Below are positions 1 through 64,000 of a stretch of 64,000 bases of DNA, in pieces. Where the stretch lies: the NCBI RefSeq assembly GCF_030010555.1, contig NZ_JASCQP010000027.1:154610-218609 (forward strand), in the 5' to 3' direction. This stretch comes from Halomonas rhizosphaerae. Lineage in GTDB: Bacteria; Pseudomonadota; Gammaproteobacteria; Pseudomonadales; Halomonadaceae. Position 1 is the first letter of the stretch. Each line of letters starts with the position of its first letter. The position numbers were made by a program, and so were the translations under genes. Below the pieces are notes generated by a model, which was given only the letters and a program-made list of their open reading frames with translations, did no database searches and was not told where the DNA came from.

Positions 1-1139
1 GCGACCTGATCTACAACGCCTGCTATGCCTATCAGGACTATCCACCCGATGCGAGACGACTCGATATCCTGCTGGAAAGCGCGCTGGGCATGGCAAGCCT
101 CCATGAAGCTCACCCCATCCCAACGCTTTCCTGCCCGGACGATAACCATCACATGATCGGCGAGAGCTCGGTCATGCGAGAACTCTACCGCACCATTCAC
201 AAGGTGGCCGGTGCCGATGCTCCCGTCCTGATTACCGGGGAGTCCGGTACGGGGAAGGAACTCACGGCTCGAGCCATCCATGCCCATTCATCCAGAGGCC
301 ATGGCCCGTTCAACGTCGTCAATTGTGGGGCTCTACCTTCCGGCCTCATCCAGTCCGAACTCTTCGGCCATGAGAAGGGCGCCTTCACCGGGGCCAACCA
401 GCGCAAGATAGGCATTATAGAAAACTCACAAGGAGGAACGCTTTTTCTCGACGAGATCGGGGATCTGCCCCTGGATATGCAGGTCAACCTGCTCCGCTTC
501 CTGGAAAACCTCAAGGTCTTCCGCGTCGGTGGACTCAAGGAAATCCCCGTCGATGTCAGGGTCCTTGCCGCGACCCACGTCGACCTCGAGAAAGCGGTGG
601 AGATGGGAGAGTTCCGCGAGGACCTCTATCACCGGCTCAATGTGCTTCAAGTCAGGACACCAGCGCTAAGGGAACACCCAGAGGACATCGAGCCGCTCGC
701 CCGTTTCTTCTTCCAGAAGTTCTCCGCAGAAAAGCCATCCCGGGTTCGTGGGTTCAGCCACGATTGTACGGTAGTCATGCGACAGCACCCCTGGCCGGGG
801 AACATACGTGAACTGGTCAACCGGGTCAGGCGTTCCATGGTCATGTGCGAGCAACGACTCATCAGACCCACCGACATGGGGCTCGAAAGACGCCAGAGTC
901 TTTCACGGGATACCGATACCCTGCAGCAGGTACGCGACATGGCAGAGTCTGAAGCCATCAGGGCTGCCCTGGCACGCAACAAGCACAAGGTGCTGCATGC
1001 GGCGCGAGAGCTGGGCGTGTCGCGGGTCACCTTGTATCGGCTACTCGAGAAGCACTGCATCGACAAGAACGGTGGTTCGGTTGATGGAAAAACGGTTGAT
1101 CCATCGACATTCAGATTAGTTCAACTAACCTCAACATGA
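1..1139 (+). CDS. sigma-54-dependent activator, VpsR/FleQ-like (5'-truncated)
   Basis: Bacterial enhancer-binding protein that would remodel sigma-54 RNA polymerase. The reading frame is open to the window edge, so the first Met at 90 is probably internal. The upstream residues (ending in LLESALGMASL) look like the end of a VpsR-type receiver-like domain. Counting from that Met: Walker A GESGTGKE at about 50-57, the sigma-54 contact loop GAFTGA at about 97-102, Walker B GGTLFLDEIGD at about 115-125, and a Fis-type helix-turn-helix in the last 55 residues (about 296-325). All key motifs are intact. VpsR-like proteins often control matrix or fibre genes and may bind c-di-GMP. The neighbouring Fap-like genes carry sigma-54-type promoters, so they are its likely targets (inference). 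Confidence 0.93.
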   Translation, partial: DLIYNACYAYQDYPPDARRLDILLESALGMASLHEAHPIPTLSCPDDNHHMIGESSVMRELYRTIHKVAGADAPVLITGESGTGKELTARAIHAHSSRGHGPFNVVNCGALPSGLIQSELFGHEKGAFTGANQRKIGIIENSQGGTLFLDEIGDLPLDMQVNLLRFLENLKVFRVGGLKEIPVDVRVLAATHVDLEKAVEMGEFREDLYHRLNVLQVRTPALREHPEDIEPLARFFFQKFSAEKPSRVRGFSHDCTVVMRQHPWPGNIRELVNRVRRSMVMCEQRLIRPTDMGLERRQSLSRDTDTLQQVRDMAESEAIRAALARNKHKVLHAARELGVSRVTLYRLLEKHCIDKNGGSVDGKTVDPSTFRLVQLTST

Positions 1140-1234
1140 TGGATGAGGGTCACATACGCCCACTGACCAGTCCTACTCATACTTGACAGGGGTTCTGTGA
1201 CCAAAATTGGTCGATGTCTCTCCCGGGGCGGACG

Positions 1235-1250
1235 AGGCACTACGCAAGCA
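1235..1250 (+). promoter_or_regulatory. possible sigma-54 promoter before the outer-membrane protein gene
   Basis: AGGCACTACGCAAGCA has GG and GC dinucleotides separated by exactly 10 bases and a perfect GGCAC half. The -12 half is weaker (AAGC instead of TTGC). The predicted transcript start would fall only about 10 bases before the ATG at 1271, which is short, so this is a tentative call supported mainly by the adjacent sigma-54 activator. Confidence 0.35.
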
Positions 1251-1270
1251 AGAAGAAAAGGAAGGGAACC

Positions 1271-2362
1271 ATGAGTTCACGAGCCACGAGCATCCTCTAT
1301 ACCGCCAGCATGCTAACGGTGATCGGTTGCACGCCGGTTCTGGCCCAGCAGACGGCACAGGACACGCAGATCCAACCGGTCGGCCAGGAGCCCGAGCAGC
1401 AGGAGGTCCAGCCGGACGTCCAGGCCATGGCGGAATATGGCGGCGTGCTGACTCCCAAGGGCAGGCTGGTACTGGAGCCGGAATTCCAGTACTCCCACGA
1501 GAGCATCAACCGGATGACATTCCAGGGCGTGGAAGTATTGAGTACGCTCCTAATCGGCGTGTTCACGGCAGAGGATGTCGACCGGGACAACTACACGGCC
1601 TCTTTGACCGGTCGTCTGGGCTTTACCGATCGCCTGGAACTCGAGATGAAGGTGCCCTATGTCTACCGGGATGAATCGAACCGTGTCACCGTCTCCGAAG
1701 TTGACCCCGACTTCACTCTGAACAGAGAATTATCCAATGATGCGCTGGGCGATATCGAGTTGGCTGCGCACTATCAGATCAACCGTGGCCTGGATGGCAT
1801 GCCCTACTTCATCGGCAACCTTCGCTACAAGAGCACCACTGGTGAGGGGCCCTTCGATATCCGCCGCAACAGCGCGGGAACCCCCCTGGAACTGTCCACC
1901 GGCACCGGCTTCCACTCGATCGAGCCCAGCATCACCATGCTGCTTCCCTCCGCGCCGGCCGTCTACTTCGCCAATCTGGGCTACGTCTTTCATCTGGAAG
2001 ATGATGTCAACCAGCAGGTTACCCAGGATGATGACGACCTGTTCATAGGTGATGTGGATCCCGGAGATGCCGTTCGACTGAGTTTCGGCATGGCCTACTC
2101 CATCAACCCGAGGACTTCCTTCACACTGGGCTACAAGAACGACTTCATCGGCAAGACCAAGACGGAATATGTCAACAACACTGACGGCACTACCACCCGG
2201 GTCAGCTCCAACACACTGAACGTCGGCTCCCTGCTGCTCGGGTGGTCCTACCAGCTGAATCCGGATGTCTCGGTCAACCTGGGTTTAGAACTGGGTATTA
2301 CCGACGATGCCCCGGACACGACCCTGACCCTGCGCATGCCCATCGGCATGGACGCGTTCTAG
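1271..2362 (+). CDS. outer-membrane beta-barrel transporter, FapF-like
   Basis: Predicted 363-residue outer-membrane protein of the 'transporter' (phenol MetA-degradation-like) barrel family that includes FapF, the export pore of functional amyloid. I chose Met 1271 because GGAAGGG lies just upstream; the open frame starts earlier at 1214 without a ribosome site. An N-terminal signal peptide ends at PVLA-QQ; a lipobox-like VIGC also occurs, so lipoprotein processing is possible. A Gln/Glu-rich linker (about residues 26-50) precedes the conserved block beginning GGVLTPKGRLVLEPEFQYS. The rest alternates hydrophobic and polar residues and ends in Phe, typical of Omp85-assembled barrels. It is convergent with the operon encoding a C39 peptidase and glycine-rich protein, as expected for a fibre-secretion locus. 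Confidence 0.8.
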   Translation: MSSRATSILYTASMLTVIGCTPVLAQQTAQDTQIQPVGQEPEQQEVQPDVQAMAEYGGVLTPKGRLVLEPEFQYSHESINRMTFQGVEVLSTLLIGVFTAEDVDRDNYTASLTGRLGFTDRLELEMKVPYVYRDESNRVTVSEVDPDFTLNRELSNDALGDIELAAHYQINRGLDGMPYFIGNLRYKSTTGEGPFDIRRNSAGTPLELSTGTGFHSIEPSITMLLPSAPAVYFANLGYVFHLEDDVNQQVTQDDDDLFIGDVDPGDAVRLSFGMAYSINPRTSFTLGYKNDFIGKTKTEYVNNTDGTTTRVSSNTLNVGSLLLGWSYQLNPDVSVNLGLELGITDDAPDTTLTLRMPIGMDAF

Positions 2363-2379
2363 CCAAGGGTATAAAACAT

Positions 2380-2404
2380 GACGGCTGCCGAATCGGCAGC
2401 CGTC
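2380..2404. terminator. bidirectional terminator between convergent fap-like units
   Basis: A perfect 11-bp stem (GACGGCTGCCG / CGGCAGCCGTC) with an AAT loop follows the barrel gene. Reading on the minus strand the hairpin is followed by ATGTTTTAT, so it can also end the convergent operon arriving from 2498. Confidence 0.75.
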
Positions 2405-2497
2405 TCATCACGTTCATCTTTCCCTCAACCATACCTTCCTCCAGGGTATGCCCTGCCCTCATATGACAGTGCGCACATGGTTGCCGGCTGGTATCTA

Positions 2498-3199
2498 TCA
2501 GCGCAGGATTCCCGAGAAGGAATCAACAATTTCGGCCCTTTGCTTGGCTGCCCTAAGTGCGCCAACATTATTGAGGCGAACGTCGATATCGATCCTCTGC
2601 TGAATATCCCTTCCGGAAGCATTGCTCACCACACCGCTGACAATGGCGTTACGCGTGATATTGTGCAGGGCTGCCGTGAAACCCTTGGGATCGTTCAGGG
2701 TAACGCCGGAAAAGTCCGCCAGCCCCGAGAGGTCGATACTACCGGGACTCACATCGGTCACAGTGAGCCCCGTACCCGGTCCCACCTGACTGGCTGACAT
2801 GGAGGGATCACGGAATGTCTGGGACACGATGTCGGCTCCCGCCTTTGTGAAGTTAACGACCGACACCAGTTCGATACTGTTGTCGATCATCGTCTGCAGT
2901 CTCGCGCCGAAGTCCACGTCGAGTCCACCGATATTGAATCCCGCCCGCATCTGATCGAGCTCGGCCTCGGCGATGACGTCCCCTCGATGGAAGTCATCCC
3001 TCGTCACCGCCGATGACTCAACCTCCGGATAGAGACTCGCCGGTGCCTGAGCGCTCACGTACTGTACCCATTGGCCATTGACCGGAGCGTCATATTCTGC
3101 CAGCGGGGCCGCCTGGCCTCCGGCTGCCACCAGCACCAGCAGAGCGCCCATCCACCGCGGCCCATTTGTCCTTCGCATCGTCCTAGTTCGAGATGGCAT
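2498..3199 (-). CDS. exported protein of the Fap-like operon
   Basis: Protein of 233 residues, last gene of the operon, 15 bases after the C39 peptidase gene. The start at 3199 is set by GAGGAG eight bases upstream. A hydrophobic segment near residues 16-31 (ALLVLVAAGGQAAPLA) reads as a signal peptide with cleavage after AQA or AAP. The mature part has the motif AELDQMRAGF, then Gly/Asp-rich segments and a C-terminal region with many small polar residues. No catalytic motif is visible. Its position suggests a minor fibre subunit or assembly factor comparable to FapE; that role is inferred from context, not from a sequence match I can prove. Confidence 0.75.
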   Translation of the reverse strand: MPSRTRTMRRTNGPRWMGALLVLVAAGGQAAPLAEYDAPVNGQWVQYVSAQAPASLYPEVESSAVTRDDFHRGDVIAEAELDQMRAGFNIGGLDVDFGARLQTMIDNSIELVSVVNFTKAGADIVSQTFRDPSMSASQVGPGTGLTVTDVSPGSIDLSGLADFSGVTLNDPKGFTAALHNITRNAIVSGVVSNASGRDIQQRIDIDVRLNNVGALRAAKQRAEIVDSFSGILR

Positions 3200-3214
3200 C
3201 TTCAGAACTCCTCA

Positions 3215-3919
3215 TTATCGGCCCATCTCATTCCTGGCGGGCAGGGTCAGCAGGCTGGCACCAATGCTTGAGCGGTTCACACCTCTCGCCAACGGTGAAT
3301 CGGGACGCACGGCCCAGTCCTGCTCATGGTTGAAGTGGTTACGGGCAATCTCGATCTCCTCGCGCGCCCCCAGAACCGTTCCGTTCCACAGGGACTCGAA
3401 GTGCTCTCTCGGCACCACTTGGGTGCCTGCTGCAGGATCGCCTACCAGGATATTATCGGCATCGATGCCCTTGACGACGACGAAATGCTTGTAGCCCCCG
3501 GTGTCCACCATGGTAATGGCTGGCACCCCGATTCGAATGAAGTCATCCAGGCTGATCCTGAACCCATCGGCATTGAGCCCTTGGGCATCCAGGTAACGCT
3601 TCATGTCCAGCATGGAGAAACCGTGTCGCTGTATCTGCTCGGCATCCCCGGCACGGATCATGCTTTCAAAGACCTCTGCCTCGGTGGTCTGGCGCTGGTA
3701 GTGGAAGGTCAACAGTGTCGCGACGGACGCGGAGCCACAGCTGAAGTCGTACTGCTGCCTGATCACCCTGTCCCAGCCCTTCTCCTGCAGGCTCTTGGCC
3801 TCGACCTGAAAGCTGCCGAAACGATTGGCAATGGCTACCTGGCCGGCATGGGCAACCAAAGTACTTCCAATGAGAACGAGTGACGCCATGCCACAGCAGA
3901 ATTGCCTGGTCAGTTTCAT
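3215..3919 (-). CDS. C39-family cysteine peptidase, FapD-like
   Basis: Secreted 234-residue protein with signal peptide (cleavage near AHA-GQ). It carries the papain-like C39 domain: Cys in QQYDFSCGSASVATLL (about residue 60), the histidine in GYKHFVVVKG (about residue 145) and Asp in the following VGDPAAG. In bacteriocin exporters this domain cuts double-glycine leaders. In fap operons a stand-alone C39 protein (FapD) accompanies the pore and is needed for fibre export. All three catalytic positions look present, so an active protease is plausible. AGGGG upstream supports the start. Third of four genes on the minus strand. Confidence 0.88.
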   Translation of the reverse strand: MKLTRQFCCGMASLVLIGSTLVAHAGQVAIANRFGSFQVEAKSLQEKGWDRVIRQQYDFSCGSASVATLLTFHYQRQTTEAEVFESMIRAGDAEQIQRHGFSMLDMKRYLDAQGLNADGFRISLDDFIRIGVPAITMVDTGGYKHFVVVKGIDADNILVGDPAAGTQVVPREHFESLWNGTVLGAREEIEIARNHFNHEQDWAVRPDSPLARGVNRSSIGASLLTLPARNEMGR

Positions 3920-3969
3920 GGCAAGTCATCCCCTGGCTGGAAAATCGTGGATCCGAACCCGATCAAGGC

Positions 3970-4398
3970 TCAGTTTGCGATGAAGACACTGATGCCCACC
4001 GCATTGTTGATGGAATTCCCGTTGCCGGTCACGGCGCTGAAGATTCCGGTACCGCTATAGCTCCCCAAGGCATCTGGGGCGAAGCTTATATTGCCCGAGA
4101 CCATGTCCCCACCGATATCGAAGGAGGTATCCGTCACCGAGGCCTTCATGTTCTGGACGCTTTTCACCGAATTGAAGTTGACGATCGTCTCCCCTTCCCT
4201 GGCCCGTGCCTTACCCATCTCCTCCAGATCCATCCGCTCCATGGCAGCGAAGCCAGCCGCCTGAGCTGAAGAGCCATCATCTGCCTGGCTCTGTGCCATA
4301 CCGAGGATGATCAGCACCATGGAGAAAGCGATAACCATCAACTGCAGTTGTCGAGGAGATAACGTGGATTGAGTTGAACTGACTGATGACACCTTCAT
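3970..4398 (-). CDS. small exported protein of the Fap-like operon
   Basis: 142-residue protein; start taken at 4398 because GGGAG lies eight bases upstream, whereas the longer frame from 4425 has no ribosome site. One hydrophobic helix (QLQLMVIAFSMVLIILGMAQ, about residues 20-39) serves as signal or anchor, with a possible cleavage after SQA. The C-terminal third, with SGTGIFSAVTGNGNSINNA, is rich in Asn, Ser and Gly and resembles the short amyloid-type strands of fibre subunits; the neighbouring glycine-rich protein ends in a similar style. Possibly a nucleator or minor subunit. No family assigned with certainty. Confidence 0.72.
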   Translation of the reverse strand: MKVSSVSSTQSTLSPRQLQLMVIAFSMVLIILGMAQSQADDGSSAQAAGFAAMERMDLEEMGKARAREGETIVNFNSVKSVQNMKASVTDTSFDIGGDMVSGNISFAPDALGSYSGTGIFSAVTGNGNSINNAVGISVFIAN

Positions 4399-4503
4399 GG
4401 CCTTGACTCCCGGTATCCGGTCCATAGGGACAGTTCATCAAGGGAGCCGATGGAGTTGCCCCCACCAGCCCCCGCTTCTTGCGAGCGCGTCATACGCCCC
4501 GTA

Positions 4504-5670
4504 TCAGTTGGTGCCGATGCTCACGTTGCTGTGAGCCGCGACGTTGGTGCCAGATACCTGGGAGTTGTAGAGCCCGGTGGACACGTTCATGTTGTTGATG
4601 CCACCGAACACTCCGGCTCCGACGGACACGTTGGCGGCACCGGTGGCCAGGCTGGCAGCACCGCCATTGCCGCCGTCACCGCCTGCACCACCGTTGCCGG
4701 CATAAGCGTAGGCATCACCGGTGGTGGCACTGCCACCGCCGCCGCCACCGCCATTGCCATTGCCGCCGTTACCGGCCATGGCATCGCCATCGCCACCATC
4801 GCCGCCGTTACCGGCAGTGGCGGCACCCTCGCCGGTACCAGTACCGGTGCCGCTGCCAGTGCCGGCCCCACCGTCGCCAGAGCTTGCGCTGGCGGTGGCA
4901 TCAGAGTCGGCATCGGCGTCCTGGTCACCAGCAAAGGCTGCGGTCGCATCGTCGTCGGCAAATTCATCACCGACTTCGCCGAGCGCGGCGAGGTTGCCGG
5001 CGGCAGATCCAGAAGCAGCGCCAGCGCCGGAACCTGTGCTCCCGCCTTGACCGGCTCCATTGCCTGCGCCAAGTCCGAGGCCAAGGCCGTTGGCGTCACC
5101 GCCATCTTCTCCTTCCCCGCCTACGGCAGCCGCTAAGCCGCCGGCACCACCATTCCCGTTACCGCCGGCACCACCAACACCGATTCCAACATTGGCAGAA
5201 AGCGCACCTCCGCCTTGTCCACCGTTACCACCAGCAGCACCGCCACCACCAGTGATGGTGATGCCGGCACCGTTGACGGTGGAACTCATCTCTTGCAGAG
5301 AGATGACACTGGTGGAGGTGTTGTAGGACTCGCTCATGGCCCAGGCATCCCCACCTCGGCCTACGGAGCCGCCGTTGCCACCGGTGCCAGTCCCGGCACC
5401 ATAGCCGCCGGTACCGCCGTTGGCCCCGGTGGAATCGTCATCGTTGGAGTCGTCGTCGTTGGTTCCTCCATTGGCACTGCCGCCAAAGCCCCAGCCGGTA
5501 CCGGCAGCACCGTTGCCACCACCGGTGCTGCCACCGATCGCCGTCGCCGTGGAATCCACGTCCTGGTCGACTTCATCGGCGAATCCTGCGCTGGGGTTGG
5601 CATGCGCCGTGGAGATGGCCATCACCATGGCCAGCAGAGGGGTACCCGCTACTACGAGATACTTTTTCAT
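4504..5670 (-). CDS. glycine-rich secreted protein, probable fibre/adhesin subunit
   Basis: 388-residue secreted protein, first gene of the operon. Start at 5670 (MKKYLVV) has GGAGA eight bases upstream; a Met two codons earlier is too close. Signal peptide ends at AHA-NP. The mature chain is dominated by GGxGGNGG-type repeats, with acidic clusters (for example DDDSNDDD near residue 75 and a DADADSD run near residue 255) that could bind calcium. Two less repetitive blocks, YNTSTSVISLQEM (about 117-130) and the last 35 residues from INNMNVSTG, look like structured or amyloid-forming segments. No cysteine is present, unlike FapB/FapC. I infer a matrix or fibre subunit exported by the local barrel protein; a PGRS-like adhesin is the alternative. 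Confidence 0.8.
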   Translation of the reverse strand: MKKYLVVAGTPLLAMVMAISTAHANPSAGFADEVDQDVDSTATAIGGSTGGGNGAAGTGWGFGGSANGGTNDDDSNDDDSTGANGGTGGYGAGTGTGGNGGSVGRGGDAWAMSESYNTSTSVISLQEMSSTVNGAGITITGGGGAAGGNGGQGGGALSANVGIGVGGAGGNGNGGAGGLAAAVGGEGEDGGDANGLGLGLGAGNGAGQGGSTGSGAGAASGSAAGNLAALGEVGDEFADDDATAAFAGDQDADADSDATASASSGDGGAGTGSGTGTGTGEGAATAGNGGDGGDGDAMAGNGGNGNGGGGGGGSATTGDAYAYAGNGGAGGDGGNGGAASLATGAANVSVGAGVFGGINNMNVSTGLYNSQVSGTNVAAHSNVSIGTN

Positions 5671-5783
5671 GATCATGTCTCCATTTGTTGTGTCTGCTGC
5701 AGCCTGCGAACTCGCGCCATCGTCCCTACCCGTTACGCCTGGACCCTTGAATGACGCTTCCTGCTCGCAGTCACCAACCCATC

Positions 5784-5799
5784 AGCATGATCCATGCCA
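5784..5799 (-). promoter_or_regulatory. sigma-54 promoter of the Fap-like operon
   Basis: Read on the minus strand the site is TGGCATGGATCATGCT: GG and GC are exactly 10 bases apart and it matches the TGGCAC-N5-TTGCA consensus at most positions. The start of transcription would be near 5773, giving a leader of about 100 bases before the glycine-rich gene. The sigma-54 activator encoded at 1-1139 is the obvious candidate regulator. Confidence 0.7.
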
Positions 5800-6144
5800 G
5801 TTGACGATCTACTGTATGTAATAGACTGTAAGAAACGAAAATTTATAAAATCCGGACACTTCCCAATCAGTGGGGGCATTGCCGCGGCGTTTTGTAACTG
5901 AATAGTTAGTGCTTCATAAGTGAAACACTGAGTCGGCAAAGCAGCTTGGAGCGCCATGCATTCTCTTCAGAAACAGAGCACTACCGGTTTCACACGAAGT
6001 GACTCGGCAGCGTTACAGTCAGGCATCGAAAAGCACCGGACCGACCAGCTGTCGGCTGGCCGCTCCCCATCGCCGCCGTTATGCTGCTGGGGTTGATGCA
6101 CTGCAGCGGCGGCCAGGCCTGGCCGCCCGGGCCGAGGAGCCAAG
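5800..6144. other. AT-richer intergenic region upstream of the Fap-like operon
   Basis: No convincing gene. This stretch lies behind the sigma-54 promoter and is where enhancer sites for the activator would be expected. It is distinctly AT-richer around 5810-5900 than its flanks. Its right end carries GAGGAG before the patatin gene. Confidence 0.5.
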
Positions 6145-7179
6145 ATGAGCGAGAGACGACGGATCGACCTGGCCCTGCAGGGTGGCGGCGCCCATGGCGC
6201 CTTCACCTGGGGCGTGATGGACCGCCTGCTCGAGGACGAGCGCATCGAGATCGAGGGCATCAGCGGGACCAGTGCCGGCGCCATGAACGGCGTGGTGATG
6301 GCCGATGCTCTGACCCGCGGCGACGAATCCACCGCCCGCGTAGCCCTGCGCGACTTCTGGCGCGCCGTCAGCCGGGCGGGCATGGCGAGCCCCGTGCGCC
6401 GAACCCCGCTGGACGTGCTGACCGGGAACTGGAGCCTCGACCACTCCCCGGGCTACATCGCCCTGGACCTGATGAGCCGGCTGGTCTCGCCCTACCACTT
6501 CAATCCCTTCAACTTCAATCCGCTGCGCGACATCGTCGCCGAACGGGTCGACTTCGACCGGGTCCGCGGCTGCGAGGACCTCAAGCTCTTCGTCACCGCC
6601 ACCAACGTGCGCAGCGGCAAGCAGCGGATCTTCTCCCGCGAGGAGATGAGCCTCGATGCGGTGATGGCCTCGGCCTGTCTGCCCACGGTCTTCCAGGCGG
6701 TGGAAATCGACGGCGAGGCCTACTGGGATGGCGGCTACATGGGCAATCCCTCGCTCTCGCCGCTGCTTCACCAGTGCAGCGCGGGCGACATCCTGGTGGT
6801 GCAGATCACCCCCATGTACCGCCAGGAGGTGCCCACCAGCGCCGCGGACATCCTGAACCGCCTCAACGAGATCACCTTCAATGCCGCCCTGATCAAGGAG
6901 GTGCGGACGATCGTGATGCTGCAGAAGCTGCTCGGCGAGCATGACATCGACATCGGCTGCTACCGGGAGGCGCGGCTCCACCACCTCAGCGGTGACGAAC
7001 CCCTGTCGCACCTCTCCGTCTCCAGCAAGCTCAACGCCGAGTGGGCCTTCCTCTCCCACCTGCATGAACTGGGGCGCGAGACCACCGAGGCCTGGCTCAC
7101 CCAGCACTTCGACGATCTGGGCCAGCGCTCCACCCTGGACGTGGAACGCATCTTCCAGGAGGCCGAGGCGCCTCGCTGA
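6145..7179 (+). CDS. patatin-like phospholipase
   Basis: 344-residue serine lipid acyl hydrolase. The glycine-rich oxyanion motif QGGGAHG (residues 12-18), the nucleophile elbow GTSAG (Ser43) and the catalytic Asp of the WDGG motif (about residue 195) form a complete Ser-Asp dyad. There is no signal peptide, so it should act in the cytoplasm or at the inner membrane on phospholipid or acyl esters. GAGGAG seven bases upstream fixes the start. It is transcribed away from the Fap-like operon and appears monocistronic. Confidence 0.93.
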   Translation: MSERRRIDLALQGGGAHGAFTWGVMDRLLEDERIEIEGISGTSAGAMNGVVMADALTRGDESTARVALRDFWRAVSRAGMASPVRRTPLDVLTGNWSLDHSPGYIALDLMSRLVSPYHFNPFNFNPLRDIVAERVDFDRVRGCEDLKLFVTATNVRSGKQRIFSREEMSLDAVMASACLPTVFQAVEIDGEAYWDGGYMGNPSLSPLLHQCSAGDILVVQITPMYRQEVPTSAADILNRLNEITFNAALIKEVRTIVMLQKLLGEHDIDIGCYREARLHHLSGDEPLSHLSVSSKLNAEWAFLSHLHELGRETTEAWLTQHFDDLGQRSTLDVERIFQEAEAPR

Positions 7180-7405
7180 GCCAACGTTGACGGGGCCTTG
7201 CGATATCGCATTGCAGCATGAGCGAACACCGACCATGCTCGAAACAGGATGGCACCTCGCCGTCCGACAGGCATCCAACCAGGCAGGACCACAGGCAAGG
7301 AGGTGAACGTCGTATCGAGCGGGACGGCACCGCGGGGCCCCTGTCACGTCGCTGACATCGTGCGCCGGCAGTGTCGACACTATGACGACAAGGAGAACTG
7401 CGCCG

Positions 7406-8818
7406 ATGGTACGCATCGACAAGAAGGCCACCCGGCTCTACGTGCTGGACACCAATGTCCTGATCCATGACCCCGCCGCCCTCTACCAGTTCGACGAGCA
7501 CGAGGTGGTCATCCCCATGACCGTGCTCGAGGAGCTCGACAAGCACAAGAACGGCATCCGCGAGATCGCCCGCACCGCCCGCCAGGTCAGCCGTACCCTG
7601 TCCGACCTCACCGCCAACGTCGATATCGACCAGATCCGCGATGGCATTCCCATCCCCCGGCTCATCGGCCCCGAAGGCCGCCTGCGCCTGCTCTGCTACA
7701 CCGACCTGAAACCCCTGGACCCGCTGGAGGAGAGCCCCGACAACCGCATCCTGGCCGAGACCTGCCGGCTGCGCGACGAGCGCCCGGACGCCTCGGTGAT
7801 ACTCGTCACCAAGGACATCAACCTGCGGGTCAAGGCGGCCGCGCTGGGGGTGCCGGTGGAGGACTACCTCACCGATCGCGCCTTCGACGACAGCGACGCC
7901 ATGATCGACGGTGCCCGGATCTATCCCGATGCCGGCCACGACGGCAGCGGGCTCTGGGACAGCCTGGCGGTCGACGTCAAGGTCGAGCGCCAGGACCACA
8001 GGATCGTCTACCGCCTGGCCGGCGACATCCCCCGCGAATGGCACCTCGGTATGCTGGTCTCCGACAGCGACAACGGCGCCAGCTTCGAGGCCATCGTGCG
8101 CGAGGCGGGGCCGAAGCACGCCCACCTCGAGCTGCTCACCAACTACCGTCACGCCACCAGCGTCTGGGGGGTGCACGCCCACGACAGCCGGCAGAACTTC
8201 ACCCTCAACCTGCTGATGGACGACGACATCGACCTGGTGACCATCGCCGGCAGCGCGGGCACCGGCAAGACCTTCATGACCCTGGCCGCGGCCTTCCAGC
8301 AGACCCTGGACACCAAGCGCTTCGAGCGCATCGTCTTCACCCGGGCGCCGATCTCGATGAGCGAGGACATCGGCTTCCTGCCGGGCACCGAGGAGGAGAA
8401 GATGTCGCCCTGGATGGGGGCCTTCCACGACAACATGGACAACCTGCTGCGCGACGAGCACGACGGCAGCAGCACCTGGAACCAGGACGCCACCCGCCAG
8501 CTGCTCGGCTCGCGAGTGCAGATCCGCGCGCCCGGCTTCATGCGCGGGCGCACCCTCAACGACACCTTCCTGATCATCGACGAGGCGCAGAACTTTACTC
8601 CCAAGCAACTCAAGTCCCTGATCACCCGGGCCGGGCGCAACACCAAGATCGTCTGCCTGGGCAACGTCGGCCAGATCGACACGCCGTACCTGACCGCCAA
8701 CACCTGTGGCATGGCGGCGGTGGTCCAGCACTTCCGCGACTGGCCCCATGCCGGCCACGTGACCCTCAAGAGCGTGGAGCGCTCGCGCCTGGCGCTGGCC
8801 GGCGAGGAGCTGCTCTGA
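7406..8818 (+). CDS. PIN domain-PhoH family ATPase
   Basis: 470-residue fusion of an N-terminal PIN nuclease-like domain (YVLDTNVLIHD near residue 14, with further acidic residues) and a C-terminal PhoH P-loop ATPase (GSAGTGKT at 282-289; Walker B TFLIIDEAQN near residue 390). This is the PhoH2/YlaK-type architecture, associated with RNA unwinding and cleavage. Met 7406 is preferred because AGGAG precedes it by ten bases; the Met at 7382 has no ribosome site. Soluble protein; substrate in this organism unknown. Confidence 0.93.
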   Translation: MVRIDKKATRLYVLDTNVLIHDPAALYQFDEHEVVIPMTVLEELDKHKNGIREIARTARQVSRTLSDLTANVDIDQIRDGIPIPRLIGPEGRLRLLCYTDLKPLDPLEESPDNRILAETCRLRDERPDASVILVTKDINLRVKAAALGVPVEDYLTDRAFDDSDAMIDGARIYPDAGHDGSGLWDSLAVDVKVERQDHRIVYRLAGDIPREWHLGMLVSDSDNGASFEAIVREAGPKHAHLELLTNYRHATSVWGVHAHDSRQNFTLNLLMDDDIDLVTIAGSAGTGKTFMTLAAAFQQTLDTKRFERIVFTRAPISMSEDIGFLPGTEEEKMSPWMGAFHDNMDNLLRDEHDGSSTWNQDATRQLLGSRVQIRAPGFMRGRTLNDTFLIIDEAQNFTPKQLKSLITRAGRNTKIVCLGNVGQIDTPYLTANTCGMAAVVQHFRDWPHAGHVTLKSVERSRLALAGEELL

Positions 8819-8861
8819 CCCGCGCCCCCGCCCGGCCTGATCCATCGCCCTTGGCGGCGGG

Positions 8862-10691
8862 TCAGGCCGGGCCAATACCGGCCGTGCCAAACAGCATCAA
8901 CAGGGCCAGCCCCGCGGCCACGCCCATCATCAGCACCGCCGCATGGCGGCGCAGCCATCCCTCGCCGCGCGTCATGCCGTCCAATGCCTCGATGGCGTCG
9001 CGCTCGCGTGCCACCCACCAGGCCACCCAGGCGCCCTGGACGCTGCCGAGCCGGTCCAGACTGCCCTGAGCCCATACACGTAGCCGCTGCCAGCCCCCCA
9101 CCAGCAGCCACCAGAGGTCGCCGGGCGGTAGTCGCCGGGTGACCCGCAACGGACGCCACCGCGCCACGCCCCAGGTCGCGACCGAGCCCGCAAGGCCCAG
9201 GGCCAGCGGCCACAGCAGCCCGGGGAGCTCGGCCAGCGGTGGCCAGCCCTGATCGACGAGCTCATCACCCAGCCACCAGGGCAGGGTCAGTGCGGCCAGC
9301 AGGGTCGCCAGCCAGGCCAGCGGCATGGGCGACAGCAGGGGTTCCAGGCCATCCTGGCGGGCCTGGCGATCGGCCTGCCACTGGCACCAGAGGGTGCGGG
9401 CCATCAGCGCCGTGGTGCCCACCGCCGCCAGGGAGAGCCAGGTCACCACGACCTTGTAGCCGCCGTCGTAGAGCACCGTCTTGAAGGCCCACTTGGCGGC
9501 CAGCCCCGAGGCCAGGGCCCCGGTCAGGGACAGCGCCGGCAGTGCCAGCAGGGTCCAGAGCAGCCAGCCCGGCAGACGCGGCGGGTGCTCGCCGATGCCC
9601 ACCCCGAGGAACAGCGCCCCCTTGGTCAGGCCGTGATGGGCGGCGAACAGCACCACCGCCATCGACAGCGCCGGCCACAGGGCGGGGGCGACGAGCCCCA
9701 TGGCCACCAGGGCGGTGATCATGCCCATCTGGCTGACGCTGGAATAGGCCAGCACCGCCTTGGGGTGGCGCTGGCAGACCCCGTAGAGGGCCGCCCCGAT
9801 GGCGGCCGCCAGGCCGGCCACCAGCATGGCCCGACCCAGCCAGGTGAACGCTTCGGTGGCGGCCGGCTCGCCCAGCGGCAGGGTAGCGAGCCAGCCGAAC
9901 AGGCCTGCCTTGATCATCGCCCCGCTGAGCACCGCGCTGGCCGGCGTCGGCGCCACCGGATGGGCCAACGGCAGCCAGAGGTGAAGCCCCACTACCCCCG
10001 CCTTGACCCCGAAGCCGAGCCACAGCAGCAGGCCCATCCAGGCTCCACCCGGTGCCTCGCCCATTCCCTCGCGCAGGCCGCCCAGCGTGGTGGTACCGGC
10101 ACTCCCTGCCCCCCACAGCAGCCCGGCCAGGATCAGGCCCTCGCCCAGCACCGCCATCACCAGGTAGGCCTGGCCGCCGGTGCGCGCGTCCGGGGTCCCC
10201 GAATGCACCACCAGGCCGTAGCCAGCGAAGGTCATCACCGCGAAGCCCAGATAGAAGCTGGCGATGTCCTCGGCGACGAGCAGCAGCAGGTTGCCGGAGA
10301 GCGTCAGCGGCCAGAGCAGCGCGAAGCGCGTCAACCGGGCCTCGGCGCCCCCGTCGCCGGCCACCGCCTTGTCCAGTTCGCCGGCCAGGTAGCCCCGGGC
10401 ATATCCCCCCGCCAGCAACCAGAGCAGCGCCGTGACGGCCAGCAACGCGTTCCGCGTACCGTCCAGCGCCCAGTGCCCGCCGAACAGCCACCAGTCCAGT
10501 GCCAATGCCCCCTCCTCCACGCCCAGGGCCAGCGCCAGGGCGGGCAACGGCGCAGTACACCAGAGCCCGTCGATCAGAGCAGCCGGACGTCCACGATCGG
10601 CCAGGGCCGCCATCAGCGGCACCCGCAGCATCAGCAGCAACGGCCAGAGCAGTGCGGTAGGCATCGCAAGGGCAAGAAGCGCATCGCTCAT
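8862..10691 (-). CDS. proton-conducting antiporter-like subunit (NuoL/MrpA family)
   Basis: 609-residue polytopic membrane protein of the proton-conducting membrane transporter family (NuoL, MrpA-N, HyfB). About 14-16 hydrophobic segments; conserved core around HSGTPDARTGGQAYLV and LHLWLPLAHPVAPTPASAVL, the typical helix 7-8 region containing a functional Lys/His. Start at 10691 overlaps the preceding stop by ATGA and has GGAG upstream. Last gene of a four-gene operon (14330 to 8862). Likely catalyses proton- or Na+-coupled cation exchange together with its neighbours. Confidence 0.9.
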   Translation of the reverse strand: MSDALLALAMPTALLWPLLLMLRVPLMAALADRGRPAALIDGLWCTAPLPALALALGVEEGALALDWWLFGGHWALDGTRNALLAVTALLWLLAGGYARGYLAGELDKAVAGDGGAEARLTRFALLWPLTLSGNLLLLVAEDIASFYLGFAVMTFAGYGLVVHSGTPDARTGGQAYLVMAVLGEGLILAGLLWGAGSAGTTTLGGLREGMGEAPGGAWMGLLLWLGFGVKAGVVGLHLWLPLAHPVAPTPASAVLSGAMIKAGLFGWLATLPLGEPAATEAFTWLGRAMLVAGLAAAIGAALYGVCQRHPKAVLAYSSVSQMGMITALVAMGLVAPALWPALSMAVVLFAAHHGLTKGALFLGVGIGEHPPRLPGWLLWTLLALPALSLTGALASGLAAKWAFKTVLYDGGYKVVVTWLSLAAVGTTALMARTLWCQWQADRQARQDGLEPLLSPMPLAWLATLLAALTLPWWLGDELVDQGWPPLAELPGLLWPLALGLAGSVATWGVARWRPLRVTRRLPPGDLWWLLVGGWQRLRVWAQGSLDRLGSVQGAWVAWWVARERDAIEALDGMTRGEGWLRRHAAVLMMGVAAGLALLMLFGTAGIGPA

Positions 10692-12193
10692 GGCAGATAC
10701 TCCGCGTTGACCACACGGGTCGCCCACTCCAGCGGGCTGAAGGGCATGCCCGCCAGCATGCCGGCCATCAGGCTGAACAGCGCCGTTGCCACTGCCGGCA
10801 CCAACAGCCAGCCGTGGGTCTCCAGCCGGCCCAGGCGACGCTCCTCGGGCCATGCCCCCACGCCATGATCGGGTCCGGGACGAAACCACAGCCGGCCGAG
10901 GACCGGCAGGAAGTAGGCGGCGTTGAGCAGGCTGCTGGCCACCAGCACGATGATCACCCAGGGCATCCCGGCCTGGATTGCCCCGGTGCCCAGGTACCAC
11001 TTGCTCAGGAAGCCCACCACCGGTGGCAGGCCGATCATGCCCAGCGCCCCCACCGTGAAGGCCAGGCTGGTCAGCGGCATGCGTCGACCGGCACCGTCGA
11101 GTTCGTCGATGCGGTGGATGCCGAGTTCCTCGGCGTAGTTGCCCGCACAGAAGAACAGGGTGATCTTCATCAGGCCCTGGTGCAGCAGGTGCGAGAGCGC
11201 GGCGATGGTGCCCAGCGGGCCGAACAGGCCGATGCCGAGCACGATGTAGGAGACCTGGCTCACCGTGGAGTAGGCCAGCCGTGGCTTTAGCTCCTGCTGG
11301 GCCAGGGCACGCAGCGAGCCGAAGAGGATGGTTACCGACGCCACGACCACCAGGCCGTACAGCAGCCCCAGCTCGGCGCTCAGCTCGATGCCGTACACGT
11401 CATAGACCAGCCGCACGATGCCGAAGGCGCCGGCCTTGACCACCGCCACCGCATGCAGCAGGGCGCTGACCGGCGCAGGCGCCACCATGGCCCGCGGCAG
11501 CCAGCCGTGCAGCGGCACCAGGGCCGCCTTGACGCCGAATCCGGCGATCAGCACCCAGAAGAGGCCCACCAGCAGCGGGCGGCGCTCGGGGCCGAGCTCG
11601 GCGAGGATCTCCCGCTCGCCGAACCGGATGTCCCCGGCCAGGACATGCAGGATGACCATGCCGACCATCAGTCCCATTCCGGCGGTCAGGGTGAAACGCA
11701 GGTAGACCTTGCCCGCCGCCAGTGCCTTAGAGGTTCCCCGGTGCACCACCAGGGGATAGGTGGAGAGGGTCAGCAGTTCGTAGAAGACCAGGAAGGTGAA
11801 GAGATTGCCCGCCAGGCTGATGCCCAGGGTACTGGCCACGCAGAGGCCGAAGAAGCCGAAGAAGCGCTTGCGATTGGGCGAGTCCTCCAGGTAGCCGATG
11901 GCATAGATGGTGGTGAGCAGCCAGAGCAGCGAGGAGAGCCCCGCAAACATGATGCCCAGATCGTCGGCGCGCAGCACGAAGGCCAGCCCCTCCAGGACTG
12001 GAAACTCGATGACATACTCGCGGCCGTGACTGAGTCCCCAGACCATCCAGGCCACCAGGCTCAGCTTGACCAGGGCCGCGCCCAGGTTGATGCCGGTGCG
12101 CGCCCGGAAGGCCCGCTCCGGCAGCAGGAAGATCACCACCGCGGCGACCAGCGATGTGCCCAGGGTCGCCAGGAGCAGGAGCGCCCCGCTCAT
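10688..12193 (-). CDS. antiporter-like subunit (MrpD/NuoM family)
   Basis: 501-residue polytopic protein of the NuoM/MrpD family. It has about 14 transmembrane segments and the conserved LVPLHGWLPRAMVAPAPVSA block in which His/Lys residues line the ion path. It overlaps its upstream and downstream genes by four bases each, so stoichiometric coupled translation is expected. No Mrp E, F or G gene is adjacent. Confidence 0.92.
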   Translation of the reverse strand: MSGALLLLATLGTSLVAAVVIFLLPERAFRARTGINLGAALVKLSLVAWMVWGLSHGREYVIEFPVLEGLAFVLRADDLGIMFAGLSSLLWLLTTIYAIGYLEDSPNRKRFFGFFGLCVASTLGISLAGNLFTFLVFYELLTLSTYPLVVHRGTSKALAAGKVYLRFTLTAGMGLMVGMVILHVLAGDIRFGEREILAELGPERRPLLVGLFWVLIAGFGVKAALVPLHGWLPRAMVAPAPVSALLHAVAVVKAGAFGIVRLVYDVYGIELSAELGLLYGLVVVASVTILFGSLRALAQQELKPRLAYSTVSQVSYIVLGIGLFGPLGTIAALSHLLHQGLMKITLFFCAGNYAEELGIHRIDELDGAGRRMPLTSLAFTVGALGMIGLPPVVGFLSKWYLGTGAIQAGMPWVIIVLVASSLLNAAYFLPVLGRLWFRPGPDHGVGAWPEERRLGRLETHGWLLVPAVATALFSLMAGMLAGMPFSPLEWATRVVNAEYLP

Positions 12194-13662
12194 GGCATGC
12201 CCTCCTCACGCAGCAGGGCCAGCGGCCACTCGGCGCCGAGCCCCAGCCCCAGGGCCGCCAGGGCCAGCAGCAGGGCGACGAGGTCCATGCCCGCGGGCAG
12301 CGGCCGGACCTCGTGGCGGGGCGAGGCCTCGACGAAGGCGCAGCGGAAGACCCGGAACACATAGGTGGCCGTCAGCAGGGTGCCGACCACCAGGACGACG
12401 ACCCAGGGCCACTGCCCGGCGAGGATGGCCGCCTGCAGCAGCAGCCACTTGGCGGTGAAGCCGGCGCTGGGCGGCAGGCCCATCAGGGTCACCGCGGCGA
12501 TGCCGAAGGTCATCAGCGCGAGCGGCAGCTGCCGACAGGCTCCCGCCAGGTCGGTGAGGCGGCTCACGCCGTCGGCCAGCACCAGGTTGCCGGCCGCCAT
12601 GAACATCGCGGCCTTGGCCAGGGCATGCCCGGCCAGCTGCAGCCAGGTGGCCTGCCAGGCCAGGGTCGCCACCGCCGCCGAGGTGCCGGCCAGCAGCGGG
12701 AAGGCCAGCATCAGGTAGCCCAGCTGGCCCACCGTGGACCAGGCCACCACCTGCTTGAGGGCGCTGGCCCGGCAGGCCTGCAGCCCGCCCCACAGCACGG
12801 CCAGGCTGCCGAGCAGCCCGAGCAGCCAGGCGGCGGCCACCGCCTCGGGCACCAGCCGCTGCCACAGTTGCATCAGGATGAAGAAGGACGCCTTGACCAC
12901 CAGGGCCCCGTGGAGGGCACTCACCGGCGTCCAGGCGCTGGCATGCACCGGCACCAGCCAGCCGTGGAGCGGGAAGATCGCCGCCTTGAGCAGCAGGCCG
13001 GCGGCCAGCAGTGCCATGGCGATGCCGGTTACCGCTCCCGGCTCGCTGGCGGCCGCCAGACCCGCCAGATCCAGCCGCCCCGTGGCCCCCAGCAGCAGCG
13101 CCACGCCCAACAGCCAGGCCAGCGACCCCACCAGGGCATAGAGCAGGTAGCGCATGCCCGCCAACAGCGCTTCCCCCGTGCCGGGCAGCAGCATCATGCC
13201 CACGGCGGTGAGCCCCATCAGCTCCAGCGCCGCGTAGAGGGTCAACAGGTCGGCGGCCACCCAGATCAGGCCAAGCGCCGCGGCCAGCCCCCCCAGCAAC
13301 GGCCAGAACAGGGCGAAGGTCCGCTCGGGCACCGCGGCAGCTCGCCGGTGCCCGACCGCATAGGCCGCACTGGCCAGCAGCAGCAGCTGGGTGAGCAGCA
13401 ACAGCAGGCCCGCCAGGCCGTCCAGGTGCCAGTGGAGCCGCAGCCCAGCGAGTGACCAGGCGCCCTCTAGCCCACCACCGACCGAGACGCGATGCAGCAG
13501 CCAGAGGGTCGCCAGCGGCAGCGGAGTGCCGACCAGGAGCACCGGCAACATGCGCCGCGGGGGAAGGCGCCATGCCGCCAGGCCCAGCAGCGGCGGGGCC
13601 AGCAGCGCCAGCCATAGCACCACCGCCTCGACCGACGGGGGCGCGTCCAGCGGCGCGCTCAT
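12190..13662 (-). CDS. antiporter-like subunit (NuoN/MrpD family)
   Basis: 490-residue polytopic membrane protein of the same superfamily as its two downstream neighbours. The block IFPLHGWLVPVHASAWTPVS corresponds to the conserved ion-path helices. Start placed at 13662 (MSAPLD), where it overlaps the previous gene's stop by ATGA; the longer frame to 13899 lies inside the previous gene and is not real. Acts as one of three tandem channel-like subunits in this operon. Confidence 0.9.
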   Translation of the reverse strand: MSAPLDAPPSVEAVVLWLALLAPPLLGLAAWRLPPRRMLPVLLVGTPLPLATLWLLHRVSVGGGLEGAWSLAGLRLHWHLDGLAGLLLLLTQLLLLASAAYAVGHRRAAAVPERTFALFWPLLGGLAAALGLIWVAADLLTLYAALELMGLTAVGMMLLPGTGEALLAGMRYLLYALVGSLAWLLGVALLLGATGRLDLAGLAAASEPGAVTGIAMALLAAGLLLKAAIFPLHGWLVPVHASAWTPVSALHGALVVKASFFILMQLWQRLVPEAVAAAWLLGLLGSLAVLWGGLQACRASALKQVVAWSTVGQLGYLMLAFPLLAGTSAAVATLAWQATWLQLAGHALAKAAMFMAAGNLVLADGVSRLTDLAGACRQLPLALMTFGIAAVTLMGLPPSAGFTAKWLLLQAAILAGQWPWVVVLVVGTLLTATYVFRVFRCAFVEASPRHEVRPLPAGMDLVALLLALAALGLGLGAEWPLALLREEGMP

Positions 13663-14330
13663 GGCGTCGTCTCCGGTCCGGTCTCCAGGGTGACCCGGCC
13701 GTCCAGGGCATGCAGCCGACGCAACAGCGCCGCACCGAGCACCGAACCGACAAGGGCCACCATCAGCCCCACCAGGATCAGCCCCTGGACCTCCACCACC
13801 GGGCCGGCCAGACCGGCCAGCAGCAGGAAGACCCCGGAGCCCAGGACGTTGAAGGCCAGCAGGCGACGCAACAGGTGATGGTGGTGGGCGAAGGCCCACA
13901 GGCCCAGCGCCATGATGGCAAGCCCCGCAACCAGTAGCGGCCGGCGCGCCACCTCGGCCGACGCGGCGACTTCGCCGCTACCGGGCACCCCCCATACCGC
14001 CATCCCCGCCAGGGCCAGCCAGATGAGGGCCGCCAGCCAGCGAACCGGGGCCTGGTGGCGCGGGCGACCTTCATGGTCGCGCGGGGGAAGAGGAGACCGG
14101 GAACCCGGACGGCCCAGCCCATGGAAAAGGGCCATGCCGGTCAGCAGCGCGCCCATCACGGCCTCGGCCAGTGCCAGCCAGGGCGCACCAAGCCGCCACC
14201 AGGCCAGTGCCATCAGCAGCGCGAAGGCGATGAAGGCCAGGCAGGCGCGAGGAAGGTAGCGGTCGAGAAGACAGGACGCCGCCAGGACCACCAGCAGGCC
14301 GGCCGCAAGCAGCTCACCCGACAGCGACAC
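13659..14330 (-). CDS. fused DUF4040 (MbhD-like) and NuoK/MnhC-like membrane subunit
   Basis: 223-residue membrane protein with a GTG start at 14330. Residues about 1-75 match the DUF4040/MbhD type (FALLMALAWWRLGAPWLALA, then EAVMGALLTG). After a polar linker, residues about 125-215 have the NuoK/MnhC pattern (LLRRLLAFNVLGSGVFLLL, then QGLILVGLMVALVGSVLGAA). The two parts are normally separate genes in Mrp and Mbh complexes. It heads the antiporter operon and begins seven bases after the stop of the zinc-ribbon gene. Confidence 0.85.
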   Translation of the reverse strand: MSLSGELLAAGLLVVLAASCLLDRYLPRACLAFIAFALLMALAWWRLGAPWLALAEAVMGALLTGMALFHGLGRPGSRSPLPPRDHEGRPRHQAPVRWLAALIWLALAGMAVWGVPGSGEVAASAEVARRPLLVAGLAIMALGLWAFAHHHHLLRRLLAFNVLGSGVFLLLAGLAGPVVEVQGLILVGLMVALVGSVLGAALLRRLHALDGRVTLETGPETTP

Positions 14331-14337
14331 CGCCGAC

Positions 14338-14559
14338 TCAGCGGTCTTGGCGGTTGACGGCCTTCTCGATCAGCGCCTCGCTCTCGCTGCAGGGGCCCTT
14401 CCTCAGTACGGTCTGGGCCTCGTGCCAGAGGCAGACGAAGCGATGGCAGGAGGCGCAGTGCACCTGGTCATCGGGGTTCTTCACCTGGGAGACCCGCATC
14501 AGGTGGCTGCCGCAGCTCGGACAGGCGACCGGCAGGCGAAAGTCTTCCGACAGGGACAT
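14338..14559 (-). CDS. small zinc-ribbon-like protein
   Basis: 73-residue protein with CPSC and CASC pairs plus a third Cys and flanking His (HRFVCLWH), a pattern that should bind zinc. AAGGAG seven bases upstream supports the start. It sits directly before the antiporter operon with a seven-base gap, so co-expression is likely, but no functional link is evident from the sequence. Confidence 0.78.
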   Translation of the reverse strand: MSLSEDFRLPVACPSCGSHLMRVSQVKNPDDQVHCASCHRFVCLWHEAQTVLRKGPCSESEALIEKAVNRQDR

Positions 14560-14637
14560 GGCAATGCTCCTTGGGTTGCGTGGTGGATGGTACCCATCCT
14601 GCCGATTTCGTCCGCGATTCTCCAGCCACCCGCCCCG

Positions 14638-15981
14638 TCATCGGCGGGCATCCTCGTGAATCCGGGAATAGTCCGGCGACCCTGCCAGTCGATTGCGCCC
14701 CTCGTGCTTGGCCCGGTAGAGCGCCTGGTCGGCCTGGGACAACGCCAGGTCCAGGCTGCCCTCGGGTGGCAGCACCGCCAGACCCAGGCTCACCGTGATC
14801 CACAGCGTGGTGTCCGCCACCTCGATCTCGATCGCCTCCACCGCGGCGCGCAGGCGGTCGAGCACTCCCCAGGCCTCCTCGGGTGAGCTGTCCACCAGCA
14901 TGATGGCAAACTCCTCGCCGCCGATGCGGGCGAAGAGGTCATAGGGGCGCAGGCTATCACGACAGGTCATGGCGAAGGCCTGCAAGGCCAGGTCACCGAC
15001 GGCATGGCCATGGCTGTCGTTGAGGCGCTTGAAGTGGTCGATATCGAGCATCGCCACGGGCACCGAGCGGCCCTGGCGGGCGGCATGGGCGCGCACCGCC
15101 TCGCCGAAGTCGAAGAAGGCCCGGCGATTGAGCGCCCCGGTGAGCATGTCGGTGCTGACCAGCCGCTGGGTGCGCTGCTCTTCCTGCTTGCGCGGGGTGA
15201 TGTCGAGCAGCATGCCGTCCCACAGGGTCGTGCCGTCACGGCGGCGAGAGGGGCTTGCCCGGCCCTCGAGCCAGCGGATGCCGTCGGCCGTCTCGAGGCG
15301 GAACTCCAGCGCCCAGGGTTCCAGGCTCACCGCCGACTGGGCCAGGGAGGTGCTCAGGGGGCTCTGGTCCTCGACATGAACCCGCTCCAGCAGCGCGTCG
15401 CTGCGGTCCATCACCGAGCGCGACGACAGGCCCGAAAGCGAGCACAGCCCGTCGCTGAGATAGAGGAAGTCGAGTCCGCCCCGGGCGTCCTGGCGAAGCT
15501 GGAAGACCGCCCCGGGGAGCCGCGAGAGGGTCCCCTGGAGCCGCTCCAGCAGGGCGTGGTCGTGCAGCGCCTTCTGACGCAGCTCCGTGATGTCGTGGAG
15601 GGTCACCAGCAGCCGCAGCGGCTCGCCCCGGTCCGCGCCAAGGGGCTGGAAGTCGCCATCCTGATGGGTCAGCCCGCCGTCGGCCCGGCGACACAGCAAC
15701 ACGCCCCGCCAGGGCCGGCGACGCGCGACGCAGTGGGCCAGGGCATGGCTGATGTCGCCATGCAGCGGGTCCACGTCCAGGCAGGTGATGCGGCGGCCGA
15801 CCAGGGCCTTGGCCGAATGACCGCTATGCTGCTCGAAACCCGGGTTGACGCGCAGGATGACCCCGTGGGCATCGGTGAGCACGACGACACCCGGGAAGCA
15901 GTCCAGCAGCGCTTCGGCCAGCGGCTCCTGCTCCCTCCTGTGCGATATCCACCTTCGCCACTTGTCCCTGATTCGCGCCAT
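14638..15981 (-). CDS. PAS-PAS-GGDEF diguanylate cyclase
   Basis: 447-residue cytoplasmic signalling protein. Two PAS folds (about residues 25-135 and 150-270, each followed by a PAC-like segment such as DITELRQK and LDITPRKQEE) precede a GGDEF domain with an intact GGEEF active site (about 354-358). RPYD five residues before it forms the RxxD inhibitory I-site, so product feedback is expected. No transmembrane segment. Start at 15981 is preferred over 16071, which lacks a ribosome site. It should synthesise c-di-GMP in response to a ligand or redox cue sensed by PAS. Confidence 0.92.
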   Translation of the reverse strand: MARIRDKWRRWISHRREQEPLAEALLDCFPGVVVLTDAHGVILRVNPGFEQHSGHSAKALVGRRITCLDVDPLHGDISHALAHCVARRRPWRGVLLCRRADGGLTHQDGDFQPLGADRGEPLRLLVTLHDITELRQKALHDHALLERLQGTLSRLPGAVFQLRQDARGGLDFLYLSDGLCSLSGLSSRSVMDRSDALLERVHVEDQSPLSTSLAQSAVSLEPWALEFRLETADGIRWLEGRASPSRRRDGTTLWDGMLLDITPRKQEEQRTQRLVSTDMLTGALNRRAFFDFGEAVRAHAARQGRSVPVAMLDIDHFKRLNDSHGHAVGDLALQAFAMTCRDSLRPYDLFARIGGEEFAIMLVDSSPEEAWGVLDRLRAAVEAIEIEVADTTLWITVSLGLAVLPPEGSLDLALSQADQALYRAKHEGRNRLAGSPDYSRIHEDARR

Positions 15982-16090
15982 GCCCCGCACCCTGGGGATC
16001 CCCGCATCGGTTTCGGAAAGGGGCCTCCCGCCCCCATTCCCCACCCTACCCCAGGATGGCACGCAACACATCGAAAAATGACGAGGCCCG

Positions 16091-17293
16091 CTAGAGTTTC
16101 AGCCGGTCGGCCACATAGTCGGCGTCCTTGTCGCCGCGGCCGGAAAGATTGACCAGGATATGCTGGTCGACCGGCAGGGTCGGGGCCACGCGCATGGCCC
16201 AGGCCACGGCGTGGGCGCTCTCCAGCGCCGGGATGATCCCCTCGACCCGCGAGAGCGTCAGGAAGGCCTCGAGGCACTCGTCATCGGTCGCGCTCTGGTA
16301 GTCCACCCGGCCCAGCTCCTTGAGGTAGCTGTGCTGCGGCCCCACGCCCGGATAGTCGAGGCCCGAGGCGATGGAGTGCACCGGCATGGGATGGCCCGCC
16401 TCGTCCTCCAGCACGTAGCAGGCCATGCCGTGGATCTCGCCGGGCCGGCCCAGGGTCAGGGTGGCGGAATGACGACGGGTGTCGAGCCCCTCGCCGGCCG
16501 GCTCCACGCCCACCAGGTGCACGCCGTCATCCTCCAGGAAGGCGGTGAACATGCCGATGGCGTTCGAGCCGCCGCCCACGCAGGCGGTAACGTGATGGGG
16601 CAGGTGGCCGTGACGCGCCAGGAACTGCTCGCGAGCCTCGCGGCCGATGATCGACTGGAAGTCGCGCACCATCTTCGGGAAGGGGTGCGGCCCCACCACC
16701 GAGCCGATGGCGTAGATGAAGTGCTGTGGATCCTTGAGGTACTCCTCGAAGGCGCTGTCCACGGCATCCTTGAGGGTCGCCGTGCCGCGGGTCACCGGGA
16801 TCAGGGTGGCGCCCAGGATCTTCATCTTGGTGACGTTGGGGTGCTCCTTCTCGATGTCCACCTGCCCCATGTGGATCTCGCAGGGGATGCCCACCAGGGC
16901 GCAGGCGGTCGCCAGCGCCACGCCGTGCTGCCCGGCGCCGGTCTCGGCGATCACCTTGGTCTTGCCCATGAACTTGGCGAGCAGCGCCTCGCCCAGGCAG
17001 TGGTTGATCTTGTGGGCGCCGGTGTGGTTCAAGTCCTCGCGCTTGAGGTGGATCTGGGCGCCGCCCAGTTTCTCGGAGAGCCGCCGGGCATGGAAGATCG
17101 GGCTGGGACGCCCCACGTAGTCGGCGAAGAGGCCGTCCAGCTCGTTACGGAAGTCCTCGCGGACGCGGATCTCCTCGTAGGCGGCGTCGATCTCGTCCAT
17201 CACCGCCTTGAGCTCCGGGGGGATCAGCTGGCCACCGAAGCGGCCGAAATAGCCCAGGGCATCGGGGAGGTTGGCAAAGGGGGAAGCGCTCAT
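16091..17293 (-). CDS. trpB: tryptophan synthase beta chain
   Basis: 400-residue PLP enzyme that condenses indole with L-serine to give tryptophan. The PLP lysine lies in [10 protein letters not shown] (Lys95) and the phosphate-binding loop is GGGSNAIG; overall length and motifs fit canonical type 1 TrpB. AGGAC seven bases upstream supports Met 17293. The alpha-subunit gene trpA, usually immediately downstream, is absent; a diguanylate cyclase gene follows instead. Confidence 0.97.
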
Positions 17294-17379
17294 GGTTTCG
17301 GTCCTGACGGCATGCGGAATATCGACAGGCCATCCTGCCCCGCCCTCCCGAGGCTGTCGAGACGACCTTGGCCGAAGCC

Positions 17380-18312
17380 TCAGGCCGTCAGCCAGAGCCC
17401 GAGATTGAGCAGTGCCAGGCTGGCCAGCAGCAGGGCGACATTCAGCCCCAGCCACGGCAGCAGCGGCGAGGGATCGCCGGGGGCCAGCTCGGCAGGCAAG
17501 CGCCAGAGCCCGACCGCCAGCCTCAGTGCCGCGGGGGCGGCCAGCCACATCAGCAAGGCCCAGGCGGGCAGCCAGCCACCCAGCCAGGCCAGCGGGATCA
17601 CCGCATAAGCACCGAGCACCAGGACCGCCACCAGGCGCGCCGCGCGCCTCGGACCCAGCACGATGGGCAGGTGGTGGCGCCCGGCCTGGCGGTCAGGCTC
17701 GATATCCGGCAGCTGGTTGGCCAGCAGCAGCGCACTGACCATCAGGGTCGGCACCAGCGAGGCGGCCAGGGCCGTGGCGGAGAACGTTCCGGTGAGCGCC
17801 TGGTTCGCGCCCACCACCATCAGCGTGCCGAAGCCGATCCCCGGCGCCGCCAGGCAGAGCCAGGGGCGTCGGGTCAGCCAGCCGGTGTAGGCCACCACCA
17901 GCGCCATGCCGAGCAGCCCGTAGAGCAGCATGACCGGGCCCGAGCGCCACAGGAACCAGGCACCGATGGCGACCACCCCGGCCAGGCAGGCGAAGGCGGC
18001 GCGCCGCACCACCCCCGCCGCCTCGGGGTGCCGGGGCAGCGAGCCACTGCCGCCCGAGAAGGGCGTGCGGACGGTGGTGGCATCCAGGCCGCTGACGAAG
18101 TCGTGATGCTCGTTGAACAGGTTCACCGCGGCGTGGGCCAGCAGGGCGGCGAGCAGCACCAGCAGGATCGCGTGCCCCTCGGGGGCGTGGCCATCCTGCC
18201 AGGCGGTGGTCACCGCCAGGCCCGCACAGAGCGGCGAGAGCACCAGAAAGCCGGGGCGCGCACTGCGCCAGCAGGCGAGCAGCCCGGCGGCCGGGGACGT
18301 GGCCGCCGTCAT
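17380..18312 (-). CDS. UbiA-family prenyltransferase (MenA-like)
   Basis: 310-residue membrane protein with eight to nine hydrophobic helices. The first Asp-rich motif appears as [14 protein letters not shown] and the second as [12 protein letters not shown], the two Mg-diphosphate binding sites of UbiA/MenA-type prenyltransferases. The first motif is closer to MenA than to UbiA. It would attach an isoprenoid chain to an aromatic or quinone precursor in the inner membrane; the acceptor is not evident and no men or ubi gene is adjacent. Located 86 bases upstream of trpB on the same strand. Confidence 0.87.
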
Positions 18313-18342
18313 GGGGCACTCATGGGCATGGAACGGAGCCCC

Positions 18343-19011
18343 TCAGCGGGCGAGGCGTTCGGCGAGCCAGCGGCCGATGTCACCGACCTGCTGCGGGCAG
18401 AGCGCATGGGCCATGGGATAGCGGCGATAGTGTGCCGGATAGCCCAGCGATTCGACCTGCTCGTAGCCGGCCTTGCCCAGCGACTCGGGGACCACCGGGT
18501 CGAAGCTGCCGTGGTGCACCTCGATGGGCAGGCCGCGATTGGCCTCGGAGAGCTCGATGCTGTCGGCCGTGGCGAAGTAGGTGGAGAGTGCCAGCAGGCC
18601 ACCCAGCGGCGCCTCGAAGGAGAGCGCCGCCTGGTAGGCCACCGCCCCGCCCTGGGAGAAGCCCGCCAGGATGATGCGACGACTGTCGATGCCGTGCTCG
18701 ACCTGTTCCCGCACCAGGGCCTGGATGCGCTCGGCGGAGGCCATCAGCTGAGGCTCGTCGATCTGACGGTCGAGGCTCATCTCCTTGATGTCGTACCAGG
18801 CCGGCATGACCATGCCGCCGTTGATGGTCACCGGCAGGCGCGGCGCATGGGGCAGGATGAAGCGCACGCCGGCATCGTCGGGCAGGGGCAGCGCCGGCAC
18901 CAGCGGTTCGAAGTCATGGCCGTCGGCACCCAGCCCGTGGAGGATGAAGACGCAGGCGTCCGCGGGCTTGCCGTTTCTCGGCTCGATGATCAGTTCGCCG
19001 GGGTGATTCAT
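18343..19011 (-). CDS. carboxylesterase/phospholipase, alpha/beta hydrolase
   Basis: 222-residue cytoplasmic alpha/beta hydrolase of the acyl-protein-thioesterase-like carboxylesterase family. The triad is visible: Ser in GFSQGG (about residue 115), Asp in GSFDPVV (about 168) and His in MAHAL (about 199); the oxyanion-hole motif is HGLGADG. Met 19011 has GGAG eight bases upstream, better than the Met at 19047. Confidence 0.92.
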   Translation of the reverse strand: MNHPGELIIEPRNGKPADACVFILHGLGADGHDFEPLVPALPLPDDAGVRFILPHAPRLPVTINGGMVMPAWYDIKEMSLDRQIDEPQLMASAERIQALVREQVEHGIDSRRIILAGFSQGGAVAYQAALSFEAPLGGLLALSTYFATADSIELSEANRGLPIEVHHGSFDPVVPESLGKAGYEQVESLGYPAHYRRYPMAHALCPQQVGDIGRWLAERLAR

Positions 19012-19090
19012 GAGATCGTCTCCAGGGCCGCTCAGGGGATCGGTCAAAGGTCGACACCCTACCGCAAACGCCGCCCGGCGGCGAGCGAGT

Positions 19091-20860
19091 TCAGAAGGGC
19101 CAGATCAGCGGGATCAGGGCCAGGGCCACCGCGGCGGTCAGCAGGTTCAGGAGCCCGCCGAGGCGCAGGAAGTCACCGAAGCGGTAGCCACCGGGGCCGA
19201 AGACCATCAGGTTGGTCTGGTAGCCGATGGGCGTCAGGAAGCTGGCCGAGGCGGCGAACATCACCACGACCACATAGGGCATCGGGCTCACGCCAAGGCT
19301 CTCGGCACTGGCCATGACCACCGGAAAGGTGATCACCGCGGCGGCGTTGTTGGTGACCAGGGAGGTCAGCAGGGTCACCAGCACATAGACCGCACTCAGC
19401 AGCAGCCAGGGGTTGCCGTCGGCCAGCCCCAGGGCAACGTCGGCCAGGGTGGCCGCCGCCCCCGAGCTTTCCAGTGCCGCGCCGAGCCCGAAGGAGGCGG
19501 CGATGGTCAGCAGCACCTGGGTGTCCAGCCCCCGCTTGGCCGCCCCCACCGTGCAGCAGCCGGTGGCCAGCGCCAGGGCCGCACCGAGCATGGCGGCATT
19601 CATCATGCTGGTCACACCCAGGGTGGCCAGCAGCACCACGCCGGCCAGGATGCCCCAGGCCAGCCCGGCCTTCTCGTGGACCGGACGGGCCGAGCCGTTG
19701 ACCTTGCTGATCAGCAGGAAGTCGCGCGACTGGCGATGCCGCTCGATGAAGGGCGGGCGCGCCTCCAGCAGCAGCACGTCGGCGGGCTGCAGGCGAATCT
19801 GGCCGAGGTTGCCGGCGACCCGCTCGCCGCCACGGCACACCGCCAGCACGGCGGCACCATAGAGGGTCCGGAAGTGGCCGTCGCGAATGCGCCGGCCGAT
19901 GAACTGGCACTGGTCGGAGACCACTGCCTCCACCAGGCGGCGCTCCTTGAAGTCCTTCTCGAGGCTCGACGCGCCCTGCCGGGTCGGCACCAGGCCGCGG
20001 ATCTGCTGCAGTTCCACGGCCCCCTCGCTGGTGCCGGCGAATACCAGACGGTCGCCGCCCTTGAGTCGCTCACCCGGCCCCACCACGCTGACGATGTTGC
20101 CCTCGCGCTCGATCTCGACCAGGAACAGCTCCTGGAGGTGGCGCAGCCCGGCCTCCTCCACCGTTCGGTCGACCAGCGGGCCGCCGGGGTCCACCTCCAT
20201 CTCGATGGTGAACTCGCGGGGATTCTCGAAGGCCGCCTCCGCCCCTCGCCGCGCCGGCAGCAGCCGCGGCCCCAGCAGGATCAGGTAGACCAGACCCACC
20301 ACCGCCACCGGCACGCCCACCCAGGCAATGTCGAACAGCCCCATGGCCAGGGAGGGGTCACGATCGATCAGCAGGCCATGCACGACCAGGTTGGTACTGG
20401 TGCCGAACAGGGTGATGGTGCCGCCGAGGATCGAGGCGAAACTGAGCGGCATCAGCAGGCGATGCGCCGGCACGGACACGCGCCGGCTCCAGCTCAGCAC
20501 GGCCGGGATGAAGGTCGCCACTACGGGGGTATTGTTGAGAAAACCGCTCAGCGAGGCCACCGGCAGCAGCAGGCGCACCAGCGCCCGCCCCTCGCTGCGG
20601 GGACGCCCCAGCACATGGCGGATGATCAGGTCGATGCCACCGGTCTCGCGGATGCTGGTGACCAGCACATACATGAAGGCCACGGTGAACAGGCCCGTGC
20701 TGGAGAAGCCCGCCAGGGCCTGGCCGGGGTCGATCACCCCCAGGGTCAGCAGCAGGATTACCGCACCGAGCAGCACGATATCGGGGCCCACGCGCGAGAA
20801 GGCCATCAGCGGGAAGACGGCGATGACGACGGCGAGAGAGAGCCAGGCATCCAGCGGCAT
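19091..20860 (-). CDS. SLC13-family anion permease with two RCK_C domains
   Basis: 589-residue inner-membrane carrier of the divalent anion/Na+ symporter family. Twin signature loops are present, LNNTPVVATFIP in the N-terminal half and TNNAAAVITFPV in the C-terminal half. Two soluble TrkA-C-like regulatory domains lie between the halves (about residues 205-375). Members with this layout transport sulfate or other dianions; the substrate cannot be read from sequence. No assimilation genes are adjacent. Confidence 0.9.
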   Translation of the reverse strand: MPLDAWLSLAVVIAVFPLMAFSRVGPDIVLLGAVILLLTLGVIDPGQALAGFSSTGLFTVAFMYVLVTSIRETGGIDLIIRHVLGRPRSEGRALVRLLLPVASLSGFLNNTPVVATFIPAVLSWSRRVSVPAHRLLMPLSFASILGGTITLFGTSTNLVVHGLLIDRDPSLAMGLFDIAWVGVPVAVVGLVYLILLGPRLLPARRGAEAAFENPREFTIEMEVDPGGPLVDRTVEEAGLRHLQELFLVEIEREGNIVSVVGPGERLKGGDRLVFAGTSEGAVELQQIRGLVPTRQGASSLEKDFKERRLVEAVVSDQCQFIGRRIRDGHFRTLYGAAVLAVCRGGERVAGNLGQIRLQPADVLLLEARPPFIERHRQSRDFLLISKVNGSARPVHEKAGLAWGILAGVVLLATLGVTSMMNAAMLGAALALATGCCTVGAAKRGLDTQVLLTIAASFGLGAALESSGAAATLADVALGLADGNPWLLLSAVYVLVTLLTSLVTNNAAAVITFPVVMASAESLGVSPMPYVVVVMFAASASFLTPIGYQTNLMVFGPGGYRFGDFLRLGGLLNLLTAAVALALIPLIWPF

Positions 20861-20983
20861 GGTCAGGTCCGGTCACGAAAGGGAAAGGCCCATTGTGACC
20901 GCCACCAGTTATTCTAAAAAGTTATTTTTAGAAATCTATCTATGTTTTATTGGAATATAAATAACGAAGGCTGCACAACGAGG

Positions 20984-21005
20984 AAGGCCCGCTTTCGCGG
21001 GCCTT
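20984..21005 (-). terminator. terminator after the cold-shock gene
   Basis: Nine-base perfect stem AAGGCCCGC / GCGGGCCTT with a TTTC loop, located between the cold-shock gene and the SLC13 gene; on the minus strand it is followed by TTCCTCG. A second small hairpin (CTGCC/GGCAG) lies at about 21012-21025. Confidence 0.65.
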
Positions 21006-21047
21006 TCTCACCTGCCGTGAGGCAGTCACATCAGGGTCGGTCGACGT

Positions 21048-21254
21048 TCAGCCGATGACCTGGATGTTGGAAGCCTGGAGGCCTTTCTTGCCCTGGGTGA
21101 CGTCGAAGGAGACCTTCTGACCGTCCTGCAGGGACTTGAAGCCTTCGGCCTTGATCTCGGAGAAGTGAGCGAACAGGTCGTCACCGTTGTCGTCCGGAGA
21201 AATGAAGCCAAAGCCCTTGGTGTCGTTGAACCACTTGACAGTACCGGTAGCCAT
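21048..21254 (-). CDS. cold-shock domain protein
   Basis: 68-residue CspA-family RNA/ssDNA-binding protein. RNP1 (KGFGFI) and RNP2 (DLFAHF) are intact and the chain has the family's usual length. GAGGAATTC precedes the ATG. About 150 bases of non-coding leader upstream could form the long 5'-UTR typical of cold-inducible csp mRNAs. Confidence 0.97.
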
Positions 21255-21593
21255 TATCGAATTCCTCGAATAGCGTTAGATTGTGCCGGGAAATACCCGA
21301 GTTGCAGTGGGTAAAACAAGAAACTTTCACCGGGAAATCGACGCCATGAGCTTTCGATGACCACTTGCGATGTTCCACTTGCTAACCAACTGCGGGCATA
21401 GTGCGCCGTTGCCGGGCGCAGGTCAAACACTATTTGCTGTGCATGACAGGAATATTGCCGCCCTCCATGGCGCCCACGAGGACGCACCTGGAGAGGCCCG
21501 ACCCGCCGGGCGGGATCACCGGGACGTCCGAATGCCCATCGCCATGACGCCATCGATGGCAAGGGAGCCCGCGTCGGCAACACCTTCCCCGAT
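21255..21593. other. csp promoter/leader region
   Basis: No gene seen. The part next to the cold-shock gene is AT-richer and likely holds its promoter and leader; the remainder carries no convincing signal before the hairpin at 21594. Confidence 0.4.
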
Positions 21594-21627
21594 ACGACAA
21601 CGGCAGGCCAAGGCCTGCCGTTGTCGT
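21594..21627. terminator. strong hairpin downstream of the GMC oxidoreductase gene
   Basis: A 16-bp perfect inverted repeat, ACGACAACGGCAGGCC and its complement, separated by only AA. It lies 22 bases past the stop of the oxidoreductase gene. There is no T-run on the minus strand, so it may act as a 3'-end stabiliser or factor-assisted terminator. Confidence 0.55.
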
Positions 21628-21649
21628 GTCTCGAGAGGAGAAGAGCCCG

Positions 21650-23311
21650 TTACGTCCCGCCGAGGATCCAGCCCGCGGCCTTCTCGGCGATCATCAGCGT
21701 CGGCGAGTTGGTGTTGCCGCTGGTGATGGTGGGCATGACGCCCGCATCCACCACGCGCAGCCCCGCCACGCCCCTTACCCGCAGGCGAGCGTCCACCACC
21801 GCCATGGGATCGTCGTCACGCCCCATTCTGGTGGTGCCCACCGGGTGGAAGATGGTGGTGCCGATGTCCCCCGCCAGGCGGGCCAGGTCATCGTCGCTCT
21901 GGTACTCCAGGCCCGGCTTGACCTCCTCGGGCGAATACCTCGCGAAGGCCGGCTGCTCGGCGATGCGCCGCGTGACCCGCAGCGAGTCCGCCGCCACCTT
22001 GCGATCCTCCGGGGTGCTCAGGTAGTTGGGCGCGATGGCCGGGGCCTGGCGCGGGTCGGCACTCTTGATGCGCACCGTGCCACGGCTGGTCGGGTTGAGG
22101 TTGCACACGCTCGCCGTGATCGCCGGGAAGTCATGCAGCGGCTGGCCGAAGGCCTCGAGGCTCAGCGGCTGGACGTGGTACTCGATGTTGGGATGTTGGT
22201 ACTCGTCGGAGCTGCGCGTGAAGGCACACAGCTGCGAGGGCGCCATGCTCATGGGGCCCGAGCGCTTGAGCAGGTACTCGAGCCCGATGCCCGCCTTGCC
22301 GACCAGCGAGTTGGCCATGGTGTTGAGGGTCTTGGCGCCCGTCACCCGATACACCGAGCGGATCTGCAGGTGGTCCTGGAGGTTCTCGCCGACCCCCGGC
22401 AGGTCATGGATCACCGGGATATCGTGCTCGCGCAGCAGGTCGGCCGGGCCGATGCCGGAGAGTTGCAGCAGTTGCGGCGAGCCGATGGCGCCGGCAGAGA
22501 GGACCACCTCGCGGCCGGCCTGCACCGTGATCGCCTTACCGCCGCGCTCGACGCGCACGCCGGTGCAACGGGGCTGGTCGCCCTGACCGGGCTCGCCTCC
22601 TCGTTCCAGTTCGAGCCCCAGCACCTGGGTGGAGTGCCACAGGGTCAGGTTGTCGCGCTTCTCGGCTCCGCGCAGGAAGGCCTTGGAGGTGTTCCAGCGC
22701 CAGCCCGAGCGCTGGTTGACCTCGAAGTAGTCGACCCCCTCGTTGTCGCCGCGGTTGAAGTCGCGGGTCCGCGGGATGCCGGCCTCCACGGCCGCGGTGG
22801 CGAAGTCATCGAGCACTTGCCACTTGAGGCGCTGCTTCTCCACCCGCCACTCGCCGCCGTGGCCATGGTAGTCGCGGTGGGCAGCGTCGGCATCGCCGCC
22901 GGCATCCAGGCGGTGGTGATCCTCGTGCTTCATGAAGTCGGGCAGGCAGCTCTCCCAGCGCCAGGCGTCGTCGCCGGTGGCCTCGGCCCAGCCGTCATAG
23001 TCGCGCGACTGGCCGCGGATATAGAGCATGCCATTGATGCTGGAACAGCCGCCCAGGGTCTTGCCGCGGGGATAGATCAGCGAGCGACCGTTGAGGCCGG
23101 GGTCGGCCTCGGTGCGATAGCACCAGTCGGTGCGCGGGTTGTTGATGCAGTAGAGGTAACCCACCGGGATGTGGATCCAGTGGTAGTTGTCGCGACCGCC
23201 CGCCTCGATCAGCAGCACCCGGTTGGCCGGGTCGGCGCTCAGGCGGTTGGCCAGCAGGCAGCCGGCGGTGCCGGCCCCCACCACGATATAGTCGAATTCC
23301 TGGTCAGCCAT
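21650..23311 (-). CDS. GMC-family FAD oxidoreductase (choline-dehydrogenase-like; possible 3-hydroxypropionate dehydrogenase)
   Basis: 553-residue FAD-dependent alcohol oxidoreductase. FAD-binding GAGTAG at residues 12-17, the second GMC signature around GAIGSPQLLQLSGIG, and the C-terminal catalytic region TTIFHPVGTTRMG with its His, plus a final NTNSPTLMIAEKAA block. It lies downstream of mmsA on the same strand with a divergent LysR gene beyond. In Pseudomonas denitrificans a GMC-type 3-hydroxypropionate dehydrogenase is paired with mmsA under LysR control, which suggests the same pathway here (inference). Choline or another alcohol remains possible; betaine genes are not adjacent. Confidence 0.88.
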   Translation of the reverse strand: MADQEFDYIVVGAGTAGCLLANRLSADPANRVLLIEAGGRDNYHWIHIPVGYLYCINNPRTDWCYRTEADPGLNGRSLIYPRGKTLGGCSSINGMLYIRGQSRDYDGWAEATGDDAWRWESCLPDFMKHEDHHRLDAGGDADAAHRDYHGHGGEWRVEKQRLKWQVLDDFATAAVEAGIPRTRDFNRGDNEGVDYFEVNQRSGWRWNTSKAFLRGAEKRDNLTLWHSTQVLGLELERGGEPGQGDQPRCTGVRVERGGKAITVQAGREVVLSAGAIGSPQLLQLSGIGPADLLREHDIPVIHDLPGVGENLQDHLQIRSVYRVTGAKTLNTMANSLVGKAGIGLEYLLKRSGPMSMAPSQLCAFTRSSDEYQHPNIEYHVQPLSLEAFGQPLHDFPAITASVCNLNPTSRGTVRIKSADPRQAPAIAPNYLSTPEDRKVAADSLRVTRRIAEQPAFARYSPEEVKPGLEYQSDDDLARLAGDIGTTIFHPVGTTRMGRDDDPMAVVDARLRVRGVAGLRVVDAGVMPTITSGNTNSPTLMIAEKAAGWILGGT

Positions 23312-23415
23312 GGCACGCTCTCGGTGATGACTTCACTCGAGGCTGTTCCGGTGACGACATAACTTCCTCTTCACGTCGTCCCCGGCGCCTCTCGCTCATT
23401 CAATGATCGGCAGCC

Positions 23416-24927
23416 TTACTTGTGGGTCGGCATGGCGAACTCGGAGCCGCCATGTATGGAATCCGACCAGCGCTGCATGATCGACTTCTGCTTGGTGTAG
23501 AAGCGCACTCCCTCCTCGCCGTAGGCGTGGGTGTCGCCGAACAGCGAGCGCTTCCAGCCACCGAAGCCGTGCCAGGCCATGGGCACCGGGATCGGCACGT
23601 TGATGCCGACCATGCCCACCTGGATGCGCCGGCCAAACTCTCGGGCCACGCTGCCGCTCTCGGTGAAGCAGCTCACGCCGTTGCCGAACTCGTGGTCGTT
23701 GATCAGCTGGATGGCGGTGGCGATGTCGGGCACCCGCACGCAGGCCAGCACCGGGCCGAAGATCTCCTCCTGGTAGATGGTCATCTCCGGGGTGACGTGG
23801 TCGAACAGCGAGCCGCCCATCCAGAAGCCCTCGGCGCAGTCGTCGCCGGTCGCGGCGGCATCGAAGTCACGGCCATCGACGACCAGCTCGGCACCCTCGC
23901 TCACGCCCTTCTCGATATAGCCGGTGATGCGCTGGTGCGCCTGGGCGGTGACGATCGGGCCCATCTCGGCATCCAGCTCCAGGCCATTCTTGACCTTGAG
24001 CGCGCGCGCCCGCTCGGCCAGGCGCGGCACGAGCTCGTCGGCCACGTCGCCCACCAGCACCGCCACGCTGATCGCCATGCAGCGCTCGCCGGCACTGCCG
24101 TAGGCGGCGCCGATCAGCGCATCCACGGCCTTGTCGAGGTCGGCATCGGGCATCACCACCATGTGGTTCTTGGCGCCGCCCAGGGCCTGGACGCGCTTGC
24201 CGTGGCGGGCACCCCGCTCGTAGATCAGGTTGGCGATCGGCGTGGAGCCGACGAAGGAGAGCGCCTTGACGTCGGGGTGGTCAAGGAGCGCCTCCACGGA
24301 ATCCTTGTCGCCCTGCACCACGTTGAAGACACCATCCGGCAGCCCCGCCTGCTTGAGCAGGTCGGCGATCAGCAGCGAGGCGCTGGGGTCCAGCGGGCTC
24401 GGCTTGAGGATGAAGGTGTTGCCGGCGGCGATGGCGATGGGGAACATCCACATCGGCACCATGACCGGGAAGTTGAAGGGAGTGATGCCGGCGACAACGC
24501 CCAGCGGCTGGCGCAGGGTCCAGTTGTCGATGCCGGTGCTGACCTGCTCGGTGTAGTCGCCCTTGAGCAGCTGCGGGATGCCGCAGGCGAACTCGACGAC
24601 GTCGATGCCGCGCGCCACCTCGCCCTGGGCATCGGTGAACACCTTGCCATGCTCCAGGGTGATCGCCCGCGCCAGGTCATCCTTGTGCTCGCCCAGCAGC
24701 TGGAGGAACTTGAACATCACCCGGGCGCGACGGATCGGCGGGGTATCGGCCCAGGCCGGGAAGGCGGCCTTGGCGGCGTCCACCGCCGTGGCCACATCGG
24801 CCTGGGAGGCCAGGGCCACCTGGCCGGTCACCTGGCCGGTGGCCGGGTTGGTCACGGCCTGGTGCTGGCCGGATTCGCCGGCTGACATTTGCCCGTTGAT
24901 ATAATGCGGGATGCTGGCTGTGCTCAT
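23416..24927 (-). CDS. mmsA: CoA-acylating methylmalonate-semialdehyde dehydrogenase
   Basis: 503-residue aldehyde dehydrogenase superfamily member that oxidises malonate or methylmalonate semialdehyde to acetyl- or propionyl-CoA with NAD+ and CoA. The catalytic Cys is in GERCMAIS (about Cys283). The family traits [14 protein letters not shown] and a glycine-for-glutamate environment (ALGGAKNH) at the usual general-base site mark it as MMSDH rather than a hydrolytic ALDH. It is the first gene of a pair with the GMC oxidoreductase and is divergent from a LysR regulator. Confidence 0.95.
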
Positions 24928-25105
24928 GGCGGTCTCGTCTCGTCGTTGTCGGAATCGGGGATGGACGTCCGTTGTCGGGGAGGGGGAGTAACAGAAGTGC
25001 CCCCATTGGCGCCTAGACTAGCCCTATCGCCATCAGGATCAATTGAGTAATTCAAAATCAGCGTATAAATTTGGCTGATATCACTCCACCCAAGGAAGCG
25101 ACACC

Positions 25106-26008
25106 ATGCAGGACCTCCAGACCCTGCGTGCCTTCGTCACCGTGGCTAGGGAAGGCAGCGTCTCGCGTGCCGCCGAGCGCCTGCACCTGACCCAGCCCGC
25201 GGTGAGCCTGAAGCTCAAGCAGTTCCAGGCGAGCCTTGGCCTCGCGCTGTTCCAGCGCCGCCCCCAGGGGCTGGAGCTCACCGCCGACGGCCGAGCGCTG
25301 CTGCCCGCCGCCGAGAAGGCGCTGGCGGCCATGGCCGCCTTCGAGCAGAACGCCCGGGCCCTGCACAGCACGCTGCGTGGCCGGCTCAAGATCGGCACCA
25401 TCGTCGACCCGGAGTTCATCCGCCTGGGGGCCTTCCTGCGTCGCCTGGTGGAGCGGGCCCCGCAGCTCGAGACCGAGCTGCACCACGGCATGAGCGGCAC
25501 CGTGCTGGAGTGGGTGCGGCGCGGCGAGCTGGACGTCGGCTTCTTCCTGGCGCCGCCCGGCGAGGGGCCGGGCGACCCGGAAATCGCCCATTGCGAACTC
25601 ACCCACTTCGACTACCACGTGATCGCCCCGGCCGGCTGGGGCAGCCGTCTGGCCGGCGCCGACTGGCCCCGGCTCGCCACCCTGCCGTGGATCACCACGC
25701 CCGAGAATTCCGCCCATTACCGCCTCCTGCACGGCGTGCTCGACCCGCTGAGCATCGTGCCCAACGGCGTGGCCCAGGTGGACCAGGAGGCCTGCATGCT
25801 CGACCTGGTGCGCGCCGGCGTGGGCCTCAGCCTGGCCCGCGATGCGCTTGCCATGGCCGAGCGCCAGGAGCGCGGCCTGGTGGTCGCCGAAGGCGTGCGC
25901 CTGCCCTGCGCGCTCAGCTTCGTCTGGCGCCGCGACCGCGGCGAGGAGGCGGTGATCGCCGAGGCGCTGGAGGTACTCACCGGCGTCTGGGGCGCACTGC
26001 CGCCATGA
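25106..26008 (+). CDS. LysR-family transcriptional regulator
   Basis: 300-residue regulator: N-terminal winged helix-turn-helix (SVSRAAERLHLTQPAVSLKL, about residues 18-37) followed by a substrate-binding-like effector domain. It is divergent from mmsA with 178 bases between, a classic arrangement for a LysR activator of the neighbouring catabolic genes. AT-rich sequence with AATTGAGTAATT near 25043 is a possible binding site. Confidence 0.94.
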   Translation: MQDLQTLRAFVTVAREGSVSRAAERLHLTQPAVSLKLKQFQASLGLALFQRRPQGLELTADGRALLPAAEKALAAMAAFEQNARALHSTLRGRLKIGTIVDPEFIRLGAFLRRLVERAPQLETELHHGMSGTVLEWVRRGELDVGFFLAPPGEGPGDPEIAHCELTHFDYHVIAPAGWGSRLAGADWPRLATLPWITTPENSAHYRLLHGVLDPLSIVPNGVAQVDQEACMLDLVRAGVGLSLARDALAMAERQERGLVVAEGVRLPCALSFVWRRDRGEEAVIAEALEVLTGVWGALPP

Positions 26009-26036
26009 CACCTCCACACGGGAAAGGAGCGCCCTG

Positions 26037-26819
26037 ATGGCCGACCTCGAGATCCCCCAGCTTGTCCTGATCGGGCTGATCTTCGTCTGGAGCGGGTTCG
26101 TGCGCACCAGCCTGGGCTTCGGCGGCGCCGTGCTGTCGCTGCCCTTCCTGCTGCTCGTGCTCGACGAGCCGCTGGTCTTCCTGCCGATCATCGCCGTGCA
26201 CCTGCTGATTTTCTCCAGCTGGATCGCCTGGCGCGGCCACCGGCAGCTGGTGGCCGACAACGCCGGCCAGGCGCCGACCGAGGGCAATATCGACTGGGGC
26301 TACCTGCTCAGGGCGATGAAGGTGATGATCATCCCCAAGCTGATCGGGGTGGTCGGCCTGCTGACCCTGCCGGGCAACGTCCTGACCAACATCATCTTCG
26401 TGATCGTGATGGTCTATGCCGTCGGCTACCTGCTCGACAGGCCCTTTCGCAGCCGCAACCGGGTGGTGGACGCGGTGCTGCTGGCGCTGGGCGGTTACGT
26501 CAGCGGTACCTCGCTGATCGGCGCCCCGCTGATCGTCGCGGTCTTCGCCACCCACGTCGCCGCCCACCAGCTGCGCGATACCCTCTTCGTGCTGTGGTTC
26601 ATCCTTGTGCTGATCAAGATGGTCTCCTTCGTGATCGCCGGCGTCGACCTGCAGCTCATCCACCACCTGTGGCTGTTGCCCTGCGCCCTGGCCGGCCACC
26701 TGCTCGGCGAACGTGCCCACCAGCACATGCTCGCCAGCCGCACCAACCTCTACTTCCGGGTGCTCGGCGGGGTGCTCATCCTGGTCAGCGTGATGGGGCT
26801 CTACGGCTCGGCGGGCTGA
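26037..26819 (+). CDS. TauE/SafE-family permease
   Basis: 260-residue inner-membrane protein with about seven or eight helices and the repeated TauE/SafE pattern (SGFVRTSLGFGGAVLSLP near the N-terminus and GGYVSGTSLIGAPLIVAV in the second half). The family exports sulfite, sulfoacetate or related organic anions. It starts 28 bases after the LysR gene, so both may be co-transcribed; the substrate may relate to the mmsA pathway, but this is unproven. Confidence 0.9.
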   Translation: MADLEIPQLVLIGLIFVWSGFVRTSLGFGGAVLSLPFLLLVLDEPLVFLPIIAVHLLIFSSWIAWRGHRQLVADNAGQAPTEGNIDWGYLLRAMKVMIIPKLIGVVGLLTLPGNVLTNIIFVIVMVYAVGYLLDRPFRSRNRVVDAVLLALGGYVSGTSLIGAPLIVAVFATHVAAHQLRDTLFVLWFILVLIKMVSFVIAGVDLQLIHHLWLLPCALAGHLLGERAHQHMLASRTNLYFRVLGGVLILVSVMGLYGSAG

Positions 26820-26857
26820 GCCACAGGGAAGAAACCGTCGGGAGCGCGGCTGCGCCA

Positions 26858-26877
26858 CATGAATGCCGGATGAACGG
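26858..26877 (-). promoter_or_regulatory. predicted response-regulator operator upstream of cytochrome b561
   Basis: On the minus strand this reads CGTTCATCCGGCATTCATG, an 11-bp-period direct repeat of a TTCAT core. It differs at only a few positions from the site at 28122-28140 in front of the PepSY/two-component genes. It lies about 71-90 bases before the cytochrome start, the same distance and orientation as the other site has to the 28052 gene. Confidence 0.55.
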
Positions 26878-26947
26878 GACGTTAAGGCTGCTGCAAGGCG
26901 AGGAGGTGTAAGACGGATCACGTACCCACCAACGAGGAGTGATCCTG

Positions 26948-27469
26948 ATGAACTGGCTCGATACCGAACGCCGCTACGGCCCCGTCTCCCGCGCCCTCCA
27001 CTGGTCCATGGCCCTGCTGGTCCTGCTGATGCTGGGCAGCGACTGGTGGATGGAGGACTTCGAGGCCCTCGGCGAGGCCACCGCGATGGACCTGCACCAG
27101 AGTATCGGGATGGCGCTGCTGGCCCTGCTCGCCTTCCGCCTGGCCTGGCGCGCCGTCAACCGCGGCCGTCCGGCCCCGCCCGCCCACTGGCGTCTGGCCG
27201 CGCGGCTCGGCCATCTGGCCCTCTATGCCCTGCTGCTGATCATCCCGCTCAGCGGCCTGCTCGCGGCCTGGGGCAGCGGCGAGGGCGTGACCCTCTTCGG
27301 AGCCCCGCTGATCGCGGCGGGAACCGAGATCGAGTGGCTCGAGGAGGCCTTCGAGGAGACCCACGAGCTGCTCGCCAATCTGCTGTGGTTCGTCATCGCC
27401 GGCCATGTGCTCGCCGCACTGGCCCACCAGTGGTGGCTCGGCGAACGCAGCCTGCAGCGCATGACCTGA
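26948..27469 (+). CDS. cytochrome b561 family protein
   Basis: 173-residue inner-membrane di-haem cytochrome with four hydrophobic helices and conserved His in ALHWSMA, LHQSIGM, FEETHELLAN and IAGHVLAAL, which are the expected axial ligands. GAGGAG eight bases upstream sets Met 26948. It probably passes electrons from quinol to a periplasmic partner. The promoter shares an operator and a similar -10 layout with the PepSY gene at 28052, suggesting control by the adjacent two-component system. Confidence 0.93.
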   Translation: MNWLDTERRYGPVSRALHWSMALLVLLMLGSDWWMEDFEALGEATAMDLHQSIGMALLALLAFRLAWRAVNRGRPAPPAHWRLAARLGHLALYALLLIIPLSGLLAAWGSGEGVTLFGAPLIAAGTEIEWLEEAFEETHELLANLLWFVIAGHVLAALAHQWWLGERSLQRMT

Positions 27470-27486
27470 ACCGCGCCCGCACGAAA

Positions 27487-27517
27487 GGGCCCGGCGCGAA
27501 GCTGTCGCGCCGGGCCC
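27487..27517. terminator. terminator after cytochrome b561
   Basis: 13-bp perfect stem GGGCCCGGCGCGA / TCGCGCCGGGCCC with a five-base loop, followed by TCTTCAT. It sits between convergent genes and could serve both. Confidence 0.8.
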
Positions 27518-27578
27518 TCTTCATGACGGGCTTCATGCCGGGTGGGGGAATCGCCGGGGCAAGGCCCCGGCGATGGGC

Positions 27579-28052
27579 TCAGTCGCGCTCCACCTCGCTC
27601 GTGCCCTCCTCGCCCTGGCGACTCCTGACCTCGAGCTCGCGGCCCTCGCCATCGCGACCCTCGACCTCGACGCGGCCGTCACGGTCGACCTGGATCTCCT
27701 CGAACTCGGCCAGCCCCTCGGCCACCGCGGCCTCCATGGCCAGGCGCACCTCGTCCTCGTTCATCCCCCAGGCGCCACCCTCGCGACGCTTGCGCTCCTC
27801 CTCGAGGGACTCGCCGGTCTCCAGCGACAGCCGGACCTCGGCCTGCCACTCGTCGTCGAGCCAGCCCTCGATCTCCACGCTGTCATCGTCCTTTACCTCG
27901 ATCTCCCCGAAGTAGGTGAAGCCGAAGGCGCTGGCCTGGGCCAGGATGTCGTCGAGGCGCTCCGCCGGCAGGCGGCTCTCCTCTGCCTGGGCCAGGCTGG
28001 CAGCGGCCATCAGGCTGGCCAGGGTACCGGCCAGGATCATCTTGCGTTTCAT
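27579..28052 (-). CDS. periplasmic PepSY-domain protein
   Basis: 157-residue exported protein: signal peptide ending SLAQA-EE, then two PepSY-like repeats (about 27-85 and 95-150), each with a helix followed by strands such as FGEIEVKDDDSVEIEGW and FEEIQVDRDGRVEVEGR. Strongly acidic and ends in charged residues. GGAGG eight bases upstream. PepSY proteins are often targets or modulators of the sensor kinase they are linked with; it is divergent from a PepSY-regulator-kinase operon and shares its intergenic operator. Confidence 0.88.
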   Translation of the reverse strand: MKRKMILAGTLASLMAAASLAQAEESRLPAERLDDILAQASAFGFTYFGEIEVKDDDSVEIEGWLDDEWQAEVRLSLETGESLEEERKRREGGAWGMNEDEVRLAMEAAVAEGLAEFEEIQVDRDGRVEVEGRDGEGRELEVRSRQGEEGTSEVERD

Positions 28053-28121
28053 GGGTCATACCTCCGTTCATGGGTGCCACCCCGTTATATCGCCCCCGAC
28101 CTTGCCACAGGGTGACGAGGC

Positions 28122-28140
28122 CATTCATGCTGCATTCATG
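28122..28140 (+). promoter_or_regulatory. predicted response-regulator operator (direct repeat)
   Basis: CATTCATGCTGCATTCATG contains two CATTCATG copies exactly 11 bases apart, the spacing used by OmpR/PhoB-type regulators. It lies between the divergent PepSY genes, one helical turn from the 28163 start and about 70-88 bases from the 28052 start. A near copy precedes the cytochrome b561 gene. Confidence 0.6.
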
Positions 28141-28162
28141 TTCGCCCTGGCACCCTGTGGCC

Positions 28163-28519
28163 ATGATGAATCGTTACCTGCTTCCAAGCCTGCGCCTGCC
28201 GGCGCTGGCCGCCCTCCTCGCCCTGCTGGCCGCCTCCCCCGCGCCGGCAGATGAGGGGTGGCACGACCTCCACGAGGCGGTGCGCGAAGGGAGGATCGTG
28301 CCCCTGCCCGATATCCTCGACTGGCTGGAGGCCCGCTATGTGGGCCAGGTACTGGAGGTGGAACTCGAGCGTGACGACGGCCGGATGACCTACGAGGTCG
28401 AGATGCTCGGCCCCCAGGGCCAGGTGGTGGAGTTCGAGTTCGATGCCGCCAGTGGCCAGCTGATCGGCATGGAGGGGGTGAACATCAACGGGATGCGACG
28501 CGAGGATGGCGCGGAATGA
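28163..28519 (+). CDS. small exported PepSY-domain protein
   Basis: 118-residue protein; an alternative Met is one codon later. Signal peptide rich in Leu/Ala ends near PAPA-DE. A single PepSY domain follows (helix VREGRIVPLPDILDWLEA, strands to the end). Its stop overlaps the response-regulator start by ATGA, so it is the first gene of a three-gene signalling operon and may modulate the sensor kinase in the periplasm. Confidence 0.88.
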   Translation: MMNRYLLPSLRLPALAALLALLAASPAPADEGWHDLHEAVREGRIVPLPDILDWLEARYVGQVLEVELERDDGRMTYEVEMLGPQGQVVEFEFDAASGQLIGMEGVNINGMRREDGAE

Positions 28520-29187
28520 AGGTGCTGCTGGTGGAGGATGACCGCGCGCTGGCCGAGGCGCTGAGCGAGGCCCTGGGGGACGCCGGCGTGCTGCTGGAGA
28601 CCGCCACCGCCGGTGGCGAGGCGGACTTCCTGGTGCGCACCGAGGCCTACGACGCGGTGATCCTCGATCTGGGCCTGCCCGACGGCGACGGCAGCCGCTG
28701 GCTCGCCCAGTGGCGCGAGGACGCCATCGACACCCCGGTGCTGGTACTCACCGCCCGCACCCGCTGGGCCGACAAGGCCGCCGGCTTCTCGGCCGGGGCC
28801 GATGACTACGTCACCAAGCCCTTCGAGACCGCCGAAGTGCTGTTCCGGTTGCGCGCCCTGGTGCGGCGCAGCCACGGCCACGCCCACCCGGTGCTGAGGA
28901 TCGGCGAGCTCTCCTTCGACACCCACACCGGCAGCGTCACCCTGGCCGGCCGCCCGGTGAGCCTGACCGCCCAGGAGTCGCGTCTGCTCGCCTACCTGGC
29001 CCACGCCGCGCCCCGCGTGGTGAGCCGCAGCGAGCTCGCCGAGCACGTCTACGACCGCGACCACGAGCCGGACTCCAACGTCATCGACGTCCAGATCAGC
29101 CGGCTGCGCCGCAAGCTGGGCGCCGCGCGCATCCAGACCCACCGTGGCCAGGGGTATCGCCTGGCCGGAGGCGACGAGGCGCCATGA
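28516..29187 (+). CDS. OmpR-family response regulator
   Basis: 223-residue two-component regulator. Receiver domain with acidic pocket (Glu7-Asp8-Asp9), phospho-acceptor Asp51 (ILDLGLPDGDG) and Lys101 (YVTKPF), then a winged-helix OmpR/PhoB DNA-binding domain (from about 130, with VIDVQISRLRRKLG). Overlaps both neighbours by four bases. Expected to bind the 11-bp-period repeats at 28122 and 26858. Confidence 0.96.
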   Translation: MKVLLVEDDRALAEALSEALGDAGVLLETATAGGEADFLVRTEAYDAVILDLGLPDGDGSRWLAQWREDAIDTPVLVLTARTRWADKAAGFSAGADDYVTKPFETAEVLFRLRALVRRSHGHAHPVLRIGELSFDTHTGSVTLAGRPVSLTAQESRLLAYLAHAAPRVVSRSELAEHVYDRDHEPDSNVIDVQISRLRRKLGAARIQTHRGQGYRLAGGDEAP

Positions 29188-30536
29188 GTCGACTGCGGCA
29201 GCTGTCGCTGGCCAGTCGCCTGCTGCTGGCGTCCCTGCTGACCCTCACGATCGCCCTGCCGCTGGCCGCCACGGGACTCTCCCACTACTTCCGCACGACC
29301 GCGACGGGCGCCTTCGACGAGCGCCTGGAAGCCCTGCTCAACGTGGTCGTCGCCGGCCTCGCCTGGGAGCCGACGGAGCAGCGGCTGGTCCATGAACGCT
29401 CGCTGGGCGATCCGCGCTTCGAGCAGGTGCTCTCCGGCTGGTACTGGCAGATCAGCGACGGCGACGAGCGGGTGCTGACCTCCCGCTCGCTGTGGGACCA
29501 GCGCCTGCCGGTGCGCTCCCACCGCCAGGTGATGATCCGTGACCTGGCAGGCCCGCGCGGGACGCCGCTGCGCGTCATCGAGCGCGATATCCGCCTGGCA
29601 CCGCTGGACGGTCCGCTGCACGTCAGCGTGGCCGTCTCCCGGGAAACGCTGGACGCGGGGCTCGCCCGCTTTACCCGGCTGGTCACGCTCTTCCTGGTCG
29701 GCCTGGGGCTGCTGCTGCTGGCCACCCTGGCCCTGCAGGTCCGCTGGGGCCTGGCCCCGCTGCGCCGGATACAGGCCGACCTGCAGCAGGTGGAGAACGG
29801 CGAGGCCGAGCGCCTCGATACCCGCCTGTCGCCGGAGCTGGCCCGCCTCGCCCGGGCCATGAACGGGGTACTGGACCGCGACCGACGACTGATGACCCAT
29901 GCGCGCCACGCCGCCGGCAACCTGGCGCATGCGCTGAAGACCCCGGTGAGCGTGCTGACCACCTTGGCCGACGGGATCGAGGAGCCGCGGCGCACACGCA
30001 TCCGTGACGAGCTGGCGCGCATCGATGCGGCGGTACGCCACCACCTGGCCCGCGCCTCGGCCGCCGGGGACGCCGGCCTGGCTCCCCGGGTCGACGCCGG
30101 CGAGGTGCTCACCCCCATCCTCGCGGGGCTTGGCCGCCTGGCCGAGCGACGCGGCATCACCCTCCACCACGACCTGCCGGCCGGGATGCGCGTGCGCATG
30201 GAGGCCCAGGACCTGCAGGAGCTGGTCGGCAACCTGCTGGACAATGCCCTGCGCTGGGCCGAGGGACGGGTCGAGATGCGCGGCGGCAGCGATGCCGGAG
30301 GGAGCTGGCTGGAGGTCGAGGATGACGGGCCAGGCATGGACGAGGCCCAGCGCCAGGCCGCGCTGGCCCGCGGTGCCCGGCTCGACGAACAGCGCCCGGG
30401 CAGCGGCCTGGGCCTGGCCATCGTCGCCGACCTGGTGAAGCTCAACGGCGGCCGGCTGGAGCTCGCGCGCTCGCGCCTCGGCGGCCTGGCGGTGCGCGTC
30501 TGGCTGCCCGACCGTCCCTTCCAGACCGCCGACTGA
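29184..30536 (+). CDS. sensor histidine kinase
   Basis: 450-residue membrane kinase of the QseC/PmrB/PhoQ group. Transmembrane helix at about 12-32, a periplasmic sensor region to about 165, second helix at about 168-190, HAMP segment, phospho-accepting His249 in GNLAHALKTPVSVL, N-box NLLDNALRWA, and G-boxes DDGPGM and GSGLGLAIV. Partner of the preceding regulator, with overlapping ATGA. Confidence 0.95.
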   Translation: MSRLRQLSLASRLLLASLLTLTIALPLAATGLSHYFRTTATGAFDERLEALLNVVVAGLAWEPTEQRLVHERSLGDPRFEQVLSGWYWQISDGDERVLTSRSLWDQRLPVRSHRQVMIRDLAGPRGTPLRVIERDIRLAPLDGPLHVSVAVSRETLDAGLARFTRLVTLFLVGLGLLLLATLALQVRWGLAPLRRIQADLQQVENGEAERLDTRLSPELARLARAMNGVLDRDRRLMTHARHAAGNLAHALKTPVSVLTTLADGIEEPRRTRIRDELARIDAAVRHHLARASAAGDAGLAPRVDAGEVLTPILAGLGRLAERRGITLHHDLPAGMRVRMEAQDLQELVGNLLDNALRWAEGRVEMRGGSDAGGSWLEVEDDGPGMDEAQRQAALARGARLDEQRPGSGLGLAIVADLVKLNGGRLELARSRLGGLAVRVWLPDRPFQTAD

Positions 30537-30551
30537 CGCGGCGAGCGCGCC

Positions 30552-31481
30552 TCAGCCCTGGCGGTCCTCGCCGGGTTCGGGCTCGTCGGCGCAGTGGTGC
30601 CGACTCTCCAGCTGGATGGTGGCATGGTCCAGGCCATAGCGCTCCACCAGCAGGGTCCGGATCGCCACCAGCGCAGCCTGGCGGTCCTCGCCCTCATCGA
30701 TGGCCGCATGCAGCGACACCAGGTGCCGCCCCGGCGTCAGCGACCAGACATGCACGTGATGCACGTTGCAGACCGCCTCCAGCTGCTCGGGAATCTCGCG
30801 GCGCAGGGTCGCCGCGTCCAGGTCGTTCGGGGCGCCTTCCAGCAGGATATGGCCGGACTCCCGGGTCAGCTTCCAGGCGCTGCGCAGGATCAGCATCGCC
30901 ACCAGCACCGAGAGCAGCGGGTCGATGGGCATCCAGCCGGTGGCCAGTATCACCAGGGCGGCGACGATGGCCGCCACCGAGCCCAGAAGATCGCCCAGCA
31001 CGTGCAGCGCCGCGCCGCGGATGTTGAGGTTGTCGCGGTCGCCGAAGTGCAGGATGGCGAACACCACCACGTTGACCAGAAGTCCCAGGGCGGCGATCAC
31101 CAGCATGGGGGTGCCCATCACCTCCACCGGCGAGAGCAGCCGGCGGATCGCCTCGATGAGGATCCACACCACGATGGCGATCAGCGTCAGGCCGTTGACG
31201 AAGGCGGCCAGGATCTGCACCCGGTGGTAGCCGAAGCTGCGTTTCTCGTCGGCCGGGCGGCGGCTGATGCGCGCGGCGAACCAGGCCAGCGCCAGGGCGG
31301 CGGTGTCGGTGAGCATGTGGCCGGCATCGGCGAGCAGCGCCAGCGAGCCGGAGAGGATGCCGCCCACCACCTCGGCGACCATGAAGCCGCCGGTGAGCAG
31401 GATCGCCCAGAACAGCCGGCGCTGGCTGTCCTGCCCGGTGTGGAGAGTGGTGTGACGCGCGTGGTCGTGGTCGTGAGCCAT
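30552..31481 (-). CDS. CDF-family cation exporter (CzcD/ZitB-like)
   Basis: 309-residue six-helix cation diffusion facilitator. Metal-site motifs are HxxxD in LADAGHMLTD (helix 2) and ALHVLGDLLGS (helix 5); a His-rich N-terminus (AHDHDHARH) is typical of Zn2+/Co2+ exporters. Cytoplasmic C-terminal domain with further His residues. Met 31481 has GGGAGGG upstream. Exchanges Zn2+ or related divalent metal for protons. Confidence 0.93.
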   Translation of the reverse strand: MAHDHDHARHTTLHTGQDSQRRLFWAILLTGGFMVAEVVGGILSGSLALLADAGHMLTDTAALALAWFAARISRRPADEKRSFGYHRVQILAAFVNGLTLIAIVVWILIEAIRRLLSPVEVMGTPMLVIAALGLLVNVVVFAILHFGDRDNLNIRGAALHVLGDLLGSVAAIVAALVILATGWMPIDPLLSVLVAMLILRSAWKLTRESGHILLEGAPNDLDAATLRREIPEQLEAVCNVHHVHVWSLTPGRHLVSLHAAIDEGEDRQAALVAIRTLLVERYGLDHATIQLESRHHCADEPEPGEDRQG

Positions 31482-31518
31482 GAGCCCTCCCTTGCCAGGC
31501 CCCAGCATAGCGCAGCGG

Positions 31519-32325
31519 TTAAACTCCCTTCACGCTTCTCGCCGCCTCGCGGCGCCGCTTGACCTCGTAGGCCACGGCCAGCAGCACGGTGACCAGTATC
31601 AGGATCAGTCCCAGGGCGTTGACCGCCGGCGTGAGGCCGGTACGCACCTTGGAGGCGATGTAGACCGTCAGGGTGGTGTCGTAGCCCACCACGAACAGGG
31701 AGGTGTTGTAGTTCTCGAAGGACTGCAGGAAGGCGATCACCGCCGCCGAGAGGATCGCCGGCCTGAGGTAGGGCAGCAGGATGCGCCGGAACATCTGCCA
31801 CTGGCTGGCGCCCAGGTCCAGGGCGGCCCGCTCCATGGTGCGATCGAAGCGCTGCAGCCGCGCGGTGACCATCAGCATCACGTAGGCGGCGATGAAGGTG
31901 GCCTGGCCGAGCACGGTGAGGAAGATGCCCCCGCCGACCCCGAGCTGGCGCCAGAAGATCAGCGTGGAGATGCCGATGATCACCCCCGGGGTGAGCAGCG
32001 GCGAGAGGATCAGCGCATAGAGGAAGGGCTTGGCGCGGCTCTGCACCGTATTGAGGAACAGCGCCGTGGCGATGCCGATGGGCACCGCCAGGCAGAGCAC
32101 CCCGACGGCGACGATGGCGCTGTTGCCCAGCGCCTGCCACATGCCGCCGTCGGCGGCGAGCTCGCCGAACCACTTCAGGGTGGTGCCGTCCCAGGGCGTC
32201 ACCGTGGGGAAGCGGCTGTCGTTGAAGGTGGCCGCGGCCATCACCAGCAGCGGCAGGAAGAGGTAGGCGAAGAACACCACCACATAGAAGCGCAGGCCCA
32301 GGGCCATCAGTCGCTGTGCGCTCAC
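31519..32325 (-). CDS. polyamine-type ABC transporter permease (PotC/PotI-like)
   Basis: 268-residue inner-membrane permease with six helices and the EAA-type loop (MERAALDLGASQWQMFRRIL) that docks onto the ATPase. Last gene of a four-gene importer operon whose order (binding protein, ATPase, two permeases) matches spermidine/putrescine systems. Confidence 0.92.
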   Translation of the reverse strand: MSAQRLMALGLRFYVVVFFAYLFLPLLVMAAATFNDSRFPTVTPWDGTTLKWFGELAADGGMWQALGNSAIVAVGVLCLAVPIGIATALFLNTVQSRAKPFLYALILSPLLTPGVIIGISTLIFWRQLGVGGGIFLTVLGQATFIAAYVMLMVTARLQRFDRTMERAALDLGASQWQMFRRILLPYLRPAILSAAVIAFLQSFENYNTSLFVVGYDTTLTVYIASKVRTGLTPAVNALGLILILVTVLLAVAYEVKRRREAARSVKGV

Positions 32326-32355
32326 GCCCGCTCCCCCGTCACTTGGCCCAGTTCC

Positions 32356-33235
32356 TCATTTGGCAATGTCCCCCAGGCCCACCTTGAACACCTTCATGAC
32401 CAGCGACATGAAGCCGATGCACAGCACCAGCAGCAGGAAGGCGTAGGCCGCCCCCTGGTTCCAGTTGCCACCCTCGAAGAACCAGTTGTAGATGATCTGG
32501 GTGAACCAGCGGCTGCCGGGCGAGCCGAGCAGCGCCGGCACCGCATAGCTGCCCGCCGCCAGCATGAAGGTCATGATGCAGCCCGTGGCAATCCCCGGCT
32601 TGGCATGGGGAATGACGATGCGCCGATGGGTGCGCACCGTCCCCGCCCCCAGGTCTCGCGCCGCGCGCACCTGGTTGTCGTCGAGGCTCTCGATGGCGTT
32701 GTAGACCGGAAAGACCATGAACAGGATATAGGCGTAGACCATGCCCACCATGACCCCGCCGTCGCCGCTGAGAAAGCGGATCGGCCGGTCGATCAGCCCC
32801 AGCATCATCAGCACCTCGTTGAGCGGCCCGCGGAAGGCGAGGATGATGAACCACGAATAGGTACGCAGGATCTCGTTGATCCAGAAGGGAATGATCAGCA
32901 GCAGGATGCACAGCGCCGCCTGCCGCGGGGTAGCCACCTTGGCCAGGTACCAGGCCAGCGGATAGCTCACGCCAAGCGTCAGCAGGGTCACCAGCACGCT
33001 GGACCACAGCGTCTTGAAGAAGATCGCCCGGTGGATGTCGTTGGCGAACAGGGTAGCGTAGTTGGCCAGCGTCCAGCCGTCCTGCGGCCCGCCCTGCTGG
33101 GCCGGCAGCAGGTTGGGGCGCAGCGAGTAATCGATCATCTGCAGCTGCGGCAGGGTCACCATCACGATCAGCCAGATGCCCAGCAGGCCGAGGATCGCCA
33201 TGGCCAGGGGGCTGCCGAAGCGCGCGGCGAGCTGC

Positions 33236-33243
<8 letters not shown>
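32356..33243 (-). CDS. polyamine-type ABC transporter permease (PotB/PotH-like)
   Basis: 295-residue six-helix permease. EAA loop is VRAARDLGAGTVRTHRRIVI. Met 33243 (MFRQLAARF) overlaps the end of the ATPase gene by eight bases; the longer frame to 33333 lies inside that gene. Pairs with the downstream permease to form the channel. Confidence 0.92.
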
Positions 33244-34413
<1,170 letters not shown>

Positions 34414-34417
<4 letters not shown>

Positions 34418-35529
34418 GCGGAGAGGTAGCGGTCCTGGTACTCGTTGCGCAGCGCCACGTACCAGGGCTCCTGGATCGGCCACCACCAGAGGTTGGCCAG
34501 GTCCTCCTCGGTGTAGGAGTCGGTGAAGAAGTTGCGCGTCGCCTCGGGCAGCAGCTCGGTGGCGCCCTTGGAGGTGGAGTTGTAGCCGGTGGCCTCGACG
34601 AACATGGCGCCCGCCTCGGGGGTGTAGTACCAGTTGATCAGCTCGTAGACGGCGTCCGGGTTGCGGGCGTTGCGCGGGATCACGAAGCCCTCCATCCACG
34701 CCAGCGCCCCCTCCTTCGGCGCCCCGTAGGCGATCTCCTCGCCCTCCTGCTGCAGGCGGAAGGCGGTGGAGTCCCAGGTCTGGCCGATGATCGCGCCATT
34801 GGTGCGGAAGGCGGCCTGGGCCTCGTTCTCGGTGTTCCAGAACTGCACCAGCAGCTCCTTGTGCTTGACCGCCTCCTCGAGGATGACGTCGAAGTTGGCG
34901 CGCATCGCCTCCTCGCTCTGGTAGGAGTCGAGCAGCGGGTGCGGCAGCCGGCCCTCGCGCTCCAGCCACAGGCCGATGCCGACCAGCGCCGAGTGGCCGC
35001 GCACCGTGACGCCCTGGCCATGCTCGGGGTTCCACAGGTCGGCATAGCTCAGGTTGGCGCGGTCGACGTCGGCGAAGCGGCGGTGCCAGGTGATCGCCTC
35101 GGTGCCCCAGTCGCTGGGCGCGAAATAGCGCTTGCCGTCCACCACCCCGCCGGTCTCGGAGCCCTCGATGGCGCTGTCCAGGGCGCCGCTCCAGTTGATG
35201 CGCGACTCGTCCAGCGGCTGGATCAGGTCGTAGTCGAGATAGCCGGGCACTCGATCCACGGTCGGCATGATGACGTCGAAGCCCTCGCCGTCGCTGGCAC
35301 GCAGGGAGTTCATCAGTTCGTCGTTGGTGCCGTAGGGAGTGAAGGTGGCCTTGATCCCGGTCTTCTCGGTGAAGTCCGCCAGCATCCGGTCATTGAAGTA
35401 GCCCGCCCAGGCATAGATGCGCAGCGTCTGCTCCTGCGCCAGCACCGTGTTGACATAGAAGGACGGCACGCTGGCCACGGCCCCGGCGGCCAGGCTGCCC
35501 TTGAGGAAACGGCGACGTGTGATCGACAT
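34414..35529 (-). CDS. Tat-exported polyamine-type substrate-binding protein
   Basis: 371-residue periplasmic binding protein of the PotD/PotF group, first gene of the importer operon. The N-terminus SITRRRFLKGSLAAGA is a twin-arginine signal, cleaved after VLA. The mature part begins QTLRIYAWAGYFND, typical for this group, with conserved Trp/Tyr/Asp residues of the ligand pocket (for example PSDWGTEAITW). Met 35529 has GGAG eight bases upstream. Ligand probably a polyamine or related cation. Confidence 0.92.
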
Positions 35530-35689
35530 GACGAACTCTCCATGGTGGCTGGGACGCACCCCGTTATCGCGCGGCGATGTGACGACGGCATGACCCGCCG
35601 ATGACGGTTCAGTGCCGACTCAATCAGCGTAGCACCATATAGGGAAAGGCCCAGCCGCCGGTTCAGGGGCCCGGTTCGTCGGGGCGGGA

Positions 35690-36256
35690 TCACATCACCG
35701 GCACGCCGGTGACCCAGACATGCAGGTGGAAGGCGAAGAGGTAGTAGGCCACCAGGCCGATCACCACGGTCGCGACGGTACCGACCATGCCCGGGGCGGC
35801 GCTATCGGGCCGGGGCCGACGACGGGCCGCACGGAAGTCGAACACGGCCCACAGCACGAAGGCCCCGAAGAAGACGATGTCGCCCAGCCGGCCGTTGGCC
35901 AGCAGGTGGGCGAAGGCCCACAGCTTCACGGCGATGATCATCGGGTGGCCCAGCCTGGCCTTGAGATGGTTGCCGGGCACATAGGCCGCCACCAGCAGCA
36001 CGAAGGCGGGAATCATCAGCAGTGAGACGGCATGGCGCAGGCCCACCGGGGGCTGCCACACCCATACCGGGTCCAGGCGCATCTGGCCATAGCCCCAGAT
36101 CGCCAGGGCCAGGCCGATGATCGAGACCACCGAATAGGCCGCCTTCCAGGGCAGCTCGCCCATGCGCTGGATCTGGGCGGTTCGCCAGTCGTCGGCGACG
36201 ATGCGCACCGAGTGCACACCGAGAAAGATCAACAGGCCGAGCAGCATCACGGTCAT
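35690..36256 (-). CDS. NnrU family membrane protein
   Basis: 188-residue inner-membrane protein with about five helices and the isoprenylcysteine-methyltransferase-like core (PGNHLKARLGHPMIIAVKLWAFAHLL) that defines NnrU. Met 36256 is preferred to 36271 because GGAG lies nine bases upstream. NnrU was first found near nitric-oxide reductase genes, but none are adjacent here; exact activity is unknown. Confidence 0.9.
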   Translation of the reverse strand: MTVMLLGLLIFLGVHSVRIVADDWRTAQIQRMGELPWKAAYSVVSIIGLALAIWGYGQMRLDPVWVWQPPVGLRHAVSLLMIPAFVLLVAAYVPGNHLKARLGHPMIIAVKLWAFAHLLANGRLGDIVFFGAFVLWAVFDFRAARRRPRPDSAAPGMVGTVATVVIGLVAYYLFAFHLHVWVTGVPVM

Positions 36257-36384
36257 GGTGGAAGTCTCCATCAGGGGGTAGGGGAAGGTAAAAGGTGGAA
36301 CGAAACCGCCGCCAGCCTAGTCTGTTGACCTGTTCACGACCAGTGCCGTCGACCGCCACGGCACCCTCGACGCAAAGGATTGCC

Positions 36385-38328
36385 ATGTCACGAGACACCG
36401 CTCCCCTGCCCGAGGTGCTCGCCGGCCCCCTCCTGCGGCGCCTGAGCGCGGAGCGCCTGGTGATCTGGCTGGTGGGCTCGCGCCCCCTCGACCTCGGCCT
36501 GATGCTGCACCCGGCCGGACATCCGCCGCGCCGCCTGACCCTCAACGAACGCCGCCTGCAGCGCCTGCCGCTGGGCCGGCATGCCTGGCTGCACCTGATC
36601 GACGTGGCCCTTGACACCCCTCTGCCCCGCGTCGTGCGCATCGACTACGACCTGAAGATCACCCCGGTCGGGGAGGACAGCGGGGACGACAGCGGCATCG
36701 CCGACTGGGCCCCCCATCTGCTGCACGAGGGCGCCACGCACCCTTGCTTCGTGCTGGCCGACAGCCACCGCCGACTGCTCCATGGCTCCTGCCGCCGGCC
36801 CCACCATGACGGTTCCGACGGCCTGGTGCGCACCGATGCCTGGCTGGCCGAGCGCCGGGAGGCGCCCGAGGCCTGGCCCGCCTGGCTGCTGATGACCGGG
36901 GACCAGGTCTATGCCGACGACGTCGCCGGCCCCCTGCTGGTCGCCATCCATGCGCTGATCCGCCGCCTGGGCCTCTTCGACGAGACCCTGGAGGGCGCCA
37001 CCGTGGCCGACAGCCAGGCGCTCTATACGGACACCGCCACCTACTACCGGCGAGAGGCGCTGCTGCCGGACGTCAAGAGCAGTGAGGACCTGCGCGAGCG
37101 CTTCTTCGGCGGCGTGCGCAAGCCGGTCTTCACCTCGGCCAACGCCCAAAACCACCTGATGAGCTTCGCCGAGGTCATCGCCATGTACCTGCTGGTCTGG
37201 TCGCCGGTGCCCTGGCGGCTGGTCGAGATGACCGAACCGACGCTGGACGAGAAGGACGCGGCACGCTTCGGCGAGCAGCGAGCGGTCATCGCACGCTTCG
37301 CCGAGGGGCTGCCCGCCGCCGCCCGGGTGATGGCCCACCTGCCCACGCTGATGATCTTCGACGACCACGACATCACCGACGACTGGAACCTCACGGCGGA
37401 CTGGGAGCGCACCGCCTACGGGCACCCCTTCTCGCGACGCATCATCGGCAACGCCCTGCTGGCCTACCTGCTCTGCCAGGGCTGGGGCAACGACCCGGAC
37501 CGCCTGGCCTAGCCGCTGGCGGAGGTCACTGAGCTGCTGGCGTCGGCAGCCAGCCGGGAGGGCTGGCTGCCTGCCGGGGAGCAGGACGCCGTCATCGAGC
37601 GGTTGCTGCGCTTCCAGGGCTGGGAGGTGGAGGTCGAGGGGGAGCCGAAGCTGGTGATCCTGGATACCCGCACCCGACGCTGGCGCAGCGAACGCAGCCC
37701 GAAACGCCCCTCCGGCCTGATGGACTGGGAGGCGCTCTCGGAACTGCAGCAGCAGATCCTCGGCGCCACGTCGGTGGTGATCGTCTCGCCGGCGCCGATG
37801 TTCGGCGTCAAGCTGATCGAGACCATCCAGCGGCTCTTCACCCTGGCCGGCAGGCCGCTGCTGGTCGATGCCGAGAACTGGATGGCCCACCGCGGCGCGG
37901 CCAGCGTGATGCTCAACATCTTCCGCCACTCGCGCTCGCCGGGGCACTACGTGATCCTCTCCGGCGACGTGCACTACTCCTTCGCCTACGACATCCACCT
38001 CCGCCAGCGCCGCGAGGGGCCCCGGATCTGGCAGGTCACCTCCAGTGGCATCAAGAACGCCTTTCCCGATACCCTGCTCGACTGGCTCGATCGCCTCAAC
38101 CGCTGGCTCTATGCCCCGCGCTCGCCGCTCAACTGGCTCACCCAGCGCCGGCGCATGGTGATCAAGCCGCGAGACCCGGACCGCGCCAAGGCCGGCGAGC
38201 GGCTGTGGAACGGCGCCGGCATCGGCCTGGTGGAGCTCGACGACCAGGGCCGGCCGAGCGACATCCGCCATCTCGATGCCCGCGGCTTCGACGTGGTGTT
38301 TCCATTGCCGGCGGCCCCGGGCGACTGA
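36385..38328 (+). pseudogene. PhoD-like alkaline phosphatase/metallophosphoesterase interrupted by an in-frame TAG
   Basis: One coding frame runs from Met 36385 (AGGA upstream) to 38328 but carries a TAG at 37510-37512 (codon 376). Both sides keep the same frame and read as one protein of about 647 codons. Before the TAG lie the metal motifs MTGDQVYADD and MIFDDHDITDDWN; after it lies SGDVHYSFAYDI, the last metal ligand set. Truncation at the TAG would remove that ligand block, so the short product should be inactive. Either a nonsense mutation (a CAG or GAG to TAG change fits), a base-call error, or rare read-through. Membrane or periplasmic targeting is not evident. Confidence 0.85.
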
Positions 38329-38370
38329 GGCTCCGGCAAGTACCGAACAGCGGGCGCAATAGCCTGACAG

Positions 38371-38404
38371 CACAACGCCTGTCCCGTGAAGGACAGGCGT
38401 TGTG
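38371..38404. terminator. bidirectional terminator
   Basis: 14-bp perfect stem CACAACGCCTGTCC / GGACAGGCGTTGTG with a six-base loop, placed between the convergent PhoD-like and PfpI genes. Confidence 0.75.
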
Positions 38405-38471
38405 CGGCTCACGGCGTTGCTCGCTGACCGCGGCCGAACCCGTGAGGTCTCTTACGTACAGGGTCGCCGTC

Positions 38472-39035
38472 TCAAGACGCCTGACCGGCATGTCGACCCT
38501 CGTGGATCTCCTCGACCATCTTGTGGCAGAAGGCATCCAGGTCCTTCGGTGTGCGGCTGGTGACCAGGCCGTTGTCGACGACGACCCGCTCGTCGATCCA
38601 GCGCGCCCCGGCGTTCTCGAGATCCTTCCTCACCGAGGGATAGGAGGTCAGGGTCCGCCCTTCGACGACCTCGGCATTGATCAGGATCCAGGGGGCATGG
38701 CAGATGGCACCCACCGGCTTGCCGGCCTCGAAGAAGTGCCGAACGAAGCTCAGCGCACGTTCGTCCTGTCGCAGGGCATCCGGATTGAAGAGGCCACCGG
38801 GCAACACCAGGGCGTGGTAGTCGGTGGAGTTGGCCTCATCGAGGGACCTGTCGACCTCGTAGGTCTCGCCCCAGTCGCTCTCGGCCCAGGCGCGAATACC
38901 CTTGGCCTCGGGAGAGACCACGTCCACCGTGATCCCTTGGGCATCGAGCTTGGCCTTGGGCACGGCCAGTTCCGACTCTTCGAAACCATGGGTGGCCAGG
39001 ATGGCAACGCGCTTGCCGTCGAGCTGTTGGCTCAT
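38472..39035 (-). CDS. DJ-1/PfpI-family protein
   Basis: 187-residue single-domain protein of the type 1 glutamine-amidotransferase-like fold. Nucleophile Cys112 in VGAICHAPW, followed by the His expected next to it; Glu in THGFEESE completes the set. Related proteins act as glyoxalases/deglycases or stress proteases. GGAG upstream fixes Met 39035. Monocistronic. Confidence 0.94.
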   Translation of the reverse strand: MSQQLDGKRVAILATHGFEESELAVPKAKLDAQGITVDVVSPEAKGIRAWAESDWGETYEVDRSLDEANSTDYHALVLPGGLFNPDALRQDERALSFVRHFFEAGKPVGAICHAPWILINAEVVEGRTLTSYPSVRKDLENAGARWIDERVVVDNGLVTSRTPKDLDAFCHKMVEEIHEGRHAGQAS

Positions 39036-39162
39036 GGTGATCTCCTTGCTGTCGGGTAATCGACTGACCCGCATGGACGGGCCAGGTGACACACCCCAGG
39101 ACCTCGGGGTACCGGCCAGCGAGCACAAGCCCCGGCGTCGTAACGAAATGCATCCCCCTGTA

Positions 39163-39633
39163 TCAGGCAGGCCGGCGACGACGCCACAGGAACAGGCCGG
39201 CGGCCACCACCAGCCAGCTCATGGCCGCCGCCACGGTGTCGTCGAGCACGATGCCCACGCCCCCGGGCACCGCCTCGGCCAGGCTCACCGGCGGCGGCTT
39301 GGTGGCATCGAGAAGCCGGTAGACCACGAAGGCCCCGGCCAGGGCCGCGGGGTGTCGCGCCGCCGACTGGCCCAGCACCGCCACCGGGAAGGCGACGATC
39401 TCGTCGAGCACGATGCGCCCGTCATCCTTGAGGCCCAGCTCCTCCGCGGCCAGGTGGCAGATTGGCACGGCCGCCACCAGCAGCGCAGCCACCAGGGCGA
39501 GTTGCAGGCGGCGGGAGCGGCCCAGCAGCCACCAGGCGAGCGGCAGCCCCAGCAGCGACCCGACGGTGCCCGAGGCCCAGGGCGAGAGTCCCGTGCCGAG
39601 GCCGGTGGCCAGCCACATCAGTGCGTTCTCCAT
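39163..39633 (-). CDS. pgpA: phosphatidylglycerophosphatase A family protein
   Basis: 156-residue inner-membrane phosphatase of glycerophospholipid synthesis. Family motifs GTGLSPWASGTVGSL at the N-terminus, LDEIVAFPVAV (acidic active-site region) and the C-terminal IVLDDTVAAAMS are all present. AGGGAAC precedes Met 39633. Typical PgpA lengths are 150-170 residues. Divergent from chaC. Confidence 0.93.
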   Translation of the reverse strand: MENALMWLATGLGTGLSPWASGTVGSLLGLPLAWWLLGRSRRLQLALVAALLVAAVPICHLAAEELGLKDDGRIVLDEIVAFPVAVLGQSAARHPAALAGAFVVYRLLDATKPPPVSLAEAVPGGVGIVLDDTVAAAMSWLVVAAGLFLWRRRRPA

Positions 39634-39813
39634 GTTCCCTGCCCCCTGCGCGATGGATGGCGCGGCGTGCTCCGTGACGCCCCGCCCGCGGCCGGTATCG
39701 GCCGAGCAGCCGCCAAGATACCCGCCGGCCCGACGGACGTCGATGGCGACCGAACCGGCCGCGACCCGCCTCCACCCTTCGACATTCGCTGCCGGGCGAC
39801 GCATCATTCGGGG

Positions 39814-40392
39814 ATGACCCTCGACACGACCCACCGCAACCGGCAGATGACCCACTTCGACGGCCACCACGAGATCTGGCTGTTCGGCTACGGCTCGCTG
39901 ATCTGGAAGGCCGACTTCCCCTTCCTGGAGCGCCGCCCGGCCTATATCCACGGCTGGGTGCGCCGCTTCTGGCAGGGCTCCCACGACCACCGCGGCACCC
40001 CCGAGTCGCCGGGTCGCGTGGTCACCCTGGTGCGCGAGCCCGGCGCGACCTGCCACGGCATGGCCTACCGCATCACCCCCGAGGTGCTCGGCCCGCTCGA
40101 CGTACGCGAGAAGAACGGCTATCTGCGCGAGGTGACCCGGCTGCACTTCGACGACGGTGCCACGCCTTCGAGCGCCGACGGGCTGGTGTATCTCGCCACC
40201 GAGGACAACGCCGCCTTCCTCGGCGACGCCCCGCTGGACGCCATCGCCGAGCAGATTGCCGTGGCCCACGGCCCCAGCGGCCCCAACCGCGACTACCTGG
40301 TCAACCTGGCCCAGGCCCTGAGCGAACTCGGCGTGGATGATCCCCACGTGTTCGCCCTGGCAGCGCGCCTGCCCCACCCGGCAGACGCCTGA
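39814..40392 (+). CDS. gamma-glutamylcyclotransferase, ChaC family
   Basis: 192-residue enzyme that cleaves glutathione to 5-oxoproline and Cys-Gly. The ChaC signature WLFGYGSLIWK and the catalytic Glu in LDVREKNGYLRE are visible. The start is uncertain: Met 39814 follows GGGG directly, while Met 39847 would give 181 residues and begins just before the conserved part. Ends 38 bases before the threonine ammonia-lyase start. Confidence 0.92.
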   Translation: MTLDTTHRNRQMTHFDGHHEIWLFGYGSLIWKADFPFLERRPAYIHGWVRRFWQGSHDHRGTPESPGRVVTLVREPGATCHGMAYRITPEVLGPLDVREKNGYLREVTRLHFDDGATPSSADGLVYLATEDNAAFLGDAPLDAIAEQIAVAHGPSGPNRDYLVNLAQALSELGVDDPHVFALAARLPHPADA

Positions 40393-40430
40393 TGCCCCGA
40401 CACCACCTCGACAACGGAGACGACCCTCCC

Positions 40431-41684
40431 ATGAGCGTGACCCTCGACGACGTCCGACAGGCCGCCACCCGCCTTCAGGGAAGCGTGGAGCGCACCGCCT
40501 GCCTGCACTCCACCACCCTCTCGCAGCTCACCGGCTGCGAGCTCTACATCAAGTTCGAGAACCACCAGTTCACCGCTTCCTTCAAGGAACGCGGCGCCCT
40601 CAACCACCTGCTCTCGCTCAGCCCCGAGGAGCGCGCCCGGGGCGTGATCGCCATGTCGGCGGGCAACCACGCCCAGGCGGTGGCCTATCACGCCAAGCGG
40701 CTGGGCATCCACGCCACCATCGTCATGCCCCGCCACACCCCCAACCTCAAGGTGCGCAACACCCGCAACTTCGGGGCCGAGGTGCACCTGGAGGGCAACG
40801 GGGTCGACGAGGCCGGGGCCTATGCGCGGCGCCTGGCCGAGGAGCGCCACCTGGTCTTCGTGCACCCCTACGACGACGAGCGGATCATCGCCGGGCAGGG
40901 CACCATCGCCCTGGAGATGCTCGAGGAGGTCCCCGACCTGGAGTGCCTGGTGATCCCCATCGGTGGCGGCGGCCTGATCAGCGGCAACGCCATGGCGGCC
41001 AAGGCGCTGAAGCCCGATATCGAGGTGATCGGCGTGCAGACCAAGCGCTTCCCCGCCATGAAGCAGGCGCTGGCCGGCGACGAGATTCATTGCGGCCTGG
41101 CCACCCTGGCCGAGGGCATCGCCGTGAAGCAGCCCGGTGAGTTGACCCGGGAGATCGTCCGCGAGCTGGTCAGCGACATCGTGCTGGTGGACGAGCCCGA
41201 GATCGAGCGCGCCATCCTGATGCTGCTGGAGATCGAGAAGAGCGTCGCCGAGGGCGCCGGCGCCGCGGGGCTCGCCGCCCTGCTGACCGACCCGACGCGC
41301 TACCGCGGCCGCAGGGTGGGGCTGGTGCTGTGCGGCGGCAACATCGACATGCTGGCGCTCTCCTCGGTGATCCAGCGCGGCCTGGTGCGCTCGGGGCGCA
41401 TCGTGCGGGTGCGGGTCGGCATCCCCGACGTGCCCGGCTCGCTGGCCGAGCTTACCCGCCTGCTCGCCGAGCAGCGCGCCAACGTCATCCAGATCGCCCA
41501 CCAGCGCACCTTCACCGACCTCTCGCTGCGCGCCACCGAGGTCGAGGCCACCCTCGAGACGCTGGGCAGCGATCACACCCGCGAGGTGATCGCCGCGCTG
41601 CGCGCCGAGGGCTACGACCCGGTGCTACCCGCCAACGAGGTGCACCCGGACGAGCGCTGGGCCACCGACCCCGAGGGGCACTGA
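40431..41684 (+). CDS. threonine ammonia-lyase with C-terminal ACT domain
   Basis: 417-residue PLP enzyme converting threonine to 2-oxobutanoate and ammonia. PLP lysine in TASFKERGAL (Lys52), Gly-rich phosphate loop IGGGGLISG. A single ACT-like regulatory domain occupies about residues 335-415 (VGIPDVPGSLAELTRLL), making it longer than TdcB but shorter than E. coli IlvA with its two regulatory repeats. It can feed isoleucine synthesis or threonine breakdown. Confidence 0.93.
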   Translation: MSVTLDDVRQAATRLQGSVERTACLHSTTLSQLTGCELYIKFENHQFTASFKERGALNHLLSLSPEERARGVIAMSAGNHAQAVAYHAKRLGIHATIVMPRHTPNLKVRNTRNFGAEVHLEGNGVDEAGAYARRLAEERHLVFVHPYDDERIIAGQGTIALEMLEEVPDLECLVIPIGGGGLISGNAMAAKALKPDIEVIGVQTKRFPAMKQALAGDEIHCGLATLAEGIAVKQPGELTREIVRELVSDIVLVDEPEIERAILMLLEIEKSVAEGAGAAGLAALLTDPTRYRGRRVGLVLCGGNIDMLALSSVIQRGLVRSGRIVRVRVGIPDVPGSLAELTRLLAEQRANVIQIAHQRTFTDLSLRATEVEATLETLGSDHTREVIAALRAEGYDPVLPANEVHPDERWATDPEGH

Positions 41685-41783
41685 CCTGCACCTTGGCCGC
41701 ATGGCGCAGGGCCGGTGGCAGGCGTACCCTGTGCGCATTTGATCATCGCAACGGTTTCCATCATCTCAACAAGGGATAGAGTG

Positions 41784-43520
41784 ATGAGCAGCAAGTTGAA
41801 AGTGACAGCCCCCCTGGTCATCCTGCATGGCGACGAGATGGCGCAGGTGGCCTTCGAGCGGATCCTCGACACCTTCGTGACCTCCCCGCTGGACATCGAG
41901 CTGGTGGAGATCGACCTGACCGCGGAGAACCGCCTGGTCACCAACGGCCAGGCGGTGATCGATGCCATCGAGGCGCTCAAGCGCCACGGGGTGGGCGTGA
42001 AGAACGCCGGCATGACGGTCAACCGCGCCCAGCTGGGCGAGCTGCTGTCCGCCCATCCCGAGCTCGACGGCACCAGCCTGCACCCGCTGGCCACCAAGTC
42101 GCCCAACGGCGCCATCCGCAAGGGCATCGGCGGGAATATCACCCGCGAGGACATCCAGTTCCGCAACCTGCAGTTCAACAAGCCGGAGTGGGTCGGCCGC
42201 GACATCGAGGTCGACACCATGGCGACCGGCGGCAGCAAGGACAGCTACAACGAGCTCTCCCGTGCCACCGGCATCGTCAAGCTGATGTTCGTCGGTGCCA
42301 GCGGTGACCCGGTGGAGCTGCACCGCCGCGAGGTCAAGAAGGGTGACCCCTGGCTGCTCGCCACCAACGACATCGACGAGATCAAGGCCTGGGCGCACCG
42401 CTTCTTTCAGCGCGCCATCGACGAGAAGCGCGACATCTACCTCGGCCTCAAGGACACCGTGATCGCCGGCTACGACGGCGTGATGCGCGCCGCCATCGAG
42501 GGCATCTACGAGAGCGACTACCGCGCGCAGGTCGAGGCACTGGGGCTCGCCTACCACTACGAGCTGATCGACGCCCAGGCCGCGCGCATCGTCGCCAACC
42601 CGCCCGAGCGGGCCCTGTGGGGCGTGCCGGACAACACCACCGGCCGCAAGCTCTACAAGCTGGTCGAGCAGCTCAAGGTGCACGGCATCCCCACCCGCAA
42701 GGCACACGTCTCGCTGTCGCGGATGAGCGCCGGCGGCGGCGACCAGTACGGCAGCTACAACGCCCCCGCCACGGAGGACGGCATCCTCAAGGTGATCGTC
42801 GACGGCGACGAGAAGCATGCGCGCCACGTCAAGCAGGGCGACCCCATCCTGCTGATGTCCAACGACCACGAGGCCATCAAGGACTGGGTCACCCAGGTAT
42901 TCCGCGACGCCTCGCGCAAGCAGAAGGAGGTCTACTTCGGCCTCAAGCGCGAGTACATGGACTACGACGAGGTGTTCAGCACCGTGATCACCGACGTGCG
43001 CCGCGAACTGGCCCAGGCCGACACCCCGCCGCCGTCGTTCATGATCATGCGGCCCTCCAGCCAGCTCATCAAGATGATCACCGACCCGCCGCGCAACGCC
43101 CTCTACCCGGCGCAGAACCTCGACGGCGACATCTTCTCGGACATCTCCGCGGCGCTCGGCGGCAGCCTGGCCACCGCCAGCTCGATCATCGAGAGCAAGA
43201 GCGGCACCATGCTCTTCGAGGCGCCCCACGGCACCGCCCACGACCTCTACCTGAAGTACCTGGAGAGCGACGGCAAGGAGGCGCACTTCAACTCTTCGGC
43301 GCTGATCTTCGCCGTGGCCAATGCCCTGGAGACCCTCGGCGAGCGCGAGGACAACGCGGCCCTGGTCGACTACGCCACGCGCCTCAAGGCCGCGCTGATC
43401 GATACCGTCGCCGACGGCATCATCACCGGCGACCTCAAGGGCAAGACCACCGACCCCGCCTCGGAGACCGTCGTCGACATGCAGGGCTTTCTCGACGCCG
43501 TAGCAAGCCGCCTGGGCTGA
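41784..43520 (+). CDS. isocitrate dehydrogenase-like protein with internal duplication
   Basis: 578-residue member of the isocitrate/isopropylmalate dehydrogenase superfamily, closest in pattern to the eukaryotic-type NADP enzyme: SPNGAIRKGIGG near residue 106, a KRDIYLGLKDTVIAGYDG block near 215, DGDIFSDISAALGG near 447 and EAPHGTAHDLY near 479. Unusually the central part is present twice: about residues 125-284 resemble about 290-447 (KKGDPWLLATND vs KQGDPILLMSND; IVANPPERALW vs MITDPPRNALY). This accounts for the extra length over the usual 400-420 residues. Start 41784 has AAGGGAT upstream. Presumed TCA-cycle enzyme; activity depends on which copy retains the catalytic Tyr/Lys. Confidence 0.85.
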   Translation: MSSKLKVTAPLVILHGDEMAQVAFERILDTFVTSPLDIELVEIDLTAENRLVTNGQAVIDAIEALKRHGVGVKNAGMTVNRAQLGELLSAHPELDGTSLHPLATKSPNGAIRKGIGGNITREDIQFRNLQFNKPEWVGRDIEVDTMATGGSKDSYNELSRATGIVKLMFVGASGDPVELHRREVKKGDPWLLATNDIDEIKAWAHRFFQRAIDEKRDIYLGLKDTVIAGYDGVMRAAIEGIYESDYRAQVEALGLAYHYELIDAQAARIVANPPERALWGVPDNTTGRKLYKLVEQLKVHGIPTRKAHVSLSRMSAGGGDQYGSYNAPATEDGILKVIVDGDEKHARHVKQGDPILLMSNDHEAIKDWVTQVFRDASRKQKEVYFGLKREYMDYDEVFSTVITDVRRELAQADTPPPSFMIMRPSSQLIKMITDPPRNALYPAQNLDGDIFSDISAALGGSLATASSIIESKSGTMLFEAPHGTAHDLYLKYLESDGKEAHFNSSALIFAVANALETLGEREDNAALVDYATRLKAALIDTVADGIITGDLKGKTTDPASETVVDMQGFLDAVASRLG

Positions 43521-43521
43521 G

Positions 43522-43737
43522 ATGGTCGCCGCCGAGGAGCAGCCCGACGAGTGCGTGCCGAGCGAGTGGCGCATCACGGAAGGCCACGACGAGGCGGCCA
43601 TCGCGGCGGCACAGGCAGAGCGCGAGGCGAGGGGACTCGACGCCGAGCACGGGGTTCTCGTTGGCGATCCGGCGAGCCAGCTCGTGCAAGCCCGCCATCC
43701 GGCAACAGGAGAATTCACGGCAGTGGAGTTGCTATGA
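43522..43737 (+). CDS. small acidic hypothetical protein
   Basis: 71-residue polar, Glu/Ala-rich protein starting one base after the isocitrate dehydrogenase stop and overlapping the PAP2 gene start by ATGA. The tight packing argues for translation, and no known domain or hydrophobic segment is visible. Confidence 0.6.
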   Translation: MVAAEEQPDECVPSEWRITEGHDEAAIAAAQAEREARGLDAEHGVLVGDPASQLVQARHPATGEFTAVELL

Positions 43738-44489
43738 AACGCTTCGAGAGGACCGAACGGGTGGGACGCCAAGGCCTTTCCAAGCTGGCTCGACTCGCCC
43801 GCTACGAGTTCGGGGCGCTACTGTGCGTCCTGGTCCTGTTCGGCGGGGTCTGGGGGTTCGTCGAGCTGGCCGATGAAGTCTCCGAGGGTGACACCCAGAG
43901 CATCGATGAGACCCTGCTGCTCTCGCTGCGCAACCCTGCCGATCACACCGACCCGCTCGGCCCGGGCTGGCTGGAGGAGCTGGGGCGGGACTTTACTGCG
44001 CTCGGCGGTGTCGGCGTGCTGGTGCTGGTCTCGCTGGGCGCCCTGGGCTACCTGTTACTCGCCCGACGCTATCGCGCGGCGCTCTTGGCCGCGGTCGCGG
44101 TGCCGGGCGGCATACTGCTCAGCACCATGATGAAGGTCGGCTTCGATCGCCCTCGGCCCGACCTTGTTCCTCATGACTCCATCGTCTACACCGCAAGCTT
44201 TCCCAGCGGCCATGCGATGATGTCTGCCGTGACCTACCTCACCCTTGCCGCCCTGCTCGTCCGCGTACAGCCCGAGCTGAGGCTGAAGGCTTACATCCTG
44301 GTGCTGGCGATACTGCTCACCCTGCTGGTGGGCATGAGCCGTGTCTACCTCGGCGTCCACTGGCCGACGGATGTCCTTGCCGGGTGGACGGCCGGGGCCG
44401 CCTGGGCGGCGTTGTGCTGGCTCGCGATGCGCTGGATGCAGCGCCGCGGGCAGGTGGAGACAGAGGAGAACGGGTCAGGCACCCAATAG
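43734..44489 (+). CDS. PAP2-family membrane phosphatase
   Basis: 251-residue integral membrane protein of the lipid phosphatase family. The tripartite active site is complete: KVGFDRPRP, PSGHAMM and SRVYLGVHWPTDVLAG, with five to six helices around it. It probably dephosphorylates undecaprenyl diphosphate or phosphatidylglycerophosphate at the outer face of the inner membrane. Translationally coupled to the small upstream ORF. Confidence 0.94.
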   Translation: MKRFERTERVGRQGLSKLARLARYEFGALLCVLVLFGGVWGFVELADEVSEGDTQSIDETLLLSLRNPADHTDPLGPGWLEELGRDFTALGGVGVLVLVSLGALGYLLLARRYRAALLAAVAVPGGILLSTMMKVGFDRPRPDLVPHDSIVYTASFPSGHAMMSAVTYLTLAALLVRVQPELRLKAYILVLAILLTLLVGMSRVYLGVHWPTDVLAGWTAGAAWAALCWLAMRWMQRRGQVETEENGSGTQ

Positions 44490-44690
44490 CGTAACCGCCG
44501 GCCTAACCCTGTCGGGTTCGCGCCGTTCTGGTGGCGCTTCGCCAGGCAGGTCCTGAGGCAAGTACCCTCCCCTTCTCGTTGGCAGCGGCCCTGGCATGGC
44601 GGATTGCGACGACGATGGTCAGATAGTCGAGGAGCGGGCATCGCGCTTCGACTAGGCTTGTCGCATTGGCTCCAGGAAAAGGCTAGCGTC

Positions 44691-45245
44691 ATGCACTCAC
44701 TCAGCCCCAAGGGACTCGCAATCGTCGACGAACTCGCCGAGCGTCACGATTTCAGTCACGACGCTATTGCGCACATGGTGTCGGCCGTGGCCGACGGCAA
44801 TGGCCAGATGGCGATGTTTTCACATCCCGAGTTCGGCGGCCCCGGCCAATGGATGCAGGGTGGCATGCTGATGCTGAGCGACCCCGTCAACCATGCCTTG
44901 AAAGCCCGCGTGGATGCGCTGTGCCACGAGATAGGTGAGATACTTGCCCGACAGCCGGGTCGGCTCGTCGCGGTAGAGAACACAGCCTGGTGGCCGGCGG
45001 AACTCGGTACACCCGACGCCACCGGCGAACAGAACGGTTTGCGCTATGCCTACTTTGCGCAGGCTCGACGCCTCGTCGTGCAGACCGACAATATCATCCG
45101 GGTCTATGACACCCTCGACCATCGCATCGGTGGCCTTGCCCAGCAGCAGGGAAGGCGGAGCCGATTCACGGTGACCAGCCAGCACGGGGAGGTCGACCTC
45201 GCGAGCCTGCCGGTCATATCCACCGGCAGGCAGCCGCCGAGTTAG
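44691..45245 (+). CDS. conserved hypothetical protein
   Basis: 184-residue soluble protein beginning LSPKGLAIVDELAERHDFS, with a conserved-looking NGQMAMFSHPEFGGPGQW segment and later VQTDNIIRVYDTLDHRIGG. I recognise the style of a proteobacterial conserved hypothetical family found in several genera but cannot name a function. Met 44691 has AGGAAAAGG upstream. Confidence 0.8.
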   Translation: MHSLSPKGLAIVDELAERHDFSHDAIAHMVSAVADGNGQMAMFSHPEFGGPGQWMQGGMLMLSDPVNHALKARVDALCHEIGEILARQPGRLVAVENTAWWPAELGTPDATGEQNGLRYAYFAQARRLVVQTDNIIRVYDTLDHRIGGLAQQQGRRSRFTVTSQHGEVDLASLPVISTGRQPPS

Positions 45246-45423
45246 AGCACGAAGCCACTACCCACGAAGCAACTACCGGTTTGCAGGGACGAAATGCGGC
45301 ATCAATGGGCTCGGCAGCCCCAACTCCAGGCCGTCGCGAAAGTGGGTAATGCGCAACGAACACAGGCCCGTTCGGGCCATGCCGGGCGGGGCTGACGCGC
45401 GTTACCCGCGAGAGGGCCGGTGC

Positions 45424-45525
45424 TCAGATCACCCCGCAGTTCTGCAGCGTCAGCGCCACCAGCAGCAATACCCCCAGGCCGATCACCTTGCCGGTGGTCC
45501 CCTTCTTGCCCTGTTTCCTGTCCAT
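45424..45525 (-). CDS. 33-residue single-span membrane protein
   Basis: Unlisted small ORF: a basic N-terminus (MDRKQGKKGTTGK) followed by one hydrophobic helix (VIGLGVLLLVALTLQ) and a short tail with one Cys. GGAGG lies upstream but only two bases from the ATG, so initiation efficiency is uncertain. The positive-inside pattern and clean helix make it a plausible real small protein. Confidence 0.5.
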   Translation of the reverse strand: MDRKQGKKGTTGKVIGLGVLLLVALTLQNCGVI

Positions 45526-45948
45526 CGCCTCCGTCCTCTCGCTCTGCGGTCCGGCATTTCGGACATCTCCACATGCCCGCCCGACCAGGCGTTCCTGCCT
45601 GATGATAGCGCATCGCGCGTTTCACGCCCCGCCTCGTCTGCCCCTGCCTGACGGCCTCTCGTCTTCGCGATCTCGCCTTCTTCCTACTGGCCACCCGTCC
45701 GGCTTCATGCTGCACCAGACGAAAAAAGCAGCAATGCACCCTGCCTTTATCCTAAGAATCAGATAAAACATCCAAACGAGTCGAGAATATTGCTAGAATC
45801 CCGCGCGCACCTCAGGCGCCCCTGCCTCGGGCTACCCGCCCGGGGCAGCTCGTCCGGATCGACCAGCCGCTCACCCGCGCCACGCCTCGACCGCCGTGTG
45901 CCCCGCAGGTGGCGCCTGCCCGCCCATGACCACCCCAAGAGACCCTCC
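45526..45948. other. intergenic region upstream of sstT
   Basis: No convincing gene. An AT-rich patch near 45760-45800 with TAGAAT at 45794 could be the -10 element of the sstT promoter, giving a leader of about 150 bases. The remainder is GC-rich and featureless. Confidence 0.35.
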
Positions 45949-47172
45949 ATGTTCGCCACTGTGCACGCCCTCAGCCGCCCGCTGCTTCGCCTGGGGCTGA
46001 TCCCCCAGATCGCCATCGGCATCGCCTGCGGCATCCTGCTCGCCACCCTCTCGCCGGCCTCCGCCGAGTCGGTCGCACTGCTCGGCCAGCTGTTCATCTC
46101 CGCCCTCAAGGCGGTCGCGCCGATCCTGGTGTTCGTGCTGGTGGCGGCGGCCATCGCCGGTCACCGCCAGGGCCAGCCGACCCATATCCGCTCGGTGCTG
46201 GTGCTCTACGTGATCGGCACCCTGGTCGCCGCGCTGGTGGCCGTGGTGGCGAGCTTCGTGTTCCCCACCACCCTGGCGCTGGAGATGCCCGAGGTCAGCG
46301 GCAATCCGCCGGGCAGCATAGTGGAGATCCTCCGCGACCTGCTGCTCAACGCCGTCACGAACCCGGTCACCGCCCTGATGGAGGCCAACTTCATCGCCAT
46401 CCTGGCGTGGGCGATCGGCCTGGGCCTGATGCTGTGCCAGGCCAGCGAGGCCACCCGCACCATGCTCGGCGACCTCTCCGAGGCGGTGTCGAACATCGTC
46501 AGGATCGTGATCCGCTTCGCCCCGCTGGGCATCTTCGGCCTGGTGGCCGCCACCCTGGCGGAATCCGGCCTGGGCGCCCTGCTCGACTATGGCCGCCTGC
46601 TGGCGGTCATCGTCGGCTGCATGCTGTTCGTGGCGCTGGTCACCAACCCGCTGATCGTCTACTGGCAGACCCGCCGGAACCCCTACCCGCTGGTGTTCAC
46701 CTGCCTGCGCGGCAGCGCCATCACCGCCTTCTTCACGCGCAGCTCCGCGGCCAACATCCCGGTCAACCTGGAGCTCTGCAAGCGCCTGAAGCTGGACGCC
46801 GACACCTACGCCATCTCGATCCCGCTGGGCGCCACCGTCAACATGGCCGGCGCGGCCATCACCATCTCGGTGATCACCCTGGCCGCCGCCCACACCCTCG
46901 GGACCAGCGTCGACTTCCCCACCGCCCTGCTGCTGTGCATCGTCTCCGCGCTGGCCGCCTGCGGGGTCTCGGGCGTGGCCGGCGGCTCGCTGCTGCTGAT
47001 TCCCATGGCCGCCAGCCTCTTCGGCATCTCCACCGAGGTGGCCATGCAGGTGGTGGCGATCGGCTTCGTGATCAGCGTGGTGCAGGACGCCACCGAGACG
47101 GCGCTGAACTCCTCCACCGACGTGCTGTTCACCGCGGCCGCCTGCCGCGGCGAACAACGCCGCCAGGTCTGA
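45949..47172 (+). CDS. sstT: Na+-coupled serine/threonine transporter
   Basis: 407-residue inner-membrane symporter of the DAACS family. It matches E. coli SstT closely along its length: [31 protein letters not shown] (substrate loop), [16 protein letters not shown] and the C-terminal [20 protein letters not shown]. Eight helices and two re-entrant loops are expected. Imports serine and threonine with Na+, which fits a marine or halophilic lifestyle. Ribosome site weak (AAGAGACC). Confidence 0.96.
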
Positions 47173-47179
47173 CGCGACA

Positions 47180-47212
47180 GCGCCGGCCCCGCATGATAGG
47201 CGGGGCCGGCGC
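47180..47212 (+). terminator. sstT terminator
   Basis: 13-bp perfect stem GCGCCGGCCCCGC / GCGGGGCCGGCGC with a seven-base loop, eight bases past the sstT stop; only a weak T-rich tail (CTTCTCT) follows. Confidence 0.75.
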
Positions 47213-47681
47213 AGCCTTCTCTGCTCCACGGTCAGCACGATTACCCTTGCCGCAGGTGACGGTCATGAACCGGCGTCGGCAGACAAAAAAGGATTGACCT
47301 AATCTGGCCTGGTTCTATATGACAACCGGCCAACGCTCAGGTCGCGTGTCAGATGGCCCGATGACCAGGCCCCTTTCGTGCCGCAAGTACCGCACTTATT
47401 ATTTGGGTTCAGGTTTTTATCATTATTTGGTTTTAACCTTCACGAAATCACAGGATAAACTGAAAAAGCCTCCCCAAAGAAGGCACCCCACACATGGATC
47501 AAGACACTCTTGTACCGGCGTTTGTACCGGGGACGGAGGCACATTAGAACGGCACACAATGAGCACTCACCTAACGATCAATGAGTTACTACACCACCGC
47601 TGTGGGATCTAGCTGAGGCTGGCGTTGCGTCAGGGCTGCCGGTCGGCCATGGCTCCTGCGGCAAAGATGGAGGAACAAGCC
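47213..47681. other. AT-rich intergenic stretch without a recognisable gene
   Basis: Composition is clearly AT-richer than its neighbours around 47380-47480. Two TTGTACCGG copies sit 12 bases apart (47510 and 47522), next to a GGGGACGGAGGCAC segment of a kind I associate with remnants of mobile or REP-like DNA. No ORF is convincing. Confidence 0.4.
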
Positions 47682-48122
47682 ATGACACCGTTACGCATCG
47701 CGACACTAGCCGTCTGCATCGCACTCCTGATGCCGATCACGGTTCAGGCCGAATCGCTCGAGGAAGACGTCAGCGCCGCCTACGGCAAATGGGACGCCGC
47801 CTTCAACGAGACTGATGCCAAGAGCCTTGCGACTTTTTATACCGAAGACACGCTGTTCCTGCCGGCAAGTCACGACATCATCAAGGGCCCCTCGGGAGTC
47901 GAGGAGTTCTTCGGTGGTCTGTTCGACAACGGCGTGACTGGGCACAAGCTCGAGCTGATCGAGGCCATCAGCGAAGGCGACCTGGTAGTGTCGACAGCCA
48001 AGTGGTCGGCGGAGGGAAAGGATGATGCAGGCGCACCGACGACATTCGGTGGCATAGCCACGCATGTCTTCGAGAAACAGGACGACGGCAGCCTGCGGCT
48101 GAAAATGCACACCTTCAATTAG
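47682..48122 (+). CDS. exported SnoaL/DUF4440-like (NTF2-fold) protein
   Basis: 146-residue protein with signal peptide (cleavage at VQA-ES) and an NTF2-like fold pattern: YGKWDAAFNETDAKSLATFYTED followed by alternating strands. Catalytic role not evident; members include isomerases and ligand carriers. GGAGG eight bases upstream sets Met 47682. Its last eight bases overlap the convergent cyclase gene. Confidence 0.86.
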   Translation: MTPLRIATLAVCIALLMPITVQAESLEEDVSAAYGKWDAAFNETDAKSLATFYTEDTLFLPASHDIIKGPSGVEEFFGGLFDNGVTGHKLELIEAISEGDLVVSTAKWSAEGKDDAGAPTTFGGIATHVFEKQDDGSLRLKMHTFN

Positions 48123-49305
48123 CATCAATTGCTGTTCGTGCCGCGCCGCCGGCGGGACGAGGCACCGCCTGCCCTTGGCCGGTCACGGCCCGGTCGCGCC
48201 CGCCCGCCTTGGCCCGGTAGAGCAGCTCGTCGGCCCGGCTATAGAGCCGGTCGAAGCTCCTTTCCTCCCCGGCCTCGACCACCCCGATGCTCACCGTCAG
48301 CCGATGCTCGGCGGCAGGCCCAGGCAGCGACATCGCCCGGGTCGCGCGCAGGATCCGCTCGGCCAGGGCCTCGGCGCCCGCGAGGTCGCTGTCGGGCATC
48401 AGGATCGCGAACTCCTCGCCCCCCATGCGCGCCACCCTGTCGACACGCCGCACCTGCCGCTCGAGGACTCGGGAAAAGGCGACCAGCACCGCGTCGCCGA
48501 CCGGGTGGCCGAACGCGTCGTTGATCCGCTTGAAGTGGTCCAGGTCCAGCAGCATCAGGCTCAGTGACGCTCCGTGGCGTCGGCGCCGCTCGAACGCCTG
48601 CTCGGCCGCCTCACGCAGCCAGCGGCGGTTGCCGAGCGCGGTCAGCTCGTCGGTCCGGCTCTGCAGGCGCATGGTCTCGCGCTGACGATGCAGCTGGAAC
48701 AGCATGCGCATCACCGCGGCGATCGCCAGCAGCAGCAGGAGAAGCAGCACGGCCACGGCCAGCGCCAGGCGCTCCATCAGCTGGCGCTGCTCGGCCGAGG
48801 CCCGGTGGAGCAGCTCGTTCAGTTCGCTGTAGGCCCAGGCCAGCCCCTCCTCGACCTCCATGCCCAGGGCCAGGATGGCCTCGCTGCCGCGCTCGTCGAG
48901 CCCTTGCTCGGCGCCTACGTCGACGGCGGCCTCCAGGGCGGGCAGCCGCGATTCCACATGGGCCAGTTCCTCGACCAGCTCGCCGTAACTGGCGGGGGCG
49001 AGCTCGCTGCGCCGCAGCTGCAGCCGGATACCGTCGATACGGCGGGGAATCCGCCACAGCAACGCATGGATCTGCTCCAGGTGGATGCGATCCTGGCTGT
49101 CGATCAGGCTGTCCAGGGTCATGCGCAGGGCGGCGGGGTCCTGCTGGGCCCTCACCACGTCGGTGACCAGCGCCGTGTAGTCGGCCCCCACCTGCTGGCG
49201 CGCCTGGGAGACGTAGTAGCCGATCACCAGGGCGCAGAGCATGGCGATCAGGCTGAACGCCACCACCAGGCGCAGCCCAAGGCCGCGGGAGGATGCCGCC
49301 CTCAT
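48115..49305 (-). CDS. membrane-bound GGDEF diguanylate cyclase
   Basis: 396-residue protein. Transmembrane helix near 12-32, a largely helical periplasmic region (about 33-185), a second helix rich in Leu near 186-205, then a GGDEF domain with intact GGEEF and an upstream I-site RRVD. It should make c-di-GMP under control of the periplasmic region. Its start overlaps the stop of the SUOX-fold gene by ATGA, so the periplasmic protein is probably its ligand sensor or partner. Confidence 0.92.
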   Translation of the reverse strand: MRAASSRGLGLRLVVAFSLIAMLCALVIGYYVSQARQQVGADYTALVTDVVRAQQDPAALRMTLDSLIDSQDRIHLEQIHALLWRIPRRIDGIRLQLRRSELAPASYGELVEELAHVESRLPALEAAVDVGAEQGLDERGSEAILALGMEVEEGLAWAYSELNELLHRASAEQRQLMERLALAVAVLLLLLLLAIAAVMRMLFQLHRQRETMRLQSRTDELTALGNRRWLREAAEQAFERRRRHGASLSLMLLDLDHFKRINDAFGHPVGDAVLVAFSRVLERQVRRVDRVARMGGEEFAILMPDSDLAGAEALAERILRATRAMSLPGPAAEHRLTVSIGVVEAGEERSFDRLYSRADELLYRAKAGGRDRAVTGQGQAVPRPAGGAARTAIDAN

Positions 49306-49790
49306 CTCGCGCTGATCTCGCGGATCGCCCAGATCCAGCGCGTCATCGGCACGCTGCCCTCCTGCGCGGCCTTGGCGTCCTCGGGCACCACCAGCATCAA
49401 GGGCCCCAACGACGCCTCGCCGACGGGCTCGTCATCGAGGCGCGTGACCAGCAGGTAGCGCTTCTCCCGCCGCTGCGCCGGGGTGAGGAAGGTGGTGTAG
49501 CCGTCCAGCGCGATGAACCTGACGCGGCGCGCCTCCTCGAGGCCCTGGGCGGCGAGGAAGTCATTCAGCCAGACCCCGGAAAAGGTGCCCGCGGGCCCTT
49601 CCGGGTGGCGCATCTCCACCGCATGCAGGCCCGTCGCCTCGATCTGCTCGAGAGTCAGTTCGCGGGACTCGGTGCCCTGGGTCAGGGTCAGCATCGGGGC
49701 GGCGCCGTCGGCGATGGCAGCACCCGCAACGGCCAGCAACAGCCAGCCGGCCAGGCACCAGATACGACCGAAGAATGAAGGAACACGCAT
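49302..49790 (-). CDS. periplasmic SUOX-fold (molybdopterin-oxidoreductase-like) protein lacking the Mo-cysteine
   Basis: 162-residue exported protein; signal peptide ends near AIA-DG. The chain resembles the oxidoreductase molybdopterin-binding fold (TFSGVWLNDFLAAQG, IALDGYTTFL, LMLVVPEDAK, and the closing WIWAIREI). No Cys occurs in the mature part, so it cannot ligate molybdenum the usual way. GGGAG five bases upstream sets Met 49790. Coupled by ATGA to the downstream cyclase, suggesting a binding rather than catalytic role. Confidence 0.82.
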   Translation of the reverse strand: MRVPSFFGRIWCLAGWLLLAVAGAAIADGAAPMLTLTQGTESRELTLEQIEATGLHAVEMRHPEGPAGTFSGVWLNDFLAAQGLEEARRVRFIALDGYTTFLTPAQRREKRYLLVTRLDDEPVGEASLGPLMLVVPEDAKAAQEGSVPMTRWIWAIREISAR

Positions 49791-49991
49791 GGGAACTCCC
49801 GTGACGGGATGGACGATGTAGGATGGCAGCAGTCCCAGGCGGCTGGCCTGGTCAGGAATGCGATCCGGGTGGGGCGTGACTATCGCCAATGCCCCGCCCG
49901 GTGTCCACATTTTGCGACACTACCCCACCAACGGTGCATCCACCAGGCTCCGGCGGGGCCGGGGTGGCTATCAACCCGATAAGGAGGCCCT

Positions 49992-50309
49992 ATGGCCGTG
50001 ATACTGCAGGTGCACTTCCCCTTTCCCGGCCCCTTCGACGACGAGATGGCCGAGGCTCTCGCCCCGCTGGCCGAATCCATCAACGAGGAGCCCGGCCTGC
50101 TGTGGAAGATCTGGACCGAGGATGCCGAGCGCCAGCTGGCCGGCGGCGTCTACCTGTTCGCCACGCGGCAGGACGCCGAGGCCTACCGCCGGATGCACAC
50201 CGCCCGCCTGGAAGGCATGGGCGTGAGCGGTATCGAGGCGCAGATCCTCGAGACCAACGAGGCGCTCTCGAGGATCAACGGCGGGCCGCTGGCACGCGCC
50301 GAGAGCTGA
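49992..50309 (+). CDS. YdhR-family monooxygenase-like protein
   Basis: 105-residue ferredoxin-like fold protein that closely follows E. coli YdhR (LAPLAESINEEPGLLWKIWTE, AGGVYLFATR, HTARLEGMGV). YdhR-like proteins are dimeric and thought to oxidise small aromatics, but no substrate is proven. AAGGAGG precedes the start. Confidence 0.92.
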   Translation: MAVILQVHFPFPGPFDDEMAEALAPLAESINEEPGLLWKIWTEDAERQLAGGVYLFATRQDAEAYRRMHTARLEGMGVSGIEAQILETNEALSRINGGPLARAES

Positions 50310-50350
50310 TCCGGGACGCTCGGCCACGGATCAGCCGAGCACCGGGCACG

Positions 50351-51253
50351 CTAGCGGCGCAACTCGTGAAATGCCCTGATCACCTGGCTGGCCAACGCTT
50401 CGCTGGCCTCCCCCGCTCCTTCACGGCGCACCAGCACGACTTGATAGTCACCCAGGTCGGGCAGCCCGACCTCGCGGGGTAACTGCCGCAGTGGCGGCTT
50501 CACCAGGCTTACGGGAAAGGGCGCCACGGCGATATCGGCGAGCATCGCGGCCTCCTGGCCGGCCCAGTGCTCACTGGTATAGGCGATGCGATACGCCCGG
50601 CCGATCGTGTCGAGGGCCGACAGCGCCCTGCCACGCCAGGGCCATCCCTGACTGGCCAGGGCCACCGGCAGCGGTGAGCGCCAGGCCGCCACACCACCGT
50701 CGCGTCCGGCCCAGACCAGCGGCTCGGTATGTACCACCTCGCCCTGGTCCCCCTTCTGGCCCGGGGTACCGGCCGTCATCAGGATGAGGTCGAGTTCGCC
50801 GGCCTCCAGCTGGCGCTGCATCTCCACACTGCCGCCGACAACGACCTCAACCTGCACCGCCGGGTGCGTGCGCGCGAATTGGGCCAGCACCTCGGGAAGG
50901 ATGCGCGACCCCTGGTCGTCGGGGGTGCCGAAGCGTACCGTGCCCTCCACCGGCGGAGCGAGAAAACGCGTTACCGCCTCCTCGTTGAGCTTGAGCAGCC
51001 GCCGCGCATAGCCCAGCAGCACCTCGCCCTCCGGGGTCAGCCGAACCTGGCGCGCCTCGCGCACGAACAGCCTCTGTCCCAGGGTCTCTTCCAGCCGCTT
51101 GATCTGCATGCTCAGCGCAGATGGCGTGCGGGACACCTCTCGCGCGGCACGGGTAAAGCTGCCGCGCTCGGCAATCGCCACGAAGGTCCTCAGCACCTCG
51201 AGATCCAGCAGCGGCAGCGGGCCTGCATGGACCGTCGGGGAAGAGAATGACAT
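50351..51253 (-). CDS. LysR-family transcriptional regulator
   Basis: 300-residue regulator with N-terminal winged helix (LEVLRTFVAIAERGSFTRAA, then SALSMQIKRLEETLG) and an effector domain. Met 51253 is chosen because homologous LysR proteins start close to this point and AGGTG lies upstream. A perfect 19-bp palindrome ends nine bases before the start, pointing to autoregulation. Confidence 0.93.
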   Translation of the reverse strand: MSFSSPTVHAGPLPLLDLEVLRTFVAIAERGSFTRAAREVSRTPSALSMQIKRLEETLGQRLFVREARQVRLTPEGEVLLGYARRLLKLNEEAVTRFLAPPVEGTVRFGTPDDQGSRILPEVLAQFARTHPAVQVEVVVGGSVEMQRQLEAGELDLILMTAGTPGQKGDQGEVVHTEPLVWAGRDGGVAAWRSPLPVALASQGWPWRGRALSALDTIGRAYRIAYTSEHWAGQEAAMLADIAVAPFPVSLVKPPLRQLPREVGLPDLGDYQVVLVRREGAGEASEALASQVIRAFHELRR

Positions 51254-51261
51254 GGCCACAC

Positions 51262-51280
51262 CTTTCAGAATTTCTGAAAG
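51262..51280. promoter_or_regulatory. perfect 19-bp palindrome before the LysR gene
   Basis: CTTTCAGAATTTCTGAAAG, nine-base arms around a central T, nine bases upstream of the LysR start codon. A strong operator candidate for the regulator itself or another dimeric repressor. Confidence 0.65.
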
Positions 51281-51410
51281 CTCAATGTAATCCTTTTCGT
51301 TGGATTCAACAAAGACCATGCACCACGCTGTTCACGAGGCCACGACACACATCCTCGTACCTCGATCCATGGATCGCCATTGCCGGCGATCGGCCAGAGG
51401 AGGCAACGAC

Positions 51411-51578
51411 ATGCGTCAACTCCACCCTACTCGCAAGCTCGATACCGCCGCAGAGCGCACCGATCGCACTGCCATGCCGAGGTACTGCATGCCGGCCATG
51501 CCACCACTCGGGCTGGTGGCATCCATCGAGAAGCGGCTGCGGGCCTGGCGGCAGCGCCACCACCAGCGTATCCATTGA
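51411..51578 (+). CDS. small basic protein, possible truncated DUF1127/YjiS-like
   Basis: 55-residue ORF with a strong GGAGG seven bases before its ATG, divergent from the LysR gene. The C-terminus (IEKRLRAWRQRHHQ) resembles the start of the Arg-rich YjiS-like domain, which here stops early. Could be a short functional peptide or a degraded gene. Confidence 0.45.
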   Translation: MRQLHPTRKLDTAAERTDRTAMPRYCMPAMPPLGLVASIEKRLRAWRQRHHQRIH

Positions 51579-51860
51579 GGCGAGCAGGTTGCTCGACGGG
51601 ATTCACCCCAGGCCTATCTGGGTGGCGCCCCGGCGCCAGGGCGGCGGCAAGGGCGCCCAGCGAGCCCCCTGGCACACCCTGCGCCTGGGGGAATCGCTGA
51701 CGCGAACCTGGCGGGAAGGGATTGAAGAGGTCATGCACGATGCAGACCTGACGCCAGGGAAGTCATCCTGATGCACCGCGCGTCAATAGCAAACTCGAGA
51801 TTGAAACTCGTTCGACCCGGGAGTGTCGCGAGCAAAAGGAGCGCCTCGATCGAATGAAGA

Positions 51861-52316
51861 TCACTCCTTTGCAGACGCTTTCAGCATGTTTTCAAGACGT
51901 TCGATCTCGGCCCTGGCATTGACGAGTTCACTGACGTCATACTGCACGCCGAGATAGTAGATCAGCCGGCCCGAGGCATCACGCAGGGGCTGAATCGACA
52001 ATCGGTTGTAGAACAGGGTCCCATCCTTGCGATAGTTGCGCAGCGTCACCTCGACGGGGGAATGCGCCTTGAGTGCTGCACGGATCTCATCGAGCGCCGG
52101 CTGATCGCGATCCTCACCCTGAAGGAAGCGACAGTTGCGCCCCAGGATTTCTTCCTGGCTGTAGCCCGTCAGTTGTTCAAAGATGGTGTTGGCATAGACA
52201 ATAGGAGAGTCCGGCTGGTCCGGATCGGAGAGGGTCACGCCATTCACGCAGGTGTCCAGAATCTGTGTCAGAACGTGCGGAATGATGCCGGTGTCTTTGT
52301 CGGGAATGAATAGCAT
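51861..52316 (-). CDS. short LOV-domain blue-light photoreceptor
   Basis: 151-residue protein consisting of a single flavin-binding LOV (PAS) domain with the photoactive cysteine in GRNCRFLQG (Cys62), the NYRKDGTLFYNRLSI flavin-contact strand and the LGVQYDVSE end, followed by a short helix (VNARAEIERLENML). There is no kinase or cyclase output, as in the short LOV proteins of Pseudomonas putida. GGAG sets the start. It probably signals by dimer change in its terminal helices. It lies 34 bases after an SRPBCC gene on the same strand. Confidence 0.93.
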   Translation of the reverse strand: MLFIPDKDTGIIPHVLTQILDTCVNGVTLSDPDQPDSPIVYANTIFEQLTGYSQEEILGRNCRFLQGEDRDQPALDEIRAALKAHSPVEVTLRNYRKDGTLFYNRLSIQPLRDASGRLIYYLGVQYDVSELVNARAEIERLENMLKASAKE

Positions 52317-52350
52317 GGTGTCTCCAGGCCGAGGGCGCTATACAGGTGAA

Positions 52351-52809
52351 TTAGTCCGTCTTTTTCTGACCGAGTTCCCGTTCGACCAGGAGTCTCAAAT
52401 CGCGCACGACGCGTTCCGTACCATCCTTGACGGCCAAGCGAATGAGCTTCTCGAATGGCCGCATGGCAAAATTCAGCTTCGCCAGTTCGAAGCTGAAAGT
52501 CAGCCGCGTCTGGCCTTCCTGCGGTTCGAAAAAATAGTTGATCACGAACGGATCCTTGATGCCCTTGAAACACACGTGGCGCTGAGGCTCGAGCGCAATA
52601 ATCCGGAAATCAGCTTCGGAGCGGCGCCCTTGATCAATCCTCACCTGCCGGGCCGTCCAGCCGACAGCCAGCGGCCCACTGCTGAGGGGCGTCAGCTTCT
52701 GGACCTCAGGAGACCACCGCGGATAGTTTCGGACAAAATCGGTCACCACGAAGCCATACACATCAGGCAATGGGCAACGAATCAGGGTACTTGACTGGGA
52801 CTTTACCAT
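52351..52809 (-). CDS. SRPBCC-family protein
   Basis: 152-residue START/Bet v1-like ligand-binding fold: FVVTDFVRNYPRWSPEVQKL and later INYFFEPQEGQTRLTFSFEL, ending in an amphipathic helix. Such proteins bind hydrophobic ligands; the ligand is unknown. First gene of a likely two-gene unit with the LOV photoreceptor. Confidence 0.82.
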   Translation of the reverse strand: MVKSQSSTLIRCPLPDVYGFVVTDFVRNYPRWSPEVQKLTPLSSGPLAVGWTARQVRIDQGRRSEADFRIIALEPQRHVCFKGIKDPFVINYFFEPQEGQTRLTFSFELAKLNFAMRPFEKLIRLAVKDGTERVVRDLRLLVERELGQKKTD

Positions 52810-53257
52810 CGTTCAAGCGCTTCCCATGAAGACGGTTTACGAGAGTTCGCAACGCAACGGGCATAGGCATAAGAGAAACGTCATCGAGCCTCGCTGCCAA
52901 CACGGCCAAGCTTGACGATAGCAGCATTTTCCGAGGTGCGCTCCATGGATCATTTGCCCGAGCCTGAGCCGGGTCACTCCGTCAGATGCCTGCCCGGCGC
53001 CCAGGATAACGCTCGCACTCCTCATCCCGATCAAACAGTTGGCATCACACGAGGCGCACGATGGTTTCGAGCCAATCCCCGTGGGCGGCGGATTCGACAT
53101 TGCCACATCAACAGATCTGCATACGACTGTCTCGCGGCGTGCATGAACGCCGTGCAGGACTCAAGCGCGCCGTTGACGGAGCGGGACAGTGGCTGGTGCC
53201 ATGAAGGTGGGGTACCTTGAAAGCACCGCCATGCTGCCCCCTATAGAGGAAACTTCG
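52810..53257. other. intergenic region between SRPBCC and pirin genes
   Basis: Divergent promoters for the SRPBCC-LOV unit and the pirin gene must lie here. Several overlapping ORFs of up to about 100 codons exist on both strands but have no ribosome sites or protein-like composition, and I see no gene. Confidence 0.4.
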
Positions 53258-53947
53258 ATGATCATTCGTCACGCCAACGAGCGCGGCTACGCCGATCACG
53301 GCTGGCTGAAGTCTCGTCACACCTTTTCGTTTGCCGATTACGTCGACCCGGACCACATGGGCTTTCGCAAGCTGCGGGTGATCAACGAGGATCGCGTTCA
53401 GGGCGGCCAAGGCTTCGGCACCCACCCCCACCGGGACATGGAGATTCTCTCCTATGTGCTGGAAGGCGAGATGGCCCACCGGGACAGCATGGGCAACGGC
53501 GCGATCATGCGCCCTGGCGATGTGCAACGCATGTCGGCCGGCACCGGCGTGCTGCACAGCGAGTTCAACAACGACCCCGCCCGTGAGCTGCACTTCCTGC
53601 AGATCTGGATCGAGCCGAAAGAGCGGGGCATCGCCCCCGACTACGAGCAGAAGGCCTTTCCCGCCGAGCAGCGCCAGGGGCAGTGGCAGCTGGTGGTGTC
53701 AAAGGAGGGGCGCGACGGCTCGGTGAGCGTGAACCAGGACGTCAACCTCTACGCCGGGCTGTTCGATGCCGGAGAGCGAGCGCCTACGCCTGCGGTGCGC
53801 CACGCCTGGCTTCACGTGGTACGTGGCGAGGCGGAGATCAACGGTCAGCGACTCTCGGCCGGCGATGCCGCCGCCTTCCAGCCGGGGGAGACTGTCGAGG
53901 CGGTTGGTGTTAAGGCCTCGGAGATCTTGCTCTTCGACCTGGCCTGA
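53258..53947 (+). CDS. pirin family protein
   Basis: 229-residue bicupin of the YhhW/quercetinase-like pirin group. Metal ligands in the N-terminal cupin are seen in GTHPHRDMEI (His56 and His58) with a further His in GVLHSEFN and the following Glu. AGAGGA seven bases upstream sets the start. Possibly an iron-dependent dioxygenase or redox-responsive regulator. Confidence 0.95.
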   Translation: MIIRHANERGYADHGWLKSRHTFSFADYVDPDHMGFRKLRVINEDRVQGGQGFGTHPHRDMEILSYVLEGEMAHRDSMGNGAIMRPGDVQRMSAGTGVLHSEFNNDPARELHFLQIWIEPKERGIAPDYEQKAFPAEQRQGQWQLVVSKEGRDGSVSVNQDVNLYAGLFDAGERAPTPAVRHAWLHVVRGEAEINGQRLSAGDAAAFQPGETVEAVGVKASEILLFDLA

Positions 53948-54145
53948 ACAGTATTGAGCATCAAAATGGAGGCGGTAACGCAGGTGTGTGCCCGTTACCG
54001 CCTCCCATGGCTATCAACCCTCCTGCGTGGACCAGGGGGCGATATCGGTGACATCGGCATGAGAGAAGGCGCGGCCTGGAAGGGGTACGTCCCCGATTAA
54101 TGTGACACTGTGCTGCTCTGGGATCTCGGGGCGCTGAACAACAAC

Positions 54146-54340
54146 GAGGAAAAGCAGGCATAGGAGGCACGCTTGCTATATGTCGGCATGACGCGGGCAC
54201 GCCGGCGTCTAATGATCACCACCAGCAGAAACAACTGGTACACCAAAAGGCTGATGAAGCTATCAGCAGATGGACAGCATGCGCCTAGGAAAGGTTGGTG
54301 GGCCCAGCTGGACTCGAACCTTTATGTGGGGATGACCTAG
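54146..54340 (+). pseudogene. UvrD/Rep-type helicase C-terminal remnant
   Basis: The frame reads NEEKQA-stop-EARLLYVGMTRARRRLMITT and continues through KRLMKLSADGQ. LLYVGMTRAR is helicase motif VI of superfamily 1 UvrD-like enzymes. The TAG at 54161 and the lack of any upstream helicase domain show it is a dead fragment, at the border of the AT-rich island. Confidence 0.75.
54296..54320 (-). other. tRNA 3'-end fragment, likely integration (att) scar
   Basis: On the minus strand: GGTTCGAGTCCAGCTGGGCC then CACCA, which is the T-loop, 3' T-stem, acceptor strand and CCA of a tRNA with a GGGCCCA acceptor. The rest of the tRNA is missing, as expected of an attachment-site duplication left by an integrase-borne element. 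Confidence 0.6.
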
Positions 54341-54460
54341 CGGAACCAGCCACAACCGATTGATATCAAATGACTTACCAAGGAAGGTAAATCCTAGAAT
54401 CCTTTGCAAATTTGTCTCACACCCTTCAAGTTGACAAGGCCTCCAAGGCCATCCACAACA

Positions 54461-54694
54461 CTAGCTTACCCCATCAGAGGGAAAAAGCTCCGAAACCTCC
54501 ACCCCCAGCGCCTCACTGATCTGATAGATCTTTGTGAGCGTGATGTTCTTCTCTCCCCTCTCGATGTGCCCCATGTAGCTACGGTCGATGCCAGCAAGGG
54601 CTGCTAGCTCCTCCTGTGACAACCCTTTATTTTTGCGAATATTTCTCACATTTTTCCCGAAGGAGGTCAAAATTTCGTCTCGCACCTGGCCCAC
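54461..54694 (-). CDS. XRE-family regulator of the restriction-modification controller (C protein) type
   Basis: 77-residue helix-turn-helix protein (GTG start at 54694) with KNKGLSQEELAALAGIDRSYMGHIER, the typical C-protein DNA-binding core. C proteins time expression of restriction endonuclease genes by binding C-boxes. A canonical C-box lies 34 bases upstream, supporting this identity. No ribosome site is obvious; C genes are often leaderless or nearly so. No methyltransferase or known nuclease gene adjoins it. Confidence 0.85.
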   Translation of the reverse strand: MGQVRDEILTSFGKNVRNIRKNKGLSQEELAALAGIDRSYMGHIERGEKNITLTKIYQISEALGVEVSELFPSDGVS

Positions 54695-54727
54695 CCGTCA
54701 AATGGGTAGAACTATCGCGAGCAGTCG

Positions 54728-54750
54728 ACTATAGTACCACGGACTATAGC
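54728..54750 (-). promoter_or_regulatory. C-box (controller-protein operator)
   Basis: On the minus strand: CTATAGTCCGTGGTACTATA followed by GTC, two TATAGTC half-palindromes 15 bases apart. It is very like the known C-boxes (TATAGTCCGTG-N-ATTATAGTC). A third partial copy, CTATAGGCAGTC, lies at about 54764-54775 toward the divergent gene. Confidence 0.8.
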
Positions 54751-54895
54751 TCTCATTTCGTGGAGACTGCCTATAGCTGGTCGGACAGCTGCGCATGGCG
54801 CTACACACGAGCCAAACAATCGCCACCCTCACCACGACGCAGCGAAGGTGAGACAGGCCGTTAGCTTGCTATGAGTCAAGGAAGGGGGTAGTAAA

Positions 54896-55906
54896 GTGAA
54901 AAGAAATAGAACTAAGGAAATGCCCCTTGGGTCGTATGACTTTTTAGGTTCACTGCGCATAACGTCTGAAGGATACCTTCTGCATAGGAAGTATCAAAAA
55001 ATCATCAAGCATAAATCCACACTACTATCACATAGTCAGAATATAGCAAAGAGAAAATCATTCATTGAGGGGGCCCATAACCAAAAGCAGAAAAACAAAA
55101 CACCACCGAAAAAAGAGCTACGTAATTTTGAAGACCTTAGCATCAAGTCTAAGCTTTTTTTGATAGCAACAATAGTATCTCAAAAAGACATAAAATCTTC
55201 TGAGATCGAACCGCTGAGCGAGCGGAAGGAATCAACTCTTTCACCTGACCGAAGTTATGACCAAGAAATATTAAAAACACTACTGAAAGAACAGGCGATA
55301 TTAACGACAGACGAAGTCCAAGAGAAGAACATCAGACGCGACCAGAAAAGTCATGAGAGTACAATTCAGAATCAATCATTTATGATAAACCCATTAGTAA
55401 CATACGAAGATATGGTTTCATACATTGTTAGCCTGAAGAAAAAAAGAAAGAGGGAGAATATTATAAAAACAGATGAATACAAATCAGTATGCGACGAAGT
55501 GTTACTAGCCGAATGCAACCTTTTTGCAAATAAAGTCATGCAGGAACAAGGCATAACACTCAGATCTAGATGGGACCACTGGAAGCCCCTGACGCCACAC
55601 CTATTTAATTTCAGCATAGCTCAAATTCAATGCTTAATTCTCGAAAGCTCAAAAGATGTCTTAAAGAATTATAGAAAGGGATTTATCAAGAGTGAGATAT
55701 CGATTGAAACCATCGTGACTGAAACGTTAAGAAACATGCAAAAAACTGGAGCTTTGGGATGGAAAGTCAAACCACTCGATAGAGACGAAAGAACTAAGAT
55801 GGAAGACTGCTCAATGCTTAACAAAGTCGCTTTCAATACAATTTGCGGAATGGAAGATGGTGGATATTCTCAACCTCTGAATATGATTAAAGATTTGGGC
55901 TCATAA
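54896..55906 (+). CDS. unknown AT-rich island protein divergent from the C protein
   Basis: 336-residue Lys/Glu/Ile-rich soluble protein, GTG start with GGAAGGGGG upstream. No transmembrane helix, no methyltransferase motif (no FxGxG or DPPY/PCQ) and no clear PD-(D/E)XK signature. Codon use and composition differ sharply from the GC-rich chromosome, indicating transfer. It is divergent from the C-protein gene across the C-box, so it may be under C-protein control. It could be a diverged nuclease or defence effector, but I cannot assign a function. Confidence 0.75.
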   Translation: MKRNRTKEMPLGSYDFLGSLRITSEGYLLHRKYQKIIKHKSTLLSHSQNIAKRKSFIEGAHNQKQKNKTPPKKELRNFEDLSIKSKLFLIATIVSQKDIKSSEIEPLSERKESTLSPDRSYDQEILKTLLKEQAILTTDEVQEKNIRRDQKSHESTIQNQSFMINPLVTYEDMVSYIVSLKKKRKRENIIKTDEYKSVCDEVLLAECNLFANKVMQEQGITLRSRWDHWKPLTPHLFNFSIAQIQCLILESSKDVLKNYRKGFIKSEISIETIVTETLRNMQKTGALGWKVKPLDRDERTKMEDCSMLNKVAFNTICGMEDGGYSQPLNMIKDLGS

Positions 55907-56115
55907 GATCAGGATAAAGCTCGGGGGAATTTTTCGAATGCCTGGACAGCCCCCAAAGCAACCCCTTATCTAAGACCATGATTAATTACCAAACTTCAAC
56001 GAACAGCCTAGGTTATATATTCCGCTTAAGGTCGACAATACGACTTGGATCATGAAAAAACTCTGCTTAACGGTTTAAAGCATTTTATACATTCACAAAT
56101 CGGTATGGTGCCATA

Positions 56116-56505
56116 ATGAAGCAAGCCAAAGCTGTCGACGCCCTCCCAGCCTGGAGAGATACTGCTGACAGTAACCATGAATCGGTCTGTATTGTCAGAG
56201 AGTGGGAGGTTATCGAAGTCGAGATTGATCATGATATAACAAAGTGTTTGTACGGAACTATTGTCTCGGACTACCGTGGACGATTCGAGAACGGCGATTA
56301 TGTGTTTACCAGCGCTATCAAAGATATTGATTTTGATACTGGGCTAGTGCGCACAAAAAACTCATTGTACTGCTTGCAAGGCGGCGGTGAGATACTGTCT
56401 GCAAGTCTTATAGAAGCCTATAAGATGAAGAAAATAGGCCAATCTCTTCATCTCGTGAGGGCCATCGAGAATGATCTAGGCCAGATCATCGTTCCTGATG
56501 ATTAA
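56116..56505 (+). CDS. hypothetical island protein
   Basis: 129-residue acidic soluble protein (contains EWEVIEVEIDHDITKCLYG and YVFTSAIKDIDFDTGLVRT). No good ribosome site is visible. The all-beta-like pattern recalls small phage or island proteins of unknown function; I cannot name a family with certainty. Confidence 0.65.
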   Translation: MKQAKAVDALPAWRDTADSNHESVCIVREWEVIEVEIDHDITKCLYGTIVSDYRGRFENGDYVFTSAIKDIDFDTGLVRTKNSLYCLQGGGEILSASLIEAYKMKKIGQSLHLVRAIENDLGQIIVPDD

Positions 56506-56655
56506 CAGGGGTATCAATCATAAGCAAAAAGCTAAGGAGAAAGAGCAAAAGCAACCAATAAATATTGATAGACAATCATGGATCGTATTTCGATGTTTGA
56601 GCCTGAAAAAAATTACAACCACACTCATGCCCTAACAACTAAAATTTGGCACTTA

Positions 56656-56754
56656 CTAACTATTCTTATTATGCCGATACGCTAGCCAAGCCACAATTGC
56701 CCCCAGAAAAAGCAGCGGTGATGCGAGCAGTATCATTTCCCAATATTCATTCAC
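56656..56754 (-). CDS. 32-residue membrane protein, paralogue A
   Basis: GTG-initiated ORF: N-terminus NEYWEMILLASPLLFLGAI forms a single membrane helix, with a basic tail (YRHNKNS). It has the same length and nearly the same N-terminal half as the protein at 59448-59546, which argues strongly that both are real genes. Ribosome site weak. It lies 38 bases after a 46-codon ORF on the same strand. Confidence 0.65.
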   Translation of the reverse strand: MNEYWEMILLASPLLFLGAIVAWLAYRHNKNS

Positions 56755-56792
56755 TGATCATATTCCCATTCAACGGGGTTGGTAGGGTCATG

Positions 56793-56933
56793 TTAGTCTA
56801 AAAACGCTCCCTGTAATTTCTCTAAGCCATGACATTGGATGATGGGCCGGATTTCTATCAGCGAACATCCATCGTCATTCACAATCAGAGCATCTCCGCT
56901 GGATTCTCTTTCACCAAACATCTCCAGAGCCAT
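56793..56933 (-). CDS. 46-residue hypothetical protein
   Basis: Short ORF beginning MALEMFGERESSGDALIVND and ending in LEKLQGAFLD, upstream of membrane-protein paralogue A. No ribosome site, no recognised family; kept because its composition is protein-like and it may be co-transcribed with the paralogue. Confidence 0.35.
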   Translation of the reverse strand: MALEMFGERESSGDALIVNDDGCSLIEIRPIIQCHGLEKLQGAFLD

Positions 56934-57235
56934 GGTCAAAAACTCGGTTTATTTAAATATACTTAAAGAGCATTCAACTCCACAAAGCTCTACATCAGGA
57001 TCTTGACACTATTATTGCTGTCATAGCTCGACATGGGAGGATCTCGACACCGATGCATAACTCTTACGCAAGTGGTGAAGAGCATGAGAGCGGGGAAGCC
57101 GGAGAGTCTGGACAGTGCCCTACCCCGGGCTCTGCTGCACAGTGAACACAAAATGCTTCGCCATGATCGCTGTCACTTACTATACTGGCATGAACAAAGT
57201 ATATGCCTCACCAGTACAGCTAGCCAGGAGGTACC
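56934..57235. other. intergenic region before the antitoxin gene
   Basis: No gene seen. TACTGG (57183-57188) and CCAGTA (57211-57216) form a 6-bp inverted repeat flanking a likely -10 (GTATAT), a possible autoregulatory operator for the small antitoxin. AGGAGG lies just before its start. Confidence 0.4.
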
Positions 57236-57409
57236 ATGAAAATTCGAATTGAAAGCGAGGAGCAGCGAGAAACTTTCAAGCAAGATGCGATCAATGCCTG
57301 GGCGGACTATCAGGCCACCGGCCTGCACGCTACCGCTGACGAAGTAACCGAGTGGTTGACCAGCTGGGGAGCCGAAGGCGAAGTGACAGCCCCGGTATGT
57401 CACCGCTGA
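57236..57409 (+). CDS. small antitoxin-like protein (orphan)
   Basis: 57-residue ORF with AGGAGG five bases upstream. The pattern DAINAWADYQATGLH, then EVTEWLTSW, and the ending PVCHR are typical of a family of short type II antitoxins normally followed by a RelE/ParE-like toxin. Here the following DNA is an IS5 transposase wreck, so the toxin appears lost. Confidence 0.65.
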   Translation: MKIRIESEEQRETFKQDAINAWADYQATGLHATADEVTEWLTSWGAEGEVTAPVCHR

Positions 57410-57479
57410 GAGATTGCCCATGCTCCTGTTGCGCAAAACACCCTGGACCTACGGTTTTGCTGGTTTCGTGCTACAAGGC

Positions 57480-58150
57480 TGACCACGAGGGGGTCGATGA
57501 TGTCGACGCTGGCACCTTTGAAGCCATCCTGGCGCGTCTCCAGCTCCACTTGCGAGAGGATGACTTGATGGACCTGGACACCTGGATGATTGATTTGACT
57601 TCGATCCGGGCCACCCGTGCCGCCTCTGGAGGCGGCAACAAGGGGGACACCAAGAGCCCGTAGACCATGCCCTGGGCCGCAGCCGTGGCGGTCTGACGAC
57701 CCCAAGATCCACATGGTCTGTGATCGGCATGGGTGGCCGCTGACCTTCACGCTCTCGCCCGGGCAGGACTCGGATACACGACACTTCATCCCGGCCATGG
57801 AACACGTTCATCTGACTGGAACCAGGGGCAGGCCACGTAAGCGCTGTCGCTACATCGTGGCGGACAAGGGCTATGACAGCGATCCGCTTCGCCGCTACTG
57901 CGATCGGCACCGCATGAAGCCGGTCATCGCCCGACGCAAGATGAAGCGAAAGCCGCGCCCTGGCCCCCCAAGAGGCTTCGACAGGTCATGCTATCGAGAG
58001 CGAAACATCATTGAGCGCTGTTTCGGGTGGATCAAGGAACTGCTTTGTGTCTGCACCCGCTACGACAAGTTGACTAGCAGTTTCAGAACGAAGGTATGCC
58101 TGGCCTGCTTAGATCGCTGTCTACGTGCCGACTTTCCAGAGAGAACCTAG
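57480..58150 (+). pseudogene. IS5-family transposase remnant
   Basis: DDE transposase in pieces. The first frame has ARLQLHLREDDLMDLDTWMI (first catalytic Asp region) and ends at a TAG near 57663. After at least one frameshift (extra bases around 57700) the second frame continues IHMVCDRHGWPLTFTLSPGQ, then VADKGYDSD (second Asp) and ERNIIERCFGWIKE (catalytic Glu), ending at 58150. The N-terminal part is absent. Confidence 0.85.
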
Positions 58151-58167
58151 ATGGTTCCGTAGGTACT

Positions 58168-58533
58168 ACGGAAAATCCTTCACTGTTCGCTTCACACGGT
58201 CCGGTGAGCTTATGCCTACCGGCCGGCATCAGTTCGACCAGGAGTGCCAGGCAGATGGCATCGAGCATCACCTGATTAAGCTAGCACGGCCTCAAACCAT
58301 CGGCATGGTGGAGCGCTTCAACTGTCTCATAAGCGATGTGCTTGCTGCTCGACGTATGCATCGGGCGAGGGTCTGAAACTTACGCCAAGCGGTACTGCTG
58401 GCTGTATAATCACCATATTCCGTAGAAGGCACTGCACCATCAATCACCGGTTGCAGCGATGAAAGAATGGCAGGCCAAACGTCCAGCGTTATTTGCCAAG
58501 CGGGTAGTCAATCACCCGGGACCCGACACATAG
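58168..58533 (+). pseudogene. IS481/IS3-type integrase-core transposase fragment
   Basis: The frame reads QFDQECQADGIEHHLIKLAR, then MVERFN (catalytic Glu region of the rve core). After a frame change it continues YCWLYNHHIP and AAMKEWQAKRPALFAKRVVN to a final stop at 58533. Only the C-terminal part is left, abutting the IS5 remnant. Confidence 0.8.
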
Positions 58534-58571
58534 ACCAGTGAGGCATAGTGCACTACCTAGAGGTGAAGAAG

Positions 58572-59102
58572 ATGATACATGTTGATGACTATAGTTCTCT
58601 CCGCTTTATAATGTGGAGCTTCCCAGGGGTTAAAGAAATTTCTCGGGAAGACGCACATATGCGCTACGCGTCGGCGTGGGAATATGTCTTTATCCGCTCG
58701 CTTGAAGATCACGAAATTCAGTTCATAAATAGCTTGATAGAGGAATTTGGACCGATTATTCCTCAGTATCGCACATTTCAAAGCTATGGCAGCAAGCAGC
58801 CCTATACCTCAGGTCGCCCGATCACTCAACTTTTCCCGCTCACCACTCCCATTGTAATTACCGTGGAAGACTACCCGCAATTACACAAAAGCACACTTCA
58901 CCATGAGTTAAGCGACACAGAGATGACGCGGAACGATGCGTATCTATGGTACTCGGAGCACTGGTCCGACATGGATCTCGACTCAATGGGCGATCACGAA
59001 AAGCACTTTCTTAACGAGCTGATTTTCGAGTTCGGCCCCATCCTGCCATCTGTCGACCCCGAAGATGAGGATGTGGTCGGAGAGCCTATCATCAGAGTGT
59101 AG
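58572..59102 (+). CDS. unknown protein with two tandem 65-residue repeats
   Basis: 176-residue acidic protein; Met 58572 has GAGGTG upstream. Residues about 1-68 (IHVDDYSSL, then LEDHEIQFINSLIEEFGPII) and about 97-165 (ITVEDYPQL, then MGDHEKHFLNELIFEFGPIL) are clear repeats of one unit. No enzyme motif. AT-richer than the core. Possibly an immunity or binding protein, but this is a guess. Confidence 0.75.
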   Translation: MIHVDDYSSLRFIMWSFPGVKEISREDAHMRYASAWEYVFIRSLEDHEIQFINSLIEEFGPIIPQYRTFQSYGSKQPYTSGRPITQLFPLTTPIVITVEDYPQLHKSTLHHELSDTEMTRNDAYLWYSEHWSDMDLDSMGDHEKHFLNELIFEFGPILPSVDPEDEDVVGEPIIRV

Positions 59103-59106
59103 ACCG

Positions 59107-59427
59107 CTAGTCATCTGCTGGATCGAACGGTCGGTGAAATGATTTTACGCTCCCACGTAGCCGATCCAGTGGTGTCTGGGTCGGGTCAGGACCACGTGGC
59201 GATACGTGCGGCACGATATAGACTCCATCCGTCACGAGCACTTCATTTGCCGCCGCCTGTATCGCATCACCGCCCGGTATGCCTAGCTGGTCAATCAGCA
59301 CGTCCAACTCCAGGGAATGCCCCTTCCCGCGTCGAGCAGCGCTGTACTCGGCATCAGGGTGCGTTTCAGAAACCCGGTTTTTGAATTTCTCAAGGGCTAC
59401 CAACTGGACATCGCTCAGCTGAATCAT
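59107..59427 (-). CDS. hypothetical island protein
   Basis: 106-residue soluble protein, MIQLSDVQLVALEKF at the N-terminus, with a Pro-rich C-terminus (VSPRGPDPTQTPLDR). GGAGG five bases before Met 59427; a GTG at 59451 overlapping the upstream small-protein stop is an alternative. Likely co-transcribed with the 32-residue membrane protein. Confidence 0.65.
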   Translation of the reverse strand: MIQLSDVQLVALEKFKNRVSETHPDAEYSAARRGKGHSLELDVLIDQLGIPGGDAIQAAANEVLVTDGVYIVPHVSPRGPDPTQTPLDRLRGSVKSFHRPFDPADD

Positions 59428-59447
59428 CGCGCCCTCCTCTGGTCTCG

Positions 59448-59546
59448 TCACTTCTTCCTAGTGATCCAATACGCTGCAAAAGCAACGGCGACTGCCAAGA
59501 TAAGCAGCGGCGACGCCACCAAAATCATTTCTAGATACTCATTCAT
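59448..59546 (-). CDS. 32-residue membrane protein, paralogue B
   Basis: ATG-initiated ORF: NEYLEMILVASPLLILAVAV forms one membrane helix, with basic tail (WITRKK). It matches paralogue A (56656-56754) over the first 15 residues except for conservative changes and has identical length. Its stop is 21 bases before the Met of the 106-residue gene. Confidence 0.7.
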   Translation of the reverse strand: MNEYLEMILVASPLLILAVAVAFAAYWITRKK

Positions 59547-59694
59547 AAGCGCCCAACCTATACCGCTAGCCTAAAACATAACCGAAATCCTACAAACTGC
59601 AAGTAATATCGAAGAAAAGTCAAGCCAATCAATCATTTTCTATTGTCATCTTTGCACATCTGATTTATAGTCAAACCAGACTAGAGGAAAGGTA

Positions 59695-60126
59695 ATGGCT
59701 AACGAAATACAGATAAAATCAGTTGCAGAAAATATCGAGGATTTTTATTTTGAAGATGGTTGGGCAAGCGGGTACGGCGACTACACTGCTGACATAACTA
59801 TAGATGAAAAAGAATTTTCAGTTGATCTGATATATGAGTATGGCTATTACGATTGCGGACTATCTGTCGGATGCGATGAGAATAATGGCTCGGACCTGAG
59901 GAATGATTCAGCAATAAAGATTGCTGCTCAGCAAGCTGGAATCGAGCTTGATGACAATACCGTGCTTAAGATCAAGCGGGATCTGGAAAGCCAGGTTGAA
60001 GTCTATGTAGAGGACAATTACTTTAATACAATTGATAATCTTCTAATGGATTTTGAGAGCTTTCAGGAGAAGCTCAGGCTGGAGCATGATGATACTGGCC
60101 AAAGGGGCAATGGTCCTGGCATGTAA
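59695..60126 (+). CDS. acidic hypothetical island protein
   Basis: 143-residue acidic protein (VAENIEDFYFEDGWASGYGD and YEYGYYDCGLSVG near the start; C-terminal helices). AGAGGA upstream and a terminator 31 bases downstream support it as a real single-gene unit. No family recognised; AT-rich codon use shows foreign origin. Confidence 0.72.
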   Translation: MANEIQIKSVAENIEDFYFEDGWASGYGDYTADITIDEKEFSVDLIYEYGYYDCGLSVGCDENNGSDLRNDSAIKIAAQQAGIELDDNTVLKIKRDLESQVEVYVEDNYFNTIDNLLMDFESFQEKLRLEHDDTGQRGNGPGM

Positions 60127-60156
60127 TTACCCGCCCCCTCCTGAGTGCGTAGCTAA

Positions 60157-60184
60157 GCCCCCAGACAGCCCTGGGGGCGTTTTC
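60157..60184 (+). terminator. intrinsic terminator
   Basis: Eight-base stem GCCCCCAG / CTGGGGGC with a six-base loop followed by GTTTTC, a standard rho-independent terminator for the preceding gene. Confidence 0.85.
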
Positions 60185-60206
60185 ATACACAACACCCTAC
60201 TCTCCC

Positions 60207-60497
60207 ATGAAGCCATCGGAAGCTCTCCAGCAGTACCGTGACGCCATCCTTCGGATCATCGCTCAGCACCGAGGACTCTGCCCGAGGGTGTACGGCTCCG
60301 TGGCGCGTGGTGAGGATGTCGAAGGAAGCGACCTGGACATCCTCATTGAAGTGCTGCCTGACGCTGATCTGTTCGATCTGGGCGCCATGCATACCGAGCT
60401 GGAAGCGCTCCTGGGCGTGGCCATCGACGTGAAGACCCTGAAGGAGCTGCCAGAGGCCTCCAGGGCTCGGGTGTTGCGGGAAGCCAGGAACATCTGA
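60207..60497 (+). CDS. minimal nucleotidyltransferase (MNT) protein, MntA-like
   Basis: 96-residue protein with the nucleotidyltransferase signature YGSVARGEDVEGSDLDILIE (Gly30-Ser31, Asp42 and Asp44). In type VII toxin-antitoxin pairs such proteins neutralise a HEPN toxin by AMP transfer. No HEPN gene adjoins it, and a broken parE lies head-on just downstream. Ribosome site poor. Confidence 0.85.
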   Translation: MKPSEALQQYRDAILRIIAQHRGLCPRVYGSVARGEDVEGSDLDILIEVLPDADLFDLGAMHTELEALLGVAIDVKTLKELPEASRARVLREARNI

Positions 60498-60498
60498 C

Positions 60499-60735
60499 CT
60501 ACTGCCAGGATCCAGGCTGTGCTTGTAGACCAGCCGGTAGCTCTCGTCCGGGAACCAGCTCACGCGTACCCGGCACGATGCCAGGACTACCCCGCTCAGG
60601 AAAGTCCGTCAGGCGGTCGGCAGCGGCGCTGAACTGCTGATCCATCCGTACAGCGGCCTGCGGATTGAGCCCTTCCAGATAGTCCCATATCGCCACACGG
60701 TGAGCGACCGCCTCGGGCGTCCAGGCGACCCTCAC
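60499..60735 (-). pseudogene. RelE/ParE-family toxin, frameshifted
   Basis: GTG start, then RVAWTPEAVAHRVAIWDYLE and PERGSPGIVPGTRELVP, the ParE/RelE pattern. An extra G in the CCCGGACGAG region shifts the frame; the expected continuation DESYRLVYKH lies in the next frame and the normal C-terminus is missing. Confidence 0.8.
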
Positions 60736-60744
60736 ACCTGCCCC

Positions 60745-60809
60745 TCAGCCCGCGCTCGTCGAGCGGCGAACTTGTGCCTCCACCTCGGCAAATGCACCAA
60801 TCGGCGGTA
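60745..60809 (-). pseudogene. antitoxin C-terminal remnant (RelB/DinJ-like)
   Basis: The frame PPIGAFAEVEAQVRRSTSAG ends in TGA ten bases before the toxin start, as expected of the antitoxin preceding a RelE/ParE toxin. The N-terminal DNA-binding part is lost. Confidence 0.55.
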
Positions 60810-60957
60810 CATAGTATTTCGGCTCCCACCAGCGTCTTCGTCTCTTTATACCAGGCCCCATGGTTAGCCGTCACAAGGTTCGGCCTTACCTCTACCCTAA
60901 ACTCCCCCAGCATATAAAAAATGTATCGATAGCGCACATCATGTAAGATCAGCCTGT

Positions 60958-61250
60958 TTATTTTTTTATATCAACACAAAGCTGTTCAAGCTCGATATCC
61001 AAACCATCTTTCATGGCCAGGGAATCAGCAATATTCCGCTGTTGCTTTGCATCCGACTGTCGCTCTATGAGAAAGTCAACATCCGTCTTAGGTAGCTCTG
61101 AAAATGATGTCCTAGATAAGCAAACAGGTCGGAGAGTAATCACATCACCTAACGATGGATCTCCAACTCATTGATGCCCTCATAGGACATATCGTGAGGA
61201 AAAGGCACCACCTGAGGGTTTGGTGTATTGACATGAATAACAGTTCGCAT
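60958..61250 (-). pseudogene. AbrB-type VapB antitoxin, frameshifted
   Basis: From ATG 61250: MRTVIHVNTPNPQVVPFPHD then GINELEIHR and a TAG. Adding one base restores GDVITLRPVCLSRTSFSELP and DVDFLIERQSD, the classic SpoVT-AbrB antitoxin layout. The partner VapC gene is absent downstream. Confidence 0.7.
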
Positions 61251-61275
61251 AAGGTTCAGCTGTACTCAATATACT

Positions 61276-61467
61276 TCAAGAGCCGGGGAGAAGAACACGT
61301 TTTCCTTCAGAATCTACAGCGACGAGACTCTCGGGATCATCAGGATCGACCCCATAGCGGACAGTGCTTTCAGTCACAATATTCGGAAGAGCCCCTGACT
61401 CACGATCTTCTTCAAGAGACGCCAATATGTTATCGACATCAAAGCTTTCAGTTGAACTCTCTTTTCC
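61276..61467 (-). CDS. small acidic hypothetical protein
   Basis: 63-residue ORF (alternative start at 61488) with ESTVRYGVDPDDPESLVAVD and an acidic N-terminus. No family recognised and no strong ribosome site. An antisense ORF on the plus strand is less protein-like. Confidence 0.45.
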   Translation of the reverse strand, partial: GKESSTESFDVDNILASLEEDRESGALPNIVTESTVRYGVDPDDPESLVAVDSEGKRVLLPGS

Positions 61468-61491
61468 CATGACCAACGTCCTATGCATAGA

Positions 61492-61509
61492 CTATAGTTG
61501 CAAGTATAG
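61492..61509. promoter_or_regulatory. palindrome upstream of vapB-like gene
   Basis: CTATAGTTGCAAGTATAG is an 18-bp near-perfect palindrome 45 bases before the antitoxin start, the usual place for a VapB autoregulatory operator. Confidence 0.45.
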
Positions 61510-61553
61510 CAAAAGAGCACGGACCTATCCCGTTACTGCTGTGAGAGACCGCC

Positions 61554-61745
61554 ATGAGATTCACCGTCACCATCGATGATGACCTGTATCAGCAGGCCAT
61601 GGAGCTATCTGACCCGCGAATCGAGAAGCCGGCAGATCTCATTCATGAAGCCATCAGGACCTATATTCGAATCCAGGCAGCACGACGTCTATCCGCCTTG
61701 GGTGGTGAGGCACCAAGTATGAAGGCTATCCCGCGTCGAAAATAG
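61554..61745 (+). CDS. VapB-family ribbon-helix-helix antitoxin (orphan)
   Basis: 63-residue antitoxin: N-terminal DNA-binding strand RFTVTIDDDLYQQAM, helix around PADLIHEAIRTYIRIQAARR, and C-terminal toxin-binding tail (GGEAPSMKAIPRRK). It matches the VapB/DUF2191 type at full length. The expected VapC gene is not downstream; a convergent sterol-desaturase-like gene follows. Confidence 0.88.
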   Translation: MRFTVTIDDDLYQQAMELSDPRIEKPADLIHEAIRTYIRIQAARRLSALGGEAPSMKAIPRRK

Positions 61746-61788
61746 TTGTTCGGCACCAGTGTTCCATGACATCAACCCAACGACGGCC

Positions 61789-62619
61789 TCAAAGCTCTCG
61801 TCGTTTAGATTTCCGAGGAGGGTTCACAAAGGGCTGAAGCAACATCCGATCTAGTCGCAGGTCATGCGCTTCTCTGAAGTCCTCTATGCCGATCGTCATG
61901 CCGAGGTGTCCGGCGGACGGTTGATCTCGGTAAGTACCGAACAGTCGATCCCACCAAGGCAGGTTGAAGCCGAAGTTGCTGTCGGTTTCCTGGCGGATGA
62001 TGGAGTGGTGGACACGATGCATGTCGGGCGTCACCACAATAAGGCGCAGCCAGCGGTCGATCCTGACGGGCAGGCGGACATTGCCATGGTTGAACATCGA
62101 GGTGACATTGAGCAGGACCTCGAAGAGCAGTACCGCCACTGCCGGTGCTCCCAGCGAGGTCACCACGGCGAGCTTGATACCCATCGAGAGCAGGATCTCC
62201 AGGGGATGGAAGCGCAGACCGGTGGTCACATCGAACTCCAGATCCGCATGATGCATGCGATGCAGGCGCCATAGCCAGGGAACAGCATGGAACAACCGGT
62301 GCTGGAAGTAGATGGCCAGGTCCAGCACGAGGACTGAAGCCACTATCGCCAACCATCCCGGTACTGACACCAGGTTGAAGAGGCCCCAGCCCTGTTCAGA
62401 GGCAACCAGGGCAGCGCCGACGGCGGCAAGGGGAAACACCAGGCGAACCGCCAGTGTGTCCAATACCACGATCAGGAGGTTGCCCGGCCAGCGCCTGGCG
62501 CGACCGATCCGTTGGGGTCGCCGGCTGGCGACGATTTCCCACACGGCCATCACCAGCAGGACGATAATGAAGACGGTGCCCCGAACCACCGGCTCATGGG
62601 TCAATAGCAGGTCACTCAT
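61789..62619 (-). CDS. sterol desaturase/fatty acid hydroxylase family protein
   Basis: 276-residue membrane protein with four to five helices and the di-iron His motifs HRLFH, HRMHH and HRVHH (in TPDMHRVHHS) plus HPLEI and FNHGN histidines. It hydroxylates or desaturates a lipid carbon using O2. It begins nine bases after the ArsR-rhodanese gene, so it is probably controlled with it. Confidence 0.92.
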   Translation of the reverse strand: MSDLLLTHEPVVRGTVFIIVLLVMAVWEIVASRRPQRIGRARRWPGNLLIVVLDTLAVRLVFPLAAVGAALVASEQGWGLFNLVSVPGWLAIVASVLVLDLAIYFQHRLFHAVPWLWRLHRMHHADLEFDVTTGLRFHPLEILLSMGIKLAVVTSLGAPAVAVLLFEVLLNVTSMFNHGNVRLPVRIDRWLRLIVVTPDMHRVHHSIIRQETDSNFGFNLPWWDRLFGTYRDQPSAGHLGMTIGIEDFREAHDLRLDRMLLQPFVNPPRKSKRREL

Positions 62620-62628
62620 GGCATGACC

Positions 62629-63285
62629 TCAGGTCACGGGAAGCCCCGCTGCTTTCCATTCCGGATACCCTTCCTCGAAGCGTCGGACTCGATAGCCGAG
62701 TTGACGCAGGCGCTGTACGGCCTCGTGGGACAGCGCACAATAGGGGCCACGACAGTAGGCGACGATCTCCCTGTCGTGAGGCAGCTTGCCCAGCATCTCC
62801 TCCAGCTGTGCCAGGGGGATATTGATCGCCTCGGGCAGGTGGCCAGCCTCGTATTCCTCCTCGGGGCGCACATCCAGCAGTGCCACCTCGCCCCTGGCAA
62901 GCCCTGCCAGCAACTCGTCCCGGCTGACTGCCTCCAGAACGCCATCGGCGTCATCTTCCGCGAACAGTCGACTGATCAGACGCTCCATCTCGGCCAGGTT
63001 GGTCTCGGCCACCTGCCTGAGCAGGCCCAGCAGGTTGATGATCCGCTCATCGGTCAAGCGATAGATCATCTGCTTGCCGGAACGCTGGGCAGTGACGAGC
63101 CCCGCCCGGCGCAGGTGTTGCAGGTGTTGGGAGGCATTGCCGATGGTCAGATCGGCGGTGGTGGCCAGCGTTTCCACGGGTGCCTCACCCTGGGCTAAGC
63201 GCTCCAGCAACGCCAGGCGATGCCCGTTACCCAGGGCTCGGGCGACCTGGGCCAGCGTATCGAGAAGGTCCTGTTGCGAGGTCAT
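62629..63285 (-). CDS. ArsR-family regulator fused to a rhodanese domain
   Basis: 218-residue fusion: winged helix (LTIGNASQHLQHLRRAGLVT, about 48-67) then a rhodanese domain (about 115-215) with the active-site loop AYCRGPYC. The only two Cys lie in that loop, so sensing of persulfide or thiol stress through the rhodanese part is likely. Met 63285 has GGAG seven bases upstream. First gene of a two-gene unit, divergent from the DsrE gene with an inverted repeat between them. Confidence 0.93.
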   Translation of the reverse strand: MTSQQDLLDTLAQVARALGNGHRLALLERLAQGEAPVETLATTADLTIGNASQHLQHLRRAGLVTAQRSGKQMIYRLTDERIINLLGLLRQVAETNLAEMERLISRLFAEDDADGVLEAVSRDELLAGLARGEVALLDVRPEEEYEAGHLPEAINIPLAQLEEMLGKLPHDREIVAYCRGPYCALSHEAVQRLRQLGYRVRRFEEGYPEWKAAGLPVT

Positions 63286-63348
63286 GGGGTCTCTCCGAGG
63301 GGCATCAGCAAAACAGCGTGCCACTTGACAGGTGATGATATCTCTACC

Positions 63349-63376
63349 CATCATTCTATCGTTTTATTGAATGATG
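63349..63376. promoter_or_regulatory. inverted repeat operator, probable ArsR-type site
   Basis: CATCATTC and GAATGATG form perfect 8-bp arms 12 bases apart, in AT-rich DNA between the divergent regulator and DsrE genes, as expected of an ArsR-family binding site. Confidence 0.7.
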
Positions 63377-63389
63377 ACAAGGAGACACC

Positions 63390-63734
63390 ATGCAGACGCT
63401 AATCATCATCAACGATCCGCCCTACGGTACCGAACGCCTCTACAACGGCCTGCGACTGGCCCACGCGCTGCTGAAGCGCGAGGGGGACGTCACCGTCTTC
63501 CTGATGGGGGATGCCGTGTCCGGTGCCAAGGCGGGACAGAAGACGCCGGACGGCTTCTACAACGCCGAGCGCATGGTCAAGCGCGTCACCACCAAGGGCC
63601 GCGTGCTGTTGTGTGGCACCTGCATGGATGCTCGGGGCATCACCGAGGAGGAGGTGGTGAAGGGCGCCGAGCGCAGCACCATGGACGCCCTGGCTGAAGC
63701 CACCGAGCAGGCCGACAAGGTGCTGGTGTTCTAG
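63390..63734 (+). CDS. DsrE-family protein
   Basis: 114-residue DsrE/DsrF/YchN-fold protein with conserved Cys pair in LLCGTCMDARG, typical of small sulfur-trafficking or persulfide-handling proteins. AAGGAG upstream. Probably induced with the divergent rhodanese-containing regulator. Confidence 0.93.
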   Translation: MQTLIIINDPPYGTERLYNGLRLAHALLKREGDVTVFLMGDAVSGAKAGQKTPDGFYNAERMVKRVTTKGRVLLCGTCMDARGITEEEVVKGAERSTMDALAEATEQADKVLVF

Positions 63735-63780
63735 TCCCACCCAAATAATCCCAAAAACTCACGCCCATGGAGAGCATGCG

Positions 63781-64000
63781 ATGGAGTCAGCACGCCGGGA
63801 AAAGCAGAACGTGGCCATCCTGGTGACCAGCCAGGTGCTGTTCATGGTGGCGTCGATCACCGTGATGACGCTGAGTGGGGTGGTCGGCCAACAGCTGAGC
63901 CCCGATCCTGGTCTGGCCACGCTGCCCATCGCCATGATGATGGTGGGTACCGTGGTCTCGACCCTGCCGGCTTCGCTCTACATGAAGCGCGTGGGCCGTC
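63781..64000 (+). CDS. MFS transporter, 3'-truncated by window end
   Basis: The first 73 residues show two hydrophobic helices (VAILVTSQVLFMVASITVMT and LPIAMMMVGTVVSTLPASLY) followed by MKRVGR, the usual loop after helix 2 of major facilitator carriers. GGAG eight bases before the ATG. Follows the DsrE gene in the same direction by 46 bases. Confidence 0.85.
   Translation, partial: MESARREKQNVAILVTSQVLFMVASITVMTLSGVVGQQLSPDPGLATLPIAMMMVGTVVSTLPASLYMKRVGR

Follow-up and report, generated by a model that had tools for sequence, protein, structure and literature searches.

The closest described relative of the locus analysed here is the Fap system (fapABCDEF), for which a dedicated RpoN activator, BrfA, is described in P. 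fluorescens (PMC9207406, PMC13101488). According to the Fap work in PMC5557850, the active-site Cys of FapD is required for FapC secretion, FapE yielded no mass-spectrometry peptides from roughly its first 70 residues, and FapA-D are reported as unprocessed. The fap surveys described in PMC12822426 demanded FapB/C repeats near other fap genes. Homologues of fapD and fapF are also co-located in five further phyla (PMC6173800), the same two families adjoining outside Fap operons; the passages on these genes report co-localisation alone and describe no cargo, FapE-like partner, promoter or clade. A C39 peptidase and a barrel likewise occur in the Fil locus, annotated in NCBIfam (FilB/FilC) as a "putative pilus system".

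The window, the 64,000-nucleotide stretch of DNA from the salt-loving Halomonas rhizosphaerae that was analysed, carries a locus that is Fap-related. All the genes named in an earlier note on this DNA were confirmed, namely those for a C39 peptidase, a FapF-type barrel, a glycine-rich protein and two further proteins, with an adjoining activator; its description of them as a compact unit is right in that they lie together but not in that they form a single unit, since they are arranged as two convergent ones. On the plus strand, the VpsR/BrfA-type sigma-54 activator gene (3-1139; it starts 280 bases before the window and encodes 472 aa in the genome) is followed by the gene for the FapF-like outer-membrane barrel (1271-2362, 363 aa), whose ATG is preceded by AAGGAAGGG; an in-frame ATG also occurs at 1214. 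On the minus strand lie the genes for the Gly-rich secreted protein, a putative cargo (4504-5676, 390 aa), a small secreted protein of 151 aa (3970-4425), the FapD-like C39 peptidase (3215-3919, 234 aa) and, directly downstream as in fap, a FapE-like secreted protein of 233 aa (2498-3199). An 11-bp hairpin (2380-2404) with a T-run on its minus-strand side separates the two units. The five non-regulatory proteins each begin with a hydrophobic, Sec-like stretch, as judged by crude hydropathy only. In common with Fap are a FapD-like, probably periplasmic C39 peptidase, a FapE-like protein, a FapF-like barrel, the order subunits-D-E-F-activator, an RpoN promoter and the adjoining VpsR-like activator. 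However, fapF is the last gene on the same strand in the Fap operon, whereas the Halomonas barrel gene is flipped, convergent to the operon here and in 46/46 Halomonadaceae loci.

The profile search proposed in the earlier note found both machine components significantly related to their Fap counterparts. The barrel matches the FapF family NF058560 of NCBIfam with 145.6 bits (1.8e-42) over model positions 99-417 of 420 and the FapF sequence in the PDB at 8.7e-33. Nothing in it corresponds to the first ~98 positions of that model, and its residues 1-57 are unstructured in the predicted structure, indicating that the coiled coil of FapF is absent. Foldseek ranked the FapF crystals best for the barrel model (3.2e-20, 23-25% identity), and the next fold, at 1e-9, was the COG4313 channel 4rl8. 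That second match would suit a COG4313-type small-molecule channel with the Gly-rich and 151-aa proteins as neighbours and not cargo, which we regard as very improbable given the far closer FapF match and the presence of C39 and FapE-like genes beside the barrel in 46/46 Halomonadaceae loci. The C39 protein is a homologue of FapD (NF058616, 139.5 bits, 9.5e-41; PF03412, 1.2e-20) with the catalytic stretches present (C61, H145 and D161), yet it scores under the 330-bit NF058616 cut-off, a threshold that canonical fap loci of our class survey also miss (0/369 genomes above it). Matches to Fil are weaker than those to Fap (C39 to FilB 3.6e-35 and 121.7 bits, cut-off 475; barrel to FilC 2.6e-19 and 69.8 bits, cut-off 630), and the Fil-like loci L119 and L121 have other accessory genes among the genes listed. 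Double-glycine C39 peptidases from ABC exporters (6mpz, PCAT, ComA) belong to the same fold family and have the same catalytic residues (6mpz matched at 2.7e-7), but they are fused to the transporter, whereas the Halomonas C39 protein is free-standing and probably periplasmic.

The 233-aa protein aligns with canonical FapE over 40 residues (hhalign 2e-6, against 0.41-0.73 for unrelated families), and on this sequence comparison it is assigned as a divergent FapE. Its structure predicted without an alignment had a pLDDT of 34.8 and was set aside. Besides the start Met, R85 and G87 are the sole invariant residues in 15 diverse FapE-like relatives, although most non-Halomonad rows among these came from motif-bearing proteins alone. 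Both residues fall in the motif E-L-D-Q-M-R-A-G-F (2936-2962, minus strand; residues 80-88), a candidate C39 site. The strict motif occurs in 42/55 FapE-like proteins, and the looser pattern R-[G/A]-G, defined afterwards, stands at the motif position in 55/55, against a background of 97/11000 in shuffles and 6/1506 in other ORFs; it is present in 31/33 loci outside Halomonadaceae. In Fap, the aligned residues are RG[R/K], found in 23/23 canonical FapE proteins examined. The first choice of canonical FapE had favoured RG[RKTL]; because of this bias and that in the non-Halomonad relatives, the choice was redone by position and by profile alone. The R-[G/A]-G motif resembles a C39 double-glycine site, and comparison of the two systems suggests that it may mark the cutting place of a common protease. 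Known double-glycine leader families gave no significant match on the 15 FapE-like proteins, the lantibiotic-leader models hitting 1/15 at 0.13-0.14.

The C39 cleavage-site consensus has Gly, Ala or Ser where canonical FapE has R or K. This mismatch speaks for another reading that we consider possible without favouring it, in which no cleavage takes place at R-[G/A]-G; the motif would instead serve in docking or folding, or would form the beginning of an old amyloid repeat. Stretches similar to the motif region also occur in FapA and in the 151-aa protein, and FapA was seen unprocessed in the Fap system (PMC5557850). In favour of cleavage, the motif borders the N-terminal portion that mass spectrometry did not find in FapE, and the protein is encoded beside a C39 peptidase whose Fap counterpart needs its active site for secretion (PMC5557850).

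The subunits depart from those of Fap. Fap has FapB/FapC repeats and CxxC; the Halomonas system has neither, and a Gly-rich chain takes their place. Of its 390 residues, 121 are Gly (31%) and none is Cys. The Gly-rich family has conserved blocks in the middle and at the C-terminus and is enriched in Gly-Gly lags of 2, 3 and 6 (family mean z 3.9, 2.9 and 2.7). At full sensitivity the FapC repeat profile detected no FapB/C repeat in the Gly-rich (E = 3) or the 151-aa protein (E = 0.36). The Gly-rich C-terminus looks like a FapC repeat by eye, a likeness rejected by profile comparison (0.28 to FapC, 0.65 to FapB), and it gave no profile match to the large subunits found elsewhere in the clade (0.21). 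These profiles kept 45, 44 and 43 rows after removal of the FapC of locus L102 (a masked stretch) and of Halomonad proteins outside the length limits; the rows of set smallT2, mostly large subunits, were unused in the subunit comparison. The C-terminus of the 151-aa protein is related to that of FapB, i.e. its last repeat (hhalign 1.6e-4, by profile-profile comparison only), with no match to FapC (0.11), and its leader-like RAREG stretch is related to the 233-aa family (6.9e-6). The earlier statement that the subunit looks nothing like FapB/FapC is thus borne out for the Gly-rich protein and too broad for the locus, which encodes a FapB-related C-terminus and a FapE-like protein. Calling the Gly-rich protein PGRS-like is not sustained, as it has no Pfam or NCBIfam match, neither a PE domain nor PGRS homology was found, and the likeness is one of composition alone.

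The Gly-rich protein would be the cargo, and it may form amyloid. A non-amyloid adhesin or matrix is a reading of comparable weight to the docking alternative above, a minority view in our estimate: the layer built by the Gly-rich chain would be hydrated or of polyglycine type, with export as the only role of the Fap-like machine. The Gly content and spacing and the lack of amyloid repeats agree with it, as does the large protein elsewhere in the clade, which is either Gly-rich or Asn/Ser/Asp-rich, so that the chain varies while the machine is constant. This reading is opposed by the FapB-like C-terminus retained in the 151-aa protein and by the clade's large proteins outside Halomonadaceae, whose C-terminal stretch is likewise related to the last repeat of FapB (3.1e-4).

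The whole cluster is present in 45/46 Halomonadaceae loci, the remaining locus being cut by its contig end, and an activator match was found in 46/46. Co-occurrence of the genes, which the earlier note had proposed to survey, thus holds in Halomonadaceae and beyond. In the trees, from which locus L118 (a short C39 piece) was excluded, the present system and Fap form separate clades, with SH-aLRT values of 99 and 95 for C39, which places the C39 protein outside the Fap clade, and 99 and 98 for the barrel; the clade extends to other Gamma- and Alphaproteobacteria. A complete canonical fap operon adjoins the cluster in five distinct loci, each system with its own VpsR-type activator, indicating that the two are separate systems; both also occur together in genome G012 and, by barrel score, in 8/151 Halomonadaceae genomes. 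It is unlikely, then, that this is canonical Fap merely diverged in Halomonadaceae. The same component families in the same order would fit such divergence, and the NCBIfam cut-offs are no argument against it, since canonical loci fail the FapD one too; opposed to it are the side-by-side occurrence, the separate clades and the absence of FapB/C repeats.

The VpsR-like sigma-54 activator beside the operon was identified correctly (PF20161 VpsR, 60.8 bits; PF00158 AAA+, 229 bits; HTH_8, 35 bits), and rpoN is present in the genome (480.6 bits). The -24/-12 pattern alone occurs at chance (allowing 3 mismatches, 276 matches in 64 kb where 288 would be expected). Upstream of the Gly-rich gene, the best match has a mean score of 21.3 over 40 regions, compared with 16.2 (sd 1.4) for shuffled ones, the fair control because column information is inflated when the site is the best match each time. 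Six further loci, in which a wider stretch was searched, gave 20-22.5; overall 44/46 regions score at least 20, with a minimum of 18. As a positive control, the scoring found the promoter at fapA in 11/12 cases. The good promoter claimed before the operon, TGGCATGGATCATGCT (5784-5799, minus strand, 107 bases before the Gly-rich gene), is therefore real and conserved, and the weaker one before the barrel dissolves into chance (mean 16.7 in 47 regions, shuffles 16.35). The palindrome TGTTTCA-N4-TGAAGCA (5910-5927), centred 119 bases upstream of the -24 T, is the best match in 64 kb and recurs with up to 4 mismatches in 38/40 regions against 14% of shuffles, the pattern having been fixed after viewing 16 of those regions; it is likely the activator site. 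The activator was rejected as a marker of the system: its tree (75/92 rows, 17 near-copies dropped) has 11 label changes, of which well-supported branches force at least 5, indicating that activators were exchanged between the clade and Fap and are not system-specific. The locus does have its own sigma-54 activator, but this is neither new, BrfA being known for Fap, nor special to the variant, since the fap operons found here have one as well.

We consider it likely that the locus encodes a secretion system of the Fap type that belongs to its own clade, the sister of the canonical one. FapF fold and sequence, the FapD-family C39, the FapE relation, gene order, the conserved cluster and the trees carry this reading, together with promoter and palindrome conservation and R-[G/A]-G. 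Weighed against it are a Gly-rich protein free of FapB/C repeats, a 151-aa C-terminus unlike FapC, leader models short of significance, the similar stretch in FapA, reported unprocessed (PMC5557850), and the exchanged activators. It is proposed that the VpsR/BrfA-like activator binds the palindrome and drives the sigma-54 promoter of the Gly-rich/151-aa/C39/FapE-like operon, as their conservation suggests. All products would pass through Sec, the periplasmic C39 peptidase would cleave the FapE-like protein on the C-terminal side of R-[G/A]-G, and the barrel would then hand the Gly-rich and 151-aa proteins to the surface, where the latter may have a FapB-like role in nucleation or anchoring and the former may form fibres or a hydrated matrix layer.

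The barrel and C39 relationships and the co-occurrence agree with the earlier suggestion that this could be a Fap variant not described before, with another kind of subunit. New here are the Gly-rich subunit with no detectable FapB/C repeats, the flipped barrel gene and the conserved R-[G/A]-G of the FapE-like protein. Surveys demanding FapB/C repeats, as in PMC12822426, would miss the present clade by design. More speculatively, and with some doubt, we suggest that Fap-type exporters include a second, deep clade whose cargoes are large low-complexity chains, Gly-rich here and Asn/Ser/Asp-rich elsewhere, bearing at most one Fap-like motif, a C-terminal export or assembly tag. Under the same proposal, cleavage of FapE by the C39 peptidase at a single conserved site would be what licenses export in each clade, the site being R-[G/A]-G in the present system and RG[R/K] in canonical Fap. 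As the sole strongly conserved FapE-like motif looks like a double-glycine site, a one-residue change would test both systems, and genomes in which the two adjoin allow the export range of such machines to be compared in a natural setting.

The locus comprises six genes. The activator gene (3-1139, forward strand) has lost its 5' end at the window start; in the full genomic protein of 472 aa, a VpsR domain at the N-terminus is joined by a sigma-54 AAA+ domain and a Fis-type HTH, and the barrel gene (1271-2362, forward) lies 3' of it. Convergent to these two is a reverse-strand operon of the Gly-rich gene (5676-4504), the 151-aa gene (4425-3970), the C39 gene (3919-3215) and the 233-aa gene (3199-2498), with intergenic gaps of 78, 50 and 15 bases in that order and a hairpin with a T-run (2404-2380) at its end. 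A patatin-like phospholipase gene (6145-7179) adjoins the promoter region; only some of the Halomonadaceae loci have it beside the cluster.

The earlier note had proposed a FapF-type barrel and a Fap-related C39 peptidase, and profile searches bear out both. The barrel matches NCBIfam FapF (1.8e-42, model positions 99-417 of 420), FilC (2.6e-19) and the FapF chains in the PDB (8.7e-33); its AlphaFold2 model (19 sequences, pLDDT 76.6, residues 1-57 below 50) also matches FapF (3.2e-20), the next fold being the COG4313 channel 4rl8 (1e-9). The C39 protein matches FapD (9.5e-41) and FilB (3.6e-35). Both proteins score far below the equivalog cut-offs (barrel 145.6 of 700, C39 139.5 of 330), which does not set them apart from Fap because canonical fap loci miss the FapD cut-off too, none of the 369 genomes in the class survey passing it. 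The 77 of these 369 genomes with matches cannot be read as the number of Fap-like systems, since 7 of 14 control genomes match as well.

The 233-aa protein has no match in Pfam or NCBIfam; profile alignment relates its family to canonical FapE (2e-6 over 40 residues) and to FapA (4.4e-4), with unrelated families at 0.41-0.73 as a control. This family and the 151-aa protein have a leader-like stretch of 24 residues in common (6.9e-6). The C-terminus of the 151-aa protein aligns with that of FapB (1.6e-4) and not with FapC (0.11), and the 151-aa family aligns with a 23-residue block of the Gly-rich protein (4.7e-4). The latter is 31% Gly, contains no Cys and has no detectable FapB/C repeat (E = 3); by profile search this putative subunit is, as had been claimed, unlike FapB and FapC.

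Searching GTDB genome contigs with the barrel returned 56 loci, of which 46 belong to Halomonadaceae; the set is thereby selected for the barrel, and it may lack entries from the genome that holds the window. By tblastn, the activator, C39 and 233-aa genes were each present in 46/46 Halomonadaceae loci, the 151-aa gene in 44/46 and the Gly-rich gene in 41/46, to which profile and ORF inspection added the 151-aa gene in L026 and the Gly-rich gene in L029, L033, L035 and L044. The cluster is complete in 45 of the 46, L008 being cut by its contig. Some gene copies look broken in L024 and L042. The barrel profile matches 45 of 151 Halomonadaceae genomes, which by barrel bit score include 32 of the window type (484-536 bits) and 19 of the canonical Fap type (234-258 bits), with both types in eight and two further weak matches; the gene-by-gene check within this survey covered the L130-L139 stretches. 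A barrel of either type was matched in 40/398 genomes of a phylum sample. In locus L146 (1924-5873) the 151-like and C39 genes are duplicated in tandem, and both C39 copies are identical.

Both systems stand side by side in five loci (L026, L027, L029, L030 and L130, three of which recur as copies in L131-L133), in the order activator 1, complete fapFEDCBA, activator 2, barrel, 233/C39/151/Gly-rich; L033 has the same arrangement with fapF and activator 1 cut by the contig. The order subunits-D-E-F-activator is therefore common to both systems, with the barrel gene flipped in the window type. A fap operon remnant (L134:9816-10423), with fapA and a 97-aa fapF end flanked by two activators and the rest missing, adjoins an intact copy of the window-type system. 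Outside Halomonadaceae, the surveyed genome G012 has both C39 types. In a quick C39 tree (81 rows) the clade of the window system (54 rows, SH-aLRT 99) and Fap (24 rows, 95) separate, the fork to the Fil-like outgroup being weak (58); a quick barrel tree (78 rows) likewise gives Fap (23 rows, 98) and this clade (99), with one long Fil-like row, L120, pulled into the latter. The clade includes the Alphaproteobacteria Brevundimonas and Parvularcula. The activators show no split by system.

Only the start Met, R85 and G87 are invariant in an alignment of 15 FapE-like members of the clade, whose columns average 23% identity. Most non-Halomonad rows of this set had been listed by motif, so the protein after the C39 gene was re-selected by its position or by profile. 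At this place R-[G/A]-G occurs in 55/55 proteins (47 from Halomonadaceae including the window, and eight others) and in 31/33 non-Halomonad loci of the clade, L054 and L140 being those in which it was not found; in L143 its surroundings are unusual. Canonical FapE has RG[R/K] in 23/23 and RG[R/K][F/Y] in 21/23 (13 sequences plus L102, L103 and eight Halomonad ones, with F/Y in six of these eight). As a candidate C39 cut site, this stretch has hydrophobic residues at -12, -7 and -4, Gly at -1 and Gly or Ala at -2, a spacing that fits double-glycine leaders; leader models gave no significant match on the 15 FapE-like proteins. According to PMC5557850, canonical C39 sites are absent from Fap proteins, FapE has GG and GA motifs and yields no peptides from about its first 70 residues, and the active-site Cys of FapD is required; FapA-D appeared unprocessed there, which disfavours cutting at the similar stretch of FapA. 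PMC5135000 indicates a double-glycine motif in FapF instead.

A 115-aa exported protein encoded between the barrel and FapE-like genes of another locus (L104:5469-5816) has LSAQELGEVSGAG, much like a double-glycine leader. The FapE-like protein of L111 (5472-6683) has a long coiled-coil stretch ahead of its RGG motif, and in L110, L113 and L116 the barrel gene is separated from the FapE-like gene by one for a distinct coiled-coil protein; it looks as though the FapF coiled coil had been relocated. Weak matches to the RHIM amyloid motif of Pfam (best E 0.011) occur in two FapE-like members of alignment A2.

The genome contains rpoN, and the -24/-12 promoter that the earlier note placed before the operon is conserved: sites upstream of the Gly-rich gene score a mean of 21.3 of 23.5 in the 40 of 47 regions placed in a first pass (shuffles 16.2, sd 1.4) and 20-22.5 in six more from a wider stretch, L008 having no Gly-rich gene on its contig. 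Scores of at least 20 were also obtained upstream of fapA in 11/12 (shuffles 1.6%), and, for clade members other than Halomonadaceae, upstream of the large subunits in only 3/8 (shuffles 3.5%). The palindrome TGTTTCA-N4-TGAAACA occurs with at most four mismatches in 38/40 regions (shuffles 14%), its centre lying 105-128 bases 5' of the -24 T in 31/40, and the window copy is the best match within the 64 kb; five of the six later regions have it, three at this distance. Four loci (L007, L011-L013) have a distant relative in place of the activator (55-57% identical to that of the window), the structural genes still being close (barrel and C39 87-95%). The left arm of the palindrome reads TGTCTCA in these loci, as if activator and palindrome had changed together, probably in one event. 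For Fap, PMC9207406 and PMC13101488 describe RpoN together with BrfA, an adjacent activator that responds to c-di-GMP; regulation is therefore a trait common to both systems.

Outside Halomonadaceae, a large Gly-rich protein (25-32%) lies near the C39 gene in L109, L117, L140, L143 and L145, and a large Asn/Ser/Asp-rich one in L108 and L114-L116. The ending of this large protein, GI..vsQNsG..SLvQQ.v.VqAn, aligns with the last FapB repeat (3.1e-4); the C-terminus of the Halomonad Gly-rich protein looks similar to it, but profile comparison does not bear this out (0.21). Co-located fapD/fapF homologues are reported from five further phyla in PMC6173800. Our literature searches found no paper on this clade, and its undescribed status is limited to those searches. 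Fap has FapB/C repeats and its own gene order, whereas the window system has neither and branches outside, and for these reasons it is not classed as Fap. It is a variant of the Fap-type machinery, kept apart from Fap proper, and in all likelihood works like Fap; its interest lies in the side-by-side pairs of both systems and in a testable cut site.
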